In this document: one piece after another, positions 1-52,706 of the stretch
Layout: each line of letters begins with the position of its first letter
Position numbering within the stretch: the stretch's first letter is position 1
Origin: an uncultured Bacteroidia bacterium
GTDB taxonomy: Bacteria > Bacteroidota > Bacteroidia > JANWVE01
DNA length: 52,706 nucleotides
NCBI GenBank assembly: GCA_938028625.1
Contig: CALIZB010000089.1
Location: forward strand, 1 to 52,706
Direction: 5' to 3'
Made by a program: the position numbers and the translations under genes
Notes under the pieces: model-generated
Seen by the model: the letters and a program-made list of their open reading frames with translations, nothing else
What the model was told of the DNA's origin: nothing
The model's database searches: none

Positions 1-372
1 CGGCAATTCATCTTTGTCCTCGTCATCTTGCGAGGTCTTGTAGCCTTCTGTATCGTCATAAAACATAATTTCATCTAAACTGACTTCTTCCTTTTGAGTG
101 TCTTCTTCGTGGGTTTCTTCTTCGTCTTCATAAGAATCCTCCTGCTCGTCTTGTGTGTTGATGGAAGCATAGTTTTCTGTGTTTTCTATATTGTCAGTTT
201 CCTGATTACTGTCATTCTCCCCTTCTTCCAGGGTCATATTGTCGTCTAATTCTTGTTTTACACGTTCTTCCAGTTCTGTAACAGGCAGTTGCAGTAATTT
301 TACAAACTGTATCTGCTGTGGGGACAGTTTTTGCTGTTGAGACTGATACAAACCTTGCTTTAAACCTTTCAT
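1..372 (-). CDS. rpoN: RNA polymerase sigma-54 factor RpoN, N-terminal part (runs off the left edge)
   Basis: Sigma-54 directs RNA polymerase to -24/-12 promoters that need an AAA+ activator. The 124 visible residues begin MKGLKQGLYQSQQQKLSPQQ and contain the region I signature: a glutamine-rich stretch, then LSPQQIQFVKLLQLPVTELEERVKQEL, the helix that contacts core polymerase and activators. From about residue 48 the chain becomes a roughly 75-residue acidic tract of Glu, Asp, Gln and Thr, which fits region II. The core-binding domain, HTH and RpoN box would lie left of the window. A TATTTTTG element (377-384) sits only 4 nt before the ATG, so the mRNA is probably nearly leaderless. No activator gene is visible nearby. 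Confidence 0.88.
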   Translation of the reverse strand, partial: MKGLKQGLYQSQQQKLSPQQIQFVKLLQLPVTELEERVKQELDDNMTLEEGENDSNQETDNIENTENYASINTQDEQEDSYEDEEETHEEDTQKEEVSLDEIMFYDDTEGYKTSQDDEDKDELP

Positions 373-376
373 ATCT

Positions 377-384
377 CAAAAATA
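377..384 (-). promoter_or_regulatory. -7 promoter element (TATTTTTG) of rpoN
   Basis: Matches the Bacteroidota -7 consensus TAnnTTTG. It ends 4 nt before the rpoN ATG. Confidence 0.6.
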
Positions 385-503
385 TAAAAAATTTCCGCAA
401 TTAGCAAATTTTATGCCGTATTTTTTTTATGCTGTAAAATAATCATACGAAAAAGTCTGTATAAAAGTGGTTTCAGGTACAAAAAATGCTTTTTCAGACC
501 CTA

Positions 504-1121
504 TTAACTTTTTTTGCCGTTTTTTTGAATGCAGTAAAATTTGGCATCTCCTAAAGACTCAATAATGGATTCTATGGCAGAATCCTGCTCGGGGTCATAT
601 TCGGATTTAAGGTTTGTGCCAAATATGCGTGCTACACCCTGCCAAATAAAAGCAGATGCACCTCCCTTCATTTCTTTGATAATATCAAAAGCACGGTACC
701 GGGTTTGTCTGTGAATAAGTTTGATAAGTATTTTACCCTGATTGATGCTTAATTCCTCCACGTCTTCCTGAAAATCTCCAAACAGGCGTTTTTCTTCTTT
801 GTCAATATATTTTTTGCGTTCTTTTTTATCTGTAATTTTAGCCAAATCTGCTTCTATGATAGTCATACGACGTGCCGCTTCATTGGCATAGGGCAAAAGT
901 TTTATTACATTGTATCGCAAACGGGAAAACTCCACAGAGGCTTCTTTATCACTTACTCTGCGCTTGGTAGAACCCACTACAAAAACCGTAGGGTAGGTAA
1001 TCATTGGTATTCCTTCCTCATCTTTGGGTACAATAAAACCCTCACAGTCACGTTCTATGTAAGTCTGTGAAAAAGTATAAGAAATATATACCATCAAAAA
1101 TGCCCAAAGAGAGTATTTCAT
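504..1121 (-). CDS. DUF4294 family secreted protein
   Basis: 205 residues. An N-terminal signal peptide (MKYSLWAFLMVYISYTFSQ) predicts export to the periplasm or envelope. The body matches DUF4294, a Bacteroidota family of unknown function. Landmarks are a V(Y/F)VVG-type strand, then a helical segment with LRYNVIKLLPYANEA, a charged stretch rich in Lys/Glu (DKKERKKYIDKEEKRLFGDF), the block INQGKILIKLIHRQT, and SAFIWQGVARIFGTNLKSEYDP near the end. Length is normal for the family. It lies between rpoN and an SDR gene on the same strand, but about 200 nt separate it from the SDR gene, so it probably has its own promoter. An off-consensus AACTTTTG is at 1151-1158. No catalytic motif is evident. 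Confidence 0.8.
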   Translation of the reverse strand: MKYSLWAFLMVYISYTFSQTYIERDCEGFIVPKDEEGIPMITYPTVFVVGSTKRRVSDKEASVEFSRLRYNVIKLLPYANEAARRMTIIEADLAKITDKKERKKYIDKEEKRLFGDFQEDVEELSINQGKILIKLIHRQTRYRAFDIIKEMKGGASAFIWQGVARIFGTNLKSEYDPEQDSAIESIIESLGDAKFYCIQKNGKKS

Positions 1122-1166
1122 ATTCAGAGTATTATACGAAAAGAAGTCGGCAAAAGTTAAGCCAAA

Positions 1167-1250
1167 TTACTGAACCTGCAAAAGCATGCCTCGTATGCCC
1201 ATATCTACTACGTCTTCTCCTGCCGCAGGTTCCCAAGATAAAATCTGCAT
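1167..1250 (-). other. Possible 27-codon ORF or gene remnant between DUF4294 and SDR genes
   Basis: A short ATG-to-TAA frame reads MQILSWEPAAGEDVVDMGIR and then GMLLQVQ. Its amino-acid composition looks coding, but in-frame stops lie immediately upstream (a TAA four codons before the ATG). It may be the tail of a decayed gene or chance. Otherwise the 200-nt gap 1122-1322 shows only the upstream region of the DUF4294 gene. Confidence 0.2.
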
Positions 1251-1322
1251 TGAAAAATCTTAGCTGTTCAGGTAATGACATTACAGCATCTGATTAGCGG
1301 AGGTGTAACCTTACTTTATACG

Positions 1323-2150
1323 CTACTTCCATTTTTTAAGTGGCGTATTAGGTTCTTTGGCTAATTTCTGATAGGCTTTTTTGTCTATGAATTTAGGAAA
1401 AAATTTATTGAGTAAAACGGTAAGTTTACCCTCTGTGGTGAGTACAATAGTGCGTTTGCGTTTTTCTATTGCTCTTAAAATAGCTTTTGCAACGGTATCT
1501 GCACTCATAAGTCTGCTTTCTTCCAGCGGAGTTTCTTTTTGTGTATCTCCTGTGGCTGTAAGGGCAGTATTGCGGATATTAGTATTGGTAAAACCAGGGC
1601 AGGCAATAAGAATATGCACATTATCAGGTTGTAATTCGCAGCGCAGACTTTCAAAAAAACCGTGCAAAGCAAATTTAGACGCAGAATATCCTGTACGCGC
1701 GGGCAAGCCCTTAAATCCTGCTACACTAGAAACCACTACTACTGAACCCTGATTTTTAATGATTTCAGGTAAAGCAAATTTGGTACAGTACACAGCCCCC
1801 CAAAAATTGATATTCATTACTTTTTCTATAACTTCTATATCTGTATCCACAAAACAGGCACGCATAGAAATTCCTGCGTTGTTAATAAGCACATCTATCG
1901 TTCCGTATTTTTTTATGGTTTCCTGAATAAAGTGCTCACATTCTTCCATTTTACTTACATCAGTAGTAACTGTGAGTACGTCTTTGGCACCAAGTTCTTT
2001 ACAGTTCTGTGCTACGGTATCTAATTTTTCTTTGTTTCTTGCACAAATAGCGAGTTTTGTACCTTGTTTGGCAAAAGCTTTTGCTAAAGCCGCCCCAATA
2101 CCATCAGATGCTCCTGTAATGACTACTGTTTTATTCGTGAAAAATGCCAT
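1323..2150 (-). CDS. SDR family NAD(P)-dependent oxidoreductase
   Basis: Short-chain dehydrogenase/reductase of 275 residues, a normal length for the classical type. The nucleotide-binding motif TGASDGIG is at residues 13-20, NNAG near 90, the catalytic Ser in VVSSVAG near 143 and YSASK near 157. After the core come a PGFTNTNIR loop and a C-terminal extension ending in KEPNTPLKKWK, like the DHRS7/YqjQ-type SDRs. The substrate cannot be read from sequence. I prefer the second of two close ATGs (2150). A TACTTTTG -7 element ends only 1 nt before the first ATG (2156), so transcription probably starts at or beyond that ATG. The MRM form would be two residues longer. Confidence 0.88.
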   Translation of the reverse strand: MAFFTNKTVVITGASDGIGAALAKAFAKQGTKLAICARNKEKLDTVAQNCKELGAKDVLTVTTDVSKMEECEHFIQETIKKYGTIDVLINNAGISMRACFVDTDIEVIEKVMNINFWGAVYCTKFALPEIIKNQGSVVVVSSVAGFKGLPARTGYSASKFALHGFFESLRCELQPDNVHILIACPGFTNTNIRNTALTATGDTQKETPLEESRLMSADTVAKAILRAIEKRKRTIVLTTEGKLTVLLNKFFPKFIDKKAYQKLAKEPNTPLKKWK

Positions 2151-2157
2151 ACGCATA

Positions 2158-2165
2158 CAAAAGTA
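2158..2165 (-). promoter_or_regulatory. -7 promoter element (TACTTTTG) of the SDR gene
   Basis: Perfect TAnnTTTG. It leaves 1 nt to the first ATG and 7 nt to the second, which helps choose the start. Confidence 0.6.
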
Positions 2166-2184
2166 GATGATTTTTTAATGTCTT

Positions 2185-5073
2185 TTAACACAACAAAGGT
2201 TTTAAATATTTTGCTGTAACCGCTTTTTTGTCGTTAAGTATTTCTTCGGGAGTACCCGTAAATATAATTTCACCGCCCTTGTTTCCTGCACCTGGTCCGA
2301 GTTCAATGATGTAGTCTGCGGTTTTGATAAATTCTAAATTATGCTCAATTACAATCACTGTATGGCCGTTAAGGACAAGAAGTTTTAAGGAGTCAACAAG
2401 TTTTTTAATATCGTGCAGATGTAGCCCTGTGGTAGGTTCGTCAAAGATATAAATACCCTTTCGGTTCGTTTTTTCTATAAGAAAAGAAGCTAACTTTAAA
2501 CGTTGTAGTTCTCCGCCTGAAAAAGTATCTGTAGTTTGCCCCAGACGTATATATCCAAGTCCTACATCTTGTAAAGGTTTTAAACGAGAGAGAATTTTAG
2601 AATTATCACCAAAAAAGTTAATAGCTTCATCTACCGTGAGTTGTAAGACTTCGTAGATATTTTTTTCTTTATATTTCACTTCTAAAATATGCTCTTTAAA
2701 ACGTCTTCCGTTGCAGGTTTCACAGAGCAGTTTAAGGTCTGTCATGAATTGCATGTCTATGATTACATAACCTTCCCCCTGGCAAGTATCACACGCACCG
2801 AGTTGTGAATTATATGAAAAATGTCCATCGCCGTAGTTTCTTTGTTTAGATAAAGGTTGCTGTGCGAATACAGTACGGATAAAATCATAACATTTGGTAT
2901 AAGTAATCACATTGGAACGGGAGTTTCGCTGAATGGGATTTTGGTCTATTAGTTCTACAAAATCAAGAGATTGGTACAGATTAAGTTCGTAGTCTTCGGT
3001 GCTTTCAAAGATATTGTCAGGATTGTTGTCAGAATATTGAGGCTCATATTCTTCTAATTGTTTTCTTAATTGAGTATAAAGCACATCTGTAATAAGTGTA
3101 GATTTTCCTGAACCACTTACACCTGTAACAACCGTTAAGCATTGAGTAGGTATATTGACAGAAACATTTTTAAGATTGTGTTTAGATACATTTTTTAGTT
3201 GGATAAAATGTTTTGGTTTTATTCTCTTTTCAGGCACAGGAATAGATAACTGACCATTAAGATATGCACCTGTAAGACTTTCTTTGCTTTTGAGAATATC
3301 TTTGTACGTGCCTTCAAATACTATGTTTCCGCCATTTTCACCTGCATATTTACCTATATCAATGATATAGTCTGCCTGTTTCATAATTTCGGGGTCATGT
3401 TCTACTACAATAACGGTATTGCCTAAATCCCGCAGGTTTTTAAGAATTTGGATAAGTTTTTCATTGTCAATGGGGTGTAATCCGATAGAAGGTTCATCTA
3501 AAATATACAAAGAACCTACTAACGGACTGCCCAGAGATTTAGCAAGGTTAATGCGCTGCGTTTCTCCTCCTGAAAGGGTATTAGCGTTTCGGTGCAGGGT
3601 TAAATAGCCTAATCCTACGTGTTCTATGTATTTTAAACGGGACTGTATTTCAATAAGTAGGCGTTCTGCAATTTTTTGATGATATTCGGTTAATGTAAGG
3701 TTTTTTATCCATTTGAGTACATCAGAAACAGACATTTGAAGTACTTGCTGAATATTTTTATCGCCAATTTTAATGTGATTTGTTTCAGGGCGTATGCGTG
3801 TACCTTCACAGGCGGCACATGCTCCTTTGGTTTTTACTTTTTCCAAAATTTGTATGGTACGAAAGTCTTTATTTTGTATGGCTTCTTGAATACTGGGAAT
3901 AATACCTGTACACTGATTTCCTAATCCGTACCAAAGTATATTTTTTTCATCTTCGTTAAATTCGTTGTAAGGTTTGTTTTTGTCAAAGCCAAAGCGGGGG
4001 GCTTGTTTAACAAAATCAATAAGATAATTCTGCATCTTACCTTTCCATACTGTTACTAATCCGTCCGATATGGACAGTTTAGGATTTTGGATAATGAGTT
4101 CTCTGTTGTATGTATAGCCATATCCTATGCCCTGACACAGTGGACATGCTCCGTAAGCTGTATTAAAGCTAAAAAATTCAGGGCTTGGACGTTCAAAAGT
4201 AATACCATCAGCTTCAAATTTATCTGAAAATTGAACATAATATTTGTTTTTATCTGTTTTTTCATTTATAGGTAAGCCGAGTGGTTCAGTGCTATCAATC
4301 CATAATACTAATTCTCCTTCTCCTTCCGAAAAAGCTGTACTGACAGAATCTGCCCAATCGTTAATTTGTTCCTTAAAATTTTCACGGACAATGGCTCTGT
4401 CTATGAGCAGATAGATATTACCTTGAATATAGTCATTTTCTTGCTGTTTTGTGATAGTTGGGATAAATTCTTCAATTTCTACAATCTGACCATAATAAAA
4501 CAAACGACTAAAACCTTTTTGTAACTGAATTTCTAAGTTTTCTTTGAGGTTTCTTTTGTCTTTTTTATGATTACTTACAGTAAGATATACTTTGCTTCCC
4601 AAAGGTAAGGATAATGTAAAATCTACTACATCTTGAACAGTGTGGCTTTTTACCACTTGTCCTGATATGGGAGAGTACGTTTGTCCTATGCGTGCAAATA
4701 ATAAACGGAGATAATCATAAATTTCCGTTACTGTACCTACGGTAGAACGGGCGTTATTAGTGGATACCTTTTGTTCAATAGCAATAGCAGGAGATATACC
4801 GAGAATATACTCTACATCAGGTTTTTCCATTTGGTCTACAAACTGTCGGATATAAGAACTTAAACTCTCTACGTATTTACGTTGTCCTTCAGCATAGATA
4901 GTATCAAAAGCAAGAGAACTTTTACCTGAACCGCTTACTCCTGTAATAACAATGAGTTTATTACGGGGAATAGCTACATCAATATTTTTTAGGTTATGAG
5001 TTTTAGCTCCTTTGACAAGAATATAATTTTTAGTGTCTTTATTTTCAAATGCTGTTTGTTGTGCTGTACTCAT
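2185..5073 (-). CDS. uvrA: Excinuclease ABC subunit UvrA
   Basis: UvrA is the damage-recognising ATPase of nucleotide excision repair and works with UvrB and UvrC. The chain is 962 residues from the ATG at 5073; the longer reading would need a TTG at 5079. Two ABC modules are clear. Walker A TGVSGSGKSSLAFDTIYAEG is near residue 45 and a second TGVSGSGKSTL is near 655. Signatures are TLSGGETQRINLAKSL and TFSGGELQRLKLA, with Walker B ILDEPSIGLHP and IFDEPTTGLHLHD. The C-terminal zinc finger is intact (CDTCQG, then CETCNG after 19 residues). In the first zinc finger only the second Cys pair (GACPLCQG) remains; the expected first pair is missing from the segment reading KFEADGITFERPSPEFFSFN. A promoter element lies 15 nt upstream. 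Confidence 0.95.
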   Translation of the reverse strand: MSTAQQTAFENKDTKNYILVKGAKTHNLKNIDVAIPRNKLIVITGVSGSGKSSLAFDTIYAEGQRKYVESLSSYIRQFVDQMEKPDVEYILGISPAIAIEQKVSTNNARSTVGTVTEIYDYLRLLFARIGQTYSPISGQVVKSHTVQDVVDFTLSLPLGSKVYLTVSNHKKDKRNLKENLEIQLQKGFSRLFYYGQIVEIEEFIPTITKQQENDYIQGNIYLLIDRAIVRENFKEQINDWADSVSTAFSEGEGELVLWIDSTEPLGLPINEKTDKNKYYVQFSDKFEADGITFERPSPEFFSFNTAYGACPLCQGIGYGYTYNRELIIQNPKLSISDGLVTVWKGKMQNYLIDFVKQAPRFGFDKNKPYNEFNEDEKNILWYGLGNQCTGIIPSIQEAIQNKDFRTIQILEKVKTKGACAACEGTRIRPETNHIKIGDKNIQQVLQMSVSDVLKWIKNLTLTEYHQKIAERLLIEIQSRLKYIEHVGLGYLTLHRNANTLSGGETQRINLAKSLGSPLVGSLYILDEPSIGLHPIDNEKLIQILKNLRDLGNTVIVVEHDPEIMKQADYIIDIGKYAGENGGNIVFEGTYKDILKSKESLTGAYLNGQLSIPVPEKRIKPKHFIQLKNVSKHNLKNVSVNIPTQCLTVVTGVSGSGKSTLITDVLYTQLRKQLEEYEPQYSDNNPDNIFESTEDYELNLYQSLDFVELIDQNPIQRNSRSNVITYTKCYDFIRTVFAQQPLSKQRNYGDGHFSYNSQLGACDTCQGEGYVIIDMQFMTDLKLLCETCNGRRFKEHILEVKYKEKNIYEVLQLTVDEAINFFGDNSKILSRLKPLQDVGLGYIRLGQTTDTFSGGELQRLKLASFLIEKTNRKGIYIFDEPTTGLHLHDIKKLVDSLKLLVLNGHTVIVIEHNLEFIKTADYIIELGPGAGNKGGEIIFTGTPEEILNDKKAVTAKYLKPLLC

Positions 5074-5088
5074 ATACAATATACACTA

Positions 5089-5096
5089 CAAAAGTA
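5089..5096 (-). promoter_or_regulatory. -7 promoter element (TACTTTTG) of uvrA
   Basis: Perfect TAnnTTTG, 15 nt before the uvrA ATG. Confidence 0.55.
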
Positions 5097-5115
5097 AAAT
5101 AAATTCAGGTAGATT

Positions 5116-7155
5116 TTATATTTCTGCCAAGGGGACGGTAAAAGAAAACGTACTACCTTGATTAGGTTCACTTTCTACATTTAATTTTCCGTTATTGAGA
5201 GCAATAAATTCTTTACAAAGTTGTAATCCTAATCCTGTACCTTTTTCAGACGCGGTGCCGCGCGTGCTAAATCCTTCAAATATTTTTTCTAAGTGTTCTT
5301 TGGGAATACCTACACCTGTATCTTTTACAGAAACTAATACTTCTTTATCTTGTTTTTGCACACTGATTTGAATTTTACCGTGCTCGGGGGTAAATTTGAT
5401 GGCATTGTTGATAAGATTTCTGAATACCAAATGGAGCATATCTCTGTCTGCAAATACTTTGTAGTCCTGCGGTATATTTGTCAGCAGTTCAATTTTCTTT
5501 TCCTGTGCCACAGGAGTATAAATTTCCTGTATTTCCTGAATTAAAGCCTGCACTGAGAAGGCAAAAGGTTTGATTTTTATACTTTGCATCTGTGCCGCAG
5601 ACCATTTGAGTAAGTTATCTAATAACATAAAAGTAGCATCTATACTTTTGTTTGCTTGATTAAGGTAAATTTTGAACTCTTCGGGTAAATTAGGTTCATC
5701 TTTGAGTAATAACAATAAGCCCTTTGTGGTAGCTAATGGACTTCTTAAATCATGTGAGATGATAGAAAACAGTTTGTCTTTTATCTGATTATTTTTTTGG
5801 AGTTCCGCATTAATTTCACTAATTACCTGATTACGTTTTTTTAATTCTTTGAAATAGTGGTTACGGCTACTATTTACATAGATGAGTAGTATAGTAAGTA
5901 CAGATACTAATGTAAAAGCAACTATAACAAGGGCAATAGTAATTCCTTGCTTACGCAAGCGTTCATTTTGCAATTGGTTTAAGGATTTTAGTTTTTCATT
6001 TTTTTGTTCAATACGTAATAATTCATAGTCATTTTCAGATAGGGCTTTTTGTTCTTTTTTATATTTAACGAATAAGCTATCTCTTAAAATGTTTTCTTTT
6101 TGCTTATAATTCAAGGCTTCTTTATACTTTTCTTGCTTTTGATAGACATCAGAGAGTAAAGAATAGATTTGTATTTGATTTTCTATGCTATCAGCTTTAT
6201 TTTGGATATTTTTTAATGCCATAAAACCGTATTCTAAACATTCTTGGTATTGTTTGATAGCATGATAAATTTGAGTTATTACAACAAGTGCGTATGAATA
6301 CACATCTTGATACTGACAGTATAGTGGACTGTTTAATGCTTCTTTAACATGCTCCAATGCTTTATTGTAATTTTTATTTTCTAATTCAATTTTAGCTAAA
6401 TGCACCATGGTATAGCCAATCATGTAATAATTATTTGTTTTTTTAGCTATTTTTTTTGCTTTTTCTAAGTATTCATAGCTTTTTTTCTCGTTTTTCAAAT
6501 CACTTTTGTAATAATATCCAATCGATAGATTACATAACGTTGTAGACATACCTAATGTATCCTTGATTTCTTCTTTGATTTTGAGAGATTTTGTAAAGTA
6601 TTCTATGGATTTTACATAATCTTTTTGTTGATTGTATAATATGCCAATGTTATTGTAGATTTTAGCCTTTAAGGTTTTGTATTTAGGATGTTCTGAAATG
6701 ATAGAAAGAGCTTTTTGATTATACTGTTCTGCTTTTTTGTACCATTCTTGGCTTCTATAAATAGTAGCTAATCCAAAATAAACTCCTGCTAAATTTGTTG
6801 TATCATTAGCTTGTTCACAAAGGCTTGCTACTTTTTGGTAGTAATTTATAGCGTTAATATTTTTATTTTGTAGGTTATAGATTTTAGCTAAATTTATGTA
6901 AGCTTGTATTTTCAAAGCGATATTGTCAAGTTGTTCAGCAATTTCTAGGGCTTCATGGGCATACTCTATAACTTTATCTTTCTCCGTATTTACAATATAC
7001 TTGCCTATCTCTATAAGAGATTTTATGCGTGTAGTATCTTTTTGAACATGTGTTTGAATACTTTTTTTTAAGCTATCTATTATTTTTTGTTGCGCAAAAA
7101 TATTGGGCCAAAACAAAATACATATCCCACAAATAAGTACTTTTACACGCAACAC
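5116..7155 (-). CDS. TPR-repeat sensor histidine kinase, membrane-bound
   Basis: 679 residues. A signal peptide (to about residue 22, ending IFAQQ) is followed by a periplasmic array of tetratricopeptide repeats, residues 40-360. One membrane helix spans about 404-428, then a short coiled coil. The HisKA domain has phosphoacceptor His468 in SIISHDLRSPLA. The HATPase_c domain has an N box NLINNAIKF (580-588), G1 DTGVGIP (612-618) and G2 GTGLGLQL (639-646). It should autophosphorylate and pass phosphate to a response regulator, but no regulator lies next to it. The start is a GTG. No ATG exists between it and the upstream stop, and a TACTTTTG element sits 5 nt before it, as for other genes here. 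TPR kinases of this type are common in Bacteroidota; the signal sensed is unknown. Confidence 0.9.
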   Translation of the reverse strand: MLRVKVLICGICILFWPNIFAQQKIIDSLKKSIQTHVQKDTTRIKSLIEIGKYIVNTEKDKVIEYAHEALEIAEQLDNIALKIQAYINLAKIYNLQNKNINAINYYQKVASLCEQANDTTNLAGVYFGLATIYRSQEWYKKAEQYNQKALSIISEHPKYKTLKAKIYNNIGILYNQQKDYVKSIEYFTKSLKIKEEIKDTLGMSTTLCNLSIGYYYKSDLKNEKKSYEYLEKAKKIAKKTNNYYMIGYTMVHLAKIELENKNYNKALEHVKEALNSPLYCQYQDVYSYALVVITQIYHAIKQYQECLEYGFMALKNIQNKADSIENQIQIYSLLSDVYQKQEKYKEALNYKQKENILRDSLFVKYKKEQKALSENDYELLRIEQKNEKLKSLNQLQNERLRKQGITIALVIVAFTLVSVLTILLIYVNSSRNHYFKELKKRNQVISEINAELQKNNQIKDKLFSIISHDLRSPLATTKGLLLLLKDEPNLPEEFKIYLNQANKSIDATFMLLDNLLKWSAAQMQSIKIKPFAFSVQALIQEIQEIYTPVAQEKKIELLTNIPQDYKVFADRDMLHLVFRNLINNAIKFTPEHGKIQISVQKQDKEVLVSVKDTGVGIPKEHLEKIFEGFSTRGTASEKGTGLGLQLCKEFIALNNGKLNVESEPNQGSTFSFTVPLAEI

Positions 7156-7160
7156 TTTTA

Positions 7161-7168
7161 CAAAAGTA
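7161..7168 (-). promoter_or_regulatory. -7 promoter element (TACTTTTG) of the histidine kinase gene
   Basis: Perfect TAnnTTTG, 5 nt before the GTG start. Its last base is also the A of the ATG of the divergent plus-strand gene. Confidence 0.6.
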
Positions 7169-7881
7169 TGAAATTTTTGATATTTTATTTCTCTGTTTAT
7201 CTGTTTATCTTAAAACTGTATGCACAGAACGAGCACGCGTACAGACAACTTTCACATACTTATCTGGTACAACAGTTCCCTTTTACAGTTAAAATACCTG
7301 TTTTCAATGCACTGATGCGCTTTCAGGACAGTATTCTTGTGGATATTTATTATTATCAGACATATTATGACAGCAAAACATATCCCGCAGACAAGCAGGA
7401 TACTACTACAATACTAAACTATTCCTTCAAAAAAGAAGGCTGGTATCAGATTTTTGTATTTACAAAACAAGGTATAAAACTCTGTCAGACATCAGTTTTA
7501 TTACTCTACAAGCCCAAAGACAGCCAGAAGAGCAATACGGTTACTCAGGTAAAACCTGTACAGTTTGAATGGAAAGGGGAAGGGGTGATTTCTGTGAATG
7601 ACAGTACGGTTATTGTACCCAAGAAAAAGCGTAGCTATGAACTGGATATTTACTGCACTGGTTCTATTCCTGCGGACACACTGTATATAAACGTGTATAA
7701 AACGGAAAAAAAGGGAGAGGAAATTTTGTTCTGTCAGTGGAAAATGTCAAAACAGGAAAATGGCTATTATGCCCGATGTACGTTTAAGAGAAAAGAACTC
7801 GGCAGATACAGGTTAAGTGTTTTTGACAGCAGAAAATACTGGTACGGAAGTAAAGAAACAGATATTCAGGAAAGTAGATAA
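7168..7881 (+). CDS. Secreted protein of unknown function
   Basis: 237 residues from the ATG at 7168. I chose it because it opens a clear signal peptide (MKFLIFYFSVYLFILKLYAQ); the longer upstream reading adds a polar segment that would block export. I do not recognise a family. The mature part is rich in aromatic and beta-forming residues and looks like two beta-sandwich-like segments: one around residues 30-120 with many tyrosines, and one around 150-237 that includes YELDIYCTGSIPADTLYINVYKT and ends in a GRYRLSVFDSRKYW block. There is no type IX sorting domain. It is divergent from the histidine kinase with only 12 nt between start codons, so the two genes share a regulatory region. Confidence 0.7.
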   Translation: MKFLIFYFSVYLFILKLYAQNEHAYRQLSHTYLVQQFPFTVKIPVFNALMRFQDSILVDIYYYQTYYDSKTYPADKQDTTTILNYSFKKEGWYQIFVFTKQGIKLCQTSVLLLYKPKDSQKSNTVTQVKPVQFEWKGEGVISVNDSTVIVPKKKRSYELDIYCTGSIPADTLYINVYKTEKKGEEILFCQWKMSKQENGYYARCTFKRKELGRYRLSVFDSRKYWYGSKETDIQESR

Positions 7882-7897
7882 ATTTTGGAAAAACGGC

Positions 7898-8632
7898 TTA
7901 TTTGCGTACCTGAATAACCGTTCTGCTGATGAGAATGCAAGCCACTGAAAAAGAAACATAGTAAAGCACATCACGAAGGTCAATTACGCCCCTGCTCATA
8001 CTTACATAATGGTTTTCAATACCGAGTGCATCTATAAAATCATGGAGTTTTACCTGATGCGTAAAAAGGTCTGCGACTAAGCCAAAACCTTTGAACCATA
8101 CAAAACAGAAAAAAAATCCTAGAATAAAAGCTACAATTTGATTATCTGTGAGGGCAGAGGCTAATATTCCAAGTGCCGAGAAAGAAATACCTATTAGTAC
8201 AAGTCCGAGATATGCGCCATAAGCCGCACCAAAGTCTACATTTCCTTTGGGCAGGGCATATTTTTGTACCGTAAATAAGTAAATAAGCGTAGGTAATACA
8301 CAAAGAATAGTAAGCAAAGCTGCGGCAAGGTATTTGCCAAGCAAAATCTGGTATTCTGAAACAGGTCTGGTCATAAGAAATTCAAATGTGCCTGTTTTTT
8401 TTTCCTCCGCGATAGCACGCATAGTAATAGCAGGTACTAAAAACATAAAAGCGATGGGAGCAAAGGTAAAAAATACCTGCAGGTTTGCCGCACCTACTTG
8501 TAATACATTATTAGGCGCTATCCATACAAAGAATCCCATAATGCCCAAAAACACACTCATCACTACATAAGCAATCAGGGAGCTAAAAAAGGAATGTATT
8601 TCTTTTTCAAAAATAACAAGCATATTCCGCAT
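7898..8632 (-). CDS. gldF: ABC-2 type permease, GldF-like (gliding motility)
   Basis: 244 residues with about six membrane helices. The opening MRNMLVIFEKEIHSFFSSLIAYVV, the motif MRAIAEEKKTGTFEFLMTRPVSEYQILLGKYLAA after the second helix and the overall length match GldF. In flavobacteria GldF works with the GldG periplasmic subunit and the GldA ATPase in gliding. Neither gldG nor an ATPase gene lies next to it here; the next gene downstream is unrelated and on the opposite strand. A generic ABC-2 permease is therefore not excluded. A perfect TACTTTTG element lies 5 nt before the first ATG (8632); a second ATG is three codons in. Confidence 0.8.
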   Translation of the reverse strand: MRNMLVIFEKEIHSFFSSLIAYVVMSVFLGIMGFFVWIAPNNVLQVGAANLQVFFTFAPIAFMFLVPAITMRAIAEEKKTGTFEFLMTRPVSEYQILLGKYLAAALLTILCVLPTLIYLFTVQKYALPKGNVDFGAAYGAYLGLVLIGISFSALGILASALTDNQIVAFILGFFFCFVWFKGFGLVADLFTHQVKLHDFIDALGIENHYVSMSRGVIDLRDVLYYVSFSVACILISRTVIQVRK

Positions 8633-8637
8633 GACTG

Positions 8638-8645
8638 CAAAAGTA
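8638..8645 (-). promoter_or_regulatory. -7 promoter element (TACTTTTG) of gldF
   Basis: Perfect TAnnTTTG, 5 nt before the start codon. Confidence 0.6.
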
Positions 8646-8698
8646 ACAAGAAATTATGAATGAATATGAAAATTTGAGAGATAAATAAAGTAGAAGAG

Positions 8699-8820
8699 AT
8701 GGGTCTGCGTGAGGCATGCGAAGGGTATGCGTCAGCATAGTGCGAAGCACCGAAGCGTGAGCGTAGCCCGTAGCACGCCGACCTGAACCCTGAGCTTGCC
8801 GAAGGGTGAAGGACACGCCC
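8699..8820. repeat. G+C-rich palindromic intergenic element (REP/MITE-like)
   Basis: About 120 bp at roughly 63% G+C in a genome near 36%, placed between gldF and rluD. It holds a chain of small hairpin units such as GTGC-GAA-GCAC, ATGC-GTCA-GCAT and GCGTG...CACGC. It also contains CCTGAGCTTGCCGAAGG, a close variant of CCTGAGCTTGTCGAAGG, a short dispersed repeat seen in many bacterial genomes. The minus strand begins with GGGCGTGTCC. The frame that crosses it is not a credible gene. This fills the only long gap around here (8633-8842). A single copy is seen in the window, so its repeat status is inferred from base composition and the shared motif. Confidence 0.65.
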
Positions 8821-8842
8821 AAAAAACTTAAAACAATAAACT

Positions 8843-9862
8843 CTATACTGTATATTTTCGCCATTTTTCTATAAGCATCTGCATATCTTGAGGAAGCGGC
8901 TGTTCAAAATACATTTTTTGATTAGTAAAAGGATGTATAAATCCTAAGGTATGCGCATGTAAAGCCTGTCTTGAACATATTTGAAAACAGTTCTGAATAA
9001 ATTGTTTATATTTTTGAGTTTGCTGACCTACCAAGATGCTATCTCCCCCATAAGTTTCATCAGCAAATAAGGTATGTCCTATGTGTTTCATGTGTACACG
9101 TATTTGATGCGTTCTGCCTGTTTCTAACTGCAAAGCAAGCAAAGTAGCATTACCAAAACGTTCTAATACCTGATAATGTGTAACCGCATATCTGCCTTGT
9201 GTATTATCTTTGCTAACAGTATAAATTTTTCGGTCATTTGGGGAACGTATGATATTAGCTATAATCGTGCCTTTATTTTGTTTTACATCGCCCCAAACTA
9301 ATGCAATATACTTACGTTCTATGATATGGTCAAAAAACTGTTTGGCTAATTTGACCATAGCAAGTTCAGTTTTAGCAACTACCAATAAACCACTTGTATT
9401 TTTGTCTATTCTATGTACTAAACCTGGTCTATGTTCATTACCTTGTTTAATAGGAAGGGTATTAAAATACCACATTAAACCCTGCACTAACGTGCCATGA
9501 TAATTGCCTACCCCCGGGTGTACCACAAGCCCTGCGGGTTTGTTAAGAACAATGAGATGCTCGTCTTCATAAATGATGTCTAAGGGTACGTATTCGGGTT
9601 CGCATTCAGGGGGTGGGGGGGTGGGCAAAACAATAGTAATTACATCACGGGGTTTAATTTTGTAGCTTACTTTTACAGGTTTATCATTAACACGAATACA
9701 GTCTGCTTCTGCGGCATACTTGATACGGGTGCGCGAGGTTTTTTTTCCTAATTTTTGTGCCAAATACACATCTATGCGCATAGATACCTGTCCAGGATCT
9801 ACTATAAAACGGTGATGTTCGTATTCTTCGTTTTCTGTTTCTAAAAATTCATTTTCATGCAT
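8843..9862 (-). CDS. rluD: RluA/RluD-family pseudouridine synthase
   Basis: 339 residues from the ATG at 9862 (MHENEFLETE). The longer reading starts at a TTG inside a promoter element and translates through a terminator hairpin, so I reject it. An S4 RNA-binding domain covers about residues 20-85 (MRIDVYLAQKLGKKTSRTRIKYA). The catalytic domain begins near 95 (IIYEDEHLIVLNKPAGLVVHP), and the catalytic Asp lies in HRIDKNTSGLLVVAK. The later motif LETGRTHQIRVHMKHIGH is also intact. Domain order and length match RluD, which modifies helix 69 of 23S rRNA; RluC-type specificity is possible. It lies downstream of lpd on the same strand. Confidence 0.9.
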   Translation of the reverse strand: MHENEFLETENEEYEHHRFIVDPGQVSMRIDVYLAQKLGKKTSRTRIKYAAEADCIRVNDKPVKVSYKIKPRDVITIVLPTPPPPECEPEYVPLDIIYEDEHLIVLNKPAGLVVHPGVGNYHGTLVQGLMWYFNTLPIKQGNEHRPGLVHRIDKNTSGLLVVAKTELAMVKLAKQFFDHIIERKYIALVWGDVKQNKGTIIANIIRSPNDRKIYTVSKDNTQGRYAVTHYQVLERFGNATLLALQLETGRTHQIRVHMKHIGHTLFADETYGGDSILVGQQTQKYKQFIQNCFQICSRQALHAHTLGFIHPFTNQKMYFEQPLPQDMQMLIEKWRKYTV

Positions 9863-9872
9863 AAGACTGAAT

Positions 9873-9905
9873 AAAAAAACCTTACAGAAAGAATATTCTG
9901 TAAGG
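9873..9905 (-). terminator. Rho-independent terminator between lpd and rluD
   Basis: A perfect 10-bp stem (9880-9889 with 9896-9905) and 6-nt loop are followed on the minus strand by seven T. It sits between the lpd stop and the rluD ATG. Confidence 0.8.
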
Positions 9906-9910
9906 TTGTG

Positions 9911-9918
9911 CAAAAATA
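9911..9918 (-). promoter_or_regulatory. -7 promoter element (TATTTTTG), probable rluD promoter
   Basis: Perfect TAnnTTTG 11 nt after the lpd stop codon and upstream of the terminator hairpin. If used for rluD, the hairpin falls inside its 5' leader. Confidence 0.4.
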
Positions 9919-9929
9919 AGGTTAATTTT

Positions 9930-11330
9930 TTACATGTGGATTACTTCGCCATACGCATCAGCGGTAGCTTCCATAATAGCTTCGGAGAGCGTAGGGTGCG
10001 GATGCACGGATTTAATAATTTCGTGTCCTGTGGTTTCTAATTTACGGGCAACTACGGCTTCGGCAATCATATCTGTTACCCCATCACCAATAAGATGACA
10101 ACCTAACCATTCTCCGTATTTAGCATCAAAAATTACTTTTACTAACCCATCACTTTTACCTGATGCCTTAGCTTTACCTGATGCGGTGAAAGGAAATTTA
10201 CCTACTTTTATTTGATAACCGAGTTCTTTGGCTTTTTTCTCTGTTAGTCCTACGCTTGCTACTTGTGGTGTACAATATGTACAGCCTGGTATATTACTGT
10301 AATCTAATGGTTCTACGTGTAGTCCTTTTATTTTTTCTACACAGATGATACCTTCTGCACTCGCTACGTGAGCTAACCAAGGTCCTGTGCCATTAACATC
10401 ACCGATAGCATAAATACCTGGTACTTTGGTTTGATACCACTGGTCTACTTCAATCCAGCCTGCTTTATTGGTAGTAACGCCTACGTTTTCTAATCCTAAT
10501 CCGTCTGTATGAGGAGCAACGCCTACGGCAGAGAGCAGTACATCAGCTTCTACGGTTTCTATACCTGCGGGAGTTTTGATATGTGCTTTTACACCATTTG
10601 GGGTATGTTCTACTTTTTCTACAAGGCTTTCTGTTTTAATCTCCATGCCATTTTTACGATAGATACGTTCTAATGTACGGGAAATTTCTTCGTCTTCTAC
10701 GGGAAGAATATTTTTCTGAAGTTCTACAAGAACCACTTGTGTACCTATGCTTTGATAAAAATACGCAAACTCTACACCGATAGCACCTGCGCCTACAATA
10801 ATCATTTTTTTAGGTTGTGTAGGTAACATCATAGCTTCTGTGGAGGAGATGATTTTTTTGCCGTCAATAGGCATAGAAGGCAGAGAACGTGGCTTTGCCC
10901 CTGTGGCAATGATAATATGTTTGGCTGTATAGGTACTTACTTTTCCTGTATCATCTTTGACACTCAGGCTTTTGTCTTTATTAAAAGTAGCCGCACCTTT
11001 AATGACTGTTATTTTATTCTTTTTCATTAAGAACTCAATACCTTTACTCATGCCTTCGGCTACATCTCGGCTTCTTTTTATCATACCTGCAAAATGCACT
11101 TTGGCATCTACTATGTCTATTCCATAATCTTTGGCATGGGTAATGTACTGAAATACATCAGCACTTTTTAAGAGCGCTTTGGTAGGGATACAGCCAATGT
11201 TCAGACAAACTCCGCCGAGTTTATTTTTTTCAATCAGACCTACGGAGAAGCCTAATTGTGCGGCACGGATAGCGGCAACATAACCGCCTGGTCCTGCACC
11301 AATGACAATAATATCAAAGTTGTTACTCAT
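9930..11330 (-). CDS. lpdA: Dihydrolipoyl dehydrogenase (E3)
   Basis: 466 residues, standard length. This FAD enzyme reoxidises dihydrolipoamide in the pyruvate, 2-oxoglutarate and branched-chain dehydrogenase complexes and the glycine cleavage system. The FAD motif is VIGAGPGGYVAA at residues 9-20. The redox disulfide Cys42/Cys47 lies in GGVCLNIGCIPTK, and the NAD motif GAGAIGVEFAYFY is near 180. YAIGDVNG binds FAD, and His445-Glu450 (HPHPTLSE) is the catalytic pair. All residues needed for activity are present. No E1 or E2 gene is next to it, so it is probably a shared E3. A TATTTTTG element is 16 nt upstream of the ATG, and a strong terminator follows the gene. Confidence 0.95.
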   Translation of the reverse strand: MSNNFDIIVIGAGPGGYVAAIRAAQLGFSVGLIEKNKLGGVCLNIGCIPTKALLKSADVFQYITHAKDYGIDIVDAKVHFAGMIKRSRDVAEGMSKGIEFLMKKNKITVIKGAATFNKDKSLSVKDDTGKVSTYTAKHIIIATGAKPRSLPSMPIDGKKIISSTEAMMLPTQPKKMIIVGAGAIGVEFAYFYQSIGTQVVLVELQKNILPVEDEEISRTLERIYRKNGMEIKTESLVEKVEHTPNGVKAHIKTPAGIETVEADVLLSAVGVAPHTDGLGLENVGVTTNKAGWIEVDQWYQTKVPGIYAIGDVNGTGPWLAHVASAEGIICVEKIKGLHVEPLDYSNIPGCTYCTPQVASVGLTEKKAKELGYQIKVGKFPFTASGKAKASGKSDGLVKVIFDAKYGEWLGCHLIGDGVTDMIAEAVVARKLETTGHEIIKSVHPHPTLSEAIMEATADAYGEVIHM

Positions 11331-11346
11331 ATTTCGTTTAATTGAG

Positions 11347-11354
11347 CAAAAATA
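11347..11354 (-). promoter_or_regulatory. -7 promoter element (TATTTTTG) of lpd
   Basis: Perfect TAnnTTTG, 16 nt before the ATG. Apart from this and the element at 11515, the 201-nt divergent gap 11331-11531 shows nothing recognisable. Confidence 0.55.
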
Positions 11355-11514
11355 AGAATAATATTATCGCATACAAATTTTTAATACATTCAGAACTCAT
11401 AATTCTGCCTTCAAATATGGCATATTTCTTGACAAAATTAGATCCATACATAAGTTTTACATTAAATTATTTGTAATTAGCACAAAAAATTTTTACCTTT
11501 GAAATTGAAATTTC

Positions 11515-11522
11515 TATTTTTG
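11515..11522 (+). promoter_or_regulatory. -7 promoter element (TATTTTTG) of the redoxin-like gene
   Basis: Perfect TAnnTTTG, 9 nt before the ATG. Confidence 0.55.
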
Positions 11523-11531
11523 CAGTAAAAT

Positions 11532-12191
11532 ATGAAAAAAGCACTATTAGGATTGTTTATAGGATTTGTTTTTTTTAACCTCAGTAGCCTTTTTGCACAG
11601 GGGGGTATTATAGGTCTAAACCCTCCCCGTCTGGAAGCCAATAAATTTCCCTCGGGTTTAGAGATTGGGCAGAAAGCACCGCCTATTACCGCATTAGACA
11701 ATCACGCTGATCCAATATTTTTATTAAACCTGTTAAAGAAAGGACCAGCCGTAATTTTATTTTATGGAGGACGTTGGGACCCTGTTGCACGCAAACAAAT
11801 CCGGGATATACAGGATTCTATCAAGTATATTACAGAAAAAGGTGCTTTTTTGCTTGCGGTTACTGCGGATAGCTATGAAGAAATTGACCGTATGGTAGCA
11901 GAAACAGGGGCAACTTTCCCTATTATCCATGACAGAAGCCACCTTATCATGGACGCCTACAAGGTTTCTTACCGTGTGAGTGAAGATATGATTGCCAAAT
12001 TCAAAAAACTGAATATTACCCTCAAAAAAAATCCTGATGAAGAGTTTTATACTCTGCCTGTATCCTGTACGTATGTAATAGGCAGGGACAGAAAAGTAGC
12101 CGCGATATGGCTGAACAAAAATTATGAATTAACCGCTGGAGTACGTTATATTATTAACAAACTCAAGGAATTAGGCATGAAAAAAGAATAA
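11532..12191 (+). CDS. Secreted peroxiredoxin-like (AhpC/TSA fold) protein lacking catalytic cysteines
   Basis: 219 residues with a signal peptide (MKKALLGLFIGFVFFNLSSLFAQ). The mature protein follows the AhpC/TSA pattern: LEIGQKAPPITALDN, then PAVILFYGGRW near residue 73, a helix, LLAVTADSYEEIDRMVAETGATFPIIHD, and a late VSCTYVIGRDRKVAAIW strand. Where relatives carry W-C-P-x-C-x-R-Q, this protein reads W82-D83-P84-V85-A86-R87-K-Q, so both reactive-site cysteines are replaced. The only cysteine in the mature chain is in VSCTYV. Thiol peroxidase or disulfide chemistry is therefore unlikely, and a binding or structural role is more plausible. It ends 27 nt before an OmpA-PD40 gene and is probably cotranscribed with it. 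Confidence 0.75.
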   Translation: MKKALLGLFIGFVFFNLSSLFAQGGIIGLNPPRLEANKFPSGLEIGQKAPPITALDNHADPIFLLNLLKKGPAVILFYGGRWDPVARKQIRDIQDSIKYITEKGAFLLAVTADSYEEIDRMVAETGATFPIIHDRSHLIMDAYKVSYRVSEDMIAKFKKLNITLKKNPDEEFYTLPVSCTYVIGRDRKVAAIWLNKNYELTAGVRYIINKLKELGMKKE

Positions 12192-12218
12192 TTAAACCTT
12201 AATACACACTAAATTTCC

Positions 12219-13733
12219 ATGAAAAAAATGAATATGAAGCAATATATCATTATTATAGCAATGTTCTGCGTTTCCCTGTTACAAGCACAGACAGCAGGGC
12301 GTTCTAAGTACGGCAAAATTATCAATCTGGGTAAAAATGTTAATTCTTCGTATGAAGATTATCAGCCAACCATTACTGCTGATGAAAAAATGATTCTTTT
12401 TGCTTCCTACCGACCTGGTGGGTTGGGTGCAGAAGATTTCTGGATTACTGAAAAAATTGATAGTGTAAAATGGGGTATGGCTTATAACGTAGGCGCACCT
12501 GTAAACACACCTGGTACAGAAGGAAGTGGTTGTATTGCCGCAGACGGACAACGAATCTATTATGTAAAAAATCTTGACGATGGTAATAACTGCGATATTT
12601 TTGTTTCTACCTTAAAAGGTAAACAATGGTCTCCTCCAGAAAGACTGCCACCTACTGTCAACAGCCCTTACTGGGACTCACAACCAAGCATATCTGCTGA
12701 TGGAAATATGCTGTTTTTTGCAAGCAACAGACCCGGCGGAAAGGGATTAACAGATATATGGTGGTCTAAAAGAGGACCTGATGGTAAATGGCAACAAGCT
12801 AAGCCCATCACAAAAATCAATACTCCTGAATCAGAAGCTACTCCATATATTCATGCAGACAACAAAACTTTGTTTTTCAGTACTAATGGAAGACCTGGTC
12901 TTGGCGGATATGATGTATTCAGAAGCATTTATGATGCTGAAAAAGACGAATGGTCTACTCCCGTAAATATGGGCGACCCTATCTGTTCAGAATTAGATGA
13001 CAAATATTTTATTTTATCTCCTGACGGCAATAGAGGCTATTTTGCTTCCAACCGTGATGGCGGCTTCGGAGAACACGACCTGTATATGATAAATATGTTT
13101 GCAGGAAGCAAGCAGGTTATTGTTACTTTGACAGGTTTTGTAAAAGATGCCAAAACCCTTAAACCCGTAGGGGCAAAAGTTACTCTTATGAACCTTACCA
13201 AAGGTGAAAAAATCAATGAATTTGATGCCAACTCTGATAATGGTAAATATCTTGTGGTTATGCAGGGCGGCAATAACTATGGTCTTTTTGTAGAAGCAGA
13301 TGGTTATGCACCTTTCTCTGAAAGCTATTATATTGACCAATACGCAGGTTCAGGAACATATCCGAGAGATATTTTACTTAAATCTCTTGTGGGTGAAACT
13401 ACTACTCTGAACAACATTTTCTTTGAAACAGGAAAAGCAGTACTCTTGCCAAGTTCTAAAATTGAATTAGACAAAATGGTGGAAATCATGAAGAAAAACC
13501 CAAGTCTCAAAGTAGAAATTATAGGGCATACAGATAATCAGGGTACTCCCGAAGGTAATCAAAGACTGTCTGAAGACCGTGCAAAAGCTGTGGCAAAATA
13601 TCTTTCTGACAATGGTGTGAGCGCAGACCGACTGAAAACCAAAGGGTACGGAGATACAAAACCTGTGGCTGACAACACCACTGAAGATGGCAGGCGCAAA
13701 AACCGCCGTGTAGAAATGGCATTTACAAAGTAA
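12219..13733 (+). CDS. OmpA family protein with PD40 beta-propeller repeats
   Basis: 504 residues. After a signal peptide (ending LLQAQ), residues about 50-290 contain WD40-like PD40 repeats, seen as recurring blocks such as YQPTITADEKMILFASYRPGG, SQPSISADGNMLFFASNRPGG and YFILSPDGNRGYFASNRDGG. Residues about 300-380 form a carboxypeptidase-regulatory-like beta domain (GFVKDAKTLKPVGAKVTL). Residues about 390-504 are an OmpA peptidoglycan-binding domain (NIFFETGKAVLLPSS, IGHTDNQG, NQRLSEDRAKAVAKYL, RRKNRRVE). It should anchor an outer-membrane or periplasmic assembly to the cell wall. The PorE/SprF-associated OmpA proteins of T9SS have this layout, but no por gene is adjacent. Three close ATGs make the exact start uncertain. 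Confidence 0.85.
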   Translation: MKKMNMKQYIIIIAMFCVSLLQAQTAGRSKYGKIINLGKNVNSSYEDYQPTITADEKMILFASYRPGGLGAEDFWITEKIDSVKWGMAYNVGAPVNTPGTEGSGCIAADGQRIYYVKNLDDGNNCDIFVSTLKGKQWSPPERLPPTVNSPYWDSQPSISADGNMLFFASNRPGGKGLTDIWWSKRGPDGKWQQAKPITKINTPESEATPYIHADNKTLFFSTNGRPGLGGYDVFRSIYDAEKDEWSTPVNMGDPICSELDDKYFILSPDGNRGYFASNRDGGFGEHDLYMINMFAGSKQVIVTLTGFVKDAKTLKPVGAKVTLMNLTKGEKINEFDANSDNGKYLVVMQGGNNYGLFVEADGYAPFSESYYIDQYAGSGTYPRDILLKSLVGETTTLNNIFFETGKAVLLPSSKIELDKMVEIMKKNPSLKVEIIGHTDNQGTPEGNQRLSEDRAKAVAKYLSDNGVSADRLKTKGYGDTKPVADNTTEDGRRKNRRVEMAFTK

Positions 13734-13769
13734 AAATAAAAACCTATATTCCTATTCCATAACAAAGTA

Positions 13770-13799
13770 AAAGCAGTGCGTAAAAAACACTGCTTTTTT
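13770..13799. terminator. Bidirectional rho-independent terminator
   Basis: A 9-bp stem (13770-13778 with 13788-13796) is followed by a T run on the plus strand. It separates the OmpA-PD40 gene from the convergent methyltransferase gene. Confidence 0.8.
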
Positions 13800-14577
13800 A
13801 ATACCTTAAAATTTTGTTTTCCTTGCTTAAATCAGGGTTAAAAAAACAAATTCCGAACTGAAACAAATCTATGGTAAGGGATACTTTATTATTTTTACAA
13901 ATCTTTTTCCATGCCTCAAACATACCTGCTGACCAGTGAATATCATCAAAAATTAGAATACTGTTTTTATGCAGATAAGGCAAAAACAAATCAAAATATC
14001 GTATCGTAGCCTCAAAAGTATGGTTTCCGTCTATAAAAACAAAGTCAAGGGTGCTGTGATGACTTAAAATAATAGACAAAGCCTCCTCAAAACTGCTTTG
14101 TACTAAAATCAGATTTTGTTTTTGCAAAGTATCTAAATGAGATTTTGCCACACTGTGCCTTGCGGGAGAGCCTTCTATGCTGTAAAAATACGTTCCTGTA
14201 AAGTCATGAACTAAATAGCGGGTGCTTATACCCAGACAAGTGCCTAATTCTACCATTACTTTCGGTTTAAGATACCTGACCAACTGGTGCAGGATATGCC
14301 CGTACTTAGAACGAACCGAAGAAGTTCGGGCTACATATGAAACCTGTTCAGCACCCATCTTTTCACCTGTACCCAAATCCATTTTTGGCAAGTAGCTCTT
14401 ATCCCTATACAAAACCTGCAATATAGGCTGAATGTCTGTAGCATACAAACTGTCTTTTTTGGCAGGCTGAATAACGTTTTGCCAAAACTGATACAAAAAA
14501 GGAGAGTGTAGATTATAAGCATTGTCTGCTGTAATCTTATATTTTATCCAGTCCTTAAACCGAAAAAGTTTAGTCAT
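13798..14577 (-). CDS. Class I SAM-dependent methyltransferase
   Basis: 259 residues from the ATG at 14577; the codon before it is TTG. Motif I is VMVELGTCLGISTRYLV near residue 94. A later acidic strand reads LDFVFIDGNHTFEATIRYFDLFLPYLHKNSILIFDDIHW, the pattern of the Methyltransf_24 / O-methyltransferase-like group. The substrate is unknown. The preceding gene (CapA-like) overlaps this start by 8 bp through ATGACTAA, so the two are translationally coupled. The shared terminator begins right at the stop codon. The N-terminal 90 residues are not recognisable. Similar proteins are common in Bacteroidota genomes and are usually annotated only as methyltransferases. Confidence 0.8.
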   Translation of the reverse strand: MTKLFRFKDWIKYKITADNAYNLHSPFLYQFWQNVIQPAKKDSLYATDIQPILQVLYRDKSYLPKMDLGTGEKMGAEQVSYVARTSSVRSKYGHILHQLVRYLKPKVMVELGTCLGISTRYLVHDFTGTYFYSIEGSPARHSVAKSHLDTLQKQNLILVQSSFEEALSIILSHHSTLDFVFIDGNHTFEATIRYFDLFLPYLHKNSILIFDDIHWSAGMFEAWKKICKNNKVSLTIDLFQFGICFFNPDLSKENKILRY

Positions 14578-15712
14578 CAAGATGTTGTTCAGTGAAATCT
14601 AACTCTCGGTTATCTAGATGCTTGCGGGTATCGCTGAGAAACTGTTTGATATGGCGTTTGTCATACTCGGTCAAGCGTAAGCCTTTGCTGTTCTGTTCGT
14701 ATTTGGCACAAGGTAAAAGCTGAAAATTAGCTCCAGGAAGACGTTCATTTTCCTGCCATACCCATACAGGAATATACCTGAACTTCTGAAAAGAAATACT
14801 GCCATTTTCTTTATTTTTTAGCATTTCAAACGTAAATATAATTCCGCCTTCTGTATATCGCCAGCGGGGTGTTTCACCACGCATATTAGAGATAAAATTA
14901 CCCAGTGAATAAATTACATAACAGGTTTTCTTTTTACCCTGATACATTACTTCCTGTTTTTCTAAAGGCTGCAGCACATGTGGATGCGAACCAAGAATAA
15001 CATCTATCCCGTTTCTGAATGCAAAATTTGCAATTTTTTTCTGAAACGCATTCGGTAAAAGCTGATATTCATCTCCCCAGTGAATAGCCAGAAAAATAGC
15101 ATCTGGATTAGAGAGTTTTGCTTTTTCAATATCTTTGAGCATTTGTACAGTATCTATGAGGTTTGTTTTTACGGGAGGAGTCATAGGCATACCGTTTGTA
15201 CCATACGTACAGTTGAGAACCGCAATGGTAAAATTTCCTTTTTGCCAAATATAAGGATAGTTTTTATCCCTGTCTTCCTGATTGTAGAACGTGCCTGTAG
15301 CAGGTAAATTATTTCTTTCCAATGCTTTTTTAGTAAGAATAAGTCCTTCTGCACCTTTGTCTAAACAGTGATTATTAGCAGTTACGATAAGATTAAAATT
15401 AGCATCTTTAAGAAAATACGCAATAGTATCTGGACTGCGAAACTGCGGATAGCCTGAAAAAGGCGGTTTTCCGAGAGTGGTTTCTAAATTTCCTATAACC
15501 AAATCATATTTTTTGAATATCGGTTTTACGTGTCTGAATGACGGTTCAAAATTATATTTACCTGTATTACCTATCTGCGCAGACTGATACTGAAATTCAT
15601 GAAACATAATATCTCCCACAGAAGCTACTTTCAGGGTATCATACTGACAGAAGACATTATTTATTCCTAGAAAGAGGAAAGTTGTAAAAAAAACATTACG
15701 GTAAAATTTCAT
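14570..15712 (-). CDS. CapA family protein (PGA_cap metallophosphoesterase fold)
   Basis: 380 residues with a signal peptide (ending NNVFCQ). The domain starts KVASVGDIMFHEFQ and continues with DLVIGNLETTLG, ANNHCLDKGAEGL, FLAIHWGDEYQLLPNAFQKKIANFAFRNGIDVILGSHPHVLQPLE and VIYSLGNFISNM. These Asp/His/Asn motifs are the metal-binding set of the poly-gamma-glutamate capsule protein CapA and its relatives. No capB/capC ligase genes are present, so a role in poly-glutamate synthesis is not supported; an envelope-associated hydrolase is a cautious reading. A TAATTTTG element is 4 nt before the ATG. It is coupled to the downstream methyltransferase. Confidence 0.85.
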   Translation of the reverse strand: MKFYRNVFFTTFLFLGINNVFCQYDTLKVASVGDIMFHEFQYQSAQIGNTGKYNFEPSFRHVKPIFKKYDLVIGNLETTLGKPPFSGYPQFRSPDTIAYFLKDANFNLIVTANNHCLDKGAEGLILTKKALERNNLPATGTFYNQEDRDKNYPYIWQKGNFTIAVLNCTYGTNGMPMTPPVKTNLIDTVQMLKDIEKAKLSNPDAIFLAIHWGDEYQLLPNAFQKKIANFAFRNGIDVILGSHPHVLQPLEKQEVMYQGKKKTCYVIYSLGNFISNMRGETPRWRYTEGGIIFTFEMLKNKENGSISFQKFRYIPVWVWQENERLPGANFQLLPCAKYEQNSKGLRLTEYDKRHIKQFLSDTRKHLDNRELDFTEQHLDD

Positions 15713-15716
15713 AGTA

Positions 15717-15724
15717 CAAAATTA
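15717..15724 (-). promoter_or_regulatory. -7 promoter element (TAATTTTG) of the capA-like gene
   Basis: Perfect TAnnTTTG, 4 nt before the ATG. Confidence 0.6.
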
Positions 15725-15838
15725 GGATAAAATTCATTCTGACCTCTATAAACTTGCATATATCGGATTTTTTCAATAAATTTGCTGTATTAAGTTGGTT
15801 AGTTCGCAAGAATGTAACATAGCTTTTGGGATAACCTT

Positions 15839-15855
15839 GTGTACACATTGTACAC
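15839..15855. promoter_or_regulatory. Perfect inverted repeat GTGTACA-CAT-TGTACAC, operator-like
   Basis: Two 7-bp arms around a 3-nt spacer lie 67 nt upstream of the ATG at 15923 and just before a TTATTTTTTG stretch that could hold the promoter. The size and symmetry fit a dimeric repressor site. No regulator is identified. Confidence 0.4.
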
Positions 15856-15922
15856 GGGGTTTATTTTTTGCAACCAATTGCATACAAAAAACGTATTAGT
15901 ACATGGAATAAATTGTGTTATT

Positions 15923-17317
15923 ATGAAACGTAATCTGATATTTTGGGGAACTGTCATAAGTGCAGGAATGGTATTGGTGCTGATGAATATATATGTTTAT
16001 CAACCTGAGAAAAAGACTATCACCTTCTTTAAAGTAGAAGACCATAAGATTGTGCCTCCAAAAACAATAGTTCATAACAAACACCACACAGAAAAGCCTG
16101 AAAACCGAAAAAATGAAAAGAAAGACACAGAAAAAAAGTCTAAAACTGTTTCTCCCGATACTCCTCAAGAGCCAAACAATACCCGTGATGTTTTCATAAA
16201 AACAGAGATTATTCCAAAAACCAATAACAGCACAATTACTTCCAATAATACTTATAAGAATCCCGTCAAAGACACAAAAATTGAAAATACACCAATAAAA
16301 CAGGAAAAACAAAATGAAGAAGTCAGAGAACTTCCTTTTACCCAGCCTTTATACCACATCAAAGAAAACAATGTTGCTGTAAAAAATGAAGTTAAAAAAC
16401 CCGAAGTTGTGCATCATGAACAAAAATTCTTTGAATATCGCCATGCCTTAAAAACCTATTTTGAACAGAATACTCCCCACAGTGAATATCTATGGATAGT
16501 AGACGACAAGGATTACGTGCATACTACCTCTCAAAATTCAAAAATAAAGTTGCATAATACTATTTTTGTGGATAAGTATGGAAAAACTGTACAGGGAGAA
16601 GTTGTATTGGAATTTAAAGAACTGTTGAATGGTAAAAGCATGTTCAAAGCTAACGTTAATACTAATTTAGACAAAAACCAGAAACGCGCACACCAGATAT
16701 GGTATATCAGTGCCATACAAAAAAAGAAACCTGTTTTTATGGGCGCAAATACTGTAATCACTGTTCAGACCCAAAGTAAAGAACCACTGTCTTTTTATAT
16801 CGGAAAACGCAATTTTAATGGTGAAATAGAATGGAAGCCTGTATCTGAAAACCAGATTGAAAAAATTGAACTTAATACAGGCAAAAAGCAAAACAAAATG
16901 TATGAATATTACTGCAATCTTTCTGAGTTAGGCTGGGTAGCCGCTTTTTATGAAGAGAGCAAAAAATACAAACCTTTAACAGTCAATGTAAAAGCCCCGT
17001 CTGATGTATCTGCGAATGAAATCAGCGTGTATTATATTGGTGAGAAAACCAATTATCCTTTATACAATACCAATCAGTTCAGTCTTATAACAAATAACCG
17101 TTCCCGTTTAGCCCGAAAAATAAAAAAATACACACAAGGCAATCTTTTTGAAGGAAATATTCTGGAAAATAGTAAAGGAAAGATAATTGCCATAGCTTAC
17201 GATAAAGGCAACTACTATTTTGCCCAAACATCTATTTACGTTCATAAAGAACAAATAGAGTTGAACCTTTTACCTGTTAAACAAACCGAAATAAATGAAT
17301 ATATTTGCAACGACTAA
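15923..17317 (+). CDS. Single-pass membrane protein with a long polar linker, unknown function
   Basis: 464 residues from the ATG at 15923, chosen because it puts a membrane anchor at the N terminus (NLIFWGTVISAGMVLVLMNIYVY). The longer frame starts inside an inverted repeat. Residues about 30-160 are a low-complexity Lys/Glu/Asn/Thr/Pro linker, long enough to cross the periplasm. The folded part (about 170-464) contains FVDKYGKTVQGEVVLEFKELLNG, a segment I associate with uncharacterised Bacteroidota envelope proteins. It also has several beta-rich stretches (e.g. VITVQTQSKEPLSFYIGKRN, ELGWVAAFYEE). No enzyme motif is seen. It ends 3 nt before the ATG of the large T9SS cargo gene, so the two very likely form an operon and may act together at the surface. 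Confidence 0.65.
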   Translation: MKRNLIFWGTVISAGMVLVLMNIYVYQPEKKTITFFKVEDHKIVPPKTIVHNKHHTEKPENRKNEKKDTEKKSKTVSPDTPQEPNNTRDVFIKTEIIPKTNNSTITSNNTYKNPVKDTKIENTPIKQEKQNEEVRELPFTQPLYHIKENNVAVKNEVKKPEVVHHEQKFFEYRHALKTYFEQNTPHSEYLWIVDDKDYVHTTSQNSKIKLHNTIFVDKYGKTVQGEVVLEFKELLNGKSMFKANVNTNLDKNQKRAHQIWYISAIQKKKPVFMGANTVITVQTQSKEPLSFYIGKRNFNGEIEWKPVSENQIEKIELNTGKKQNKMYEYYCNLSELGWVAAFYEESKKYKPLTVNVKAPSDVSANEISVYYIGEKTNYPLYNTNQFSLITNNRSRLARKIKKYTQGNLFEGNILENSKGKIIAIAYDKGNYYFAQTSIYVHKEQIELNLLPVKQTEINEYICND

Positions 17318-17320
17318 AAT

Positions 17321-20047
17321 ATGAATCTTCGCATTTTTGCTATACTGCTTACTGCTTGCTCGATATATTATCCATTTTTTTCATGGTCTACTCATAATAG
17401 AGCAGGAGAAATCACTTATGTAAATCTATCTGGACTTACCTATCAACTTACCATAACTACTTTTGCCGCTTTTGGCGGTAGTCAGCCTGACCGAAATGAT
17501 TTAGACCTTGAAATATATTCTTTCAATAGTATTACTAATACATGGTCCTTGGTTACTACTTTAACTGTAAATAGAACTAGTAAAGTTGATGTAAGCAAAA
17601 ACGGACAAAATACATACAGAAACAAATATGTAACAAATTATACCTTTCCTGGTCAGGGTACATATAAACTTGGCATGCGCGACCCTAATCGCAATGACGG
17701 AGTTAAAAATATTCCCAACTCTGTAAATGTAGAGTTCTACATAGAAACACAGTTACAAATAAATTTTCAATTTGGTATCAATAACTCTCCTGTGCTACTT
17801 TTAGAACCTTTAGATGTAGCCGCACTCAACCGTTTGTTTGTACATAATCCTGCCGCTTATGACCCCGATGACGACTCTCTTGTGTTTTCTCTTATTCCCT
17901 GTCAGGACAGAATCAACAGTCCTATTGCAGGTTATGTTTATCCCAACAATACCCCCGGCTGTTCAGGAGGTACATTTACCATAAACAGTCAGACAGGTGA
18001 GATACGCTGGAATGTTCCGCTGTGCCTTGGTGAGTTCAATATTGCTATTCTGATTGAAGAGTACAGGCGCATTCCTCCGCGTGCCAACCGTACACGCATT
18101 GCCTATACAATACGCGATATGCAAATTCTTGTAGTTAACAGTATCAACAATCCCCCTATAATACTACCTTTTCAGGATACTTGTGTAATTGCAGGTTCTC
18201 CTATTCATAAAAGAGTATTTGCCACAGACGCAGACCCTAACCAGATTGTCAAACTTACTGCGGTAAGCGAAGTGTTTAGTTTAACTTCTTCTCCTGCTAC
18301 ATTTACCAGTAGTATAGATAGTAATCCTGCACGGGGTACTTTTCATTGGAATACTCAATGTAGTCATGTACGCAGTATTCCCTATCAGGTAGTATTCAAG
18401 GCAGAAGATGATGCTACCATACCTGCCAACAAACCCTCGCCAAGTCTGGTGGACCTGAGAACATATACTATACGTGTCATAGCGCCTCCCGTTCCTAATT
18501 TACAGGTGGTTTCTCAATTTGGAAAAAATTTACTTTCATGGGATATTCACCCTTGCAACAATGCGGCAGGCTACCGCGTGTACCGTAGGCAAGGCTGTGA
18601 TACATGGACACCTAGTATATGTGAAACGGGTGTGCCTTCTGCATTGGGATACACATTAATAGCTACTATTCCTGGCAGAACCAATTTAACATACACAGAT
18701 GATAACGGAGGCGCAGGATTTAACTTTGGAAACACATACGCATATCATGTAGTAGCCTATTTTGAAGAAACAGTACCGGGTACAGGTACAACCTTTATTG
18801 CGTCTGAAAGTATGGCAAGCAACAAACAGTGCATTACCATTAAAAGAGATATTCCTGTCATTACTAATGTCAGTGTTACAATTACAGACAGTATAACAGG
18901 ACAGATCTTGGTACGCTGGCGCAGACCTGATACTACAAATGCGAAACTACCCCCAGGCGCCATTCATTACAAAATTTATCAAAGTATAGGATTAAGTACT
19001 ACTGCATATTCTGTCATAGGTACAAATACAGGCGGAATAGAGGATACAAGTTTTACAGTTACCAATATTGACACCAAAAATACTGCCTATAATTATAGAG
19101 TTGAATATGTAGTTTTTAATACCTCCCAACCCGAAGTAAAAGTAGCAAGCAGTGTAGCCGCAAGCTCTCCAAGATTGTCAGGAACACCATTACACAGAGC
19201 TGTGTCTTTGTATTGGACATTCAATACCCCTTGGACAGAAGATACTTTTTACGTTTATAGAAGTACCAATTTTACAGGACCTTACACTTTTGTAGCTACT
19301 ACAACAACTCCAAACTATACAGATACAGGGCTACAACCCCGAAAACCTTATTTTTACTACATTACTACCTCAGGAGCATATTATTTTACTGATGAAATCA
19401 AACGTCCATTGCTCAATAACTCACAAATATTAAGAATTGTACCCAAAGATACTATTCCACCTTGTCCTACTACACTTTTAGGCAATTTAGATTGTTCTAC
19501 CCAAACATATTCTTTTGATTGGACTATACCCAACAATATTCCTTGTGGTGAAACTGATGATAATGAGAAATTTAATCTCTACTTTAAGCGATATTTATAC
19601 AGTCCTTATCAAAAAATAGCTACTTTCAACCGTAATGAACTCCATACAGAAACGACTTTTGCTGATTTAGGTTTAACAGGCTGTTATTATGTAACCGTAG
19701 TAGACTCCTCGGGTAATGAGTCCATAGCCAGCAATGAAGTATGTTTTGATAATCCATGCATGGAACTAGAATTTCCTAACATTATTACTCCAGGTAACGG
19801 TGATGAAAAAAATGATGTATTCAAGCCTAAACGATACAGATTTGTTGATGGTGTAGATATGCGTATATACAATCGCTGGGGCGTAGAAGTTCAAAGAAGT
19901 AGTGATGTTACTAATTTTTGGAATGGCACTATTAACGGCATGGAAAGCCCTGAAAGTGTATATTATTACATTGCCACAGCGACTATTCAACGCTTGAAAG
20001 GTGTAGAAAAACGTAAAATACCCGGAAATATAACTATATTGCGGTAG
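17321..20047 (+). CDS. Large surface protein, T9SS type B sorting domain, fibronectin III-like modules
   Basis: 908 residues. A signal peptide is followed by THNRAGEITYVNLSGLTYQLTIT, an opening shared by many gliding-associated Bacteroidota proteins. The middle has beta-sandwich modules, including cadherin-like stretches (ATDADPNQIV) and at least three fibronectin type III-like repeats (for example NLQVVSQFGKNLLSWDIHPC and DTFYVYRSTNFTGPY). The last about 90 residues are the type B/CHU_C sorting domain: FPNIITPGNGDEKNDVFKP, then MRIYNRWGVEVQRS, FWNGT and GVYYY-like VYYYIATATI. It should be exported by the type IX system and kept at or released from the cell surface. No catalytic domain is visible; adhesion is an inference. 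It follows the anchored protein by 3 nt. Confidence 0.85.
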   Translation: MNLRIFAILLTACSIYYPFFSWSTHNRAGEITYVNLSGLTYQLTITTFAAFGGSQPDRNDLDLEIYSFNSITNTWSLVTTLTVNRTSKVDVSKNGQNTYRNKYVTNYTFPGQGTYKLGMRDPNRNDGVKNIPNSVNVEFYIETQLQINFQFGINNSPVLLLEPLDVAALNRLFVHNPAAYDPDDDSLVFSLIPCQDRINSPIAGYVYPNNTPGCSGGTFTINSQTGEIRWNVPLCLGEFNIAILIEEYRRIPPRANRTRIAYTIRDMQILVVNSINNPPIILPFQDTCVIAGSPIHKRVFATDADPNQIVKLTAVSEVFSLTSSPATFTSSIDSNPARGTFHWNTQCSHVRSIPYQVVFKAEDDATIPANKPSPSLVDLRTYTIRVIAPPVPNLQVVSQFGKNLLSWDIHPCNNAAGYRVYRRQGCDTWTPSICETGVPSALGYTLIATIPGRTNLTYTDDNGGAGFNFGNTYAYHVVAYFEETVPGTGTTFIASESMASNKQCITIKRDIPVITNVSVTITDSITGQILVRWRRPDTTNAKLPPGAIHYKIYQSIGLSTTAYSVIGTNTGGIEDTSFTVTNIDTKNTAYNYRVEYVVFNTSQPEVKVASSVAASSPRLSGTPLHRAVSLYWTFNTPWTEDTFYVYRSTNFTGPYTFVATTTTPNYTDTGLQPRKPYFYYITTSGAYYFTDEIKRPLLNNSQILRIVPKDTIPPCPTTLLGNLDCSTQTYSFDWTIPNNIPCGETDDNEKFNLYFKRYLYSPYQKIATFNRNELHTETTFADLGLTGCYYVTVVDSSGNESIASNEVCFDNPCMELEFPNIITPGNGDEKNDVFKPKRYRFVDGVDMRIYNRWGVEVQRSSDVTNFWNGTINGMESPESVYYYIATATIQRLKGVEKRKIPGNITILR

Positions 20048-20166
20048 GACTAAACCCAACTCTTAAACACGCATAGAATTTATTCATAATCTTAACAGGT
20101 TTATCCTTCAATAATAAAACATCAATTATCAAAACTTTATTTACACAACAAAAAAAATACGCAGAA

Positions 20167-20199
20167 AAGTAGGATTAAAAGCAACTTTTAATTCTACTT
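20167..20199. terminator. Long hairpin between convergent T9SS cargo genes, probable bidirectional terminator
   Basis: 15-nt arms (20167-20181 with 20185-20199) pair except for one G-T position, with a CAA loop. The flanks are A/T-rich on both sides but there is no long uninterrupted T run. The rest of the 170-nt gap 20048-20217 shows nothing. Confidence 0.6.
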
Positions 20200-20217
20200 A
20201 AAATTTGACACTTAAAA

Positions 20218-21308
20218 TCAGTGCTTAACAAGCACTTTTTCTGTAAACTGCTCTTTCCTTGAATTAGTAACATGTAAAACATATAAACCCTCAGAAATGT
20301 TATCTAAGGCTATACTGATAGGTCTGTAAGCACTTACCTGTACCTCTTGTGAAAGCACTAATTTACCTTGATAATCTATCAATTGGATTTGTATATTTTC
20401 ATTTTCAGAATTGGATAGATAAACAAAAAGTTCTTTCTGGGCAGGATTAGGATATATTTTATGTTTTAAGAGTTCCGCGCTGTTATTCTGAATTTCAATT
20501 GTATGAGAATACGTTATATTTCCATCTTTGTCTATAAATTTTAATCTGTAAAAGGAAACAGGATAAGGCATTTCATCTGTATAGATATAATTTGTATGAG
20601 CATTTGCCACATAATGTTTTAATTCTTGAAAGTCTTTATCTTTATATGTAGATTTTTCAAGCACAATTTCGTCACATTTTGTATTAAGTTGTGTTTTCCA
20701 TAAAATTTCATTATAAGTACTTTTAGTTATACCCTGAAAATCATAAGTAAAAATAGGCAAACTTGGAAGTACAAAACAGTCTAACAGTGAAATACGAGAA
20801 CCAGCCCCCACTCCATTATGTGTAACAGTATATTGCGTAGCCCCTGCGGGATTAGTGTTCGTAACCGAGATAAGACTACCCGTAGCGTAAGTATTTGTAT
20901 AAGTTATCGTGTTACCTACAGCTGTCCAGTCCACTGCACAAAAATTACTTAGCGTACAACTTCCTGACGAGGTATTAAAATAAAAGGTTTCATTTTGATT
21001 TGTACCATTCACTACTACGCTAAAATTTACCACAGGTGCGGAGAAATTAAAAGTTAAAAAGTGTGTTGTACTATTTAACCAGTGGGAAGGACTTGCTGTG
21101 TTAAAATTAGTACCATTACAAGCATAGGTAAAATTAGTTAACGTAGGTGCATTAGTACTAATAGATACCGTAACGCCTGAACTTACACTAAAATAAGGAA
21201 ATCTGTAGCTTTGATATTATAGGCAGAAGTAAAATTAGTCAAATTGCATTGTGCTTTGACAGATAATGTAAAAACCAAAACTAATAGTAAAGTAAATAAA
21301 TTTTTCAT
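20218..21308 (-). pseudogene. T9SS type A cargo protein with a single frameshift near 21200
   Basis: The ATG at 21308 opens a signal peptide (MKNLFTLLLVLVFTLSVKAQ) and continues CNLTNFTSAYNIKATDF, then hits a stop. The adjacent frame continues the same protein without a break from PYFSVSSGVTVSIS through repeats of the NFTYACNGTNFN type to the C terminus. One missing base around 21199-21201 explains the shift. The intact product would be about 363 residues. A middle beta-rich domain is followed by EILWKTQLNTKCDEIVLEKS and a type A sorting domain (IYPNPAQKELFVYL, SEGLYVLHV, FTEKVLVKH). A GTG-initiated frame from 21033 lacks the signal peptide and would not be exported. It may be a real pseudogene or a sequencing error in a T run. 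Confidence 0.75.
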
Positions 21309-21327
21309 AATTTAATAGATAGTTCCT

Positions 21328-21335
21328 CAAAGATA
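21328..21335 (-). promoter_or_regulatory. -7 promoter element (TATCTTTG) of the frameshifted T9SS gene
   Basis: Perfect TAnnTTTG, 19 nt before the ATG at 21308. It supports 21308 as the original start. Confidence 0.5.
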
Positions 21336-21424
21336 TAAAAATATCTTGATAAGTACAAACTAATTTTCACTTATTTTTTCAATCATTTAATCCAAATAAG
21401 TGCTATCTACTCAAAAATAAACTA

Positions 21425-21432
21425 TACTTTTG
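21425..21432 (+). promoter_or_regulatory. -7 promoter element (TACTTTTG) of the YiiX-like gene
   Basis: Perfect TAnnTTTG, 10 nt before the ATG. Confidence 0.55.
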
Positions 21433-21442
21433 TAAGTAGATT

Positions 21443-22102
21443 ATGTTTAAGCTATATCGTTTAACCTTGTTTTTGGGTATATGCATTATATTTTATCTAA
21501 TGCAATGGAGTTGTAATCCATTTCAAAAAAATGCTGAACACAAACTCAAAAAAATAAATATAAGAACGTTATTGCCCAAAGCGAGTCAACTTAAAACGGG
21601 AGACTTAATTTTAAGACATGGTAAAGGAATAATCAGTGAGTCTTTTATGTTTATGAGCCAAAAACAAAGAAAATTCTCTCATGCAGGAATGATACTTTTA
21701 GAAGAGGATAGTGTATATGTGGTACACGCACTTGGGGGAGAAACAGCCGCAGATAACGCCGTTAAAAAACATACTTTATATGAGTTTTGCGACCCCGCTG
21801 ATAATCATTCTTTTGCTGTATACAGATACATAGATATGGATAGCCTTGCTTTACAACATTATGTAGATAATATGATGGACGCATATCGCAAACGCATCAA
21901 TTTTGATATGGATTTTAGAATGGATACGGACAGCGTACAATACTGTTCAGAATTAATTTGGAAATCTATTATGAATGCCGTGAACAAACCCGATTATTTA
22001 GACCAAAGTAAAACCCCTGACGGACACATATACGTAGCCGTAGACAACTTGTATTTCAACAACCATACAAAGTTAATCTATGAAGTAGATTACGATTTTT
22101 AG
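21443..22102 (+). CDS. YiiX/YebB-like permuted papain-fold protein (NlpC/P60 superfamily), lipoprotein-like
   Basis: 219 residues. The N-terminal hydrophobic segment ends LMQWSCNPF, a possible lipobox-type cysteine. The domain shows the permuted NlpC/P60 order: LKTGDLILRHGKGIISESFMF, then KFSHAGMILLEEDSVYVVHALGGE with the conserved His, and later DTDSVQYCSELIWKSIM carrying the conserved Cys. This layout matches YiiX-type proteins, whose substrates are lipids, amides or peptides depending on the subgroup; the substrate cannot be read here. Length is normal for the family. ftsW follows but has its own promoter, so an operon is not certain. Confidence 0.8.
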   Translation: MFKLYRLTLFLGICIIFYLMQWSCNPFQKNAEHKLKKINIRTLLPKASQLKTGDLILRHGKGIISESFMFMSQKQRKFSHAGMILLEEDSVYVVHALGGETAADNAVKKHTLYEFCDPADNHSFAVYRYIDMDSLALQHYVDNMMDAYRKRINFDMDFRMDTDSVQYCSELIWKSIMNAVNKPDYLDQSKTPDGHIYVAVDNLYFNNHTKLIYEVDYDF

Positions 22103-22104
22103 TG

Positions 22105-22112
22105 TATATTTG
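22105..22112 (+). promoter_or_regulatory. -7 promoter element (TATATTTG) of ftsW
   Basis: Perfect TAnnTTTG starting 3 nt after the previous stop codon and 17 nt before the ftsW ATG. Confidence 0.5.
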
Positions 22113-22129
22113 CACATCTTGTATATAGC

Positions 22130-23356
22130 ATGAATCAAATTTCGTTTTTCAGCAAATACTTCAAAGGTGACCCTTGGCTATGGATATCTACCTTTATGAT
22201 TAGTTTTATAGGCATATTGGCTGTATACAGTGCTATTACGCCCTTGGCTTCACAAAAAAATGTAATTAACGAACTTTTTCTCGGAAAGCATATTTTTATG
22301 ATAATACTCGGTTTTGTGATGATGTTTTTTATGCACCGATTAGATTATCGTATACTAGGCACATTAAGTGTTTTTGCAATATGGCTGTGTGTACCTTTGC
22401 TCATTTATACCCTAGTACAGGGGGTAAATATTCATAATGCCAGCCGATGGCTTCGTTTGCCTATAATCAATCTTACTTTTCAGCCCTCAGATTTTGCCAA
22501 ACTTGCCCTCATTGTTTATGTAGCAAGACAACTCTCGGTAAAACAAAAAAATATCAAGGATTTTTATGCTACTTTTCTTCCTATTATTTTCTGGATAGCC
22601 ATTATCTGCGGACTGATTGCCCCCATGAACCTCAGTACAGCATCTATGTTGTTTTTTGTATGTTTTATCTTGATGTTTATCGGCAGAATATCCCTGATAC
22701 ACCTCGCCTTGATTGTATGTATTAGTGTAGTGGGATTAGTAGGTTTATTCAAAGTATCTCCAAGAAGTGAAACGTGGCAAAAACGTATAGAAAGCTATCT
22801 TTATGAAGACTCCTTCCAAAGCGAACAAGCAAAAATTGCCGTAGCTACCAGCGGTTTTCTTGGCAAAGGACCAGGTAAAAGCACTCAAAAGTATCTCCTT
22901 CCACAGCCGTATAATGACTTCATCTTTGCTATTATTATTGAAGAGTACGGACTTCTCGGAGCATTATCAGTCATGTTTTTATACTTGTTCTTTGCATACA
23001 GAGCTTTACTCACAGCGAGCAAAATGCAGGAAAGAACCTTCGGAACACTATTGGTCATAGGTTTGTCTTTAAATATATCTTTGCAGGCATTGGTCAATAT
23101 GGGGGTAGCCGTGAACGTTTTGCCTGTTACAGGTTTAGCTTTGCCTATGCTTAGTATGGGAGGCACATCTATCCTGTTTAATGCCATTGCAGTAGGTATT
23201 ATTATCAGTATAAGCAGAGAAGCAGACGAAAATAAACAGCCCATTGTATCCATACGGGAGGAAAACCTTACAGACATGACCCCTGACGAAAAAACTGTTC
23301 ATAAAGAACGCACAGGCAGAAAAGCCAATAAACCTTTACAGTTTAATAAAAACTAA
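22130..23356 (+). CDS. ftsW: FtsW, SEDS-family peptidoglycan glycosyltransferase
   Basis: 408 residues with about ten membrane helices. FtsW polymerises septal glycan with its partner class B PBP. Landmarks are ASRWLRLPIINLTFQPSDFAKLALIVYVARQLS, the long extracytoplasmic loop with SEQAKIAVATSGFLGKGPGKSTQKYLLPQPYNDFIFAIIIEEYGLLG, and NMGVAVNVLPVTGLALPMLSMGGTSI. The KGPGKSTQ and LPQPYNDFIFAIIIEE segments favour FtsW over RodA in this phylum. A charged cytoplasmic tail closes the protein (EKTVHKERTGRKANKP). The usual mur/ftsA/ftsZ cluster is absent, so this ftsW is detached from it. It converges on divIC with only 15 nt between stops. Confidence 0.85.
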   Translation: MNQISFFSKYFKGDPWLWISTFMISFIGILAVYSAITPLASQKNVINELFLGKHIFMIILGFVMMFFMHRLDYRILGTLSVFAIWLCVPLLIYTLVQGVNIHNASRWLRLPIINLTFQPSDFAKLALIVYVARQLSVKQKNIKDFYATFLPIIFWIAIICGLIAPMNLSTASMLFFVCFILMFIGRISLIHLALIVCISVVGLVGLFKVSPRSETWQKRIESYLYEDSFQSEQAKIAVATSGFLGKGPGKSTQKYLLPQPYNDFIFAIIIEEYGLLGALSVMFLYLFFAYRALLTASKMQERTFGTLLVIGLSLNISLQALVNMGVAVNVLPVTGLALPMLSMGGTSILFNAIAVGIIISISREADENKQPIVSIREENLTDMTPDEKTVHKERTGRKANKPLQFNKN

Positions 23357-23371
23357 ATATCTTCCAAGATA

Positions 23372-23704
23372 TCAGTTGCTCTGTTTCTTTTCCTGTTCCT
23401 CAGGGGTTACAATAATGAATATATCTTCATTATCTTTTTTCATATAGTATTTTTCACGAGCATAATTCTCTAAAAACACTTTGTCTTCATTAATGTATTT
23501 AAGCGTGCTGTCATATTCACGGATTTTTTTCTGATAAAACTTTTTGTCATTATACGTTTCATTTAGTTTTTTTCTCAGACTAAACAAAGTAAAAACATTG
23601 TTTCTATCAAAAAAAAGTATCCATACTGTCAGAAAAAACAAAATGGCAATGTACTTGTTTGTGAAATAAGGCAGAACTTTGTCCCGTATTTGTTGAATCT
23701 TCAT
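23372..23704 (-). CDS. divIC: Septum formation initiator DivIC/FtsB family protein
   Basis: 110 residues from the ATG at 23704. The longer frame that reaches 23857 runs over the end of the Nif3-like gene and is not credible. The layout is typical: a short cytoplasmic start, one membrane helix (YIAILFFLTVWILFF), a coiled-coil region (LFSLRKKLNETYNDKKFYQKKIREYDSTLKYINED), then the conserved FLENYAREKYYMKKDNEDIFIIV. The protein would join the division complex with FtsL-type partners. It is convergent with ftsW and follows the Nif3-like gene on the same strand by 28 nt. Two division genes side by side in opposite orientation suggest a rearranged cluster. Confidence 0.85.
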   Translation of the reverse strand: MKIQQIRDKVLPYFTNKYIAILFFLTVWILFFDRNNVFTLFSLRKKLNETYNDKKFYQKKIREYDSTLKYINEDKVFLENYAREKYYMKKDNEDIFIIVTPEEQEKKQSN

Positions 23705-23732
23705 ATTCACACGGCAAGTTAGATAAAATTTT

Positions 23733-24830
23733 CTAAAAATAAGAGATAGGATTGGTATACACGCTGCTGGTATGTACAGGAATAGAGCTAAATTCTTTCT
23801 CAATATAACCCGCAATACCTTCTGCCACAAATTGTTCTGTTTCATAATGTCCGCCATCTATTAGCATAAGAGAATCAGGAACATCAAAAAAAGTATGATA
23901 AGTAATATCCGCAGTAATAAACGCATCAACATTATTTTGTATAGCGTCTGGTAATAAAAAACTTCCTGCACCACCACACAAAGCAATCTTTTGAATTTTC
24001 TTTTTCTCCGTATTAGTATAACGCAAAAAGGGTATTTTTAACACATGCTTGACCATTTTTAAGAAATCTTGTACATTGTAAGAAGTAGGTAAATTACCTA
24101 TAATTCCCGCACCGTCATACAATTCTTGTGTAGCACTATCGCTAAAAATATGATACACAGGTGTTTCATAAGGATGACTTCCCAATAATGCTCTAATAAT
24201 TTGTGCTTCTAAATAATACGGAAAACGCATTTCTAAACGTACTTCTACTTCTTGATTAAGTTGTTCTTTTATCCCACTGTAAGGATTGCTTTGTTTATTA
24301 GGTCTAAACGTACCGTAACCTTGTACATTATAACTGCATTCTGTATAATTTCCAATTATTCCCGCACCTGCTTGGGATAAAGCTTTACGGACTTTGGATA
24401 CCTCTTGTGTAGGAACAAAAGTAACTAACACTCTGTAATAATCTTTTAATCTTCGTAAAGGTTTAAGGTGAGTTAAGTTAAATTGCTGTGCTAATAAATA
24501 GTTTGTACCTGAAAAAATATTATCAAAATTTGTGTGCATCGCATAAACTACGATATTTTCTTGAATACAACGATATACCATACGTTCATTGTACGTTTGC
24601 AAAGTGATTTTTTTTAATGGTCTAAAAATAATAGGGTGATGCGTAATAATTACATTACAATTCAATTTTTTTGCTTCCTCAATAACTGCATCATTAAGTT
24701 CTAAAGCTGTTAAAATGCCTATTATCTCTTTTTGTGTATCTCCAATAAGTAAACCTACATTATCATAATCTTCTTTTAATGAAAGCGGACAGATTTGTTG
24801 TAAATAGGATATTAACTGATGTATTTTCAT
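23733..24830 (-). CDS. Nif3-like dinuclear metal center protein (YqfO type)
   Basis: 365 residues, the long form with a central inserted PII-like domain (about residues 135-245). The N-terminal metal-site motifs are GLLIGD, NCNVIITHHPIIFRPLKK and VVYAMHTNFDNI. The C-terminal half restores the fold with KIALCGGAGSFLLPDAI, DAFITADITYHTFFD and LIDGGHYETEQFV, supplying the remaining His and Glu ligands. The biochemical role is still debated; GTP cyclohydrolase-like naming is not well founded. The gene has a TAACTTTG element 20 nt upstream and probably drives divIC as well. Start at the only nearby ATG, MKIHQLISYLQQI. Confidence 0.9.
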   Translation of the reverse strand: MKIHQLISYLQQICPLSLKEDYDNVGLLIGDTQKEIIGILTALELNDAVIEEAKKLNCNVIITHHPIIFRPLKKITLQTYNERMVYRCIQENIVVYAMHTNFDNIFSGTNYLLAQQFNLTHLKPLRRLKDYYRVLVTFVPTQEVSKVRKALSQAGAGIIGNYTECSYNVQGYGTFRPNKQSNPYSGIKEQLNQEVEVRLEMRFPYYLEAQIIRALLGSHPYETPVYHIFSDSATQELYDGAGIIGNLPTSYNVQDFLKMVKHVLKIPFLRYTNTEKKKIQKIALCGGAGSFLLPDAIQNNVDAFITADITYHTFFDVPDSLMLIDGGHYETEQFVAEGIAGYIEKEFSSIPVHTSSVYTNPISYF

Positions 24831-24850
24831 AATAGATTAGAAAGTACAAG

Positions 24851-24858
24851 CAAAGTTA
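24851..24858 (-). promoter_or_regulatory. -7 promoter element (TAACTTTG) of the Nif3-like gene
   Basis: Perfect TAnnTTTG, 20 nt before the ATG. Confidence 0.5.
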
Positions 24859-24920
24859 CAATAAATATAAAAACCGTAATAAGTGAACTACTAATACACA
24901 AAAATTACTCAACTTTATTG

Positions 24921-24928
24921 TACTTTTG
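24921..24928 (+). promoter_or_regulatory. -7 promoter element (TACTTTTG) of the 620-residue membrane protein gene
   Basis: Perfect TAnnTTTG, 5 nt before the ATG at 24934. Confidence 0.6.
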
Positions 24929-24933
24929 CAAAC

Positions 24934-26796
24934 ATGATATTGAAAAGTTCAAAAAATACAGTTCTATACATAGCAGGTATTGTTTTTATACTCTGTCTTG
25001 CCGAGATGTTCATATTTTCTGATACCAATCTTTACAAAAGTGGATTTTTAACATGGGTGTATTTTCTTTCAGGGGTTATTATTGGTATTTTGCCTTTATT
25101 CCAATATCAAAAAACTACGCTTAATGTTCATACAGAATACACCAATACTGTAAAAAAAGTTTTTTTGTATTTAGGTTATGTGTATTTTTTTGTGCTGACC
25201 TATAAGTTTGTACTGGCTACGGAAACCTATCGTTTAGATTTTAGAGAAGCAGACATGCTTCCTTCCATTGAAATGCTCGCTAAACGTTGGCTTTCAGGAC
25301 AGGAAGTCTATACACCGCTTACAGAAATCAATAGACCTGAAGTACTCTACGGTCCTGGATTTTGGCTTCCTTACATTATACCGATTTTACTTAAAATAGA
25401 CATACGTTGGACTTCATTTGTGTTTTTTATGCTTGGTATAGTTTTTATGTATTATCAAGCTGATAAGCGAAAACTTAATCCTATATTTCAAGTATTGATA
25501 TATATACTCATTTTTTTAGTGCCATATTTTTATATCGTTATCATTTGGTCAGATATTAGATTTACACAAGAACCTTTAATTGTAGGGTATTATTTATTGT
25601 TAGGCTATTTTTTACTACAAAATAAAAATAAATACCAATGGATATGGGTAGGTCTGATGATAGGTTTATGTTTATTAAGCAGATTTTCATTTTTATTATG
25701 GATACCGTTTTACATAGCTTACTTATGGAAAAATGAAGGTATAAAAAAAGCTATTCAAGTAAGTAGCGTAATAGGTTTGCTTGTACTGATGTTATTTCTT
25801 GTTCCTTTTGGAATAGATGGAATAAAAAAATTTGCCACTTTACCTTCTTTTCAAGCTCACCAAATGGCAGATAGATTTGCTGATTACCCACGTGACTCAT
25901 ATCTCGGCATGGCTAAATTCTTCTCTTCAAAAGATGGTTGGTTTATCTATAATTTACAAAGAGGTTTCTCAGTATTTATTATGATACTAGGTATAATAAC
26001 TGTTTTGTTCTCTCCCAAATGGATAGATAAAAACTTTTTACCTTTGGGATTTTTGAAACTAACACTCGTTTTCTTCGCTAATTTTTTACAAATCCCATAT
26101 CCCTACCTATTTGGACCTTCTACTTTTTTATCTGTTATCATAGTAATTGCTTTTGTGCAACAGAAAATAGATTGGGTAGAAGTGCGAACTACTCCAAAAT
26201 TTAAATTAACAAATTTGAGTAAATCTATACAACTTTTATTAGTACTTTTACCTATATTGATATACAGCATTATTGAGTCTAATTATTTCAAAGAAAGTCG
26301 TTCTCTTTACGAAAAAAATGCAATACTCGCATACGAACAACCCTTAAATACACTTTCAGAAGAGCAATATTGGATAAAAACTATACCAATAGACTCTACT
26401 ATCGCGCATACGGGAAAATATAGCAATAAAGTAGGCTTTAACAGCTCACATAGTTGTACTTTTAACATACCATTACAAGAAATTTTAAGTAAGCAATGCA
26501 ATAACATACGCTTTTCAGCTTGGGTAAAAAGTGATCAATATCAGTTAGAGGTTTCAAAAATGGCTATTAGAATATCCGAAGGCGGTAAGACCATTTATTA
26601 CAAGGAAAAAGATATTTCCCCGACTTTAATTAAAGATAATATATGGCGTAAGCATACATTTGCTATTAAAATCCCTGAAAAATTCATAAATTCTGCAATA
26701 AAAGATAAAAAAAGCTATATTATATCTGCTTTCATTTCATATTTTGACCGTCATGATTATATTTATGTAGATGACATAAATGTAGAATTTTTCTGA
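24934..26796 (+). CDS. Polytopic membrane protein with an extracytoplasmic C-terminal domain, glycosyltransferase-like
   Basis: 620 residues. About ten hydrophobic helices fill residues 10-450. A large loop after the early helices reads FREADMLPSIEMLAKRWLSGQEVYTPLTEINRPEVLYGPGFWLPYI. Its acidic start and position resemble the first extracytoplasmic loop of GT-C-fold glycosyltransferases (mannosyltransferase/ArnT type), so such an enzyme is my best guess. I do not recognise a named family. Residues about 475-620 are a soluble beta-rich tail (SNKVGFNSSHSCTFNIPLQ, IRFSAWVKSDQ, YVDDINVEFF) that looks like a carbohydrate-binding-type jelly roll. The next gene starts about 95 nt on. A near-leaderless start is likely. 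Confidence 0.6.
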   Translation: MILKSSKNTVLYIAGIVFILCLAEMFIFSDTNLYKSGFLTWVYFLSGVIIGILPLFQYQKTTLNVHTEYTNTVKKVFLYLGYVYFFVLTYKFVLATETYRLDFREADMLPSIEMLAKRWLSGQEVYTPLTEINRPEVLYGPGFWLPYIIPILLKIDIRWTSFVFFMLGIVFMYYQADKRKLNPIFQVLIYILIFLVPYFYIVIIWSDIRFTQEPLIVGYYLLLGYFLLQNKNKYQWIWVGLMIGLCLLSRFSFLLWIPFYIAYLWKNEGIKKAIQVSSVIGLLVLMLFLVPFGIDGIKKFATLPSFQAHQMADRFADYPRDSYLGMAKFFSSKDGWFIYNLQRGFSVFIMILGIITVLFSPKWIDKNFLPLGFLKLTLVFFANFLQIPYPYLFGPSTFLSVIIVIAFVQQKIDWVEVRTTPKFKLTNLSKSIQLLLVLLPILIYSIIESNYFKESRSLYEKNAILAYEQPLNTLSEEQYWIKTIPIDSTIAHTGKYSNKVGFNSSHSCTFNIPLQEILSKQCNNIRFSAWVKSDQYQLEVSKMAIRISEGGKTIYYKEKDISPTLIKDNIWRKHTFAIKIPEKFINSAIKDKKSYIISAFISYFDRHDYIYVDDINVEFF

Positions 26797-26890
26797 TATA
26801 CCGTATTCAAAAGAAAAGTTATACTCACCATGAAATTATTATTGTTTTGTGTAACCTATTTTAGTAAATTTACAGCAAACTTTTTACATT

Positions 26891-29800
26891 ATGTTATCGC
26901 GTATTCTGGGGGTTATTACCCTTACTCTAATGCTTATATTAGGAGCTTGCACTTCATCTAAAAATGCTGTAAAACTTCGTTCTTTTAGTGCAAATGAAAA
27001 AGAAATTAAAGACTTTCATCTTTATACCTTTGAATTTGACAAAGAAATTGTTCCTATTGATAGAATCGGACAATGGTCAGAAATAGAGTATGTTACTTTT
27101 ACTCCTAAAATAAAAGGTAAATTCAAGTGGATACAAAGAGATAAATTAGTATTTTCTCCCGAAGAACCTCTTGCACCTGCTACAAAATATCTTGTAAAAT
27201 TGACTTCCAAAATCACAGAAGGTACAGAACTCAAATTAAAAGGTAAAAAAGAAATGAGCTTTCATTCTCCGTATTTTGATGTACTCAATGTAGAGTTTTT
27301 TTGGAACAATCTCAAAAATACGGACTTTATGGTTGCGGCACAAACTAATATCCTTTTTTCGTATCCCATAGACCCTACTAAACTCAAAAACTTCTTAACG
27401 ATAAAACATGATGATAAAGTTTTAGAAAATTATCAAATTCTTACAGATAAACCTTCTCCAATTATTTCTATTGCACTTGGCGACATTCAACGAAAAGATA
27501 AAGACCAAGTTTTCAAAGTCTACCTCAAAAAAGGACTTCCTGCTGATATTCCTAATCTTGCTCTTAAACAAGAAAAATCTTTCAAAGAACGTTTAGCTTC
27601 CAAAGAAGAACTTCAAATTGAAAATGTGCTTGCAGGCATAGAAGGAGCGGATTCATGGATTGAAATTCATGCTAACCAAGCCATAGAGTCTACTAGCGCA
27701 CAAAATAATATCAACATCATTCCCAAAATAGATTACACGGTTTCTACTTCCGATAATGTTACTCGTTTACAAGGTAATTTTCAGCCTAATACAGAATACA
27801 CCATAGAAATTAAATCAGGATTGAAAGGCTTGTATGGTGGTAAATTAGATAAAACCAAAACAGAAAAAATTACTATTGCTAATCTTAAACCCAGTGTAGA
27901 GTTTGCCAATACCACCGGAAAATATCTCCTCCGAGATGGCTTAAAAAATATAGAACTCAAAGTGATTAACACGCCTGAAGTTGAAGTAGAAGTAACCGAA
28001 GTATACAAAAATAACGTATGGACATACCTACATAATCAGTACTATCGTAGATACGGACAAGGATACACCTATAATGAAGAAAATGAAAATTATGAACCTT
28101 ATTACTATAATGATGAATATTATTCAGAAAACTACACTCCCTATGTCGGTGATTATGGAAAGGTTATTTATACCGAAAAATACAATACCCAAGCACCTAA
28201 AAATAAAACCAATAATGTTACGATTAACCTTGAAAAAGCCTTAAATCAGCGTTTTGATGGTATTTATGTGCTTTCTGTACGCAACAGTAATGAAAGATGG
28301 ACAGACAAACGCAAAATTGTAATGTTTTCTAATCTTGGAATTATTGCCAAAAAAGGAAATAACCAAATGATGTGTTTTGTAAATTCTATGAAAGATAACA
28401 CCCCTGTTGCTAATACCAAAGTAAGCGTAATTGATAACCATAATCAAACTATATTGCAAGGTACTACAAACTCTGACGGTATAGTAACCTTTGAGAACTT
28501 CAAAGAAATAAATAAAGACCATATTCCACAGATGATACTTGCTGAAAATGGTAAAGACTTTAACTTTGTACACCTCAACGAAACTTTTGTAGAAACAGCC
28601 CGCTTTGACGTAGGGGGTAAAGAAATGTCCCATGATGAATATGACTGCTATTTGTATGCAGAACGCAACGTGTACAGACCTCGTGAAACTGCTTATTTTT
28701 CAGGGATTGTACGAGATAAAAAAATGAACGTTATCAAAGATATTCCTGTTATTTTACAAATTCTTACTCCACAGAACAAGACTTTTGCTACTTTACGCAG
28801 AACACTTAACGAACAGGGTAGTTTTGAAGTAGTTTTACCTATTCCAGATGACGCGCTTACAGGTGCATATACAGCTAAACTGCTAACAGAAAATGAAGAT
28901 ATATTAGCAAGCTACCGCTTTTTTGTAGAAGATTTTGTACCCGATAAACTCAAAGTAAATACCAAAATCAATAAAGAAACCGTAAAAACAGGTGATGAAA
29001 TGACCATAGAAGTACAAGCCCTTAACATGTTCGGTCCACCCGCATCAGGTAGAAATTATGAAATAGAAATCATGTATAATGCTAAAAAATTTGTTAGCAA
29101 AAACTATCCTGACTTTAATTTTTCTGCCAAAGTAGAAAAAATGAATATTCCCAGTAATTATTTCAAAAATGGGATATTAGATAATGACGGAAAAACTATT
29201 CTTACATACGTGTTGCCCAAAGCTTCACGCGTTCCTGCTATATTAGAAGGTAAAGCCACTACCACAGTTTTTGACGTTACAAATAGACCTGTTAGCCAAG
29301 TAAATCCGTTTATTTTTTATCCGCAAGATTATTTTATAGGTATTCAAAAATTAAATTATTATTACAGCACAGGACAACCTCTTAATATACAAGCTATTGC
29401 TGTTTCTCCCGAAGATAAAATTAAAACAGGCTTGAAAATAGAAGCTAAACTCATTCGGTATGAATGGCATAATATCTATCGTCAGACAGGTTCTTACTAT
29501 GATTACAAGTCTGAGAAAAAAGAAATACTTGTTAAAAAAGAAATTATTACCGTAGGAAATAGTCCTTTTGTATTTAACGCTATTCCTGACCGTTCAGGTG
29601 AATATGAAATCCGTTTAAGTGCCGAAGGCGATGAAGCTAATTATATCAGCAGTACTTTTTATGCGTATGACTGGGAAAGCACTACAAGTACTTCATTCAA
29701 AGTTAATAGAGAAGGAAACATAGATATTATTCCCGATAAAAAAACTTATCAAGCTAATGAAAATGCCAAAATTTTATTCAAAACTCCATTTGATGGCAAA

Positions 29801-32395
29801 ATTCTCGTTACCGTAGAACGCGAAAAAGTATTCAAACATTATTACTTGAATACTAAAAACAAAGCCGCAGAACTTTCTCTAACTTTGCAAAATGAATATC
29901 TACCTAATGTGTATATATCTGCTACTTTATTTACTACGGCAAATGCTATTAACCAAAGTAATTTTTATGTGGCACATGGTTATCAAAATCTTAACATAGA
30001 AAACTCAAAAAATAAGCTCAATGTACAGATTATTGCACCTAAAAAGGTACAGCCTAATAAAACACACGAAATTACTATACAAACCAATAGCACTCAGCCT
30101 GTATATGTAACGCTCTCTGCGGTAGATGAAGGTATTTGTCAGGTTAAGAAATTTGAAAGCCCTGACCCATACAAAGCCTTTTACAGCCGTAGAAAACTTG
30201 CTATTGAAAGTTTTGATATGTATAAACTTATGCTTAATGAGGTGAATAAAAAAGCGGCTACTCCTTTACCTTATCAAGCGGGATATGGCGGTGGAAATGA
30301 AGAGTTTGAAGAAAAAGGCAGATTTGATAAATCCCGTAAAAACCCGTTTGCAGTTAAAAGAATCAAACCTGTATCCGTGTGGAGTGGCATTGTTCGTACT
30401 AAAAACGGAGTAGCCAAAGTAAAAATACCTATTCCTAATTTTAATGGTGAAATTCGTTTGATGGCAGTAGCCTATTGTAATGAAAAAATGGGCGCCGCAC
30501 AAGAACGCATGCTCGTATCTGACGACTTGATTGCTACACCTTCCATTCCGCGTTTTTTAGCACCGCAAGATAGCATTCATCTGCCTATATCCATCTATAA
30601 TACCACAAATAACAGTATAAATGCTACTATCAACATTAAAACCGAAGGACCTGTTCAGATTATCAGTAATAGCACACAAAGCACTTCTCTCGCTCCCAAT
30701 CAGGAAACTGCCGTATCTTTCAAAGCCATAGCTACTCAAAATGTAGGACCTGCCAAAATTATTGTTACTACACAGTACAATGGCAAAACAGTTACAGATA
30801 TTACAGAAATCAGTGTAAGACCTGCAAGTCCGTTATATATACAAAGTGGTTCAGGAGAAATAAAAGCAGGAGTCTCACAAAATATTGCTATTCCAAACAA
30901 TTATATTCCCAATACACAACGTTCTACACTCATAATTAGTAAGTTTCCTGCGGCACAGTTTGCTCAACATGTTAAGTATTTAATTGGTTATCCGCATGGT
31001 TGTTTAGAACAAACTACCTCAAAATTGTTTGCTATGCTTTATGCAGAAGAAATAGCTCGTGCTGTTGCAAATGACGAACTCAAAAGTGAAAACGTGAGCT
31101 ATTATGTAAAACAAGGTATCCAAAAAATTGAAACTATGCAATTAGTAAATGGAGATTTTAGTTATTGGCAAGGGGGCAATGAAGGAAACTGGTGGGCATC
31201 GGTATATGCTACACATTGCTTATTAGAAGCCCAAAAAGCAGGTTATTCTGTGGATAAAAAAGTATTACAAAAGGCTTTATCTTATGTGGCTAAACGCTCT
31301 GCTGAAAATAATACCTATAACTACGTAACTTATACGTCCAATACCTCCGCAGGAGATTATTCAGGACGAACTGTTAAAAAAATTGCAAATAAAGAAATCA
31401 TATATGGGTTATATGTATTAGCATTAGCCAATCAAGCAGATTATGCAAGTATGAATTATTACAAAAATCACCCTGAATTACTAAGTAAAGATATGAAATA
31501 TCTACTTGCGGGGGCTTATGCACTCACTAATCAACGAAGCAGTATTCAATATCTTATTAGTGATAAATTTGAAACCCAAAAAACTGAAAAACAACTCTCT
31601 TATAACTTTGACTCTGATGTACGTGCAGATGCTATTATTTTATCTGTTTTAGCCGATATTAACCCCAATCATCCTGATATTCCTAAACTTATCCGTAGAT
31701 TTGCAGAAGATAAAAACAACTTGTATTGGAATACACAAGAACGCGCTTTTATCTGTTTGGGAATAGGAAAAATTGCAAAAATTCAAGCAAATACAAATAT
31801 TACAGCAACTATTAAAGACGGTTCTCAAACATATATTTTTACAGGTAAAGAGCTTTCTATTTCGCTTAAAACAAACACCGTAAAAATCACTACACAAGGT
31901 TCAGGTAGTTTATATTATTTTTGGAATACAGAAGGTATAAGCTATATCCCTCCAAGCGAAGTTGATGCAGGCTTACAAATCCGTAGAACATTCTATGACC
32001 GTACAGGCAAAGAAATTAAAACAAATACCTTTACACAAAATGATTTAATTATCTGTAAAGTTACTGTTTCTGCATTAGAAGGTAGACAAGTCCCTAATGT
32101 AGCTATATCTGAACTTTTACCCGCAGGTTTTGAGATAGAAAATACAAGGTTAAAAGATTTACCTAACTTAAAAATGGATTTAGGCAACGAACCTGATTAC
32201 ATGGATATTCGTGACGATAGATTACTTTTATACACAGACGCCACTAAAACCAAAACTTTCTTTTACATGGTCAGGGCAGTTACAATAGGTAATTTTATAC
32301 TTCCGCCGATAGGTGCAGAAGCTATGTACGCTCCTGAATATCATTCCTATAACGGAAGCAAAAGAATTAAAATAGTACAAAATATAAATTCATAA
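26891..32395 (+). CDS. Bacterial alpha-2-macroglobulin family lipoprotein with thioester motif
   Basis: 1834 residues. The lipobox LILGACTSS places the lipidated Cys at residue 20. Bacterial alpha-2-macroglobulins are envelope-anchored protease traps: cleavage in a bait region triggers covalent capture through a Cys-Gln thioester. That motif, GCLEQ, is intact at about residue 1370-1374 in YPHGCLEQTTSKLFAMLYAEE. Macroglobulin-like beta domains occupy the N-terminal two thirds, including ECYLYAERNVYRPRETAYFSGIVRD-like MG2 (starting DCYLYAERNVYRP). A Gly/Glu-rich exposed stretch near 1130-1160 could be bait-like. An alpha-helical thioester domain follows, then a C-terminal MG domain. The partner penicillin-binding protein 1C gene, often adjacent in Proteobacteria, is absent. 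A strong terminator follows. Confidence 0.9.
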   Translation: MLSRILGVITLTLMLILGACTSSKNAVKLRSFSANEKEIKDFHLYTFEFDKEIVPIDRIGQWSEIEYVTFTPKIKGKFKWIQRDKLVFSPEEPLAPATKYLVKLTSKITEGTELKLKGKKEMSFHSPYFDVLNVEFFWNNLKNTDFMVAAQTNILFSYPIDPTKLKNFLTIKHDDKVLENYQILTDKPSPIISIALGDIQRKDKDQVFKVYLKKGLPADIPNLALKQEKSFKERLASKEELQIENVLAGIEGADSWIEIHANQAIESTSAQNNINIIPKIDYTVSTSDNVTRLQGNFQPNTEYTIEIKSGLKGLYGGKLDKTKTEKITIANLKPSVEFANTTGKYLLRDGLKNIELKVINTPEVEVEVTEVYKNNVWTYLHNQYYRRYGQGYTYNEENENYEPYYYNDEYYSENYTPYVGDYGKVIYTEKYNTQAPKNKTNNVTINLEKALNQRFDGIYVLSVRNSNERWTDKRKIVMFSNLGIIAKKGNNQMMCFVNSMKDNTPVANTKVSVIDNHNQTILQGTTNSDGIVTFENFKEINKDHIPQMILAENGKDFNFVHLNETFVETARFDVGGKEMSHDEYDCYLYAERNVYRPRETAYFSGIVRDKKMNVIKDIPVILQILTPQNKTFATLRRTLNEQGSFEVVLPIPDDALTGAYTAKLLTENEDILASYRFFVEDFVPDKLKVNTKINKETVKTGDEMTIEVQALNMFGPPASGRNYEIEIMYNAKKFVSKNYPDFNFSAKVEKMNIPSNYFKNGILDNDGKTILTYVLPKASRVPAILEGKATTTVFDVTNRPVSQVNPFIFYPQDYFIGIQKLNYYYSTGQPLNIQAIAVSPEDKIKTGLKIEAKLIRYEWHNIYRQTGSYYDYKSEKKEILVKKEIITVGNSPFVFNAIPDRSGEYEIRLSAEGDEANYISSTFYAYDWESTTSTSFKVNREGNIDIIPDKKTYQANENAKILFKTPFDGKILVTVEREKVFKHYYLNTKNKAAELSLTLQNEYLPNVYISATLFTTANAINQSNFYVAHGYQNLNIENSKNKLNVQIIAPKKVQPNKTHEITIQTNSTQPVYVTLSAVDEGICQVKKFESPDPYKAFYSRRKLAIESFDMYKLMLNEVNKKAATPLPYQAGYGGGNEEFEEKGRFDKSRKNPFAVKRIKPVSVWSGIVRTKNGVAKVKIPIPNFNGEIRLMAVAYCNEKMGAAQERMLVSDDLIATPSIPRFLAPQDSIHLPISIYNTTNNSINATINIKTEGPVQIISNSTQSTSLAPNQETAVSFKAIATQNVGPAKIIVTTQYNGKTVTDITEISVRPASPLYIQSGSGEIKAGVSQNIAIPNNYIPNTQRSTLIISKFPAAQFAQHVKYLIGYPHGCLEQTTSKLFAMLYAEEIARAVANDELKSENVSYYVKQGIQKIETMQLVNGDFSYWQGGNEGNWWASVYATHCLLEAQKAGYSVDKKVLQKALSYVAKRSAENNTYNYVTYTSNTSAGDYSGRTVKKIANKEIIYGLYVLALANQADYASMNYYKNHPELLSKDMKYLLAGAYALTNQRSSIQYLISDKFETQKTEKQLSYNFDSDVRADAIILSVLADINPNHPDIPKLIRRFAEDKNNLYWNTQERAFICLGIGKIAKIQANTNITATIKDGSQTYIFTGKELSISLKTNTVKITTQGSGSLYYFWNTEGISYIPPSEVDAGLQIRRTFYDRTGKEIKTNTFTQNDLIICKVTVSALEGRQVPNVAISELLPAGFEIENTRLKDLPNLKMDLGNEPDYMDIRDDRLLLYTDATKTKTFFYMVRAVTIGNFILPPIGAEAMYAPEYHSYNGSKRIKIVQNINS

Positions 32396-32405
32396 AACAA
32401 CATAT

Positions 32406-32430
32406 AAAGCGGGAAGAACCCGCTTTTTTC
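32406..32430 (+). terminator. Rho-independent terminator of the alpha-2-macroglobulin gene
   Basis: A GCGGG/CCCGC stem extended by A-T pairs, with a 5-nt loop, is followed by six T, 10 nt after the stop codon. Confidence 0.85.
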
Positions 32431-32524
32431 ATATTTGTTAGAAGATGAGAACTTTACAAAAAATATTATTTGTATATCATTGAATAATTTTCTAGTATTG
32501 CTGTACATTAAAAATCTAAAAACT

Positions 32525-33109
32525 ATGAAGGAAAAACCTTATCAAGGCTATACGCTGGCTACCAAAGGACAACGTTTTTTAGTAGCTATCATCAACGGTA
32601 TATTGTTAGGTATAGTTACTAACATCATTACTCAAGTATTAGGCACTTCTATAAATCCTTTAGATACTTTTGATTTCAATAAGTTGAATGATATACAAGA
32701 AATTGCACGCGACCCTACTAATATCCTAATCAATGCGGCTATTGCCATAGTACTGCATGCCTTGTATGGATATCTGTGTTACCCTAATTTCAAAGGAACA
32801 CTTGGGCATAAAGCCTTAAACATAAAAGTTATCAATGCAGATAGAACAACATTAGATGCTAAACAAGGTGCTATACGTGAGTTACTCAAAATCGGACCGA
32901 GTGTTTTAACAAACATAGCACTCATAATAAGTGCAGGTTTGCAAGGTTTAATAGCCTTAGGGGCACTTATTTATTCTATATGGTTACTATGGGACGAGGA
33001 TTATCAAAATTTATATGATAAAATAGCTAAAACTTACGTAGTAGTAGATAAAGAACCCATTATTACACAAGAGAATACCGAACAAAACTTTACCTCAGAC
33101 ACTATTTAG
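32525..33109 (+). CDS. RDD family membrane protein
   Basis: 194 residues from the ATG at 32525 (MKEKPYQGYTLATKGQRF). The upstream part of the longer frame lies between the previous terminator and this ATG and looks non-coding. The RDD domain appears as ATKGQRFLVAIINGILLGIV, then a second helix near IAIVLHALYGYLCYPNFKGTLGHKALNIKVIN, and a third near GLIALGALIYSIWLLWDEDYQNLYDKIAKTYVV. The expected Arg and the two Asp positions are recognisable (the LWDEDYQNLYDK part is typical). The role of RDD proteins is unsettled; some affect ion or osmotic homeostasis. A charged tail ends the protein. Monocistronic by spacing. Confidence 0.8.
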   Translation: MKEKPYQGYTLATKGQRFLVAIINGILLGIVTNIITQVLGTSINPLDTFDFNKLNDIQEIARDPTNILINAAIAIVLHALYGYLCYPNFKGTLGHKALNIKVINADRTTLDAKQGAIRELLKIGPSVLTNIALIISAGLQGLIALGALIYSIWLLWDEDYQNLYDKIAKTYVVVDKEPIITQENTEQNFTSDTI

Positions 33110-33165
33110 TAATCATCATAGGTAGAAATTATACCAAACAGACACTTTTAATATCCGTTTTTGTT

Positions 33166-33173
33166 TACTTTTG
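33166..33173 (+). promoter_or_regulatory. -7 promoter element (TACTTTTG) of the first MBL-fold gene
   Basis: Perfect TAnnTTTG, 6 nt before the ATG at 33180. It overlaps an alternative TTG start, which argues against that start. Confidence 0.6.
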
Positions 33174-33179
33174 CGAGCT

Positions 33180-33950
33180 ATGTTTTTTGCTTTATCCGAA
33201 GGAATATACACAGTAGGTTTAGATAAAAAATTTGTTCCCTTTGACAAAGAAAAAGACCGAATAGAAGACAGAAAAGGAACGTTACTGGTACATATTCAGC
33301 CTTTTGCAGTGTACGCACATCATGAATGGGTACTTATAGACGCTGGATTAGGATTTCATAAACAAAATGAATATCATATCCATAAGAATTTACAAAATAA
33401 AGGACTTTCTTATAGAGATATAAAAAAAGTACTGTTAAGCCATCTGCATTTTGACCATGCAAACGGCGCGGTATCTGATATAGGAGAAACCCTCTTTCCG
33501 AATGCAGAGTACTTTGTGCAAGCAGGAGAGTATTTTCATGCCGTATGTCAGATGAGTAAATCTTATAGAAAAGAAAATTTAGAGCATTTGTATAAAACAG
33601 GACAGCTACATTTACTTTCAGAAACTCACGGGAGTATATCGCCTTACATACATTATGAAGTATCAGGCGGACATACTCAGCATCATCAAGTATTTTGGGT
33701 TGAGAGTACAGAAAACGTATATTTTTATGGGGGAGATGTTTTACCCAGCGGAGGACAGATAAACCGTAAATTTATTGCTAAGTATGATTATGACGGTAAA
33801 AAATCTATGCAGGATAGAATAAAATATGCACAGCAAATTGCCTCCGAAGGTTTGACTGCATTGTTTTACCATTCAGACAGTTTACAAGGTGCTAAACTTC
33901 ATAAATTTCACGATTATTTTGAGATAGAAGCAATGCCTGACCATGGCTAA
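33180..33950 (+). CDS. MBL fold metallohydrolase
   Basis: 256 residues from the ATG at 33180; the TTG three codons earlier overlaps the -7 element. The metal-binding motif is LLSHLHFDHANGA (HxHxDH) near residue 93. A later His lies in YEVSGGHTQHHQVFWV, an Asp in YFYGGDVLPSGGQ, and the final His near LTALFYHSD. All main ligands of the metallo-beta-lactamase fold are present. The early segment MFFALSEGIYTVGLDKKFVPFD and overall layout match the quorum-quenching lactonase / alkyl-sulfatase-unrelated general MBL group. The substrate is unknown. It is flanked by intergenic DNA on both sides; the 242-nt stretch after it (33951-34192) holds only A/T-rich sequence with copies of ACGTATTT and the next promoter. 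Confidence 0.85.
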   Translation: MFFALSEGIYTVGLDKKFVPFDKEKDRIEDRKGTLLVHIQPFAVYAHHEWVLIDAGLGFHKQNEYHIHKNLQNKGLSYRDIKKVLLSHLHFDHANGAVSDIGETLFPNAEYFVQAGEYFHAVCQMSKSYRKENLEHLYKTGQLHLLSETHGSISPYIHYEVSGGHTQHHQVFWVESTENVYFYGGDVLPSGGQINRKFIAKYDYDGKKSMQDRIKYAQQIASEGLTALFYHSDSLQGAKLHKFHDYFEIEAMPDHG

Positions 33951-34148
33951 ATATGTTGAAAGAATAATGTAAAAATTGATATAAAAAAGAATAGAGTTAT
34001 CATAGCATAGATAGAAAAGTATGTCTAAACAACTGTTGCCAAAAATAAAAATACGTATTTACTTGAACATAACACGTATTTCTTAACTGTTATCAACACA
34101 ATAAAAGATAATTATTTTTTTTTTCTTGACTGGTTTTATTTTTTTTTT

Positions 34149-34156
34149 TATCTTTG
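34149..34156 (+). promoter_or_regulatory. -7 promoter element (TATCTTTG) of the small secreted protein / CUB cargo operon
   Basis: Perfect TAnnTTTG after a long T tract, 36 nt before the ATG at 34193. Confidence 0.5.
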
Positions 34157-34192
34157 TACAGCTTTTATAGATATAACTAAAAATAAAATCTT

Positions 34193-34555
34193 ATGAAACA
34201 GTTATTCATTGTTATTCTTGTTCTTGTCGTATTGTCATGTAAGTCAATCTATGGTCAGGAAGCTATAAAAATTGACCCAAGGGTGTATTCACATTACACA
34301 CCAGACCAAATTGAAGAGCTTAAAGCTAATCCTAAAAAGCTCAAGTGTGTAAATTTTCTCTATTCACAATCTTTTATTGTTAATAATAGAGAATGTTCAG
34401 GGTGTACGCCTATCAATCCTGAAACTTTTGATGTAGCAACTGTAGAAAATTACAGAAAACAAAGTCAGCGTGTAACCATAGGTGTAAGTCGTGAAGGACA
34501 TACTGTTACTTTACTATCTCGTGATGAACTTCAAGCCATATATAATACATTCTAA
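34193..34555 (+). CDS. Small secreted protein of unknown function, paired with a T9SS cargo
   Basis: 120 residues. The N terminus (MKQLFIVILVLVVLSCKSIYGQEA) could be cleaved after YGQ or lipidated at the Cys in VLSCKS; the sequence alone does not decide. The mature part has YSHYTPDQIEELKANPKKLKCVNFLYSQSFIVNN, then a CSGC pair (RECSGCTPINPETFDVATVENYRK), and ends LLSRDELQAIYNTF. I have the impression of a conserved Bacteroidota family of unknown role but cannot name it. Three cysteines after the signal region suggest a disulfide. It shares a promoter with the downstream CUB/T9SS gene, 22 nt away. Confidence 0.65.
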   Translation: MKQLFIVILVLVVLSCKSIYGQEAIKIDPRVYSHYTPDQIEELKANPKKLKCVNFLYSQSFIVNNRECSGCTPINPETFDVATVENYRKQSQRVTIGVSREGHTVTLLSRDELQAIYNTF

Positions 34556-34560
34556 TATAA

Positions 34561-34570
34561 TAAACGGAGG
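34561..34570 (+). promoter_or_regulatory. Shine-Dalgarno-like GGAGG before the CUB/T9SS gene
   Basis: CGGAGG ends 7 nt before the ATG at 34578. Such sites are rare in this window. It supports the internal start over the upstream ATG at 34491. Confidence 0.5.
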
Positions 34571-34577
34571 ACAGATT

Positions 34578-36056
34578 ATGAAAAAACTTATACTATCTTG
34601 CTTAATCTTGTTTTTAACTGGTATATGTACCAATGCACAAACCTATATTATGACGAATGGTACAGTAAGTACATGTTCAGGCCTTTTCTATGACTCTGGG
34701 GGCGCATCAGGCAACTATGCAAATAATGAGAATTTTACTTATACCATCTGTGCTACAGGCGGACAATGTGTAAGAGTAAGTTTTACTTCTTTTAACATAG
34801 AGAGCGGGTATGATTATTTATACATCTATAATGGTCCCAGTACTGCGTCTCCATTGATAGGCACTTATACAGGCACAACTAGTCCAGGCGTAATAACCTC
34901 TACAACAGGCTGTCTGACTTTTAGGTTCACATCTGATTATATCATTACGGCACCCGGTTGGACAGCAACTATAACTTGTGTTCCTTGTGGTAGTGGTCCT
35001 GTTACTGCAAGCAACTGCACAGATGCTGTGACTGTCTGTACTAATCTTACCTTTGCAGTAGACCCCAATGGTTTTGGTACTATAAATGAAATATGTCCCG
35101 CGGGTACTTGCGCTGCAAATCCAAACACAAATCCTGCAAGTAGCAATTATGGCTGTTTATTAGCAGGAGAACTAAATAGCACTTGGTTGCTCGTTACGAT
35201 TACAGCCCCTGGAACTTTAGAATTTAGCTTTGGGGATAACACTACACCATATCCTCAGTCTGGCTGCTATGATTGGTCTATGTGGCCGTACTCCGCTACT
35301 GCTTGCTCGCAGATACTGGCAGGTACGCTTGCACCTATACGATGTAATTGGAATTCACCTTGTAATGGCGGAACAGGTATAGCTGCACCTGCCAATATTC
35401 CTCCCGGCGGCTGGGCTACTAACTTTGAACCCCCCCTCACTGTAACCACAGGACAACAGTTTGTTATCTGTTTCTCTAATTATAGTGGTCTGACAACTAA
35501 CGTACCTTTGCGTTTCTTTGGTACAGCAGGTATAGCTTGTACTCTACCCATAGAGTTTCTCAATGCTTCGGCTATTCAGAAAGGAAAAGAAGGTAGAATT
35601 TTATGGAAAGCACCGAATAACACACAATACACTAAAACCTATCTTATAGAAAAACAAGTCAGTAACAATACATGGGAAGTGATTTCTAATGTTGCTTTTG
35701 TTAGTGGTCAAACTAGTTATGAAGCTACTGATAAAAAGCTTCATGTAGGTAACAATGTATATAGAATTACCCAAATTCATAAAGATGGCGGATATGGCTA
35801 CGCTGAAACCATAGAGCTAAACGTCAGTGAACTTCCCGCTTTTACTTTCTATCCTAATCCTGTGGTAAATATACTAAATTTACAACTCAACACTACTCAA
35901 ACTTATCGTGTAGCTATACTTAATACTGCGGGACAACTCATCTATAATAACACGGTGAATAATCTTAATGAGTTGCAGGTTGATATGAGTAAATTCTCAG
36001 CAGGTAACTATTGGTTGCGTGTCAATGAGGAGATAGTACCTTTTGTAAAACAATAA
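34578..36056 (+). CDS. Secreted CUB-domain protein with T9SS type A sorting domain
   Basis: 492 residues from the ATG at 34578. This start gives a clean signal peptide (MKKLILSCLILFLTGICTNAQ) and has GGAGG in front; the longer frame overlaps the previous gene. Residues about 22-135 form a CUB domain (CSGLFYDSGGASGNYANNENFTYTIC, VSFTSFNIESGYDYLYIYNG, GCLTFRFTSD). Residues about 140-320 are a beta-rich domain with paired cysteines (NCTDAVTVCTN, GCYDWSMWPY), of the kind that recurs in Bacteroidota surface proteins. The C terminus has a type A sorting domain (FTFYPNPVVNILNLQL, GQLIYNNTV, FSAGNYWLRV). It should be secreted through the type IX system. No protease or glycosidase motif is seen. A strong terminator follows. 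Confidence 0.85.
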   Translation: MKKLILSCLILFLTGICTNAQTYIMTNGTVSTCSGLFYDSGGASGNYANNENFTYTICATGGQCVRVSFTSFNIESGYDYLYIYNGPSTASPLIGTYTGTTSPGVITSTTGCLTFRFTSDYIITAPGWTATITCVPCGSGPVTASNCTDAVTVCTNLTFAVDPNGFGTINEICPAGTCAANPNTNPASSNYGCLLAGELNSTWLLVTITAPGTLEFSFGDNTTPYPQSGCYDWSMWPYSATACSQILAGTLAPIRCNWNSPCNGGTGIAAPANIPPGGWATNFEPPLTVTTGQQFVICFSNYSGLTTNVPLRFFGTAGIACTLPIEFLNASAIQKGKEGRILWKAPNNTQYTKTYLIEKQVSNNTWEVISNVAFVSGQTSYEATDKKLHVGNNVYRITQIHKDGGYGYAETIELNVSELPAFTFYPNPVVNILNLQLNTTQTYRVAILNTAGQLIYNNTVNNLNELQVDMSKFSAGNYWLRVNEEIVPFVKQ

Positions 36057-36080
36057 AGTAAAGTTTTTTTCTTAAAAAGA

Positions 36081-36115
36081 AAAAGCCGTTTTGCATTAGC
36101 TTAACGGCTTTTTTG
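36081..36115 (+). terminator. Rho-independent terminator after the CUB/T9SS gene
   Basis: A perfect 10-bp stem (36081-36090 with 36103-36112) and 12-nt loop end in a T run. Confidence 0.85.
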
Positions 36116-36134
36116 ATATAAAACAAAAATAAAT

Positions 36135-36171
36135 AAAGAGGTCATTTATTTATGCAAATAACCTCTTTTTT
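36135..36171. terminator. Second hairpin terminator, probably bidirectional
   Basis: An 8-bp stem AAAGAGGT/ACCTCTTT (36135-36142 with 36161-36168) has T-rich flanks on both strands. It also serves the convergent rplT gene ending at 36201. Confidence 0.75.
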
Positions 36172-36200
36172 GGAAATAATGCAGCCCTGTATATTTTATT

Positions 36201-36545
36201 TTAAGATACAGCTTTTACAATTTGGGCAAAAGCCTCTGCATGATGGACAGCAAGATAAGCTAATGCTTTGCGGTTGATAACAATATTTTTGGCATGCAAT
36301 TTACCCATAAATACAGAGTAAGACATTCCGTGCATTCTCACAGCCGCATTGATTCGCTGAATCCAAAGGGCGCGAAAATCACGTTTTTTGAGTTTTCTGC
36401 CTTTGTATGAATGTTGCATGGCTTTTTCTACCGTATTTTTAGCTACGGTGTACACTTTGCTTCTAGCGCCCCAGTAACCGCGGGCGGCCTTCATGATTTT
36501 TTTTCTTCTCGCTTTTGATGCTACTGAATTTACTGAACGTGGCAT
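36201..36545 (-). CDS. rplT: 50S ribosomal protein L20
   Basis: 114 residues, the standard length. Conserved blocks are [44 protein letters not shown] and [27 protein letters not shown]20 is an early assembly protein that binds 23S rRNA. The order infC-rpmI-rplT is universal in bacteria. An 87-nt gap separates it from rpmI and holds a separate TAATTTTG promoter element followed by GCAGTCCA, a block also found before infC. I see no obvious L20-binding leader structure. Confidence 0.97.
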
Positions 36546-36607
36546 AACTTATACTATTAAAGTTGAGTAACAAGTGGCTTGCGCACTTTGAACTTGTCGC
36601 TCAAAAA

Positions 36608-36622
36608 TGGACTGCAAAATTA
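36608..36622 (-). promoter_or_regulatory. Internal promoter of rplT: TAATTTTG followed by GCAGTCCA
   Basis: The perfect -7 element is at 36615-36622. The transcript would begin within the GCAGTCCA block, which is shared with the infC upstream region. Confidence 0.6.
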
Positions 36623-36632
36623 GATAAAAAAT

Positions 36633-36827
36633 TTAAATTAACAACAAACGTTTAACTCTTTTTATATCCGCACTGCTTACTACTGAATCTTGGTTCAGAT
36701 GACGCTTGCGTTTGGTAGCTTTTTTGGTCAGGATATGACGCATATACGCTTTTTTGCGTTTTACTTTTCCTGTTCCTGTAAGGGCGAAACGCTTTTTTGC
36801 CCCTGAATTTGTCTTTAACTTTGGCAT
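36633..36827 (-). CDS. rpmI: 50S ribosomal protein L35
   Basis: 64 residues: [45 protein letters not shown] and a short tail. This is the standard bL35 sequence, a small basic protein of the large subunit. It is placed 26 nt after infC and shares its transcript. The gene is followed directly by the rplT promoter. Confidence 0.96.
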
Positions 36828-36853
36828 ATTGACTACAATATATAATTAAAACT

Positions 36854-37399
36854 TTATTTTTTGGTCTTGTTGGGAATAAGTATCATGAACATTCTTTTTC
36901 CTTCTAACTTAGGTTCCATCTCTACTTTGGCGTGTTCTCCCATAGCCTCTGCAAAACGTTTCAGCAAATCTTCTCCCCTGTTCTTGTACACAATACTTCT
37001 TCCATGAAAATGGACATAACATTTTACTTTATGCCCTTTTTGTATAAACTCTACAGCATGCTTGAGCTTAAAGTTAAAGTCATGGTCATCAGTATTAGGA
37101 CCAAAACGAATTTCTTTAACCTCAACCACCTGTTGCTTTTTTTTAAGTTCTTTCTCCCGTTTTTTGAACTCATATTTGAGTTTTGAATAATCCGAGATTT
37201 TGCACACTGGCGGGTCTGCATTAGGCGCAATTTCAATCAGATCCAGGCCTTCCTGCTGGGCTAAATCCAAAGCCTCCTGAAGGGTCATAATCTGGTTTAT
37301 ACCTTCCGCCAATACCCGAACCGTAGGGGATTGAATTTCATCATTAATTTTATATAATTCTTTGTTTTTCTTAGAATTATTTTTTTTATTCTCTTCCAA
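36854..37399 (-). CDS. infC: Translation initiation factor IF-3, TTG start
   Basis: 181 residues. The N domain has YKINDEIQSPTVRVLAEGINQIMTLQEALDLAQQEGLDLIEIAPNADPPVCKISDYSKLKYE; a linker rich in Lys/Glu follows. The C domain has KEIRFGPNTDDHDFNFKLKHAVEFIQKGHKVKCYVHFHGR and ends KMFMILIPN-like (KRMFMILIPNKTKK). IF-3 inspects the start codon and initiator tRNA on the 30S subunit. The start must be the TTG at 37399: an in-frame TAG lies only 12 nt upstream and no ATG occurs before the conserved N domain. A strong AAGGAG (37404-37409) precedes it by 4 nt, which is exceptional in this window. Non-AUG starts on infC allow autoregulation in other bacteria. Confidence 0.96.
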   Translation of the reverse strand: MEENKKNNSKKNKELYKINDEIQSPTVRVLAEGINQIMTLQEALDLAQQEGLDLIEIAPNADPPVCKISDYSKLKYEFKKREKELKKKQQVVEVKEIRFGPNTDDHDFNFKLKHAVEFIQKGHKVKCYVHFHGRSIVYKNRGEDLLKRFAEAMGEHAKVEMEPKLEGKRMFMILIPNKTKK

Positions 37400-37403
37400 G
37401 TAT

Positions 37404-37409
37404 CTCCTT
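37404..37409 (-). promoter_or_regulatory. Shine-Dalgarno AAGGAG of infC
   Basis: Located 4 nt before the TTG start. It is the strongest such site seen in the window and decides the start. Confidence 0.75.
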
Positions 37410-37414
37410 CTCTA

Positions 37415-37432
37415 AAATTGGACTGCAAAACT
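37415..37432 (-). promoter_or_regulatory. Probable infC promoter: GAGTTTTG followed by GCAGTCCA
   Basis: The -7 element deviates from TAnnTTTG at its first base (GA for TA). The following GCAGTCCA matches the block after the rplT element. Confidence 0.45.
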
Positions 37433-37496
37433 CTGAATTTTATTTCAAAAAAGCAAATACAAGAAAACAAAATTTTATTCCTTAAAGAATTATGCT

Positions 37497-37504
37497 TTAT
37501 TTTG
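37497..37504 (+). promoter_or_regulatory. Imperfect -7 element (TTATTTTG) of ligA
   Basis: One mismatch from TAnnTTTG. The 4-nt spacing to the ATG equals that of other genes here. Confidence 0.4.
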
Positions 37505-37508
37505 CTGT

Positions 37509-39536
37509 ATGAAAACCGTAGATATTCAGGAAAAAATTGTAAAGTTAGCTCAGTTAATCAACGAGCATAATCATCGTTATTATGTGCAGAATGCACCTGT
37601 TATTTCAGATTTTGAGTTTGATGCTTTATTAAAAGAACTGACTGAACTAGAAGCAAAATATCCTGAATTTATTCTACCTGATTCTCCAACTCAAAGAGTA
37701 GGTGCGGATATAACCAAAAAATTTCCTACTATTGAACATGAAGTTCAAATGCTGAGTTTAGATAATAGTTATTCTATTCAAGAAATAAAAGAATTTGACG
37801 AAAGAATACAAAAAGGGCTGGAGAGCAAACATTATGAATATACCTGTGAACTTAAAATTGACGGCTTGGCTATTAGCATAGTATATGAAAAAGGCAAACT
37901 CAAATATGCTGCTACACGTGGAGATGGAAAAATAGGTGAAGTGGTAACCAATAATGTAAAAACAATTAAAACTATTCCCTTAAAATTACACGGTGATAAT
38001 ACTCCTGATTATGTAGAAATTCGGGGCGAGGTATACATAACTAAATCTAATTTTGAAAAAATCAATCAAAATAGAATAGAGATAGGAGAAGAACCGTATG
38101 CTAATCCCCGTAATTTTGCATCAGGAACACTAAAATTACAAGACCCACGCGAAGTTGCCAAAAGAAAATTGGATTTCTTTCCGTATTTTGTACGATTAAG
38201 AGAAAATGAAACCAAGTTAAGTATTAAAACTCAATATGAAAGTTTTGAGTGGCTGAAAAAATGGGGCTTCAAGGTTAATCCCAATATTGAACTGTGCAAA
38301 AACTTAACCGAAGTAGAAAAATATCTTACTCAATGGCAAACAAAACGCTATACTTTGGATTACGAAACTGATGGCGTAGTGGTTAAAATCAATGATTATG
38401 CACAACAAAGTATTTTGGGTAATACTTCAAAATTTCCACGATGGGCAATTGCTTACAAATATGCCGCAGAGCAAGTAGAAACAGTTTTACAGAGCGTTAG
38501 TTTTCAAGTAGGTAGAACAGGAATAATAACTCCTGTGGCTAATTTAAGCCCTGTTCAATTAGGGGGCACAGTAGTTAAACGAGCAACGTTACATAATGCC
38601 CAAGAAATAAAAAGATTAGATTTGCACGAGCAGGATACTGTATTTATTGAAAAGGGAGGAGAAATTATTCCCAAAGTTGTACGTGTAAATGTAGAGAAAC
38701 GCAAAAAAACTGCACACCCTATTGTTTTTCTTACTCACTGTCCTGAATGTAATACACCTTTACAAGTCAGCGAAACAGGTATACATTATTATTGTCCTAA
38801 TAGTTATCAGTGTCCCCCGCAGATTGTAGGCAGAATTGTTCATTTTGTACGCAGGAATGCTATGGATATTCAAGCTATTGGAGAAGAAAAAGTAGAACAG
38901 TTCTACAAAGCAGGACTTATCCGTACTCCCGCAGATTTATATAAAATAAAAATGGAAGATTTGCTGAAATTAGAACGCTTTGGTAAAAAATTAGCAGAAA
39001 ACGTAATAAAAGGTATAGAACAAAGTAAAACTCAGCCTTTTGAACGGGTATTGTTTGCTTTGGGCATCCGTTATGTAGGCGAAACCGTAGCCATAAAATT
39101 AGCCCATCATTTCAAAGATATAGATAATCTGTTTAATGCCAAAGCGGAAGAAATCAGTCAGGTGTATGAAATCGGAGAAAAAATTGCGCAGTCTGTTACA
39201 GAAGCCGCTAAAAATCCGTATTATACTCAGCTTGTACAAGAACTCAAACAGGCAGGACTTCAATTCAAAACAGATGAAGATAAAATTCAAAATACATTGG
39301 TATCTAATAAATTACAAGGTTTAACTTTCTTAGCAACGGGAACTATGAAAAACTTTTCGCGCGAACAGATAGAAAAAACCATACGTGAAAACGGAGGAAA
39401 AGTAGCTTCATCAATTTCTAAAAATTTATCTTATCTGATTGTAGGCAACGAACCCGGTGAGTCCAAAATTAAAAAAGCTAAAGAACTCAATGTCAAAATG
39501 ATTTCTGAAGAAGAGTTTATCAATATGTTAAAATAA
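37509..39536 (+). CDS. ligA: NAD-dependent DNA ligase LigA
   Basis: 675 residues, normal length. LigA seals nicks in replication and repair using NAD+. The N-terminal Ia/adenylation part has HNHRYYVQNAPVISDFEFDALLKEL and SLDNSYS; the AMP-accepting Lys is in ELKIDGLAISI. EIRGEVYI, the OB fold, and a four-Cys zinc finger (CPECNTPLQVSETGIHYYCPN..QCPPQ) follow. HhH repeats surround ALGIRYVGETVAIKLAHHF and YEIGEKIAQSV. A C-terminal BRCT domain (LQGLTFLATGTMKNFSREQIEKTI and LSYLIVGNEPGESKIKKAKELNVKMISEEEF) completes it. All motifs are present. It is divergent from infC with a 109-nt gap. Confidence 0.97.
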   Translation: MKTVDIQEKIVKLAQLINEHNHRYYVQNAPVISDFEFDALLKELTELEAKYPEFILPDSPTQRVGADITKKFPTIEHEVQMLSLDNSYSIQEIKEFDERIQKGLESKHYEYTCELKIDGLAISIVYEKGKLKYAATRGDGKIGEVVTNNVKTIKTIPLKLHGDNTPDYVEIRGEVYITKSNFEKINQNRIEIGEEPYANPRNFASGTLKLQDPREVAKRKLDFFPYFVRLRENETKLSIKTQYESFEWLKKWGFKVNPNIELCKNLTEVEKYLTQWQTKRYTLDYETDGVVVKINDYAQQSILGNTSKFPRWAIAYKYAAEQVETVLQSVSFQVGRTGIITPVANLSPVQLGGTVVKRATLHNAQEIKRLDLHEQDTVFIEKGGEIIPKVVRVNVEKRKKTAHPIVFLTHCPECNTPLQVSETGIHYYCPNSYQCPPQIVGRIVHFVRRNAMDIQAIGEEKVEQFYKAGLIRTPADLYKIKMEDLLKLERFGKKLAENVIKGIEQSKTQPFERVLFALGIRYVGETVAIKLAHHFKDIDNLFNAKAEEISQVYEIGEKIAQSVTEAAKNPYYTQLVQELKQAGLQFKTDEDKIQNTLVSNKLQGLTFLATGTMKNFSREQIEKTIRENGGKVASSISKNLSYLIVGNEPGESKIKKAKELNVKMISEEEFINMLK

Positions 39537-39574
39537 TAGCTATATTACATTTGGTTGGATAGGTGCATGTTTTA

Positions 39575-39587
39575 TGCCATTATGGCA
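39575..39587. promoter_or_regulatory. Small palindrome TGCCAT-T-ATGGCA
   Basis: Perfect 6-bp arms in the 168-nt gap between ligA and the metallophosphatase gene. It could be an operator. There is no T run, so it is not a clear terminator. Confidence 0.25.
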
Positions 39588-39678
39588 GTATATTATGACG
39601 CAGAAAAATATTCTGTTTGTATTACAATTGTTTAGAAATTTGACTGAAAAATACCCATAAAACATAAATTTTTTTTTA

Positions 39679-39686
39679 TACTTTTG
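39679..39686 (+). promoter_or_regulatory. -7 promoter element (TACTTTTG) of the metallophosphatase gene
   Basis: Perfect TAnnTTTG, 18 nt before the ATG at 39705. Confidence 0.55.
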
Positions 39687-39704
39687 TTATCCTTTATCCC
39701 TATT

Positions 39705-40655
39705 ATGAAATTACAAAGGAGAACATTTTTGAAGCAAGTTTTTATGGCTGGTACAGCTATCGCGGCAACAGGAAGCAACCTTTTACCTGGTTTTGCAAAA
39801 AACAATTCTGTAAAAATTACTATACTGCACACAAACGACGTCCATTCCCGTATAGAACCCTTTCCTATGGACGGTTCAAGGTCACAGGGTTTAGGCGGTT
39901 TTGCCCGTAGAGCTACACTTATCAAGCAAATTCGCGCTACTAACCCCAATGTATTGTTATTAGATGCAGGAGATATTATTCAAGGAACACCGTATTTTAA
40001 TTTTTATGGTGGAGAATTAGAAATAAAACTGATGAATAAATTAGGTTATGACGCATGCACTATTGGCAATCATGACTTTGACGGAGGAATAGAAGGTTTA
40101 GATAAAATGATTAGATTAGCAAATTTTCCTTTTTTATGTGCTAATTATGATTTTCAACACAATATCATAAATGGTAAAGTAAAACCGTACAAAGTATTTG
40201 TAAAACAAGGAATAAGAATTGGTGTCTTCGGCATAGGTATTCAATTAGACGGATTAGTTGCGGATAAAATGTACGCAAAAACTATTTACCTTGACCCTAT
40301 CAAAAAAGCTAATGAAACCGCAAAAATTTTACGTGAAAAAGAAAAATGTAGTTTAGTAATATGTTTATCTCATCTCGGAAATTTTCCCCGCATAGATAAT
40401 GAAACTTGTGACCCTTACTTAGCCAAGCATACCAGTGGTATAGATTTGATTATCGGAGCGCATACACATACTTTTATGGACAAACCTGCTGTTTACAAAA
40501 ATACAAATGGAGATGAAGTATTAGTTTTTCAAGTAGGCTGGGCGGGTATCAACTTGGGCAGAGTAGATTTTGAAATGGACAGTTTGGGAAAAAAACAATC
40601 TCATACTGCTAGCGTACTTCAAATCAATGACACTGTTACCCAAACACAAATTTAA
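39705..40655 (+). CDS. Tat-exported metallophosphatase, 5'-nucleotidase/UshA-like N-terminal domain
   Basis: 316 residues from the ATG at 39705. This start opens a twin-arginine signal (MKLQRRTFLKQVFMAGTAIAATGS), so the enzyme probably folds with its metals before export. The calcineurin-like domain shows ITILHTNDVHSRIEPF, VLLLDAGDIIQGTPYFNFYGG, DACTIGNHDFDGGIEGL, LVICLSHLG and LIIGAHTHTFMDKP. These are the five metal-ligand motifs of 5'-nucleotidase / UshA family enzymes. The C-terminal substrate-binding domain (5_nucleotid_C) is absent, so it is a single-domain version. Substrate is unknown. In Bacteroidota a partner gene often encodes the missing domain; neither neighbour here does so. Confidence 0.87.
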   Translation: MKLQRRTFLKQVFMAGTAIAATGSNLLPGFAKNNSVKITILHTNDVHSRIEPFPMDGSRSQGLGGFARRATLIKQIRATNPNVLLLDAGDIIQGTPYFNFYGGELEIKLMNKLGYDACTIGNHDFDGGIEGLDKMIRLANFPFLCANYDFQHNIINGKVKPYKVFVKQGIRIGVFGIGIQLDGLVADKMYAKTIYLDPIKKANETAKILREKEKCSLVICLSHLGNFPRIDNETCDPYLAKHTSGIDLIIGAHTHTFMDKPAVYKNTNGDEVLVFQVGWAGINLGRVDFEMDSLGKKQSHTASVLQINDTVTQTQI

Positions 40656-40731
40656 GTATCTGATACTATTTTTTTGATTTTATTACTATTTTTTTTATTT
40701 TTCTTTTTAATTACCCCCTAATCATTAAACT

Positions 40732-42099
40732 ATGACCTCAGACATCATGGAAAAAGATATTCTACTAAATCATGCAACAGAAGCATGGAATGCCTGTCTT
40801 GAAATTATCAAAAATAAAGTTACAGAAAAAGGTTTTGATACCTGGTTTCTGCCCGTCAGACCGTTGGCATTGGAAAACGATGTACTTCGCCTGTTGCTTC
40901 CCAATCAGGCATGTTATGAGCAATTAGAGGGTCATTACGTGGATATTCTTGCAGAAGCCCTTACCACAGTTATTGGTGAGAATGCCCAGTTAGAATATCA
41001 AATCAGTCAGAAAATTAGTATGGACAGCACCCCTGCCAAACAGGAACCCGTAAAACCTTTTATCAGACAAACTTTTGACAGTAATCTCAATGAAGAATAT
41101 ACGTTTGACAATTTTGTTGAGGGGGACTGTAATCGTATGAGTAAGGCGGCAGCTATATCTATTGCAGAACGTCCTGGAATAGTATATAATCCTTTACTTG
41201 TTTTTGGTGATGTAGGCCTGGGAAAAACACATCTGGTGCAGGCTATTGGTAACCACGTAAAAGCAAAATACCCCGAAAAAAATGTATATTATATCTCTTC
41301 TGAAAAATTTATTGGTCAGTTTGTTGATGCTATACGCGAAAATGCTGTACAGAATTTTAATAAATTTTATCAGCAGATAGACGTACTGATTGTAGATGAC
41401 GTACAGTTTTTTAGCGGAAAGGAAAAAACACAGGAAAATTTCTTTCATATCTTTAATGGATTGTATATCAATAAAAAAGCGATAATTCTTACTTCGGACT
41501 GTCCCCCAAAAGACTTAAAGGGTCTAGAAGAGCGTCTAGTTTCACGTTTTAGCTCTGGACTTACCGTAGATGTTCAATTACCTGATTATGAAACTCGTTT
41601 AGCAATTTTAGAACGCAAAATTGCCGTTGGGAATGATGTAGTACCCAGTGAAGTGTTGCAGTATATTGCCCAGAATGTAGCTACCAATATCCGTGAATTG
41701 GAAGGCTGTTTAGTTTCTCTGCTTGCACGTAGTTCACTTGAAAAACGCACTATTGACCTAGCGTTAGCAAAAGAAGTGCTGACCAATATTATGCGAAACA
41801 AGCCAAAGGAAGCCAGTATTGAAACTATACAGATTGTGGTAGCCCAGCATTTTGATTTAAGCATAGATGACCTGAACGGGTCTTCGCGAAAAAAAGATAT
41901 TGCTTTGGCACGTCAGGTGGCTATGTACCTGTGTAAAAAACTCACCCAAAACTCCTATAAAATTATTGGAAACAAATTTGGTAACCGTGACCACAGTACA
42001 GTTGTTCATGCCTTTCAGACTATAGACAATCTTCTAAAAAATGATAAAAAACTAAAAGAAACTCTTAGTCTGATAGAATTTCAAATTGGGCAGAAATGA
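40732..42099 (+). CDS. dnaA: Chromosomal replication initiator DnaA
   Basis: 455 residues (450 if the ATG at 40747 is used). Domain I is AWNACLEIIKNKVTEKGFDTWFLPVRPL. After a short linker the AAA+ domain III starts near 110 with YTFDNFVEGDCNRMSKAAA. It has Walker A GDVGLGKTHL, Walker B VLIVDDVQFF and sensor VSRFSSGLTVD. Domain IV near 360-450 has the DnaA-box-binding signature SSRKKDIALARQVAMYLCKKL and NKFGNRDHSTVVHAFQTI. A 76-nt A/T-rich region precedes the gene but contains no DnaA boxes, so the origin is not visible here. The stop overlaps the next gene's start (ATGA), which couples them. Confidence 0.97.
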   Translation: MTSDIMEKDILLNHATEAWNACLEIIKNKVTEKGFDTWFLPVRPLALENDVLRLLLPNQACYEQLEGHYVDILAEALTTVIGENAQLEYQISQKISMDSTPAKQEPVKPFIRQTFDSNLNEEYTFDNFVEGDCNRMSKAAAISIAERPGIVYNPLLVFGDVGLGKTHLVQAIGNHVKAKYPEKNVYYISSEKFIGQFVDAIRENAVQNFNKFYQQIDVLIVDDVQFFSGKEKTQENFFHIFNGLYINKKAIILTSDCPPKDLKGLEERLVSRFSSGLTVDVQLPDYETRLAILERKIAVGNDVVPSEVLQYIAQNVATNIRELEGCLVSLLARSSLEKRTIDLALAKEVLTNIMRNKPKEASIETIQIVVAQHFDLSIDDLNGSSRKKDIALARQVAMYLCKKLTQNSYKIIGNKFGNRDHSTVVHAFQTIDNLLKNDKKLKETLSLIEFQIGQK

Positions 42100-42650
42100 G
42101 CAATAGCAAGCTAGCACATACTGTTTCCTTTCTTACTCTACCTCTCTGGATACCTCTCTATATCAGCGTAAACTTTAAGGATACAGAGAATATTCTCTGG
42201 GCATCAGCGTCTTGTACCCTACTGCTGATAATCATATTATTCTATAAAAGTATAGGTTTGCTTACTTCCCTGCACATGCCTACCCGTGCAGAAAGGTTAT
42301 TACCATTAGCTAGCAGCATTGTTATTTACCTTATATTTACAGTCCTTTGTTATTTTTATGCAAAAAGTATGTACTTCGTGTATTTACTCGCTTTGATTGT
42401 AGTTCTTGGACTGTATACTGTTAATTTATGGGATAAAGTCAGTATACATGTTGCAGGAATAACCGCAGGGGTATGTTATACAGCGCAGTTTTATTCATGG
42501 CACGCTTTAAATGTAATTATTGGAATATTACTTATCCTGACGGTTATTTGGGCAAGACTGTATCTCAAAGCCCACACAATAAAACAAATTATTGCAGGTT
42601 TTTTGATAGGTATAACAAGTTATATCATCAATTTAATTTTTACATTGTAA
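42096..42650 (+). CDS. PAP2-like membrane phosphatase fold, degenerate motifs
   Basis: 184 residues with about six membrane helices. Three places line up with the PAP2 signature. PTRAERLLP stands where KxxxxxxRP is expected, DKVSIHVAGITAG where PSGH is expected, and WARLYLKAHTIKQIIAGFLIG where SRxxxxxHxxxD is expected. In the last block the Arg and the His are kept, but the final Asp is Gln and the first Ser is Ala. The middle block keeps a His but not the full PSGH. This suggests a PAP2-fold protein with altered or lost activity. Its start overlaps the dnaA stop by 4 nt (ATGA). Confidence 0.6.
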   Translation: MSNSKLAHTVSFLTLPLWIPLYISVNFKDTENILWASASCTLLLIIILFYKSIGLLTSLHMPTRAERLLPLASSIVIYLIFTVLCYFYAKSMYFVYLLALIVVLGLYTVNLWDKVSIHVAGITAGVCYTAQFYSWHALNVIIGILLILTVIWARLYLKAHTIKQIIAGFLIGITSYIINLIFTL

Positions 42651-42730
42651 GTTGTTGTATAAGTATTAACTAAAAAATAGCTTTTAATTGTAGAAACAAA
42701 AATTTGTTTGTAGTATTAAATATATGTTTG

Positions 42731-42752
42731 TAAATTTGCGTCCCAATTTGTA
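42731..42752 (+). promoter_or_regulatory. rpmH promoter: TAAATTTG followed by CGTCCCAATTT
   Basis: Perfect -7 element at 42731-42738. A TTTG at 42707-42710, 20 nt upstream, fits the -33 element. The following bases resemble the GCAGTCCA block near infC and rplT. Confidence 0.65.
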
Positions 42753-42758
42753 AAGTAT

Positions 42759-42920
42759 ATGAGTAAGAGAACCTATCAGCCGCACAATCGCAAAAGAAAA
42801 AACAAGCATGGATTCAGAGAGCGTATGGCAGACCGTAATGGCAGAAAAGTACTAAAAGCCCGCAGAGCAAAAGGTCGTCATAAACTTACTGTAAGCAGTG
42901 AACACAGACACAAGCACTAA
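42759..42920 (+). CDS. rpmH: 50S ribosomal protein L34
   Basis: 53 residues: [40 protein letters not shown] and [13 protein letters not shown]. The central block is the bL34 signature. L34 is a small basic protein of the large subunit. In many bacteria rpmH is next to dnaA near the origin and is followed by rnpA. Here dnaA is 660 nt upstream on the same strand with one gene between them, and no rnpA follows. The leader is 20 nt long. A hairpin terminator lies downstream. Confidence 0.95.
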
Positions 42921-42947
42921 TTCCCTGCATTTATTATTAAAATACTG

Positions 42948-42990
42948 CCATAATATAAAGTAAAAGTGTTGTATTATGGCTTTGTTTTTT
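42948..42990 (+). terminator. Rho-independent terminator of rpmH
   Basis: A 9-bp stem (42948-42956 with 42972-42980) with a 15-nt loop, followed by a T-rich tract. Confidence 0.65.
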
Positions 42991-43012
42991 GTCTGTTCTA
43001 CTGTCAAATTTT

Positions 43013-43020
43013 TACTTTTG
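43013..43020 (+). promoter_or_regulatory. -7 promoter element (TACTTTTG) of pssA
   Basis: Perfect TAnnTTTG, 4 nt before the ATG. A TTTG at 42988-42991, 21 nt upstream, fits the -33 element. Confidence 0.65.
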
Positions 43021-43024
43021 TGTA

Positions 43025-43699
43025 ATGGTTAAGGTCTTACCCGCTTTTATTACTGCCCTTAATGCTTGTTGTGGGCTACTTGCTATATACATCAACCACC
43101 CTGTTTACAGCAGTATAGCTATTCTTTTTGGAGGATTTTGTGATGTATTAGACGGAGCGGTGGCAAGGTGGCTGAATGCACAGTCCCAAACAGGCAAGGA
43201 ATTAGACTCCCTCGCAGATGCGGTTACTTTTGGTATTGCTCCTGCTTTTTTATTGTATCATCATACTTTTGTGTACAACAGTGAAAACGTGTATATCAGT
43301 CTTTCTGCCTGTGTGGCTTTATCTCTATTTGCCCTTATAAGGTTAGCCATTTTTAATACCGATACGCGTCAGAAAGACGTTTTTATAGGATTGCCCACGC
43401 CCGCAATGGCTATATTTTTCATTGGAATTGTTACTTATTATCACTTTCAGAATGATTGGCTTACTGAAAAAAGCATTATGCGTTTTTTACTGTCTTTACC
43501 TTTCTTTTTTGCACTACTTATGGTATCACCTATAAAAATGCTCTCTTTCAAAAAAATAAATATCTATCTTATTGCTATACTCATAGCAAGCCCTGTTTTT
43601 TTGTATAGCTTCAAATGGGCAGGCTTTTCCGTAATTATAGTAGCCTATATCTTGCTTTCTTGCCTTAAAATGGTTACGGATACTTTTAAGAAAGAGTAA
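43025..43699 (+). CDS. pssA: CDP-diacylglycerol--serine O-phosphatidyltransferase
   Basis: 224 residues from the ATG at 43025. The longer frame begins upstream of the promoter element. The CDP-alcohol phosphatidyltransferase motif is complete: DVLDGAVARWLNAQSQTGKELDSLADAVTFG, with DG..AR, G...D...D near residue 45-70. About seven membrane helices follow. The opening PAFITALNACCGLLAIYI is typical of the PssA subgroup, which makes phosphatidylserine, the precursor of phosphatidylethanolamine. A phosphatidylserine decarboxylase gene is not adjacent. The promoter sits 4 nt before the start, so the mRNA is probably nearly leaderless. Confidence 0.9.
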   Translation: MVKVLPAFITALNACCGLLAIYINHPVYSSIAILFGGFCDVLDGAVARWLNAQSQTGKELDSLADAVTFGIAPAFLLYHHTFVYNSENVYISLSACVALSLFALIRLAIFNTDTRQKDVFIGLPTPAMAIFFIGIVTYYHFQNDWLTEKSIMRFLLSLPFFFALLMVSPIKMLSFKKINIYLIAILIASPVFLYSFKWAGFSVIIVAYILLSCLKMVTDTFKKE

Positions 43700-43759
43700 T
43701 ACGTTGAATTTTTCTTCTTTTTATGAAACATTATTCTTTGAAAATTGAAAATGGTTTTT

Positions 43760-43767
43760 TAACTTTG
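43760..43767 (+). promoter_or_regulatory. -7 promoter element (TAACTTTG) of the decayed secreted-peptide gene
   Basis: Perfect TAnnTTTG, 4 nt before the ATG at 43772. Confidence 0.5.
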
Positions 43768-43771
43768 TCTT

Positions 43772-43926
43772 ATGAAAACATTATTACTTATAGTTACATA
43801 TCTTACCTGTTCTTGTGTTATTTTTGCACAAAATACCGTCAAATGGCAAAATAAAGGTTTTGAGTAAAAAAAGAAATCGCTTTGGTCGTTTATGAAGTAA
43901 AAACAACAGTTATTTTTATCAAGTAA
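43772..43926 (+). pseudogene. Remnant of a small secreted protein gene with a frameshift
   Basis: The ATG opens a good signal peptide (MKTLLLIVTYLTCSCVIFAQ) followed by NTVKWQNKGFE and a TAA at 43867. Shifting frame at the GAG/TAA junction (43864) continues VKKEIALVVYEVKTTVIFIK to a TAA at 43926, which reads as plausible protein. A one-base indel near 43862-43867 would explain this. Even joined, the product is only about 51 residues, so the gene is also truncated. No homolog family is recognised. It abuts the convergent aminotransferase gene with no gap. Confidence 0.45.
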
Positions 43927-44769
43927 TTACTTTATATCACTTACGTTCAAAAATTCAAATATTTCTCTTAACAAGAAATGACTAATATCAAAAATCTTGT
44001 CTATTCCTTTAATGCTAAAAATAGGATTTATTCCTTGTATTACATTCGTACAAAATAAACTCTCTGCTTTCTTTACATCATTTATACTTAATGCTATCTC
44101 TTTTACCTTAAAATGTTTGAGAATTATTTTTCTCATAACCCCGTCCAAACAGCCAGAAGAGAGAGGAGAAGTATAGAGTTCATTATCTACAATATAAAAA
44201 ATATTGCTGTGTGTGGTTTCTGCAAGTTCCTGTCGTGTATTGAGTAAAATAGCATCTTGTAGATTGTTTTTTTGTGCATATATACCTGCGAGTATGTATG
44301 GTAAGCGGTTCAGCGTTTTGAGCGGAGATAACACAGAATACTGTAAAGCAACATCAGGATAAACAATAACCTCTTTCGCATGTAGTTCATAGGTATCAGG
44401 TAAGGTTTCTGCACAAAAAATAAAGGTTTTTACATCATTTGAAGTAGGTAGAACTGCTCCCGTTTCTTCTGCTCTGTATACCTGAATTTTAATTTTTACA
44501 TTATTTTTCACCTTGTTTCGTTCTACTAAATCCAAAATAAGGTTTTGTAACAAAGTTTTGTTATTCAAAATACCATCAGCAGGGTTAAGATGCAGTACTT
44601 GTATTCCTTTTTGCAAGCGTTCAAAATGAAAATCCCAATAGCATATTTTTTTGTTTTTCACTCGGAGCGTTTCAAAAATGCCATCTGCATAATTTACATT
44701 TCGGGATAGCACTGTGAATACAGGAGTATTCAAAGGAATATATTCGCCATTGTACCAAAAAACAGCCAT
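43927..44769 (-). CDS. Class IV aminotransferase (4-amino-4-deoxychorismate lyase / branched-chain aminotransferase type)
   Basis: 280 residues, the length of PabC/DAAT enzymes. The fold type IV PLP features are SRNVNYADGIFETLRV near 22, YWDFHFERL near 44, the PLP lysine in LKTLNRLPYILAGIYA, LAETTHSNIFYIVDNELYT near 190 and SGCLDGVMRKIIL near 210. The lysine context K-T-L-N is typical of PabC, which makes p-aminobenzoate for folate; D-amino-acid or branched-chain transaminase is not excluded. No pabA/B is adjacent. It begins 2 nt after the mscS stop codon and is translated from the same mRNA. Confidence 0.85.
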   Translation of the reverse strand: MAVFWYNGEYIPLNTPVFTVLSRNVNYADGIFETLRVKNKKICYWDFHFERLQKGIQVLHLNPADGILNNKTLLQNLILDLVERNKVKNNVKIKIQVYRAEETGAVLPTSNDVKTFIFCAETLPDTYELHAKEVIVYPDVALQYSVLSPLKTLNRLPYILAGIYAQKNNLQDAILLNTRQELAETTHSNIFYIVDNELYTSPLSSGCLDGVMRKIILKHFKVKEIALSINDVKKAESLFCTNVIQGINPIFSIKGIDKIFDISHFLLREIFEFLNVSDIK

Positions 44770-44771
44770 AA

Positions 44772-45890
44772 CTATACTCTCGGAATAGCAAATTTAGCTC
44801 CGTTACGCTGTACAATATCTGCTATTTTGAGTAAAATATCTTCATGGCTTATTGTTCCGTATGCATACTCTGTATTGATAAGATAGTAAATAACTTGCAT
44901 TTCAAAGCCAAATTGCCCAAAATCATGTAAATGAACATACATTTCAGTATCCAGACGCTCATCTTGTTTAAGCATTTCTAAAATCTGTTCTTTGATAGCT
45001 TTAATTTGTGCAGGAGTAGTGTCGTATTGTAAGCGAAGCGTATAAAATCCTCTTCTCTGAGTTCTTTTTGTGAAGTTAATCACTTCAACACTAGTTAAAG
45101 AACGATTGGGAACTATGGAAAGCGTTCTGTCTAATCCACGTATTTTAGTGCTTCTAAATCCAATTTGTTCTACAAAACCTTCACTAGTGCCATATTTTAC
45201 AAAATCGCCTACCTGAAAAGGTTTATCTAATATAATCACTAATGAACTGATAAAATTGCCTATGGTTTCCTGCGCTCCTAATGCAATCGCAATACCACCA
45301 ATTCCTACACCTGTAACAATATTTGATACATTAAGATGATATACATTCCCTAATAAAAAAATAATCATGAATGTATATATAACAACTTTACTGAATTGAT
45401 AGAGTAAAGGTACAATTTGGTCATCACTTCGGGACTCTGTTTTTTGTACATTAAATTGTATAATGTAGGTAATAGCTTTAATTACAGCAGATACTCCCCG
45501 AGCAATACTAATAACAAACAAAGTTTTAATGACATAACCTACTATTTCAAAAAAACCAATGTGCTGTTTATAGAATTTTTCACCTTTGGCATTCGTAAGC
45601 CATTCTCCACCTGCTTTCCATGCTTCGGGAATATCGTAAATATGATAGCATAACCACAAGCCCAGAAAGAAAATGAGATAATAAATAGGTCTGCGGGTAA
45701 TGCTGTCTATTTCTTCGTCATTAATTGCATAACCTTTTTTAGACAAATAGGACTCAAAAAGTTTTTTAATAGTGGTCGCAATAGGTCTGCGTAAAAACAA
45801 AGAAAGTAACAAAACTAAGCCAATTAAACAATAATTAGCAACTGTATTATCCCAATAGGTTTTTTGAAAAAAAGCAATAATCTGCTTCAT
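44772..45890 (-). CDS. Mechanosensitive ion channel, MscS family
   Basis: 372 residues. Four or five membrane helices come first (e.g. PIYYLIFFLGLWLCYHIY near 68). Then comes the pore helix and beta-domain core IVTGVGIGGIAIALGAQETIGNFISSLVIILDKPFQVGDFVKYGTSEGFVEQIGFRSTKIRGLDRTLSIVPNRSL, the most conserved MscS part. The cytoplasmic vestibule follows and ends in FAIPRV. It would act as a tension-gated safety valve. The ATG is 5 nt after a TACTTTTG element. It forms an operon with the aminotransferase downstream, an unrelated function. Confidence 0.93.
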   Translation of the reverse strand: MKQIIAFFQKTYWDNTVANYCLIGLVLLLSLFLRRPIATTIKKLFESYLSKKGYAINDEEIDSITRRPIYYLIFFLGLWLCYHIYDIPEAWKAGGEWLTNAKGEKFYKQHIGFFEIVGYVIKTLFVISIARGVSAVIKAITYIIQFNVQKTESRSDDQIVPLLYQFSKVVIYTFMIIFLLGNVYHLNVSNIVTGVGIGGIAIALGAQETIGNFISSLVIILDKPFQVGDFVKYGTSEGFVEQIGFRSTKIRGLDRTLSIVPNRSLTSVEVINFTKRTQRRGFYTLRLQYDTTPAQIKAIKEQILEMLKQDERLDTEMYVHLHDFGQFGFEMQVIYYLINTEYAYGTISHEDILLKIADIVQRNGAKFAIPRV

Positions 45891-45895
45891 ATTTG

Positions 45896-45903
45896 CAAAA
45901 GTA
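45896..45903 (-). promoter_or_regulatory. -7 promoter element (TACTTTTG) of the mscS operon
   Basis: Perfect TAnnTTTG, 5 nt before the ATG. Confidence 0.6.
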
Positions 45904-45938
45904 TGAAAAATTAGTGTGATTTAACGGTTAGAAACTTG

Positions 45939-45946
45939 TAATTTTG
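45939..45946 (+). promoter_or_regulatory. -7 promoter element (TAATTTTG) of the amidohydrolase gene
   Basis: Perfect TAnnTTTG, 5 nt before the ATG. Confidence 0.6.
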
Positions 45947-45951
45947 CACGT

Positions 45952-47139
45952 ATGCAAACCATTAGTGCGGATTATATCTATGTAGGTAACGGCGAAGTCC
46001 TTAAAAATTATGCTATTCAGTTTGATGAAAAAGGAGTAATTAAAGCCGTGTTAAGCCCAAAAGAATACGCAGAAAAAAATATACAACCCGTGCATTATCC
46101 AGGGGCGTTGTGTCCAGGTTTTATCAATGCACACTGTCATTTAGAACTTTCTCACCTTAAAGGAAAAATTCGCAAGCACTTGGGGGTCAATGCTTTTATA
46201 GACGCACTTATTCCTTTACAAAATTACGTACCTTCTGAACAAGAAATAGCACAGGCTATTGTTGATATGGCAAAACAAGGTATAGTAGCCGTAGGCGATA
46301 TCAGTAATACCAAACATACGTTTAGAATTAAGGAAAAACTCAGTCAAATTCATATTCATACTTTCATAGAGTCTTTTGGCTTACACCCTGATAAAGCACA
46401 GGAAAAGTTTTTTGAAGCCTTAACTTTGTTTCATGAACTTAAATCACAGCATAAAAGTCTTACGCCACACGCTCCATATTCTGTAAGCAAATCTTTACTT
46501 AAAGAACTTTTAGGTTATTCTTGCGAAGAACGTCATATTTTATCTTATCACCTGTTAGAAAGCGATACAGAACGACAACTGTTTGAAAAAAAACAAGGTA
46601 AAATGTATGAAAGGCTATTAGAATGGTTTGGCAACATGGATTTTTTTGAACCTGATACTCAAAATCCTGTTGATGAATGGATAGCCCATTTTCCTTTTGA
46701 CCCCGCTTTTCCGAAAAGTATGATGCACATTCTCTTCGTCCACAATACTTTCCTTAACGAAACAGAACTCAAAAAGCTCATGGAACACTTTGCAAAATCT
46801 TATTTTGTATTTTGTCCTAATGCCAATTTATACATAGAAAACCATCTTCCTGATGTAGATATGTTTATCAGAAACAAGGTAAAAATTTGTCTGGGTACAG
46901 ATAGTCTTGCCAGCAATGACCAGCTCAGCATTCTTGCAGAAATGCAGACTTTGTACAAACACTTTCCACATTTAGATTTGAATATGCTGATTTCATGGGC
47001 TACGCTCAATGGTGCAGAAGCCTTATACATTGATGATAAGTATGGAAGTATTGCAGTTAATAAACAACCAGGAATACTATGGTTAAAAAATACAACGACA
47101 CATTTAAATGAGAGTACATCAGTAAGCAGGATTATTTAA
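45952..47139 (+). CDS. Amidohydrolase superfamily deaminase-like enzyme
   Basis: 395 residues. Metal-ligand motifs of the chlorohydrolase/deaminase branch are present. The first is PGFINAHCHLELSHLKGKI near 56. LTPHAPYSVSKSLL near 173 and ILSYHLLESDTE near 193 carry further His/Glu ligands. The late Asp is in KICLGTDSLASNDQLSILAEM near 320. This pattern is close to S-adenosylhomocysteine / aminodeoxyfutalosine deaminases and to related Bacteroidota amidohydrolases. A role in the futalosine pathway for menaquinone is possible but no mqn gene is nearby. The end of the gene meets the convergent TonB receptor; the 66-nt gap shows a G+C-rich stretch with no clear terminator. Confidence 0.8.
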   Translation: MQTISADYIYVGNGEVLKNYAIQFDEKGVIKAVLSPKEYAEKNIQPVHYPGALCPGFINAHCHLELSHLKGKIRKHLGVNAFIDALIPLQNYVPSEQEIAQAIVDMAKQGIVAVGDISNTKHTFRIKEKLSQIHIHTFIESFGLHPDKAQEKFFEALTLFHELKSQHKSLTPHAPYSVSKSLLKELLGYSCEERHILSYHLLESDTERQLFEKKQGKMYERLLEWFGNMDFFEPDTQNPVDEWIAHFPFDPAFPKSMMHILFVHNTFLNETELKKLMEHFAKSYFVFCPNANLYIENHLPDVDMFIRNKVKICLGTDSLASNDQLSILAEMQTLYKHFPHLDLNMLISWATLNGAEALYIDDKYGSIAVNKQPGILWLKNTTTHLNESTSVSRII

Positions 47140-47205
47140 ATTGAGTGCTTCGGCATGGTCATTGAATAGGCGCAGCCATACCAAAATGACTGTGTTTAAC
47201 ATAAC

Positions 47206-49407
47206 TTACCACTTCCAGCGTACTCCTGCATAAATAATTCTACCTACAATAGGTGCATATATGATTGTACTATCAAAGTACATAGAATAAGGGTTTTCTG
47301 CACTTATGATAGGATTAGACTGACGCACATTAAGCAAGTTCTCTCCTCCCAAATATATCTCCCAATGTTTTTTAGAAATAAACTGTGCTTGTGCTAATAA
47401 AATAAAATAATTAGGTGAGTACTTTGGTCTTTGATAAAACACAGGATTAGATTGTGTATTAGGCAATCTTTGCCTGCCATGATATTGCAAAGTAGCATCA
47501 AATTGCCATTTTTCATTGTTTGTAAGATAAGACAGTGTAGCCAAACCTCTATGTTTAGACACAAAAGGTCTGTCCATAAGTCTGCTTTGCAAAGTGATTT
47601 TTACATCATAGTACTTGTAAGCCAATTTTGCAGTAAGATTCTTTACAAGTTCATATTCTAATTCAGTCTGCGTATAAAAAGAGTATGATTTGCCATTAAG
47701 ATTATAGAAAAAAATAGCTTGCGGACTTGCATCATAATCTTCTACTACTTGCTGTATGAATGAAGTATAAAAACCTTCTGCTGAAAGACGCCCTTTTCTA
47801 CCCAATAAAGTAAATTTTTGGTCTATAATACTACCAAAATTCCAACCTATCTCAGGCTTTAAATTTTCTTGCAATATCCAAACTCTGTTACTGGCTAAAC
47901 TGGCAAAATTTTCTGTAATGATATTAGCTATTCTTGTGCCTTTTCCTACTACGGTTCTCAATGTGGTAGAGGGTGTTATCGTCCATTTTGTATGTAAACG
48001 TGGTGTAAGTATCCAACCAAAGAGATTATGATAATCTGTTCTTAAACCTGTAAGAATAACGTGTTTTTCACGTATCTTCCAGGTATGTTCTGCCATAAGT
48101 CCTATTGTGTGTTCTAAACGAGAATATAAAAGATAAGCATTTGCTTCATAATTGTGTTCATAACGATATTGAGAAGAGAGTTTAAGAATATGATTTTTAT
48201 GGATAGGTTCTTCAAATATAGCTTGAAAATTAGCTAAATTCTGCATTCCTGAATAGGTGTATAGGCCAAACTTAGCCTTTTGCTGATGGTATATTCCTGA
48301 ATATAACAATCCTAATGAACGCCCTAATTTTTCATATATTTTGCCTGCTTTAATGAAATAATCTATTCTTTTATTGTAAATATCCACATGGTACATATCC
48401 CCGTGATGGTCATCTGTATGTATTTGCCCACTTTTGCGATACTCATAACCTCCGCGTACGCCTGCCCTGACTTCCCAACTTAAATTAGGTTTGTATACCC
48501 ATCTTTGCATGCCTGTAATTCGTTGGTTCATGCTCATATCCATAAAACCATCTTGATTTTGGTCTATATCTTTATTCATAGTACTGCCGTGTATAAGTGT
48601 CATAGCACTTAATTTTTTATACAGGGTATATTTTGCATTAGCATTGAGTTCACTTCGGGAAAGATGATTGATATATCCGTTAAGATAAAGTTTGTCTTCT
48701 GTAAATTCAGGGTCTTGAAAATTAAGGTTAAGTTGTCCTGTAATGCTTTCATATCCTTGCAAAACCGAACCTGTTCCTTTACTGATATGTATATTTTTTA
48801 CCCAAGTAGCAGGAATGTCCGCAAAGCCTGAAAACAAGTTTAATCCGCGTATAAGAGGTAAATTTTCTATGGTAGAGAGGGCATATTTACCTGATAGTCC
48901 TAGCATGTTAATTTGTCTTATTCCTGAAACTGCATCAGAAAAAGACGCATCTATGGAGGGATTGGTTTCAAAACTTTCAGATACATTACAACAAGCGGCA
49001 CGCCTGAATTCTTTTTCCGTAATAACTTCATTACGAACAGGTAAAGTGCCAATTAAAGTAGGGTCTTGTTTTTCAATAACAGTTATTTCCTTTAACTGAA
49101 CAGGTTTAAGGACTATATTCACTTTTTCAGGCAAGGGTTTTTTAGTAAATATCAAAGTATCCGCAAGGTATCCTGTTTGTGCGGTTATAATTCCCAAGGG
49201 AAATTCAGTATTTTCAGGTACAGAGAGATAAAATGCTCCCGTACTGTCTGTTTCAGTATGGTATTGTGTAGCCGAAGCTATCCATATTGTAGCATATTTT
49301 ACAGGGTTTTGATGTATGTCTTTTACTGTACCCTGCAATTTTTGTTGTGCATTTGTATATAGAGCGCACAAAATAAGGTTAAAAAATATAAAAATGTTTT
49401 TCTTCAT
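47206..49407 (-). CDS. TonB-dependent outer-membrane receptor, HYC_CC_PP-associated
   Basis: 733 residues. A signal peptide (ending LYTNAQ) is followed by a carboxypeptidase-regulatory-like domain, residues 22-105 (QGTVKDIHQNPVKYATIWIASA). The plug domain, about 115-230, has ITEKEFRRAACCNVSESFETNPSIDASFSDAVSGIRQINMLGLSGKYALSTIENLPLIRGL. The paired Cys at CCNVSESFE is a feature of this receptor subgroup. The rest is a beta-barrel with the loop DQNQDGFMDMSMNQRITGMQRW and a terminal strand YAGVRWKW. The ligand is not readable; the partner gene and Cys pair suggest a metal, inferred not shown. It is the second gene of an operon, 82 nt after the HYC_CC_PP gene. Confidence 0.88.
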   Translation of the reverse strand: MKKNIFIFFNLILCALYTNAQQKLQGTVKDIHQNPVKYATIWIASATQYHTETDSTGAFYLSVPENTEFPLGIITAQTGYLADTLIFTKKPLPEKVNIVLKPVQLKEITVIEKQDPTLIGTLPVRNEVITEKEFRRAACCNVSESFETNPSIDASFSDAVSGIRQINMLGLSGKYALSTIENLPLIRGLNLFSGFADIPATWVKNIHISKGTGSVLQGYESITGQLNLNFQDPEFTEDKLYLNGYINHLSRSELNANAKYTLYKKLSAMTLIHGSTMNKDIDQNQDGFMDMSMNQRITGMQRWVYKPNLSWEVRAGVRGGYEYRKSGQIHTDDHHGDMYHVDIYNKRIDYFIKAGKIYEKLGRSLGLLYSGIYHQQKAKFGLYTYSGMQNLANFQAIFEEPIHKNHILKLSSQYRYEHNYEANAYLLYSRLEHTIGLMAEHTWKIREKHVILTGLRTDYHNLFGWILTPRLHTKWTITPSTTLRTVVGKGTRIANIITENFASLASNRVWILQENLKPEIGWNFGSIIDQKFTLLGRKGRLSAEGFYTSFIQQVVEDYDASPQAIFFYNLNGKSYSFYTQTELEYELVKNLTAKLAYKYYDVKITLQSRLMDRPFVSKHRGLATLSYLTNNEKWQFDATLQYHGRQRLPNTQSNPVFYQRPKYSPNYFILLAQAQFISKKHWEIYLGGENLLNVRQSNPIISAENPYSMYFDSTIIYAPIVGRIIYAGVRWKW

Positions 49408-49489
49408 AGACTATGAATATGTTTTTACGTGAAAAAAAGTATAAAATGAGGTTAAGAACAAAAACAAGCCATCTGGAATTGTTCTATAT

Positions 49490-49981
49490 TCATAGTCTTA
49501 AAGGAAAGTACTCTATAAGCGGTACTTCCAATGAAGGAGATTTGGAGATAGTATTTTTTTTGTTGTTTTTACACACAGGAGCAGGTATGCCTGCTATGTA
49601 GCGGTGGAAGGTAGTTATGGTACAGGGAGCCTCTTTTTTGATATTTTTTGGTGCTTCTGCTATATACTTCTGATGATTTTGCTTAATCTGGTAAGTTAAT
49701 TTACAACAATCACTTGGAGCAAAATACTCACCATAGCAATTATTAGGTTCTTTTTTAGGAGAGTTTGATTTTTGTTTTTTATCTTGCTTTTTTTCGCAAC
49801 ATGATTTTTTAGCACTGCTGTCTTTTTTCTTATGCTTACAAGAGTCTTTGTAAAACAAAACGCTTGTTGTAGATGTATTTTTTGAAGCACAGAAGTGTAC
49901 AAACAAAGGAATACCTATATTGTACAGTATAAAAGTGCACAATAACAATGGTAATACCCATTTATGTTTTTTTGTTTGCAC
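49490..49981 (-). CDS. HYC_CC_PP-like small cysteine-rich protein
   Basis: 163 residues from a GTG start. A TAACTTTG element lies 5 nt before the GTG, the same spacing as in many genes here, and no ATG is better placed. One membrane helix or signal (WVLPLLLCTFILYNIGIPLFVHFC) comes first, and its end contains VHFC, which fits the H-x-C motif of the family. Next come Lys/Ser/Cys-rich stretches with the double-Cys sites SCC and DCC, and later a Pro-rich piece (IAGIPAPVCK). The Cys/His spacing fits soft-metal binding. The family is usually found beside TonB receptors in Bacteroidota, as here. Function is not established. Confidence 0.75.
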   Translation of the reverse strand: MQTKKHKWVLPLLLCTFILYNIGIPLFVHFCASKNTSTTSVLFYKDSCKHKKKDSSAKKSCCEKKQDKKQKSNSPKKEPNNCYGEYFAPSDCCKLTYQIKQNHQKYIAEAPKNIKKEAPCTITTFHRYIAGIPAPVCKNNKKNTISKSPSLEVPLIEYFPLRL

Positions 49982-49986
49982 TCGTG

Positions 49987-49994
49987 CAAAGTTA
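49987..49994 (-). promoter_or_regulatory. -7 promoter element (TAACTTTG) of the HYC_CC_PP/TonB operon
   Basis: Perfect TAnnTTTG, 5 nt before the GTG start. It supports that start. Confidence 0.6.
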
Positions 49995-50051
49995 AGTCAA
50001 ATAAAAATATAATCCAAGTATTTTTGAAAAAAATTGTTATGGTTCTTACTG

Positions 50052-50690
50052 TTATTGTAAAAACGGGTTAAATTGTTTTTCCTCTCCGATAGTAGTAGGT
50101 TCACCATGTCCGCTATACACTATGGTTTGGTCGGGTAGAGGAAGCAGTTTTTCAGTTATACTTTGTATAAGAGTATGGTAATTTCCACCAGGTAAATCAT
50201 ATCTGCCTATACTTCCTCTAAAAAGTACATCTCCGCTGATAATCTGTTGACTTTCTGCATGATAAAAACAAACACTACCTGCTGAATGTCCAGGTGTAAA
50301 TAAAATCTTTAAAGTTGTTTTGCTGAAAGTAATAGTATTTTTTTCATCAATAAATTTATCGGGAAAAGGAGAGCTAAAAGGTGGAAAGCCAAACATAGGT
50401 GCGTACATGGGTAATTTATACAAATTGTCCATTTCTTTCTCGTGTGCGTAAAAAGGAATTTTGAAGGTGTTTTTTACCCATTGATTTCCAAATACATGGT
50501 CAATATGGCAATGGGTATTGAGTAATAAAACAGGGTTCAATTGATTATTTTGAATAAAATCCATGAGGATATTCTGTTCATAGTAATTACTGCATCCTGG
50601 GTCAATGATAACACAATCTTTACTATAATTATCCGTGAGAATATAAGTATTTTCAGAAAACAAATTAAAAGTAAACTGATGTACGTTCAT
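50052..50690 (-). CDS. MBL fold metallohydrolase, glyoxalase II-like
   Basis: 212 residues. The metal motif is LLNTHCHIDHVFGNQWV (HxHxDH) near residue 57. Further ligands are in LFTPGHSAGSVCFYH, ISGDVLFRGSIGRYDLPGG and VYSGHGEPTTIGEE. The arrangement and size match the YcbL/glyoxalase II-like group of hydroxyacylglutathione hydrolases, which are small enzymes lacking the C-terminal helical domain of true GloB. Substrate specificity is unproven. A TAATTTTG element lies 4 nt before the ATG. No glyoxalase I is near. Confidence 0.87.
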   Translation of the reverse strand: MNVHQFTFNLFSENTYILTDNYSKDCVIIDPGCSNYYEQNILMDFIQNNQLNPVLLLNTHCHIDHVFGNQWVKNTFKIPFYAHEKEMDNLYKLPMYAPMFGFPPFSSPFPDKFIDEKNTITFSKTTLKILFTPGHSAGSVCFYHAESQQIISGDVLFRGSIGRYDLPGGNYHTLIQSITEKLLPLPDQTIVYSGHGEPTTIGEEKQFNPFLQ

Positions 50691-50694
50691 AACA

Positions 50695-50702
50695 CAAAAT
50701 TA
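50695..50702 (-). promoter_or_regulatory. -7 promoter element (TAATTTTG) of the second MBL-fold gene
   Basis: Perfect TAnnTTTG, 4 nt before the ATG. Confidence 0.6.
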
Positions 50703-50718
50703 TACAAAAAGGCATGAA

Positions 50719-51309
50719 TCAGGTTATTTTTTCAAATTTCCCGGTTTTAGAGAGTTTACAACATCTCATATACTCATGTTTGTTCTCTGTAATGGTAATA
50801 TCTTTGTAATCTATGAGTATATAACCATTTTTAATATAGCTTCTCTGGTATTCTGTATAGGAATTGGATTTAGGATTTACGTCATATTTGCTATGGACAA
50901 GAATTTTATCTGTCAATATCATTTTTTTGTTCATACAATACATATAGGTATAGGTGTATCCGGGTTCGCTTGGGTTCTGCTGAAAAAAACTCACTTTGAA
51001 CAACCAAAAATTCTGATACGCTAAATACCGCCAATGTGTTAGTACAGAAGTATTGGGTTCAATTTTAGTATTTGGAAACAGCATCTCAAAATCAGAAGAT
51101 AGCATATTTACCGCAGATACATCTAAATCAGAATTTAAGGTAGAAATAACAGGAATTTTTTCCAGGATAACCTTATTAGATTTTTGCAGTGATTTTTGTG
51201 TAGAACATGCTATTTGAGAAGTAGATAGTGAAAGTATTAGAAAAACAATCAAAAGTATTCCAGATACAACAGTATAAAGCAGTAAGTTTTTGCGCATTAT
51301 ATTTTTCAT
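50719..51309 (-). CDS. Membrane-anchored or lipoprotein-like protein, unknown function
   Basis: 196 residues. A hydrophobic helix near the N terminus (NLLLYTVVSGILLIVFLILSLS) is followed by QIACSTQKS. The Cys there may be a lipid site, although the spacing from the charged start is longer than usual. The rest is soluble with three Cys (YMYCMNKK, MRCCKLSK near the end). I do not recognise a family. Two close starts exist (51309 and 51297, MRKNLLLY). The gene lies upstream of the glyoxalase II-like gene but that gene has its own promoter. Confidence 0.6.
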   Translation of the reverse strand: MKNIMRKNLLLYTVVSGILLIVFLILSLSTSQIACSTQKSLQKSNKVILEKIPVISTLNSDLDVSAVNMLSSDFEMLFPNTKIEPNTSVLTHWRYLAYQNFWLFKVSFFQQNPSEPGYTYTYMYCMNKKMILTDKILVHSKYDVNPKSNSYTEYQRSYIKNGYILIDYKDITITENKHEYMRCCKLSKTGKFEKIT

Positions 51310-51431
51310 AGAAAATTATGCTAACAAATGTGTGGAAAAGTTTTGAAAACAAAGCATATCATTTTTGTGAAAGTGCTGTATTAGTATACAAACACTATTT
51401 TATATTTTACGGACTATATCTGTAAAAAACT

Positions 51432-51439
51432 TATTTTTG
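51432..51439 (+). promoter_or_regulatory. -7 promoter element (TATTTTTG) of the FkbM gene
   Basis: Perfect TAnnTTTG, 4 nt before the ATG. Confidence 0.6.
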
Positions 51440-51443
51440 CATC

Positions 51444-52289
51444 ATGGCATCGGTCAACTCTCCTTTCAGACGTTTTATTAAGCCAATTTTATTTAAATTA
51501 CTTGGCAAACGGCTGTACAAACATTTTCAATATCTTGGTAAGCTCAAAGACATCAAACAACGTCTTGTGGAAGAACCTGAGATTGAACTCCTTCCTTACT
51601 TTATCCATGAACAGGACGAAGTATTAGATATAGGTGCTAATTATGCTTACTATACAGAGAGAATGGCTAACCTTTGTAAGAAAGGCAAGGTATATGCGTT
51701 TGAACCAATTCCTTTTACAGCTGAAGTTGCCCAAAAAATTATAAGAAAGCTAAAATTAGAAAATGTTGTATTTTATCAGAAAGGTGTGAGCAATAAAACA
51801 GAAACTATACAGTTTAGCGTCCCTAAATTAGATTTTGGGGCTATCAGTGCAGGACAAGCGCATATTAGCACACGGAATAATGAACTTGTCAAAGACTCTG
51901 ATCTTCATATATCTGATAATTATGAAACTTTTGATTGCGAAGTAGTGGATATTGATACTTTTTTACTCCCTGCGCTTAAAAACCTTACTTTTGTAAAAAT
52001 AGACATAGAAGGGGCAGAATACTTTGCATTACAAGGCATGCGTCAAACCCTTTTACAGTTCAAGCCTATTATCCTCATAGAAATTGTGCCTATTTTTCTT
52101 AAAAGTTTTAACGTTTTTGTGCAAGAATTTCAAGATTATATTGAAAAAGAACTCGGATACATCATTTTTGAATACGATAAACCTAAACAAAAACTCCTTC
52201 AAATTACAGGAAAACCAGTTGAAAAAGAAAAAAACCATATTCTTATCCACACAGAAAAAGTAAAACATTTCTCTCATTTAATTGCATAA
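51444..52289 (+). CDS. FkbM family methyltransferase
   Basis: 281 residues. The SAM-binding motif is DEVLDIGANYAYYTERMANL near residue 60. KVYAFEPIPFTAEVAQKII follows, then the FkbM-typical VEVVDIDTF-like (CEVVDIDTFLLPALKNLTFVKIDIEGAEYFALQGMRQTL), where KIDIEGAE is diagnostic. FkbM enzymes O-methylate varied small molecules, sugars or lipids; the target is unknown. It likely shares a transcript with the incomplete gene that begins 3 nt after its stop. Length is normal for the family. Confidence 0.88.
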   Translation: MASVNSPFRRFIKPILFKLLGKRLYKHFQYLGKLKDIKQRLVEEPEIELLPYFIHEQDEVLDIGANYAYYTERMANLCKKGKVYAFEPIPFTAEVAQKIIRKLKLENVVFYQKGVSNKTETIQFSVPKLDFGAISAGQAHISTRNNELVKDSDLHISDNYETFDCEVVDIDTFLLPALKNLTFVKIDIEGAEYFALQGMRQTLLQFKPIILIEIVPIFLKSFNVFVQEFQDYIEKELGYIIFEYDKPKQKLLQITGKPVEKEKNHILIHTEKVKHFSHLIA

Positions 52290-52292
52290 CGT

Positions 52293-52706
52293 ATGAATAC
52301 AGCAAATACTTATATTCATAAAATAGCTGATATTTTTAAGAATACTTCTGACAGGTATGCCGCCCATAAAGCTATTCAGCCAATTATGGCAGAAATGGTA
52401 CAAAACAGAGAGGTACTATATGATATTATTCGCAAAAACCTTTCTGAGGAGAGTTTTATTCATAAAATACGTCATTATCCTACGCTTTCTATGCACATCT
52501 ATAATGATGAAAATATAGATATGAATGCCCATATTTTTATGCCTTTACCTGACGGAAACACTGATATTACTTTTCAGAGTATACATCATCATGGTAATTT
52601 GTTGTTAACTACTGCCGCCGCATTCGGAGTAGGGTACGAAAGCATTTTATTCAAAAAAGGCTTTATACTGGATAAAAACACACAAATTGTACAGATGGAG
52701 ATAGAA
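52293..52706 (+). CDS. Unrecognised protein, incomplete at the right edge
   Basis: 138 codons visible, open to the end of the window. Starts MNTANTYIHKIADIFKNTSD, 3 nt after the FkbM stop, so it is likely in the same operon. The composition is that of a soluble protein with no signal peptide. A block reads DITFQSIHHHGNLLLTTAAAFG; the three adjacent His and the flanking beta-like strands could be a metal site of a cupin-type fold, but this is a guess. No family is recognised. The C terminus is outside the window. Confidence 0.55.
   Translation, partial: MNTANTYIHKIADIFKNTSDRYAAHKAIQPIMAEMVQNREVLYDIIRKNLSEESFIHKIRHYPTLSMHIYNDENIDMNAHIFMPLPDGNTDITFQSIHHHGNLLLTTAAAFGVGYESILFKKGFILDKNTQIVQMEIE

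Follow-up and report, generated by a model that had tools for sequence, protein, structure and literature searches.

A forced TTG start codon behind a Shine-Dalgarno sequence at infC in a Bacteroidia genome where such sequences are rare

On the minus strand of the analysed stretch of DNA (52,706 nt from an uncultured Bacteroidia bacterium, hereafter the window) lies infC at 36854-37399, an open reading frame (ORF) of 181 aa counted from a TTG codon. The ORF matches the IF3_N profile with E=1.1e-24, and as this was the single match of a profile search of the genome, infC is single-copy and its product is translation initiation factor IF3. The downstream neighbours on the same strand, rpmI (bL35, 36633-36827) and rplT (bL20, 36201-36545), were named from the sequences of their ORFs and both start with ATG. 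Divergently, on the plus strand, the ORF list places a gene at 37509-39536, which from its sequence we take to be ligA, encoding an NAD-dependent DNA ligase.

At the infC start the minus strand reads TAG AGA AGG AGA TAC TTG GAA GAG AAT. The TAG (37412-37414, minus strand) closes the infC frame with 12 nt between it and the TTG (37397-37399, minus strand). No ATG occurs between this TAG and the conserved IF3 motif, TTG is the sole codon in that interval among the eight start-like kinds checked, and an in-frame ATG first appears at codon 38. Hence the TTG start is forced, because of the TAG 12 nt upstream and the lack of any ATG before the N-terminal motif of IF3, which confirms what a sequence-only reading of this DNA had claimed. 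The Shine-Dalgarno (SD) sequence AAGGAG that it had placed 4 nt ahead of the TTG was likewise found there, at 37404-37409 on the minus strand.

The leader on the minus strand runs TTTTGCAGTCC AATTTTAGAGAAGGAGATAC and then TTG GAA GAG AAT. The first of these elements (37420-37430, minus strand) is identical in two further species of the genus and is probably the -7 promoter element of infC, of the Bacteroidota type. This assignment builds on TAnnTTTG, which we take to be the Bacteroidota -7 consensus and of which the infC box fits the TTTG half only. It also builds on boxes of similar sequence that lie a short way upstream of many other ORFs, as well as of rpsU, which in this genome has the TTTGCAGTCC box ahead of it. 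With the -7 element placed here the infC leader would be roughly 20 nt long. A regulatory leader structure was considered and set aside, since the leader would be this short and its folding is weak, at -6.1 kcal/mol over 80 nt; no leader RNA family of Rfam matched the window at the gathering threshold.

Pairing energies were computed with RNAduplex and a 12-nt 16S tail. The infC SD pairs at -9.7 kcal/mol with the tail CACCUCCUUUCU, no 16S gene having been found in the window genome's assembly or in those of the two congeners. This value or better was reached by 2.3% of 5000 shuffles of the window leader and by 45 of 5546 arbitrary 19-nt pieces of the window, so taken alone the SD is just moderately beyond chance.

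It gains weight from the congeners (G001 and G002), both of which have an SD at the same place. Their IF3 proteins are 82 and 86% identical to that of the window, as compared with 46-59% for 55 other relatives, and their leaders align with the window through the common TTTTGCAGTCCAA, GGAGA and GGAAGAGAATAAAAAA. G001 reads TAG ATT ACG, giving ATT or ACG as the infC start, and G002 reads ACT ACG. The SD before the ACG pairs at -13.6 kcal/mol in G001 and -13.1 kcal/mol in G002, strengths matched by 0.36% and 0.14%, respectively, of 5000 leader shuffles. At the aligned position the start codon has thus turned over between TTG and ACG with the SD retained in all three species, and we take the persisting trait to be that the codon is not ATG. 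In E. coli, AUG, GUG and UUG form the group of starts tolerated by IF3, and TTG belongs to the mildest class of non-AUG codons. The TTG itself is therefore a weaker argument than the codons found in the congeners, ACG or ATT.

In the window and in G001 the TAG excludes a start further upstream or an extension of infC; the G002 frame is open and enters the promoter-like box. That the start has simply been mis-called, through a sequencing error at the start codon or because translation begins elsewhere, seems very improbable. The assembly is a draft, the SD spacing is short, and the open frame of G002 offers an in-frame TTG inside its promoter-like box, all of which would suit such an error. Against it, the two other assemblies also have no ATG at this position and are identical over the next 15 bases, and in the window the promoter-like box lies 20 nt upstream with no other candidate codon in frame.

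How rare SDs are in this genome was assessed on the window and 13 further stretches (165 kb), which together cover about 218 kb of the 2.9-Mb genome. At the first ATG, 140 ORFs (one of them an artefact, the internal ATG of infC) had a mean pairing of -0.45 versus -1.26 in a mock window lying further upstream, and a single ORF, an Hsp20 gene, reached -8 kcal/mol or better (mock 0). When any NTG within the first 40 codons was accepted, 7 of 143 ORFs reached -8.5 kcal/mol (mock 0), with infC ranked third and the Hsp20 gene also included; several of these seven NTGs are probably not true starts. SDs in this genome are rare, not absent. The sequence-only reading, in which the genome otherwise lacked them, was thus close to correct for first-ATG starts and too strict once any early NTG is counted. 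For named Bacteroidota genomes with the canonical tail, a passage of PMC10783764 prints SD shares of 1-2%.

The Hsp20 gene has a strong SD in so SD-poor a genome (locus L059, 12219-12638, minus strand; also L218 and L219). One hsp20 gene in each of the genus's three species carries the SD AGAAAGGAG at -13.4 kcal/mol; 7 hsp20 genes were found in the genus, of which 4 were parsed and 3 of those had the SD. It is stronger than the SD of infC, and infC is not the sole SD gene. Its presence across three species hints at a canonical 16S tail that may be put to use in the genus. Another rare SD stands at 34578 on the plus strand, where CGGAGGACAGATT precedes the ATG of a probable secreted protein (MKKLILSCLILFLTGICTNA...) at -9.5 kcal/mol. 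Among four relatives with a 16S gene the CCTCC core is present in G004, G058 and G041 and altered in G023. The latter genome (L186, L100 and L056) has the tail CATCTCATTTT instead of CACCTCCTTTCT together with a His at residue 54 of bS21, and its infC has a non-ATG start with no SD.

The sequence-only reading had further held that the anti-SD is shielded by bS21. According to parts of PMC9976891, the bS21 residue that stacks on the 16S tail in F. johnsoniae is Tyr54, and Y54A is among the mutants used for SD reporter tests. We found bS21 in 57 genomes and compared 30 rpsU loci, where residue 54 is Tyr in 26, Arg in 3 and His in 1 (G023). The three Arg are those of the window genus (L090, L075 and L080), whose rpsU genes have no SD in any of the three species. 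Shielding by bS21 is therefore doubtful here, and the usual arrangement cannot be assumed for the genus.

With Tyr54 lost, the anti-SD may be less shielded, and infC, hsp20 and perhaps genes for secreted proteins may all make use of it. It is possible, and compatible with IF3 feedback, that the infC SD belongs to such a small general set in the genus. Both the replacement of Tyr54 by Arg in all three species, in a sample otherwise Tyr or His, and the conserved hsp20 SD along with the 7 of 143 SD-bearing ORFs (mock 0) speak for this. Yet SDs at first-ATG starts remain depleted relative to the mock window, and the infC SD is also found in 10 of 25 genomes that keep Tyr54.

Control of the kind known for rpsU, in which infC would be read by bS21-lacking ribosomes with a free anti-SD and IF3 would be linked to the supply of bS21, we consider improbable. 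Ribosomes lacking bS21 do prefer mRNAs with strong SDs in F. johnsoniae (in parts of PMC9976891), and two genomes, G006 and G047, carry SDs of -8.5 kcal/mol or better on infC and rpsU alike. But among the 29 genomes with both genes the infC SD occurs in 13 and the rpsU SD in 7, and only these two have both. The rpsU SDs pair at -14 to -21 kcal/mol versus -9.7 here (computed with different programs, and with a 13-nt versus a 12-nt tail), and rpsU starts with ATG in 30 of 30 loci. Further, the window genus has neither the rpsU SD nor Tyr54, and the product of infC is not part of the anti-SD pocket.

For a class-wide view of the infC start in Bacteroidota we collected 58 loci from 60 genomes (own included; 2 had no IF3_N match) and 80 from named genomes, the latter being the best 80 of 593 matches listed and hence an uneven sample; after removal of one duplicate among the 138, 137 loci remained. 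An in-frame ATG was counted as usable if it lay 9 to 60 codons ahead of the IF3 motif. No such ATG exists in 88 of the 137 infC loci, 83 of them closed by a stop, while the other 49 have one. The loci without ATG make up 48 of 58 from the genome search and 40 of 79 from the named genomes. At the same loci rpmI and rplT, each located by a short motif in 103 of the 137, are without ATG in 0 of 103 cases each.

An SD of -8.5 kcal/mol or better was present at 36 of the 88 non-ATG infC loci, as against 12 in the mock window, with the remaining 52 below the threshold. The 12 mock hits arise partly because downstream candidate codons meet the same SD in their mock window, and they mark the SD test as loose. 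Among the 49 ATG-bearing loci 8 had such an SD (mock 4), in all 8 at a non-ATG codon and in 3 also at an ATG; the neighbours gave 0 of 103 for rpmI (mock 3) and 1 of 103 for rplT (mock 4). Forty of the 137 loci have a GGAG-type SD, and the best-spaced codon behind it is ATA in 24, ATC in 8, ATT in 5, ACG in 2, TTG in 1 and ATG in none; L170 is counted here but doubtful, and four of the 44 SD-positive loci (L004, L038, L051 and L140) fall outside the 40, with no GGAG in range. Among the 40 loci the spacing is 4 nt in the window only and between 6 and 11 nt in the others; 6 and 9 nt account for 15 loci apiece, and we judged these two peaks to be due to chance or shared descent.

By eye, and within this sample, a plain ATG with no SD is seen in nearly all loci of Bacteroidaceae/Prevotellaceae and in all those of Crocinitomicaceae, ten Flavobacteriaceae loci have ATA and no SD, Hymenobacter pairs ATA with an SD and two Cyclobacteriaceae pair ATT with one. 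In the Sphingobacteriaceae clade TTG is on offer in 9 of 10 loci by eye, mostly with no SD, and three also have an ATG; infC with ATG and no SD also occurs in Chitinophagaceae. An ATG is available in 49 of the 137 loci, and in 41 of these no non-ATG codon is backed by an SD, so the SD-backed weak start is dispensable. On an infC tree the non-ATG state changes at least 14 times and the SD at least 22 times; 55 of its 133 inner branches are open and some branches are long, including that of the window infC. The organism belongs to the class of Hymenobacter, as locus L022 (G059, of that class) matches the named locus L133 without a difference over 210 nt. The association of SD and non-ATG start was not significant over independent pairs (7 pairs, mean 1.6 agreeing and 0 disagreeing, median p 0.5); for this test the 8 loci that have an ATG and also a non-ATG codon backed by an SD were scored as non-ATG.

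A phylum-wide draw gave 97 matches among 99 genomes, and in 27 of 28 newly fetched loci, 3 of them from the same class, there was no ATG, with ATC frequent by eye and some anchors misplaced; with 28 of 97 loci and imperfect anchors this is a lead only. At infC, five genomes of a family outside the class (f57; L189, L191, L199, L209 and L215) carry GAGGT with ATC after it, suggesting that ATC serves as the start in them.

The window genus thus has a forced non-ATG infC start together with an SD, kept in the three species compared, and this recurs in the class. The likeliest role of the infC start would be IF3 autoregulation, and we lean towards the view that SD and forced non-ATG codon together form the known weak-start device with IF3 feedback. 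infC would then be translated from a non-AUG codon, assisted by the SD, on a short leader. When free IF3 is plentiful, it would strip the 30S complex from this weak codon, and translation of infC would drop; when IF3 is scarce, the SD would hold the 30S subunit at the leader and so give time for initiation at TTG (ACG or ATT in the congeners). What we infer in this account is how long the leader is, that ribosomes use the SD, and the IF3 feedback.

The forced TTG, the rare SD, its conservation in the congeners and its recurrence in the class are the trace expected of the SD-dependent, IF3-sensitive switch that the sequence-only reading had proposed; the mildness of TTG, the outlying 4-nt spacing of the SD, the doubtful shielding and the existence of other SD genes count against it. 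The alignment of infC 5' regions named there as a check gave a divided answer. ATG with no SD, set beforehand as the refuting result, was absent from the three species of the genus, all of which have a non-ATG start with an SD, and present in distant lineages.

It could also be that the weak codon sets a fixed expression level, where a non-AUG start keeps IF3 low and the SD restores the level, with no sensing of IF3; we find this rather unlikely. The tolerance of UUG by E. coli IF3 would agree with it, as would the drift of the codon among TTG, ACG, ATT, ATA and ATC, which is expected if a set strength is what counts. It would also agree with non-canonical starts in S. aureus giving about 10% of the AUG output in poor medium, as stated in a passage of PMC13009471. 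Still, rpmI and rplT, likewise needed in fixed amounts, never lack an ATG in the 103 loci each where they were located. The trait sits on the one gene that encodes a judge of start codons, and it does so in E. coli, B. subtilis and S. aureus as well.

We tentatively put forward a wider picture, in which Bacteroidia keep an infC SD paired with AUA, AUC, AUU, ACG or UUG and IF3 feedback would act through an otherwise silenced anti-SD, hidden by annotation. IF3 of the two congeners would begin at ACG, or at ATT in one of them, and the genus, its anti-SD pocket altered (bS21 Y54R), would keep SDs on a few genes, infC and hsp20 among them. Such starts would be hidden because annotation admits ATG, GTG and TTG only, and many Bacteroidota genomes may then carry a wrongly annotated infC start. 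Bacteroidia are regarded as having abandoned SDs, with ribosomal protein genes such as rpsU and rpsR as the main exceptions. If the account is true, infC would join the ribosomal protein genes as another kind of gene where SD pairing matters in Bacteroidia, and IF3 autocontrol through a poor start codon would span Proteobacteria, Bacillota and Bacteroidota. infC also offers a direct reporter test of non-AUG starts on ribosomes that largely ignore SDs.

Among the titles and abstract openings listed, a scope that leaves aside preprints, most subscription papers and supplements, none concerned an SD or non-AUG start of infC in Bacteroidia. The name infC is absent from the main texts of four papers on translation or SDs in Bacteroidia (PMC9976891, PMC8710568, PMC6847099 and PMC10783764), and the infC passages in PMC10931766, PMC6728339, PMC4245954 and PMC13009471 deal with E. 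coli, B. subtilis or S. aureus only.

The closest known system is that of E. coli, where thrS lies directly upstream of infC. The AUU start and the autocontrol by IF3 were reportedly described by Butler et al. in 1986 and 1987 and by Brombach and Pon in 1987, and a change of AUU to AUG is said, going by the title of a paper, to abolish the autocontrol; infC is also said to be on the list of a survey of genes preferring non-AUG starts in many phyla. The E. coli and window loci are alike in the gene, the non-AUG start and the SD ahead of it. They differ in that the window has TTG (ACG in the congeners), thrS is not directly upstream of infC in the window, the genome is SD-poor and the feedback is hypothetical. 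Passages of PMC1805508 give AUU as the infC start in both E. coli and B. subtilis, and state that of four E. coli genes with ATT infC alone has an SD strong enough for prediction; a passage of PMC10931766 places E. coli infC under IF3 regulation. In S. aureus infC has AUA behind a predicted extended SD, which the authors, in a passage of PMC13009471, read as likely auto-regulation. AUA is also the commonest SD-paired codon of the same gene in our Bacteroidota set, whereas S. aureus uses SDs generally and the window copy has TTG. Within the class, the extended SD of rpsU in Flavobacteriales, with autoregulation by bS21 (in parts of PMC9976891), is similar in being an SD on a translation gene where SDs are few. 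It differs from infC in its ATG start, its far stronger pairing and a product that itself shields the anti-SD, and the window genus has neither the rpsU SD nor Tyr54. The window is one, rather mild, case of the known non-AUG infC start, inside an SD-poor class.
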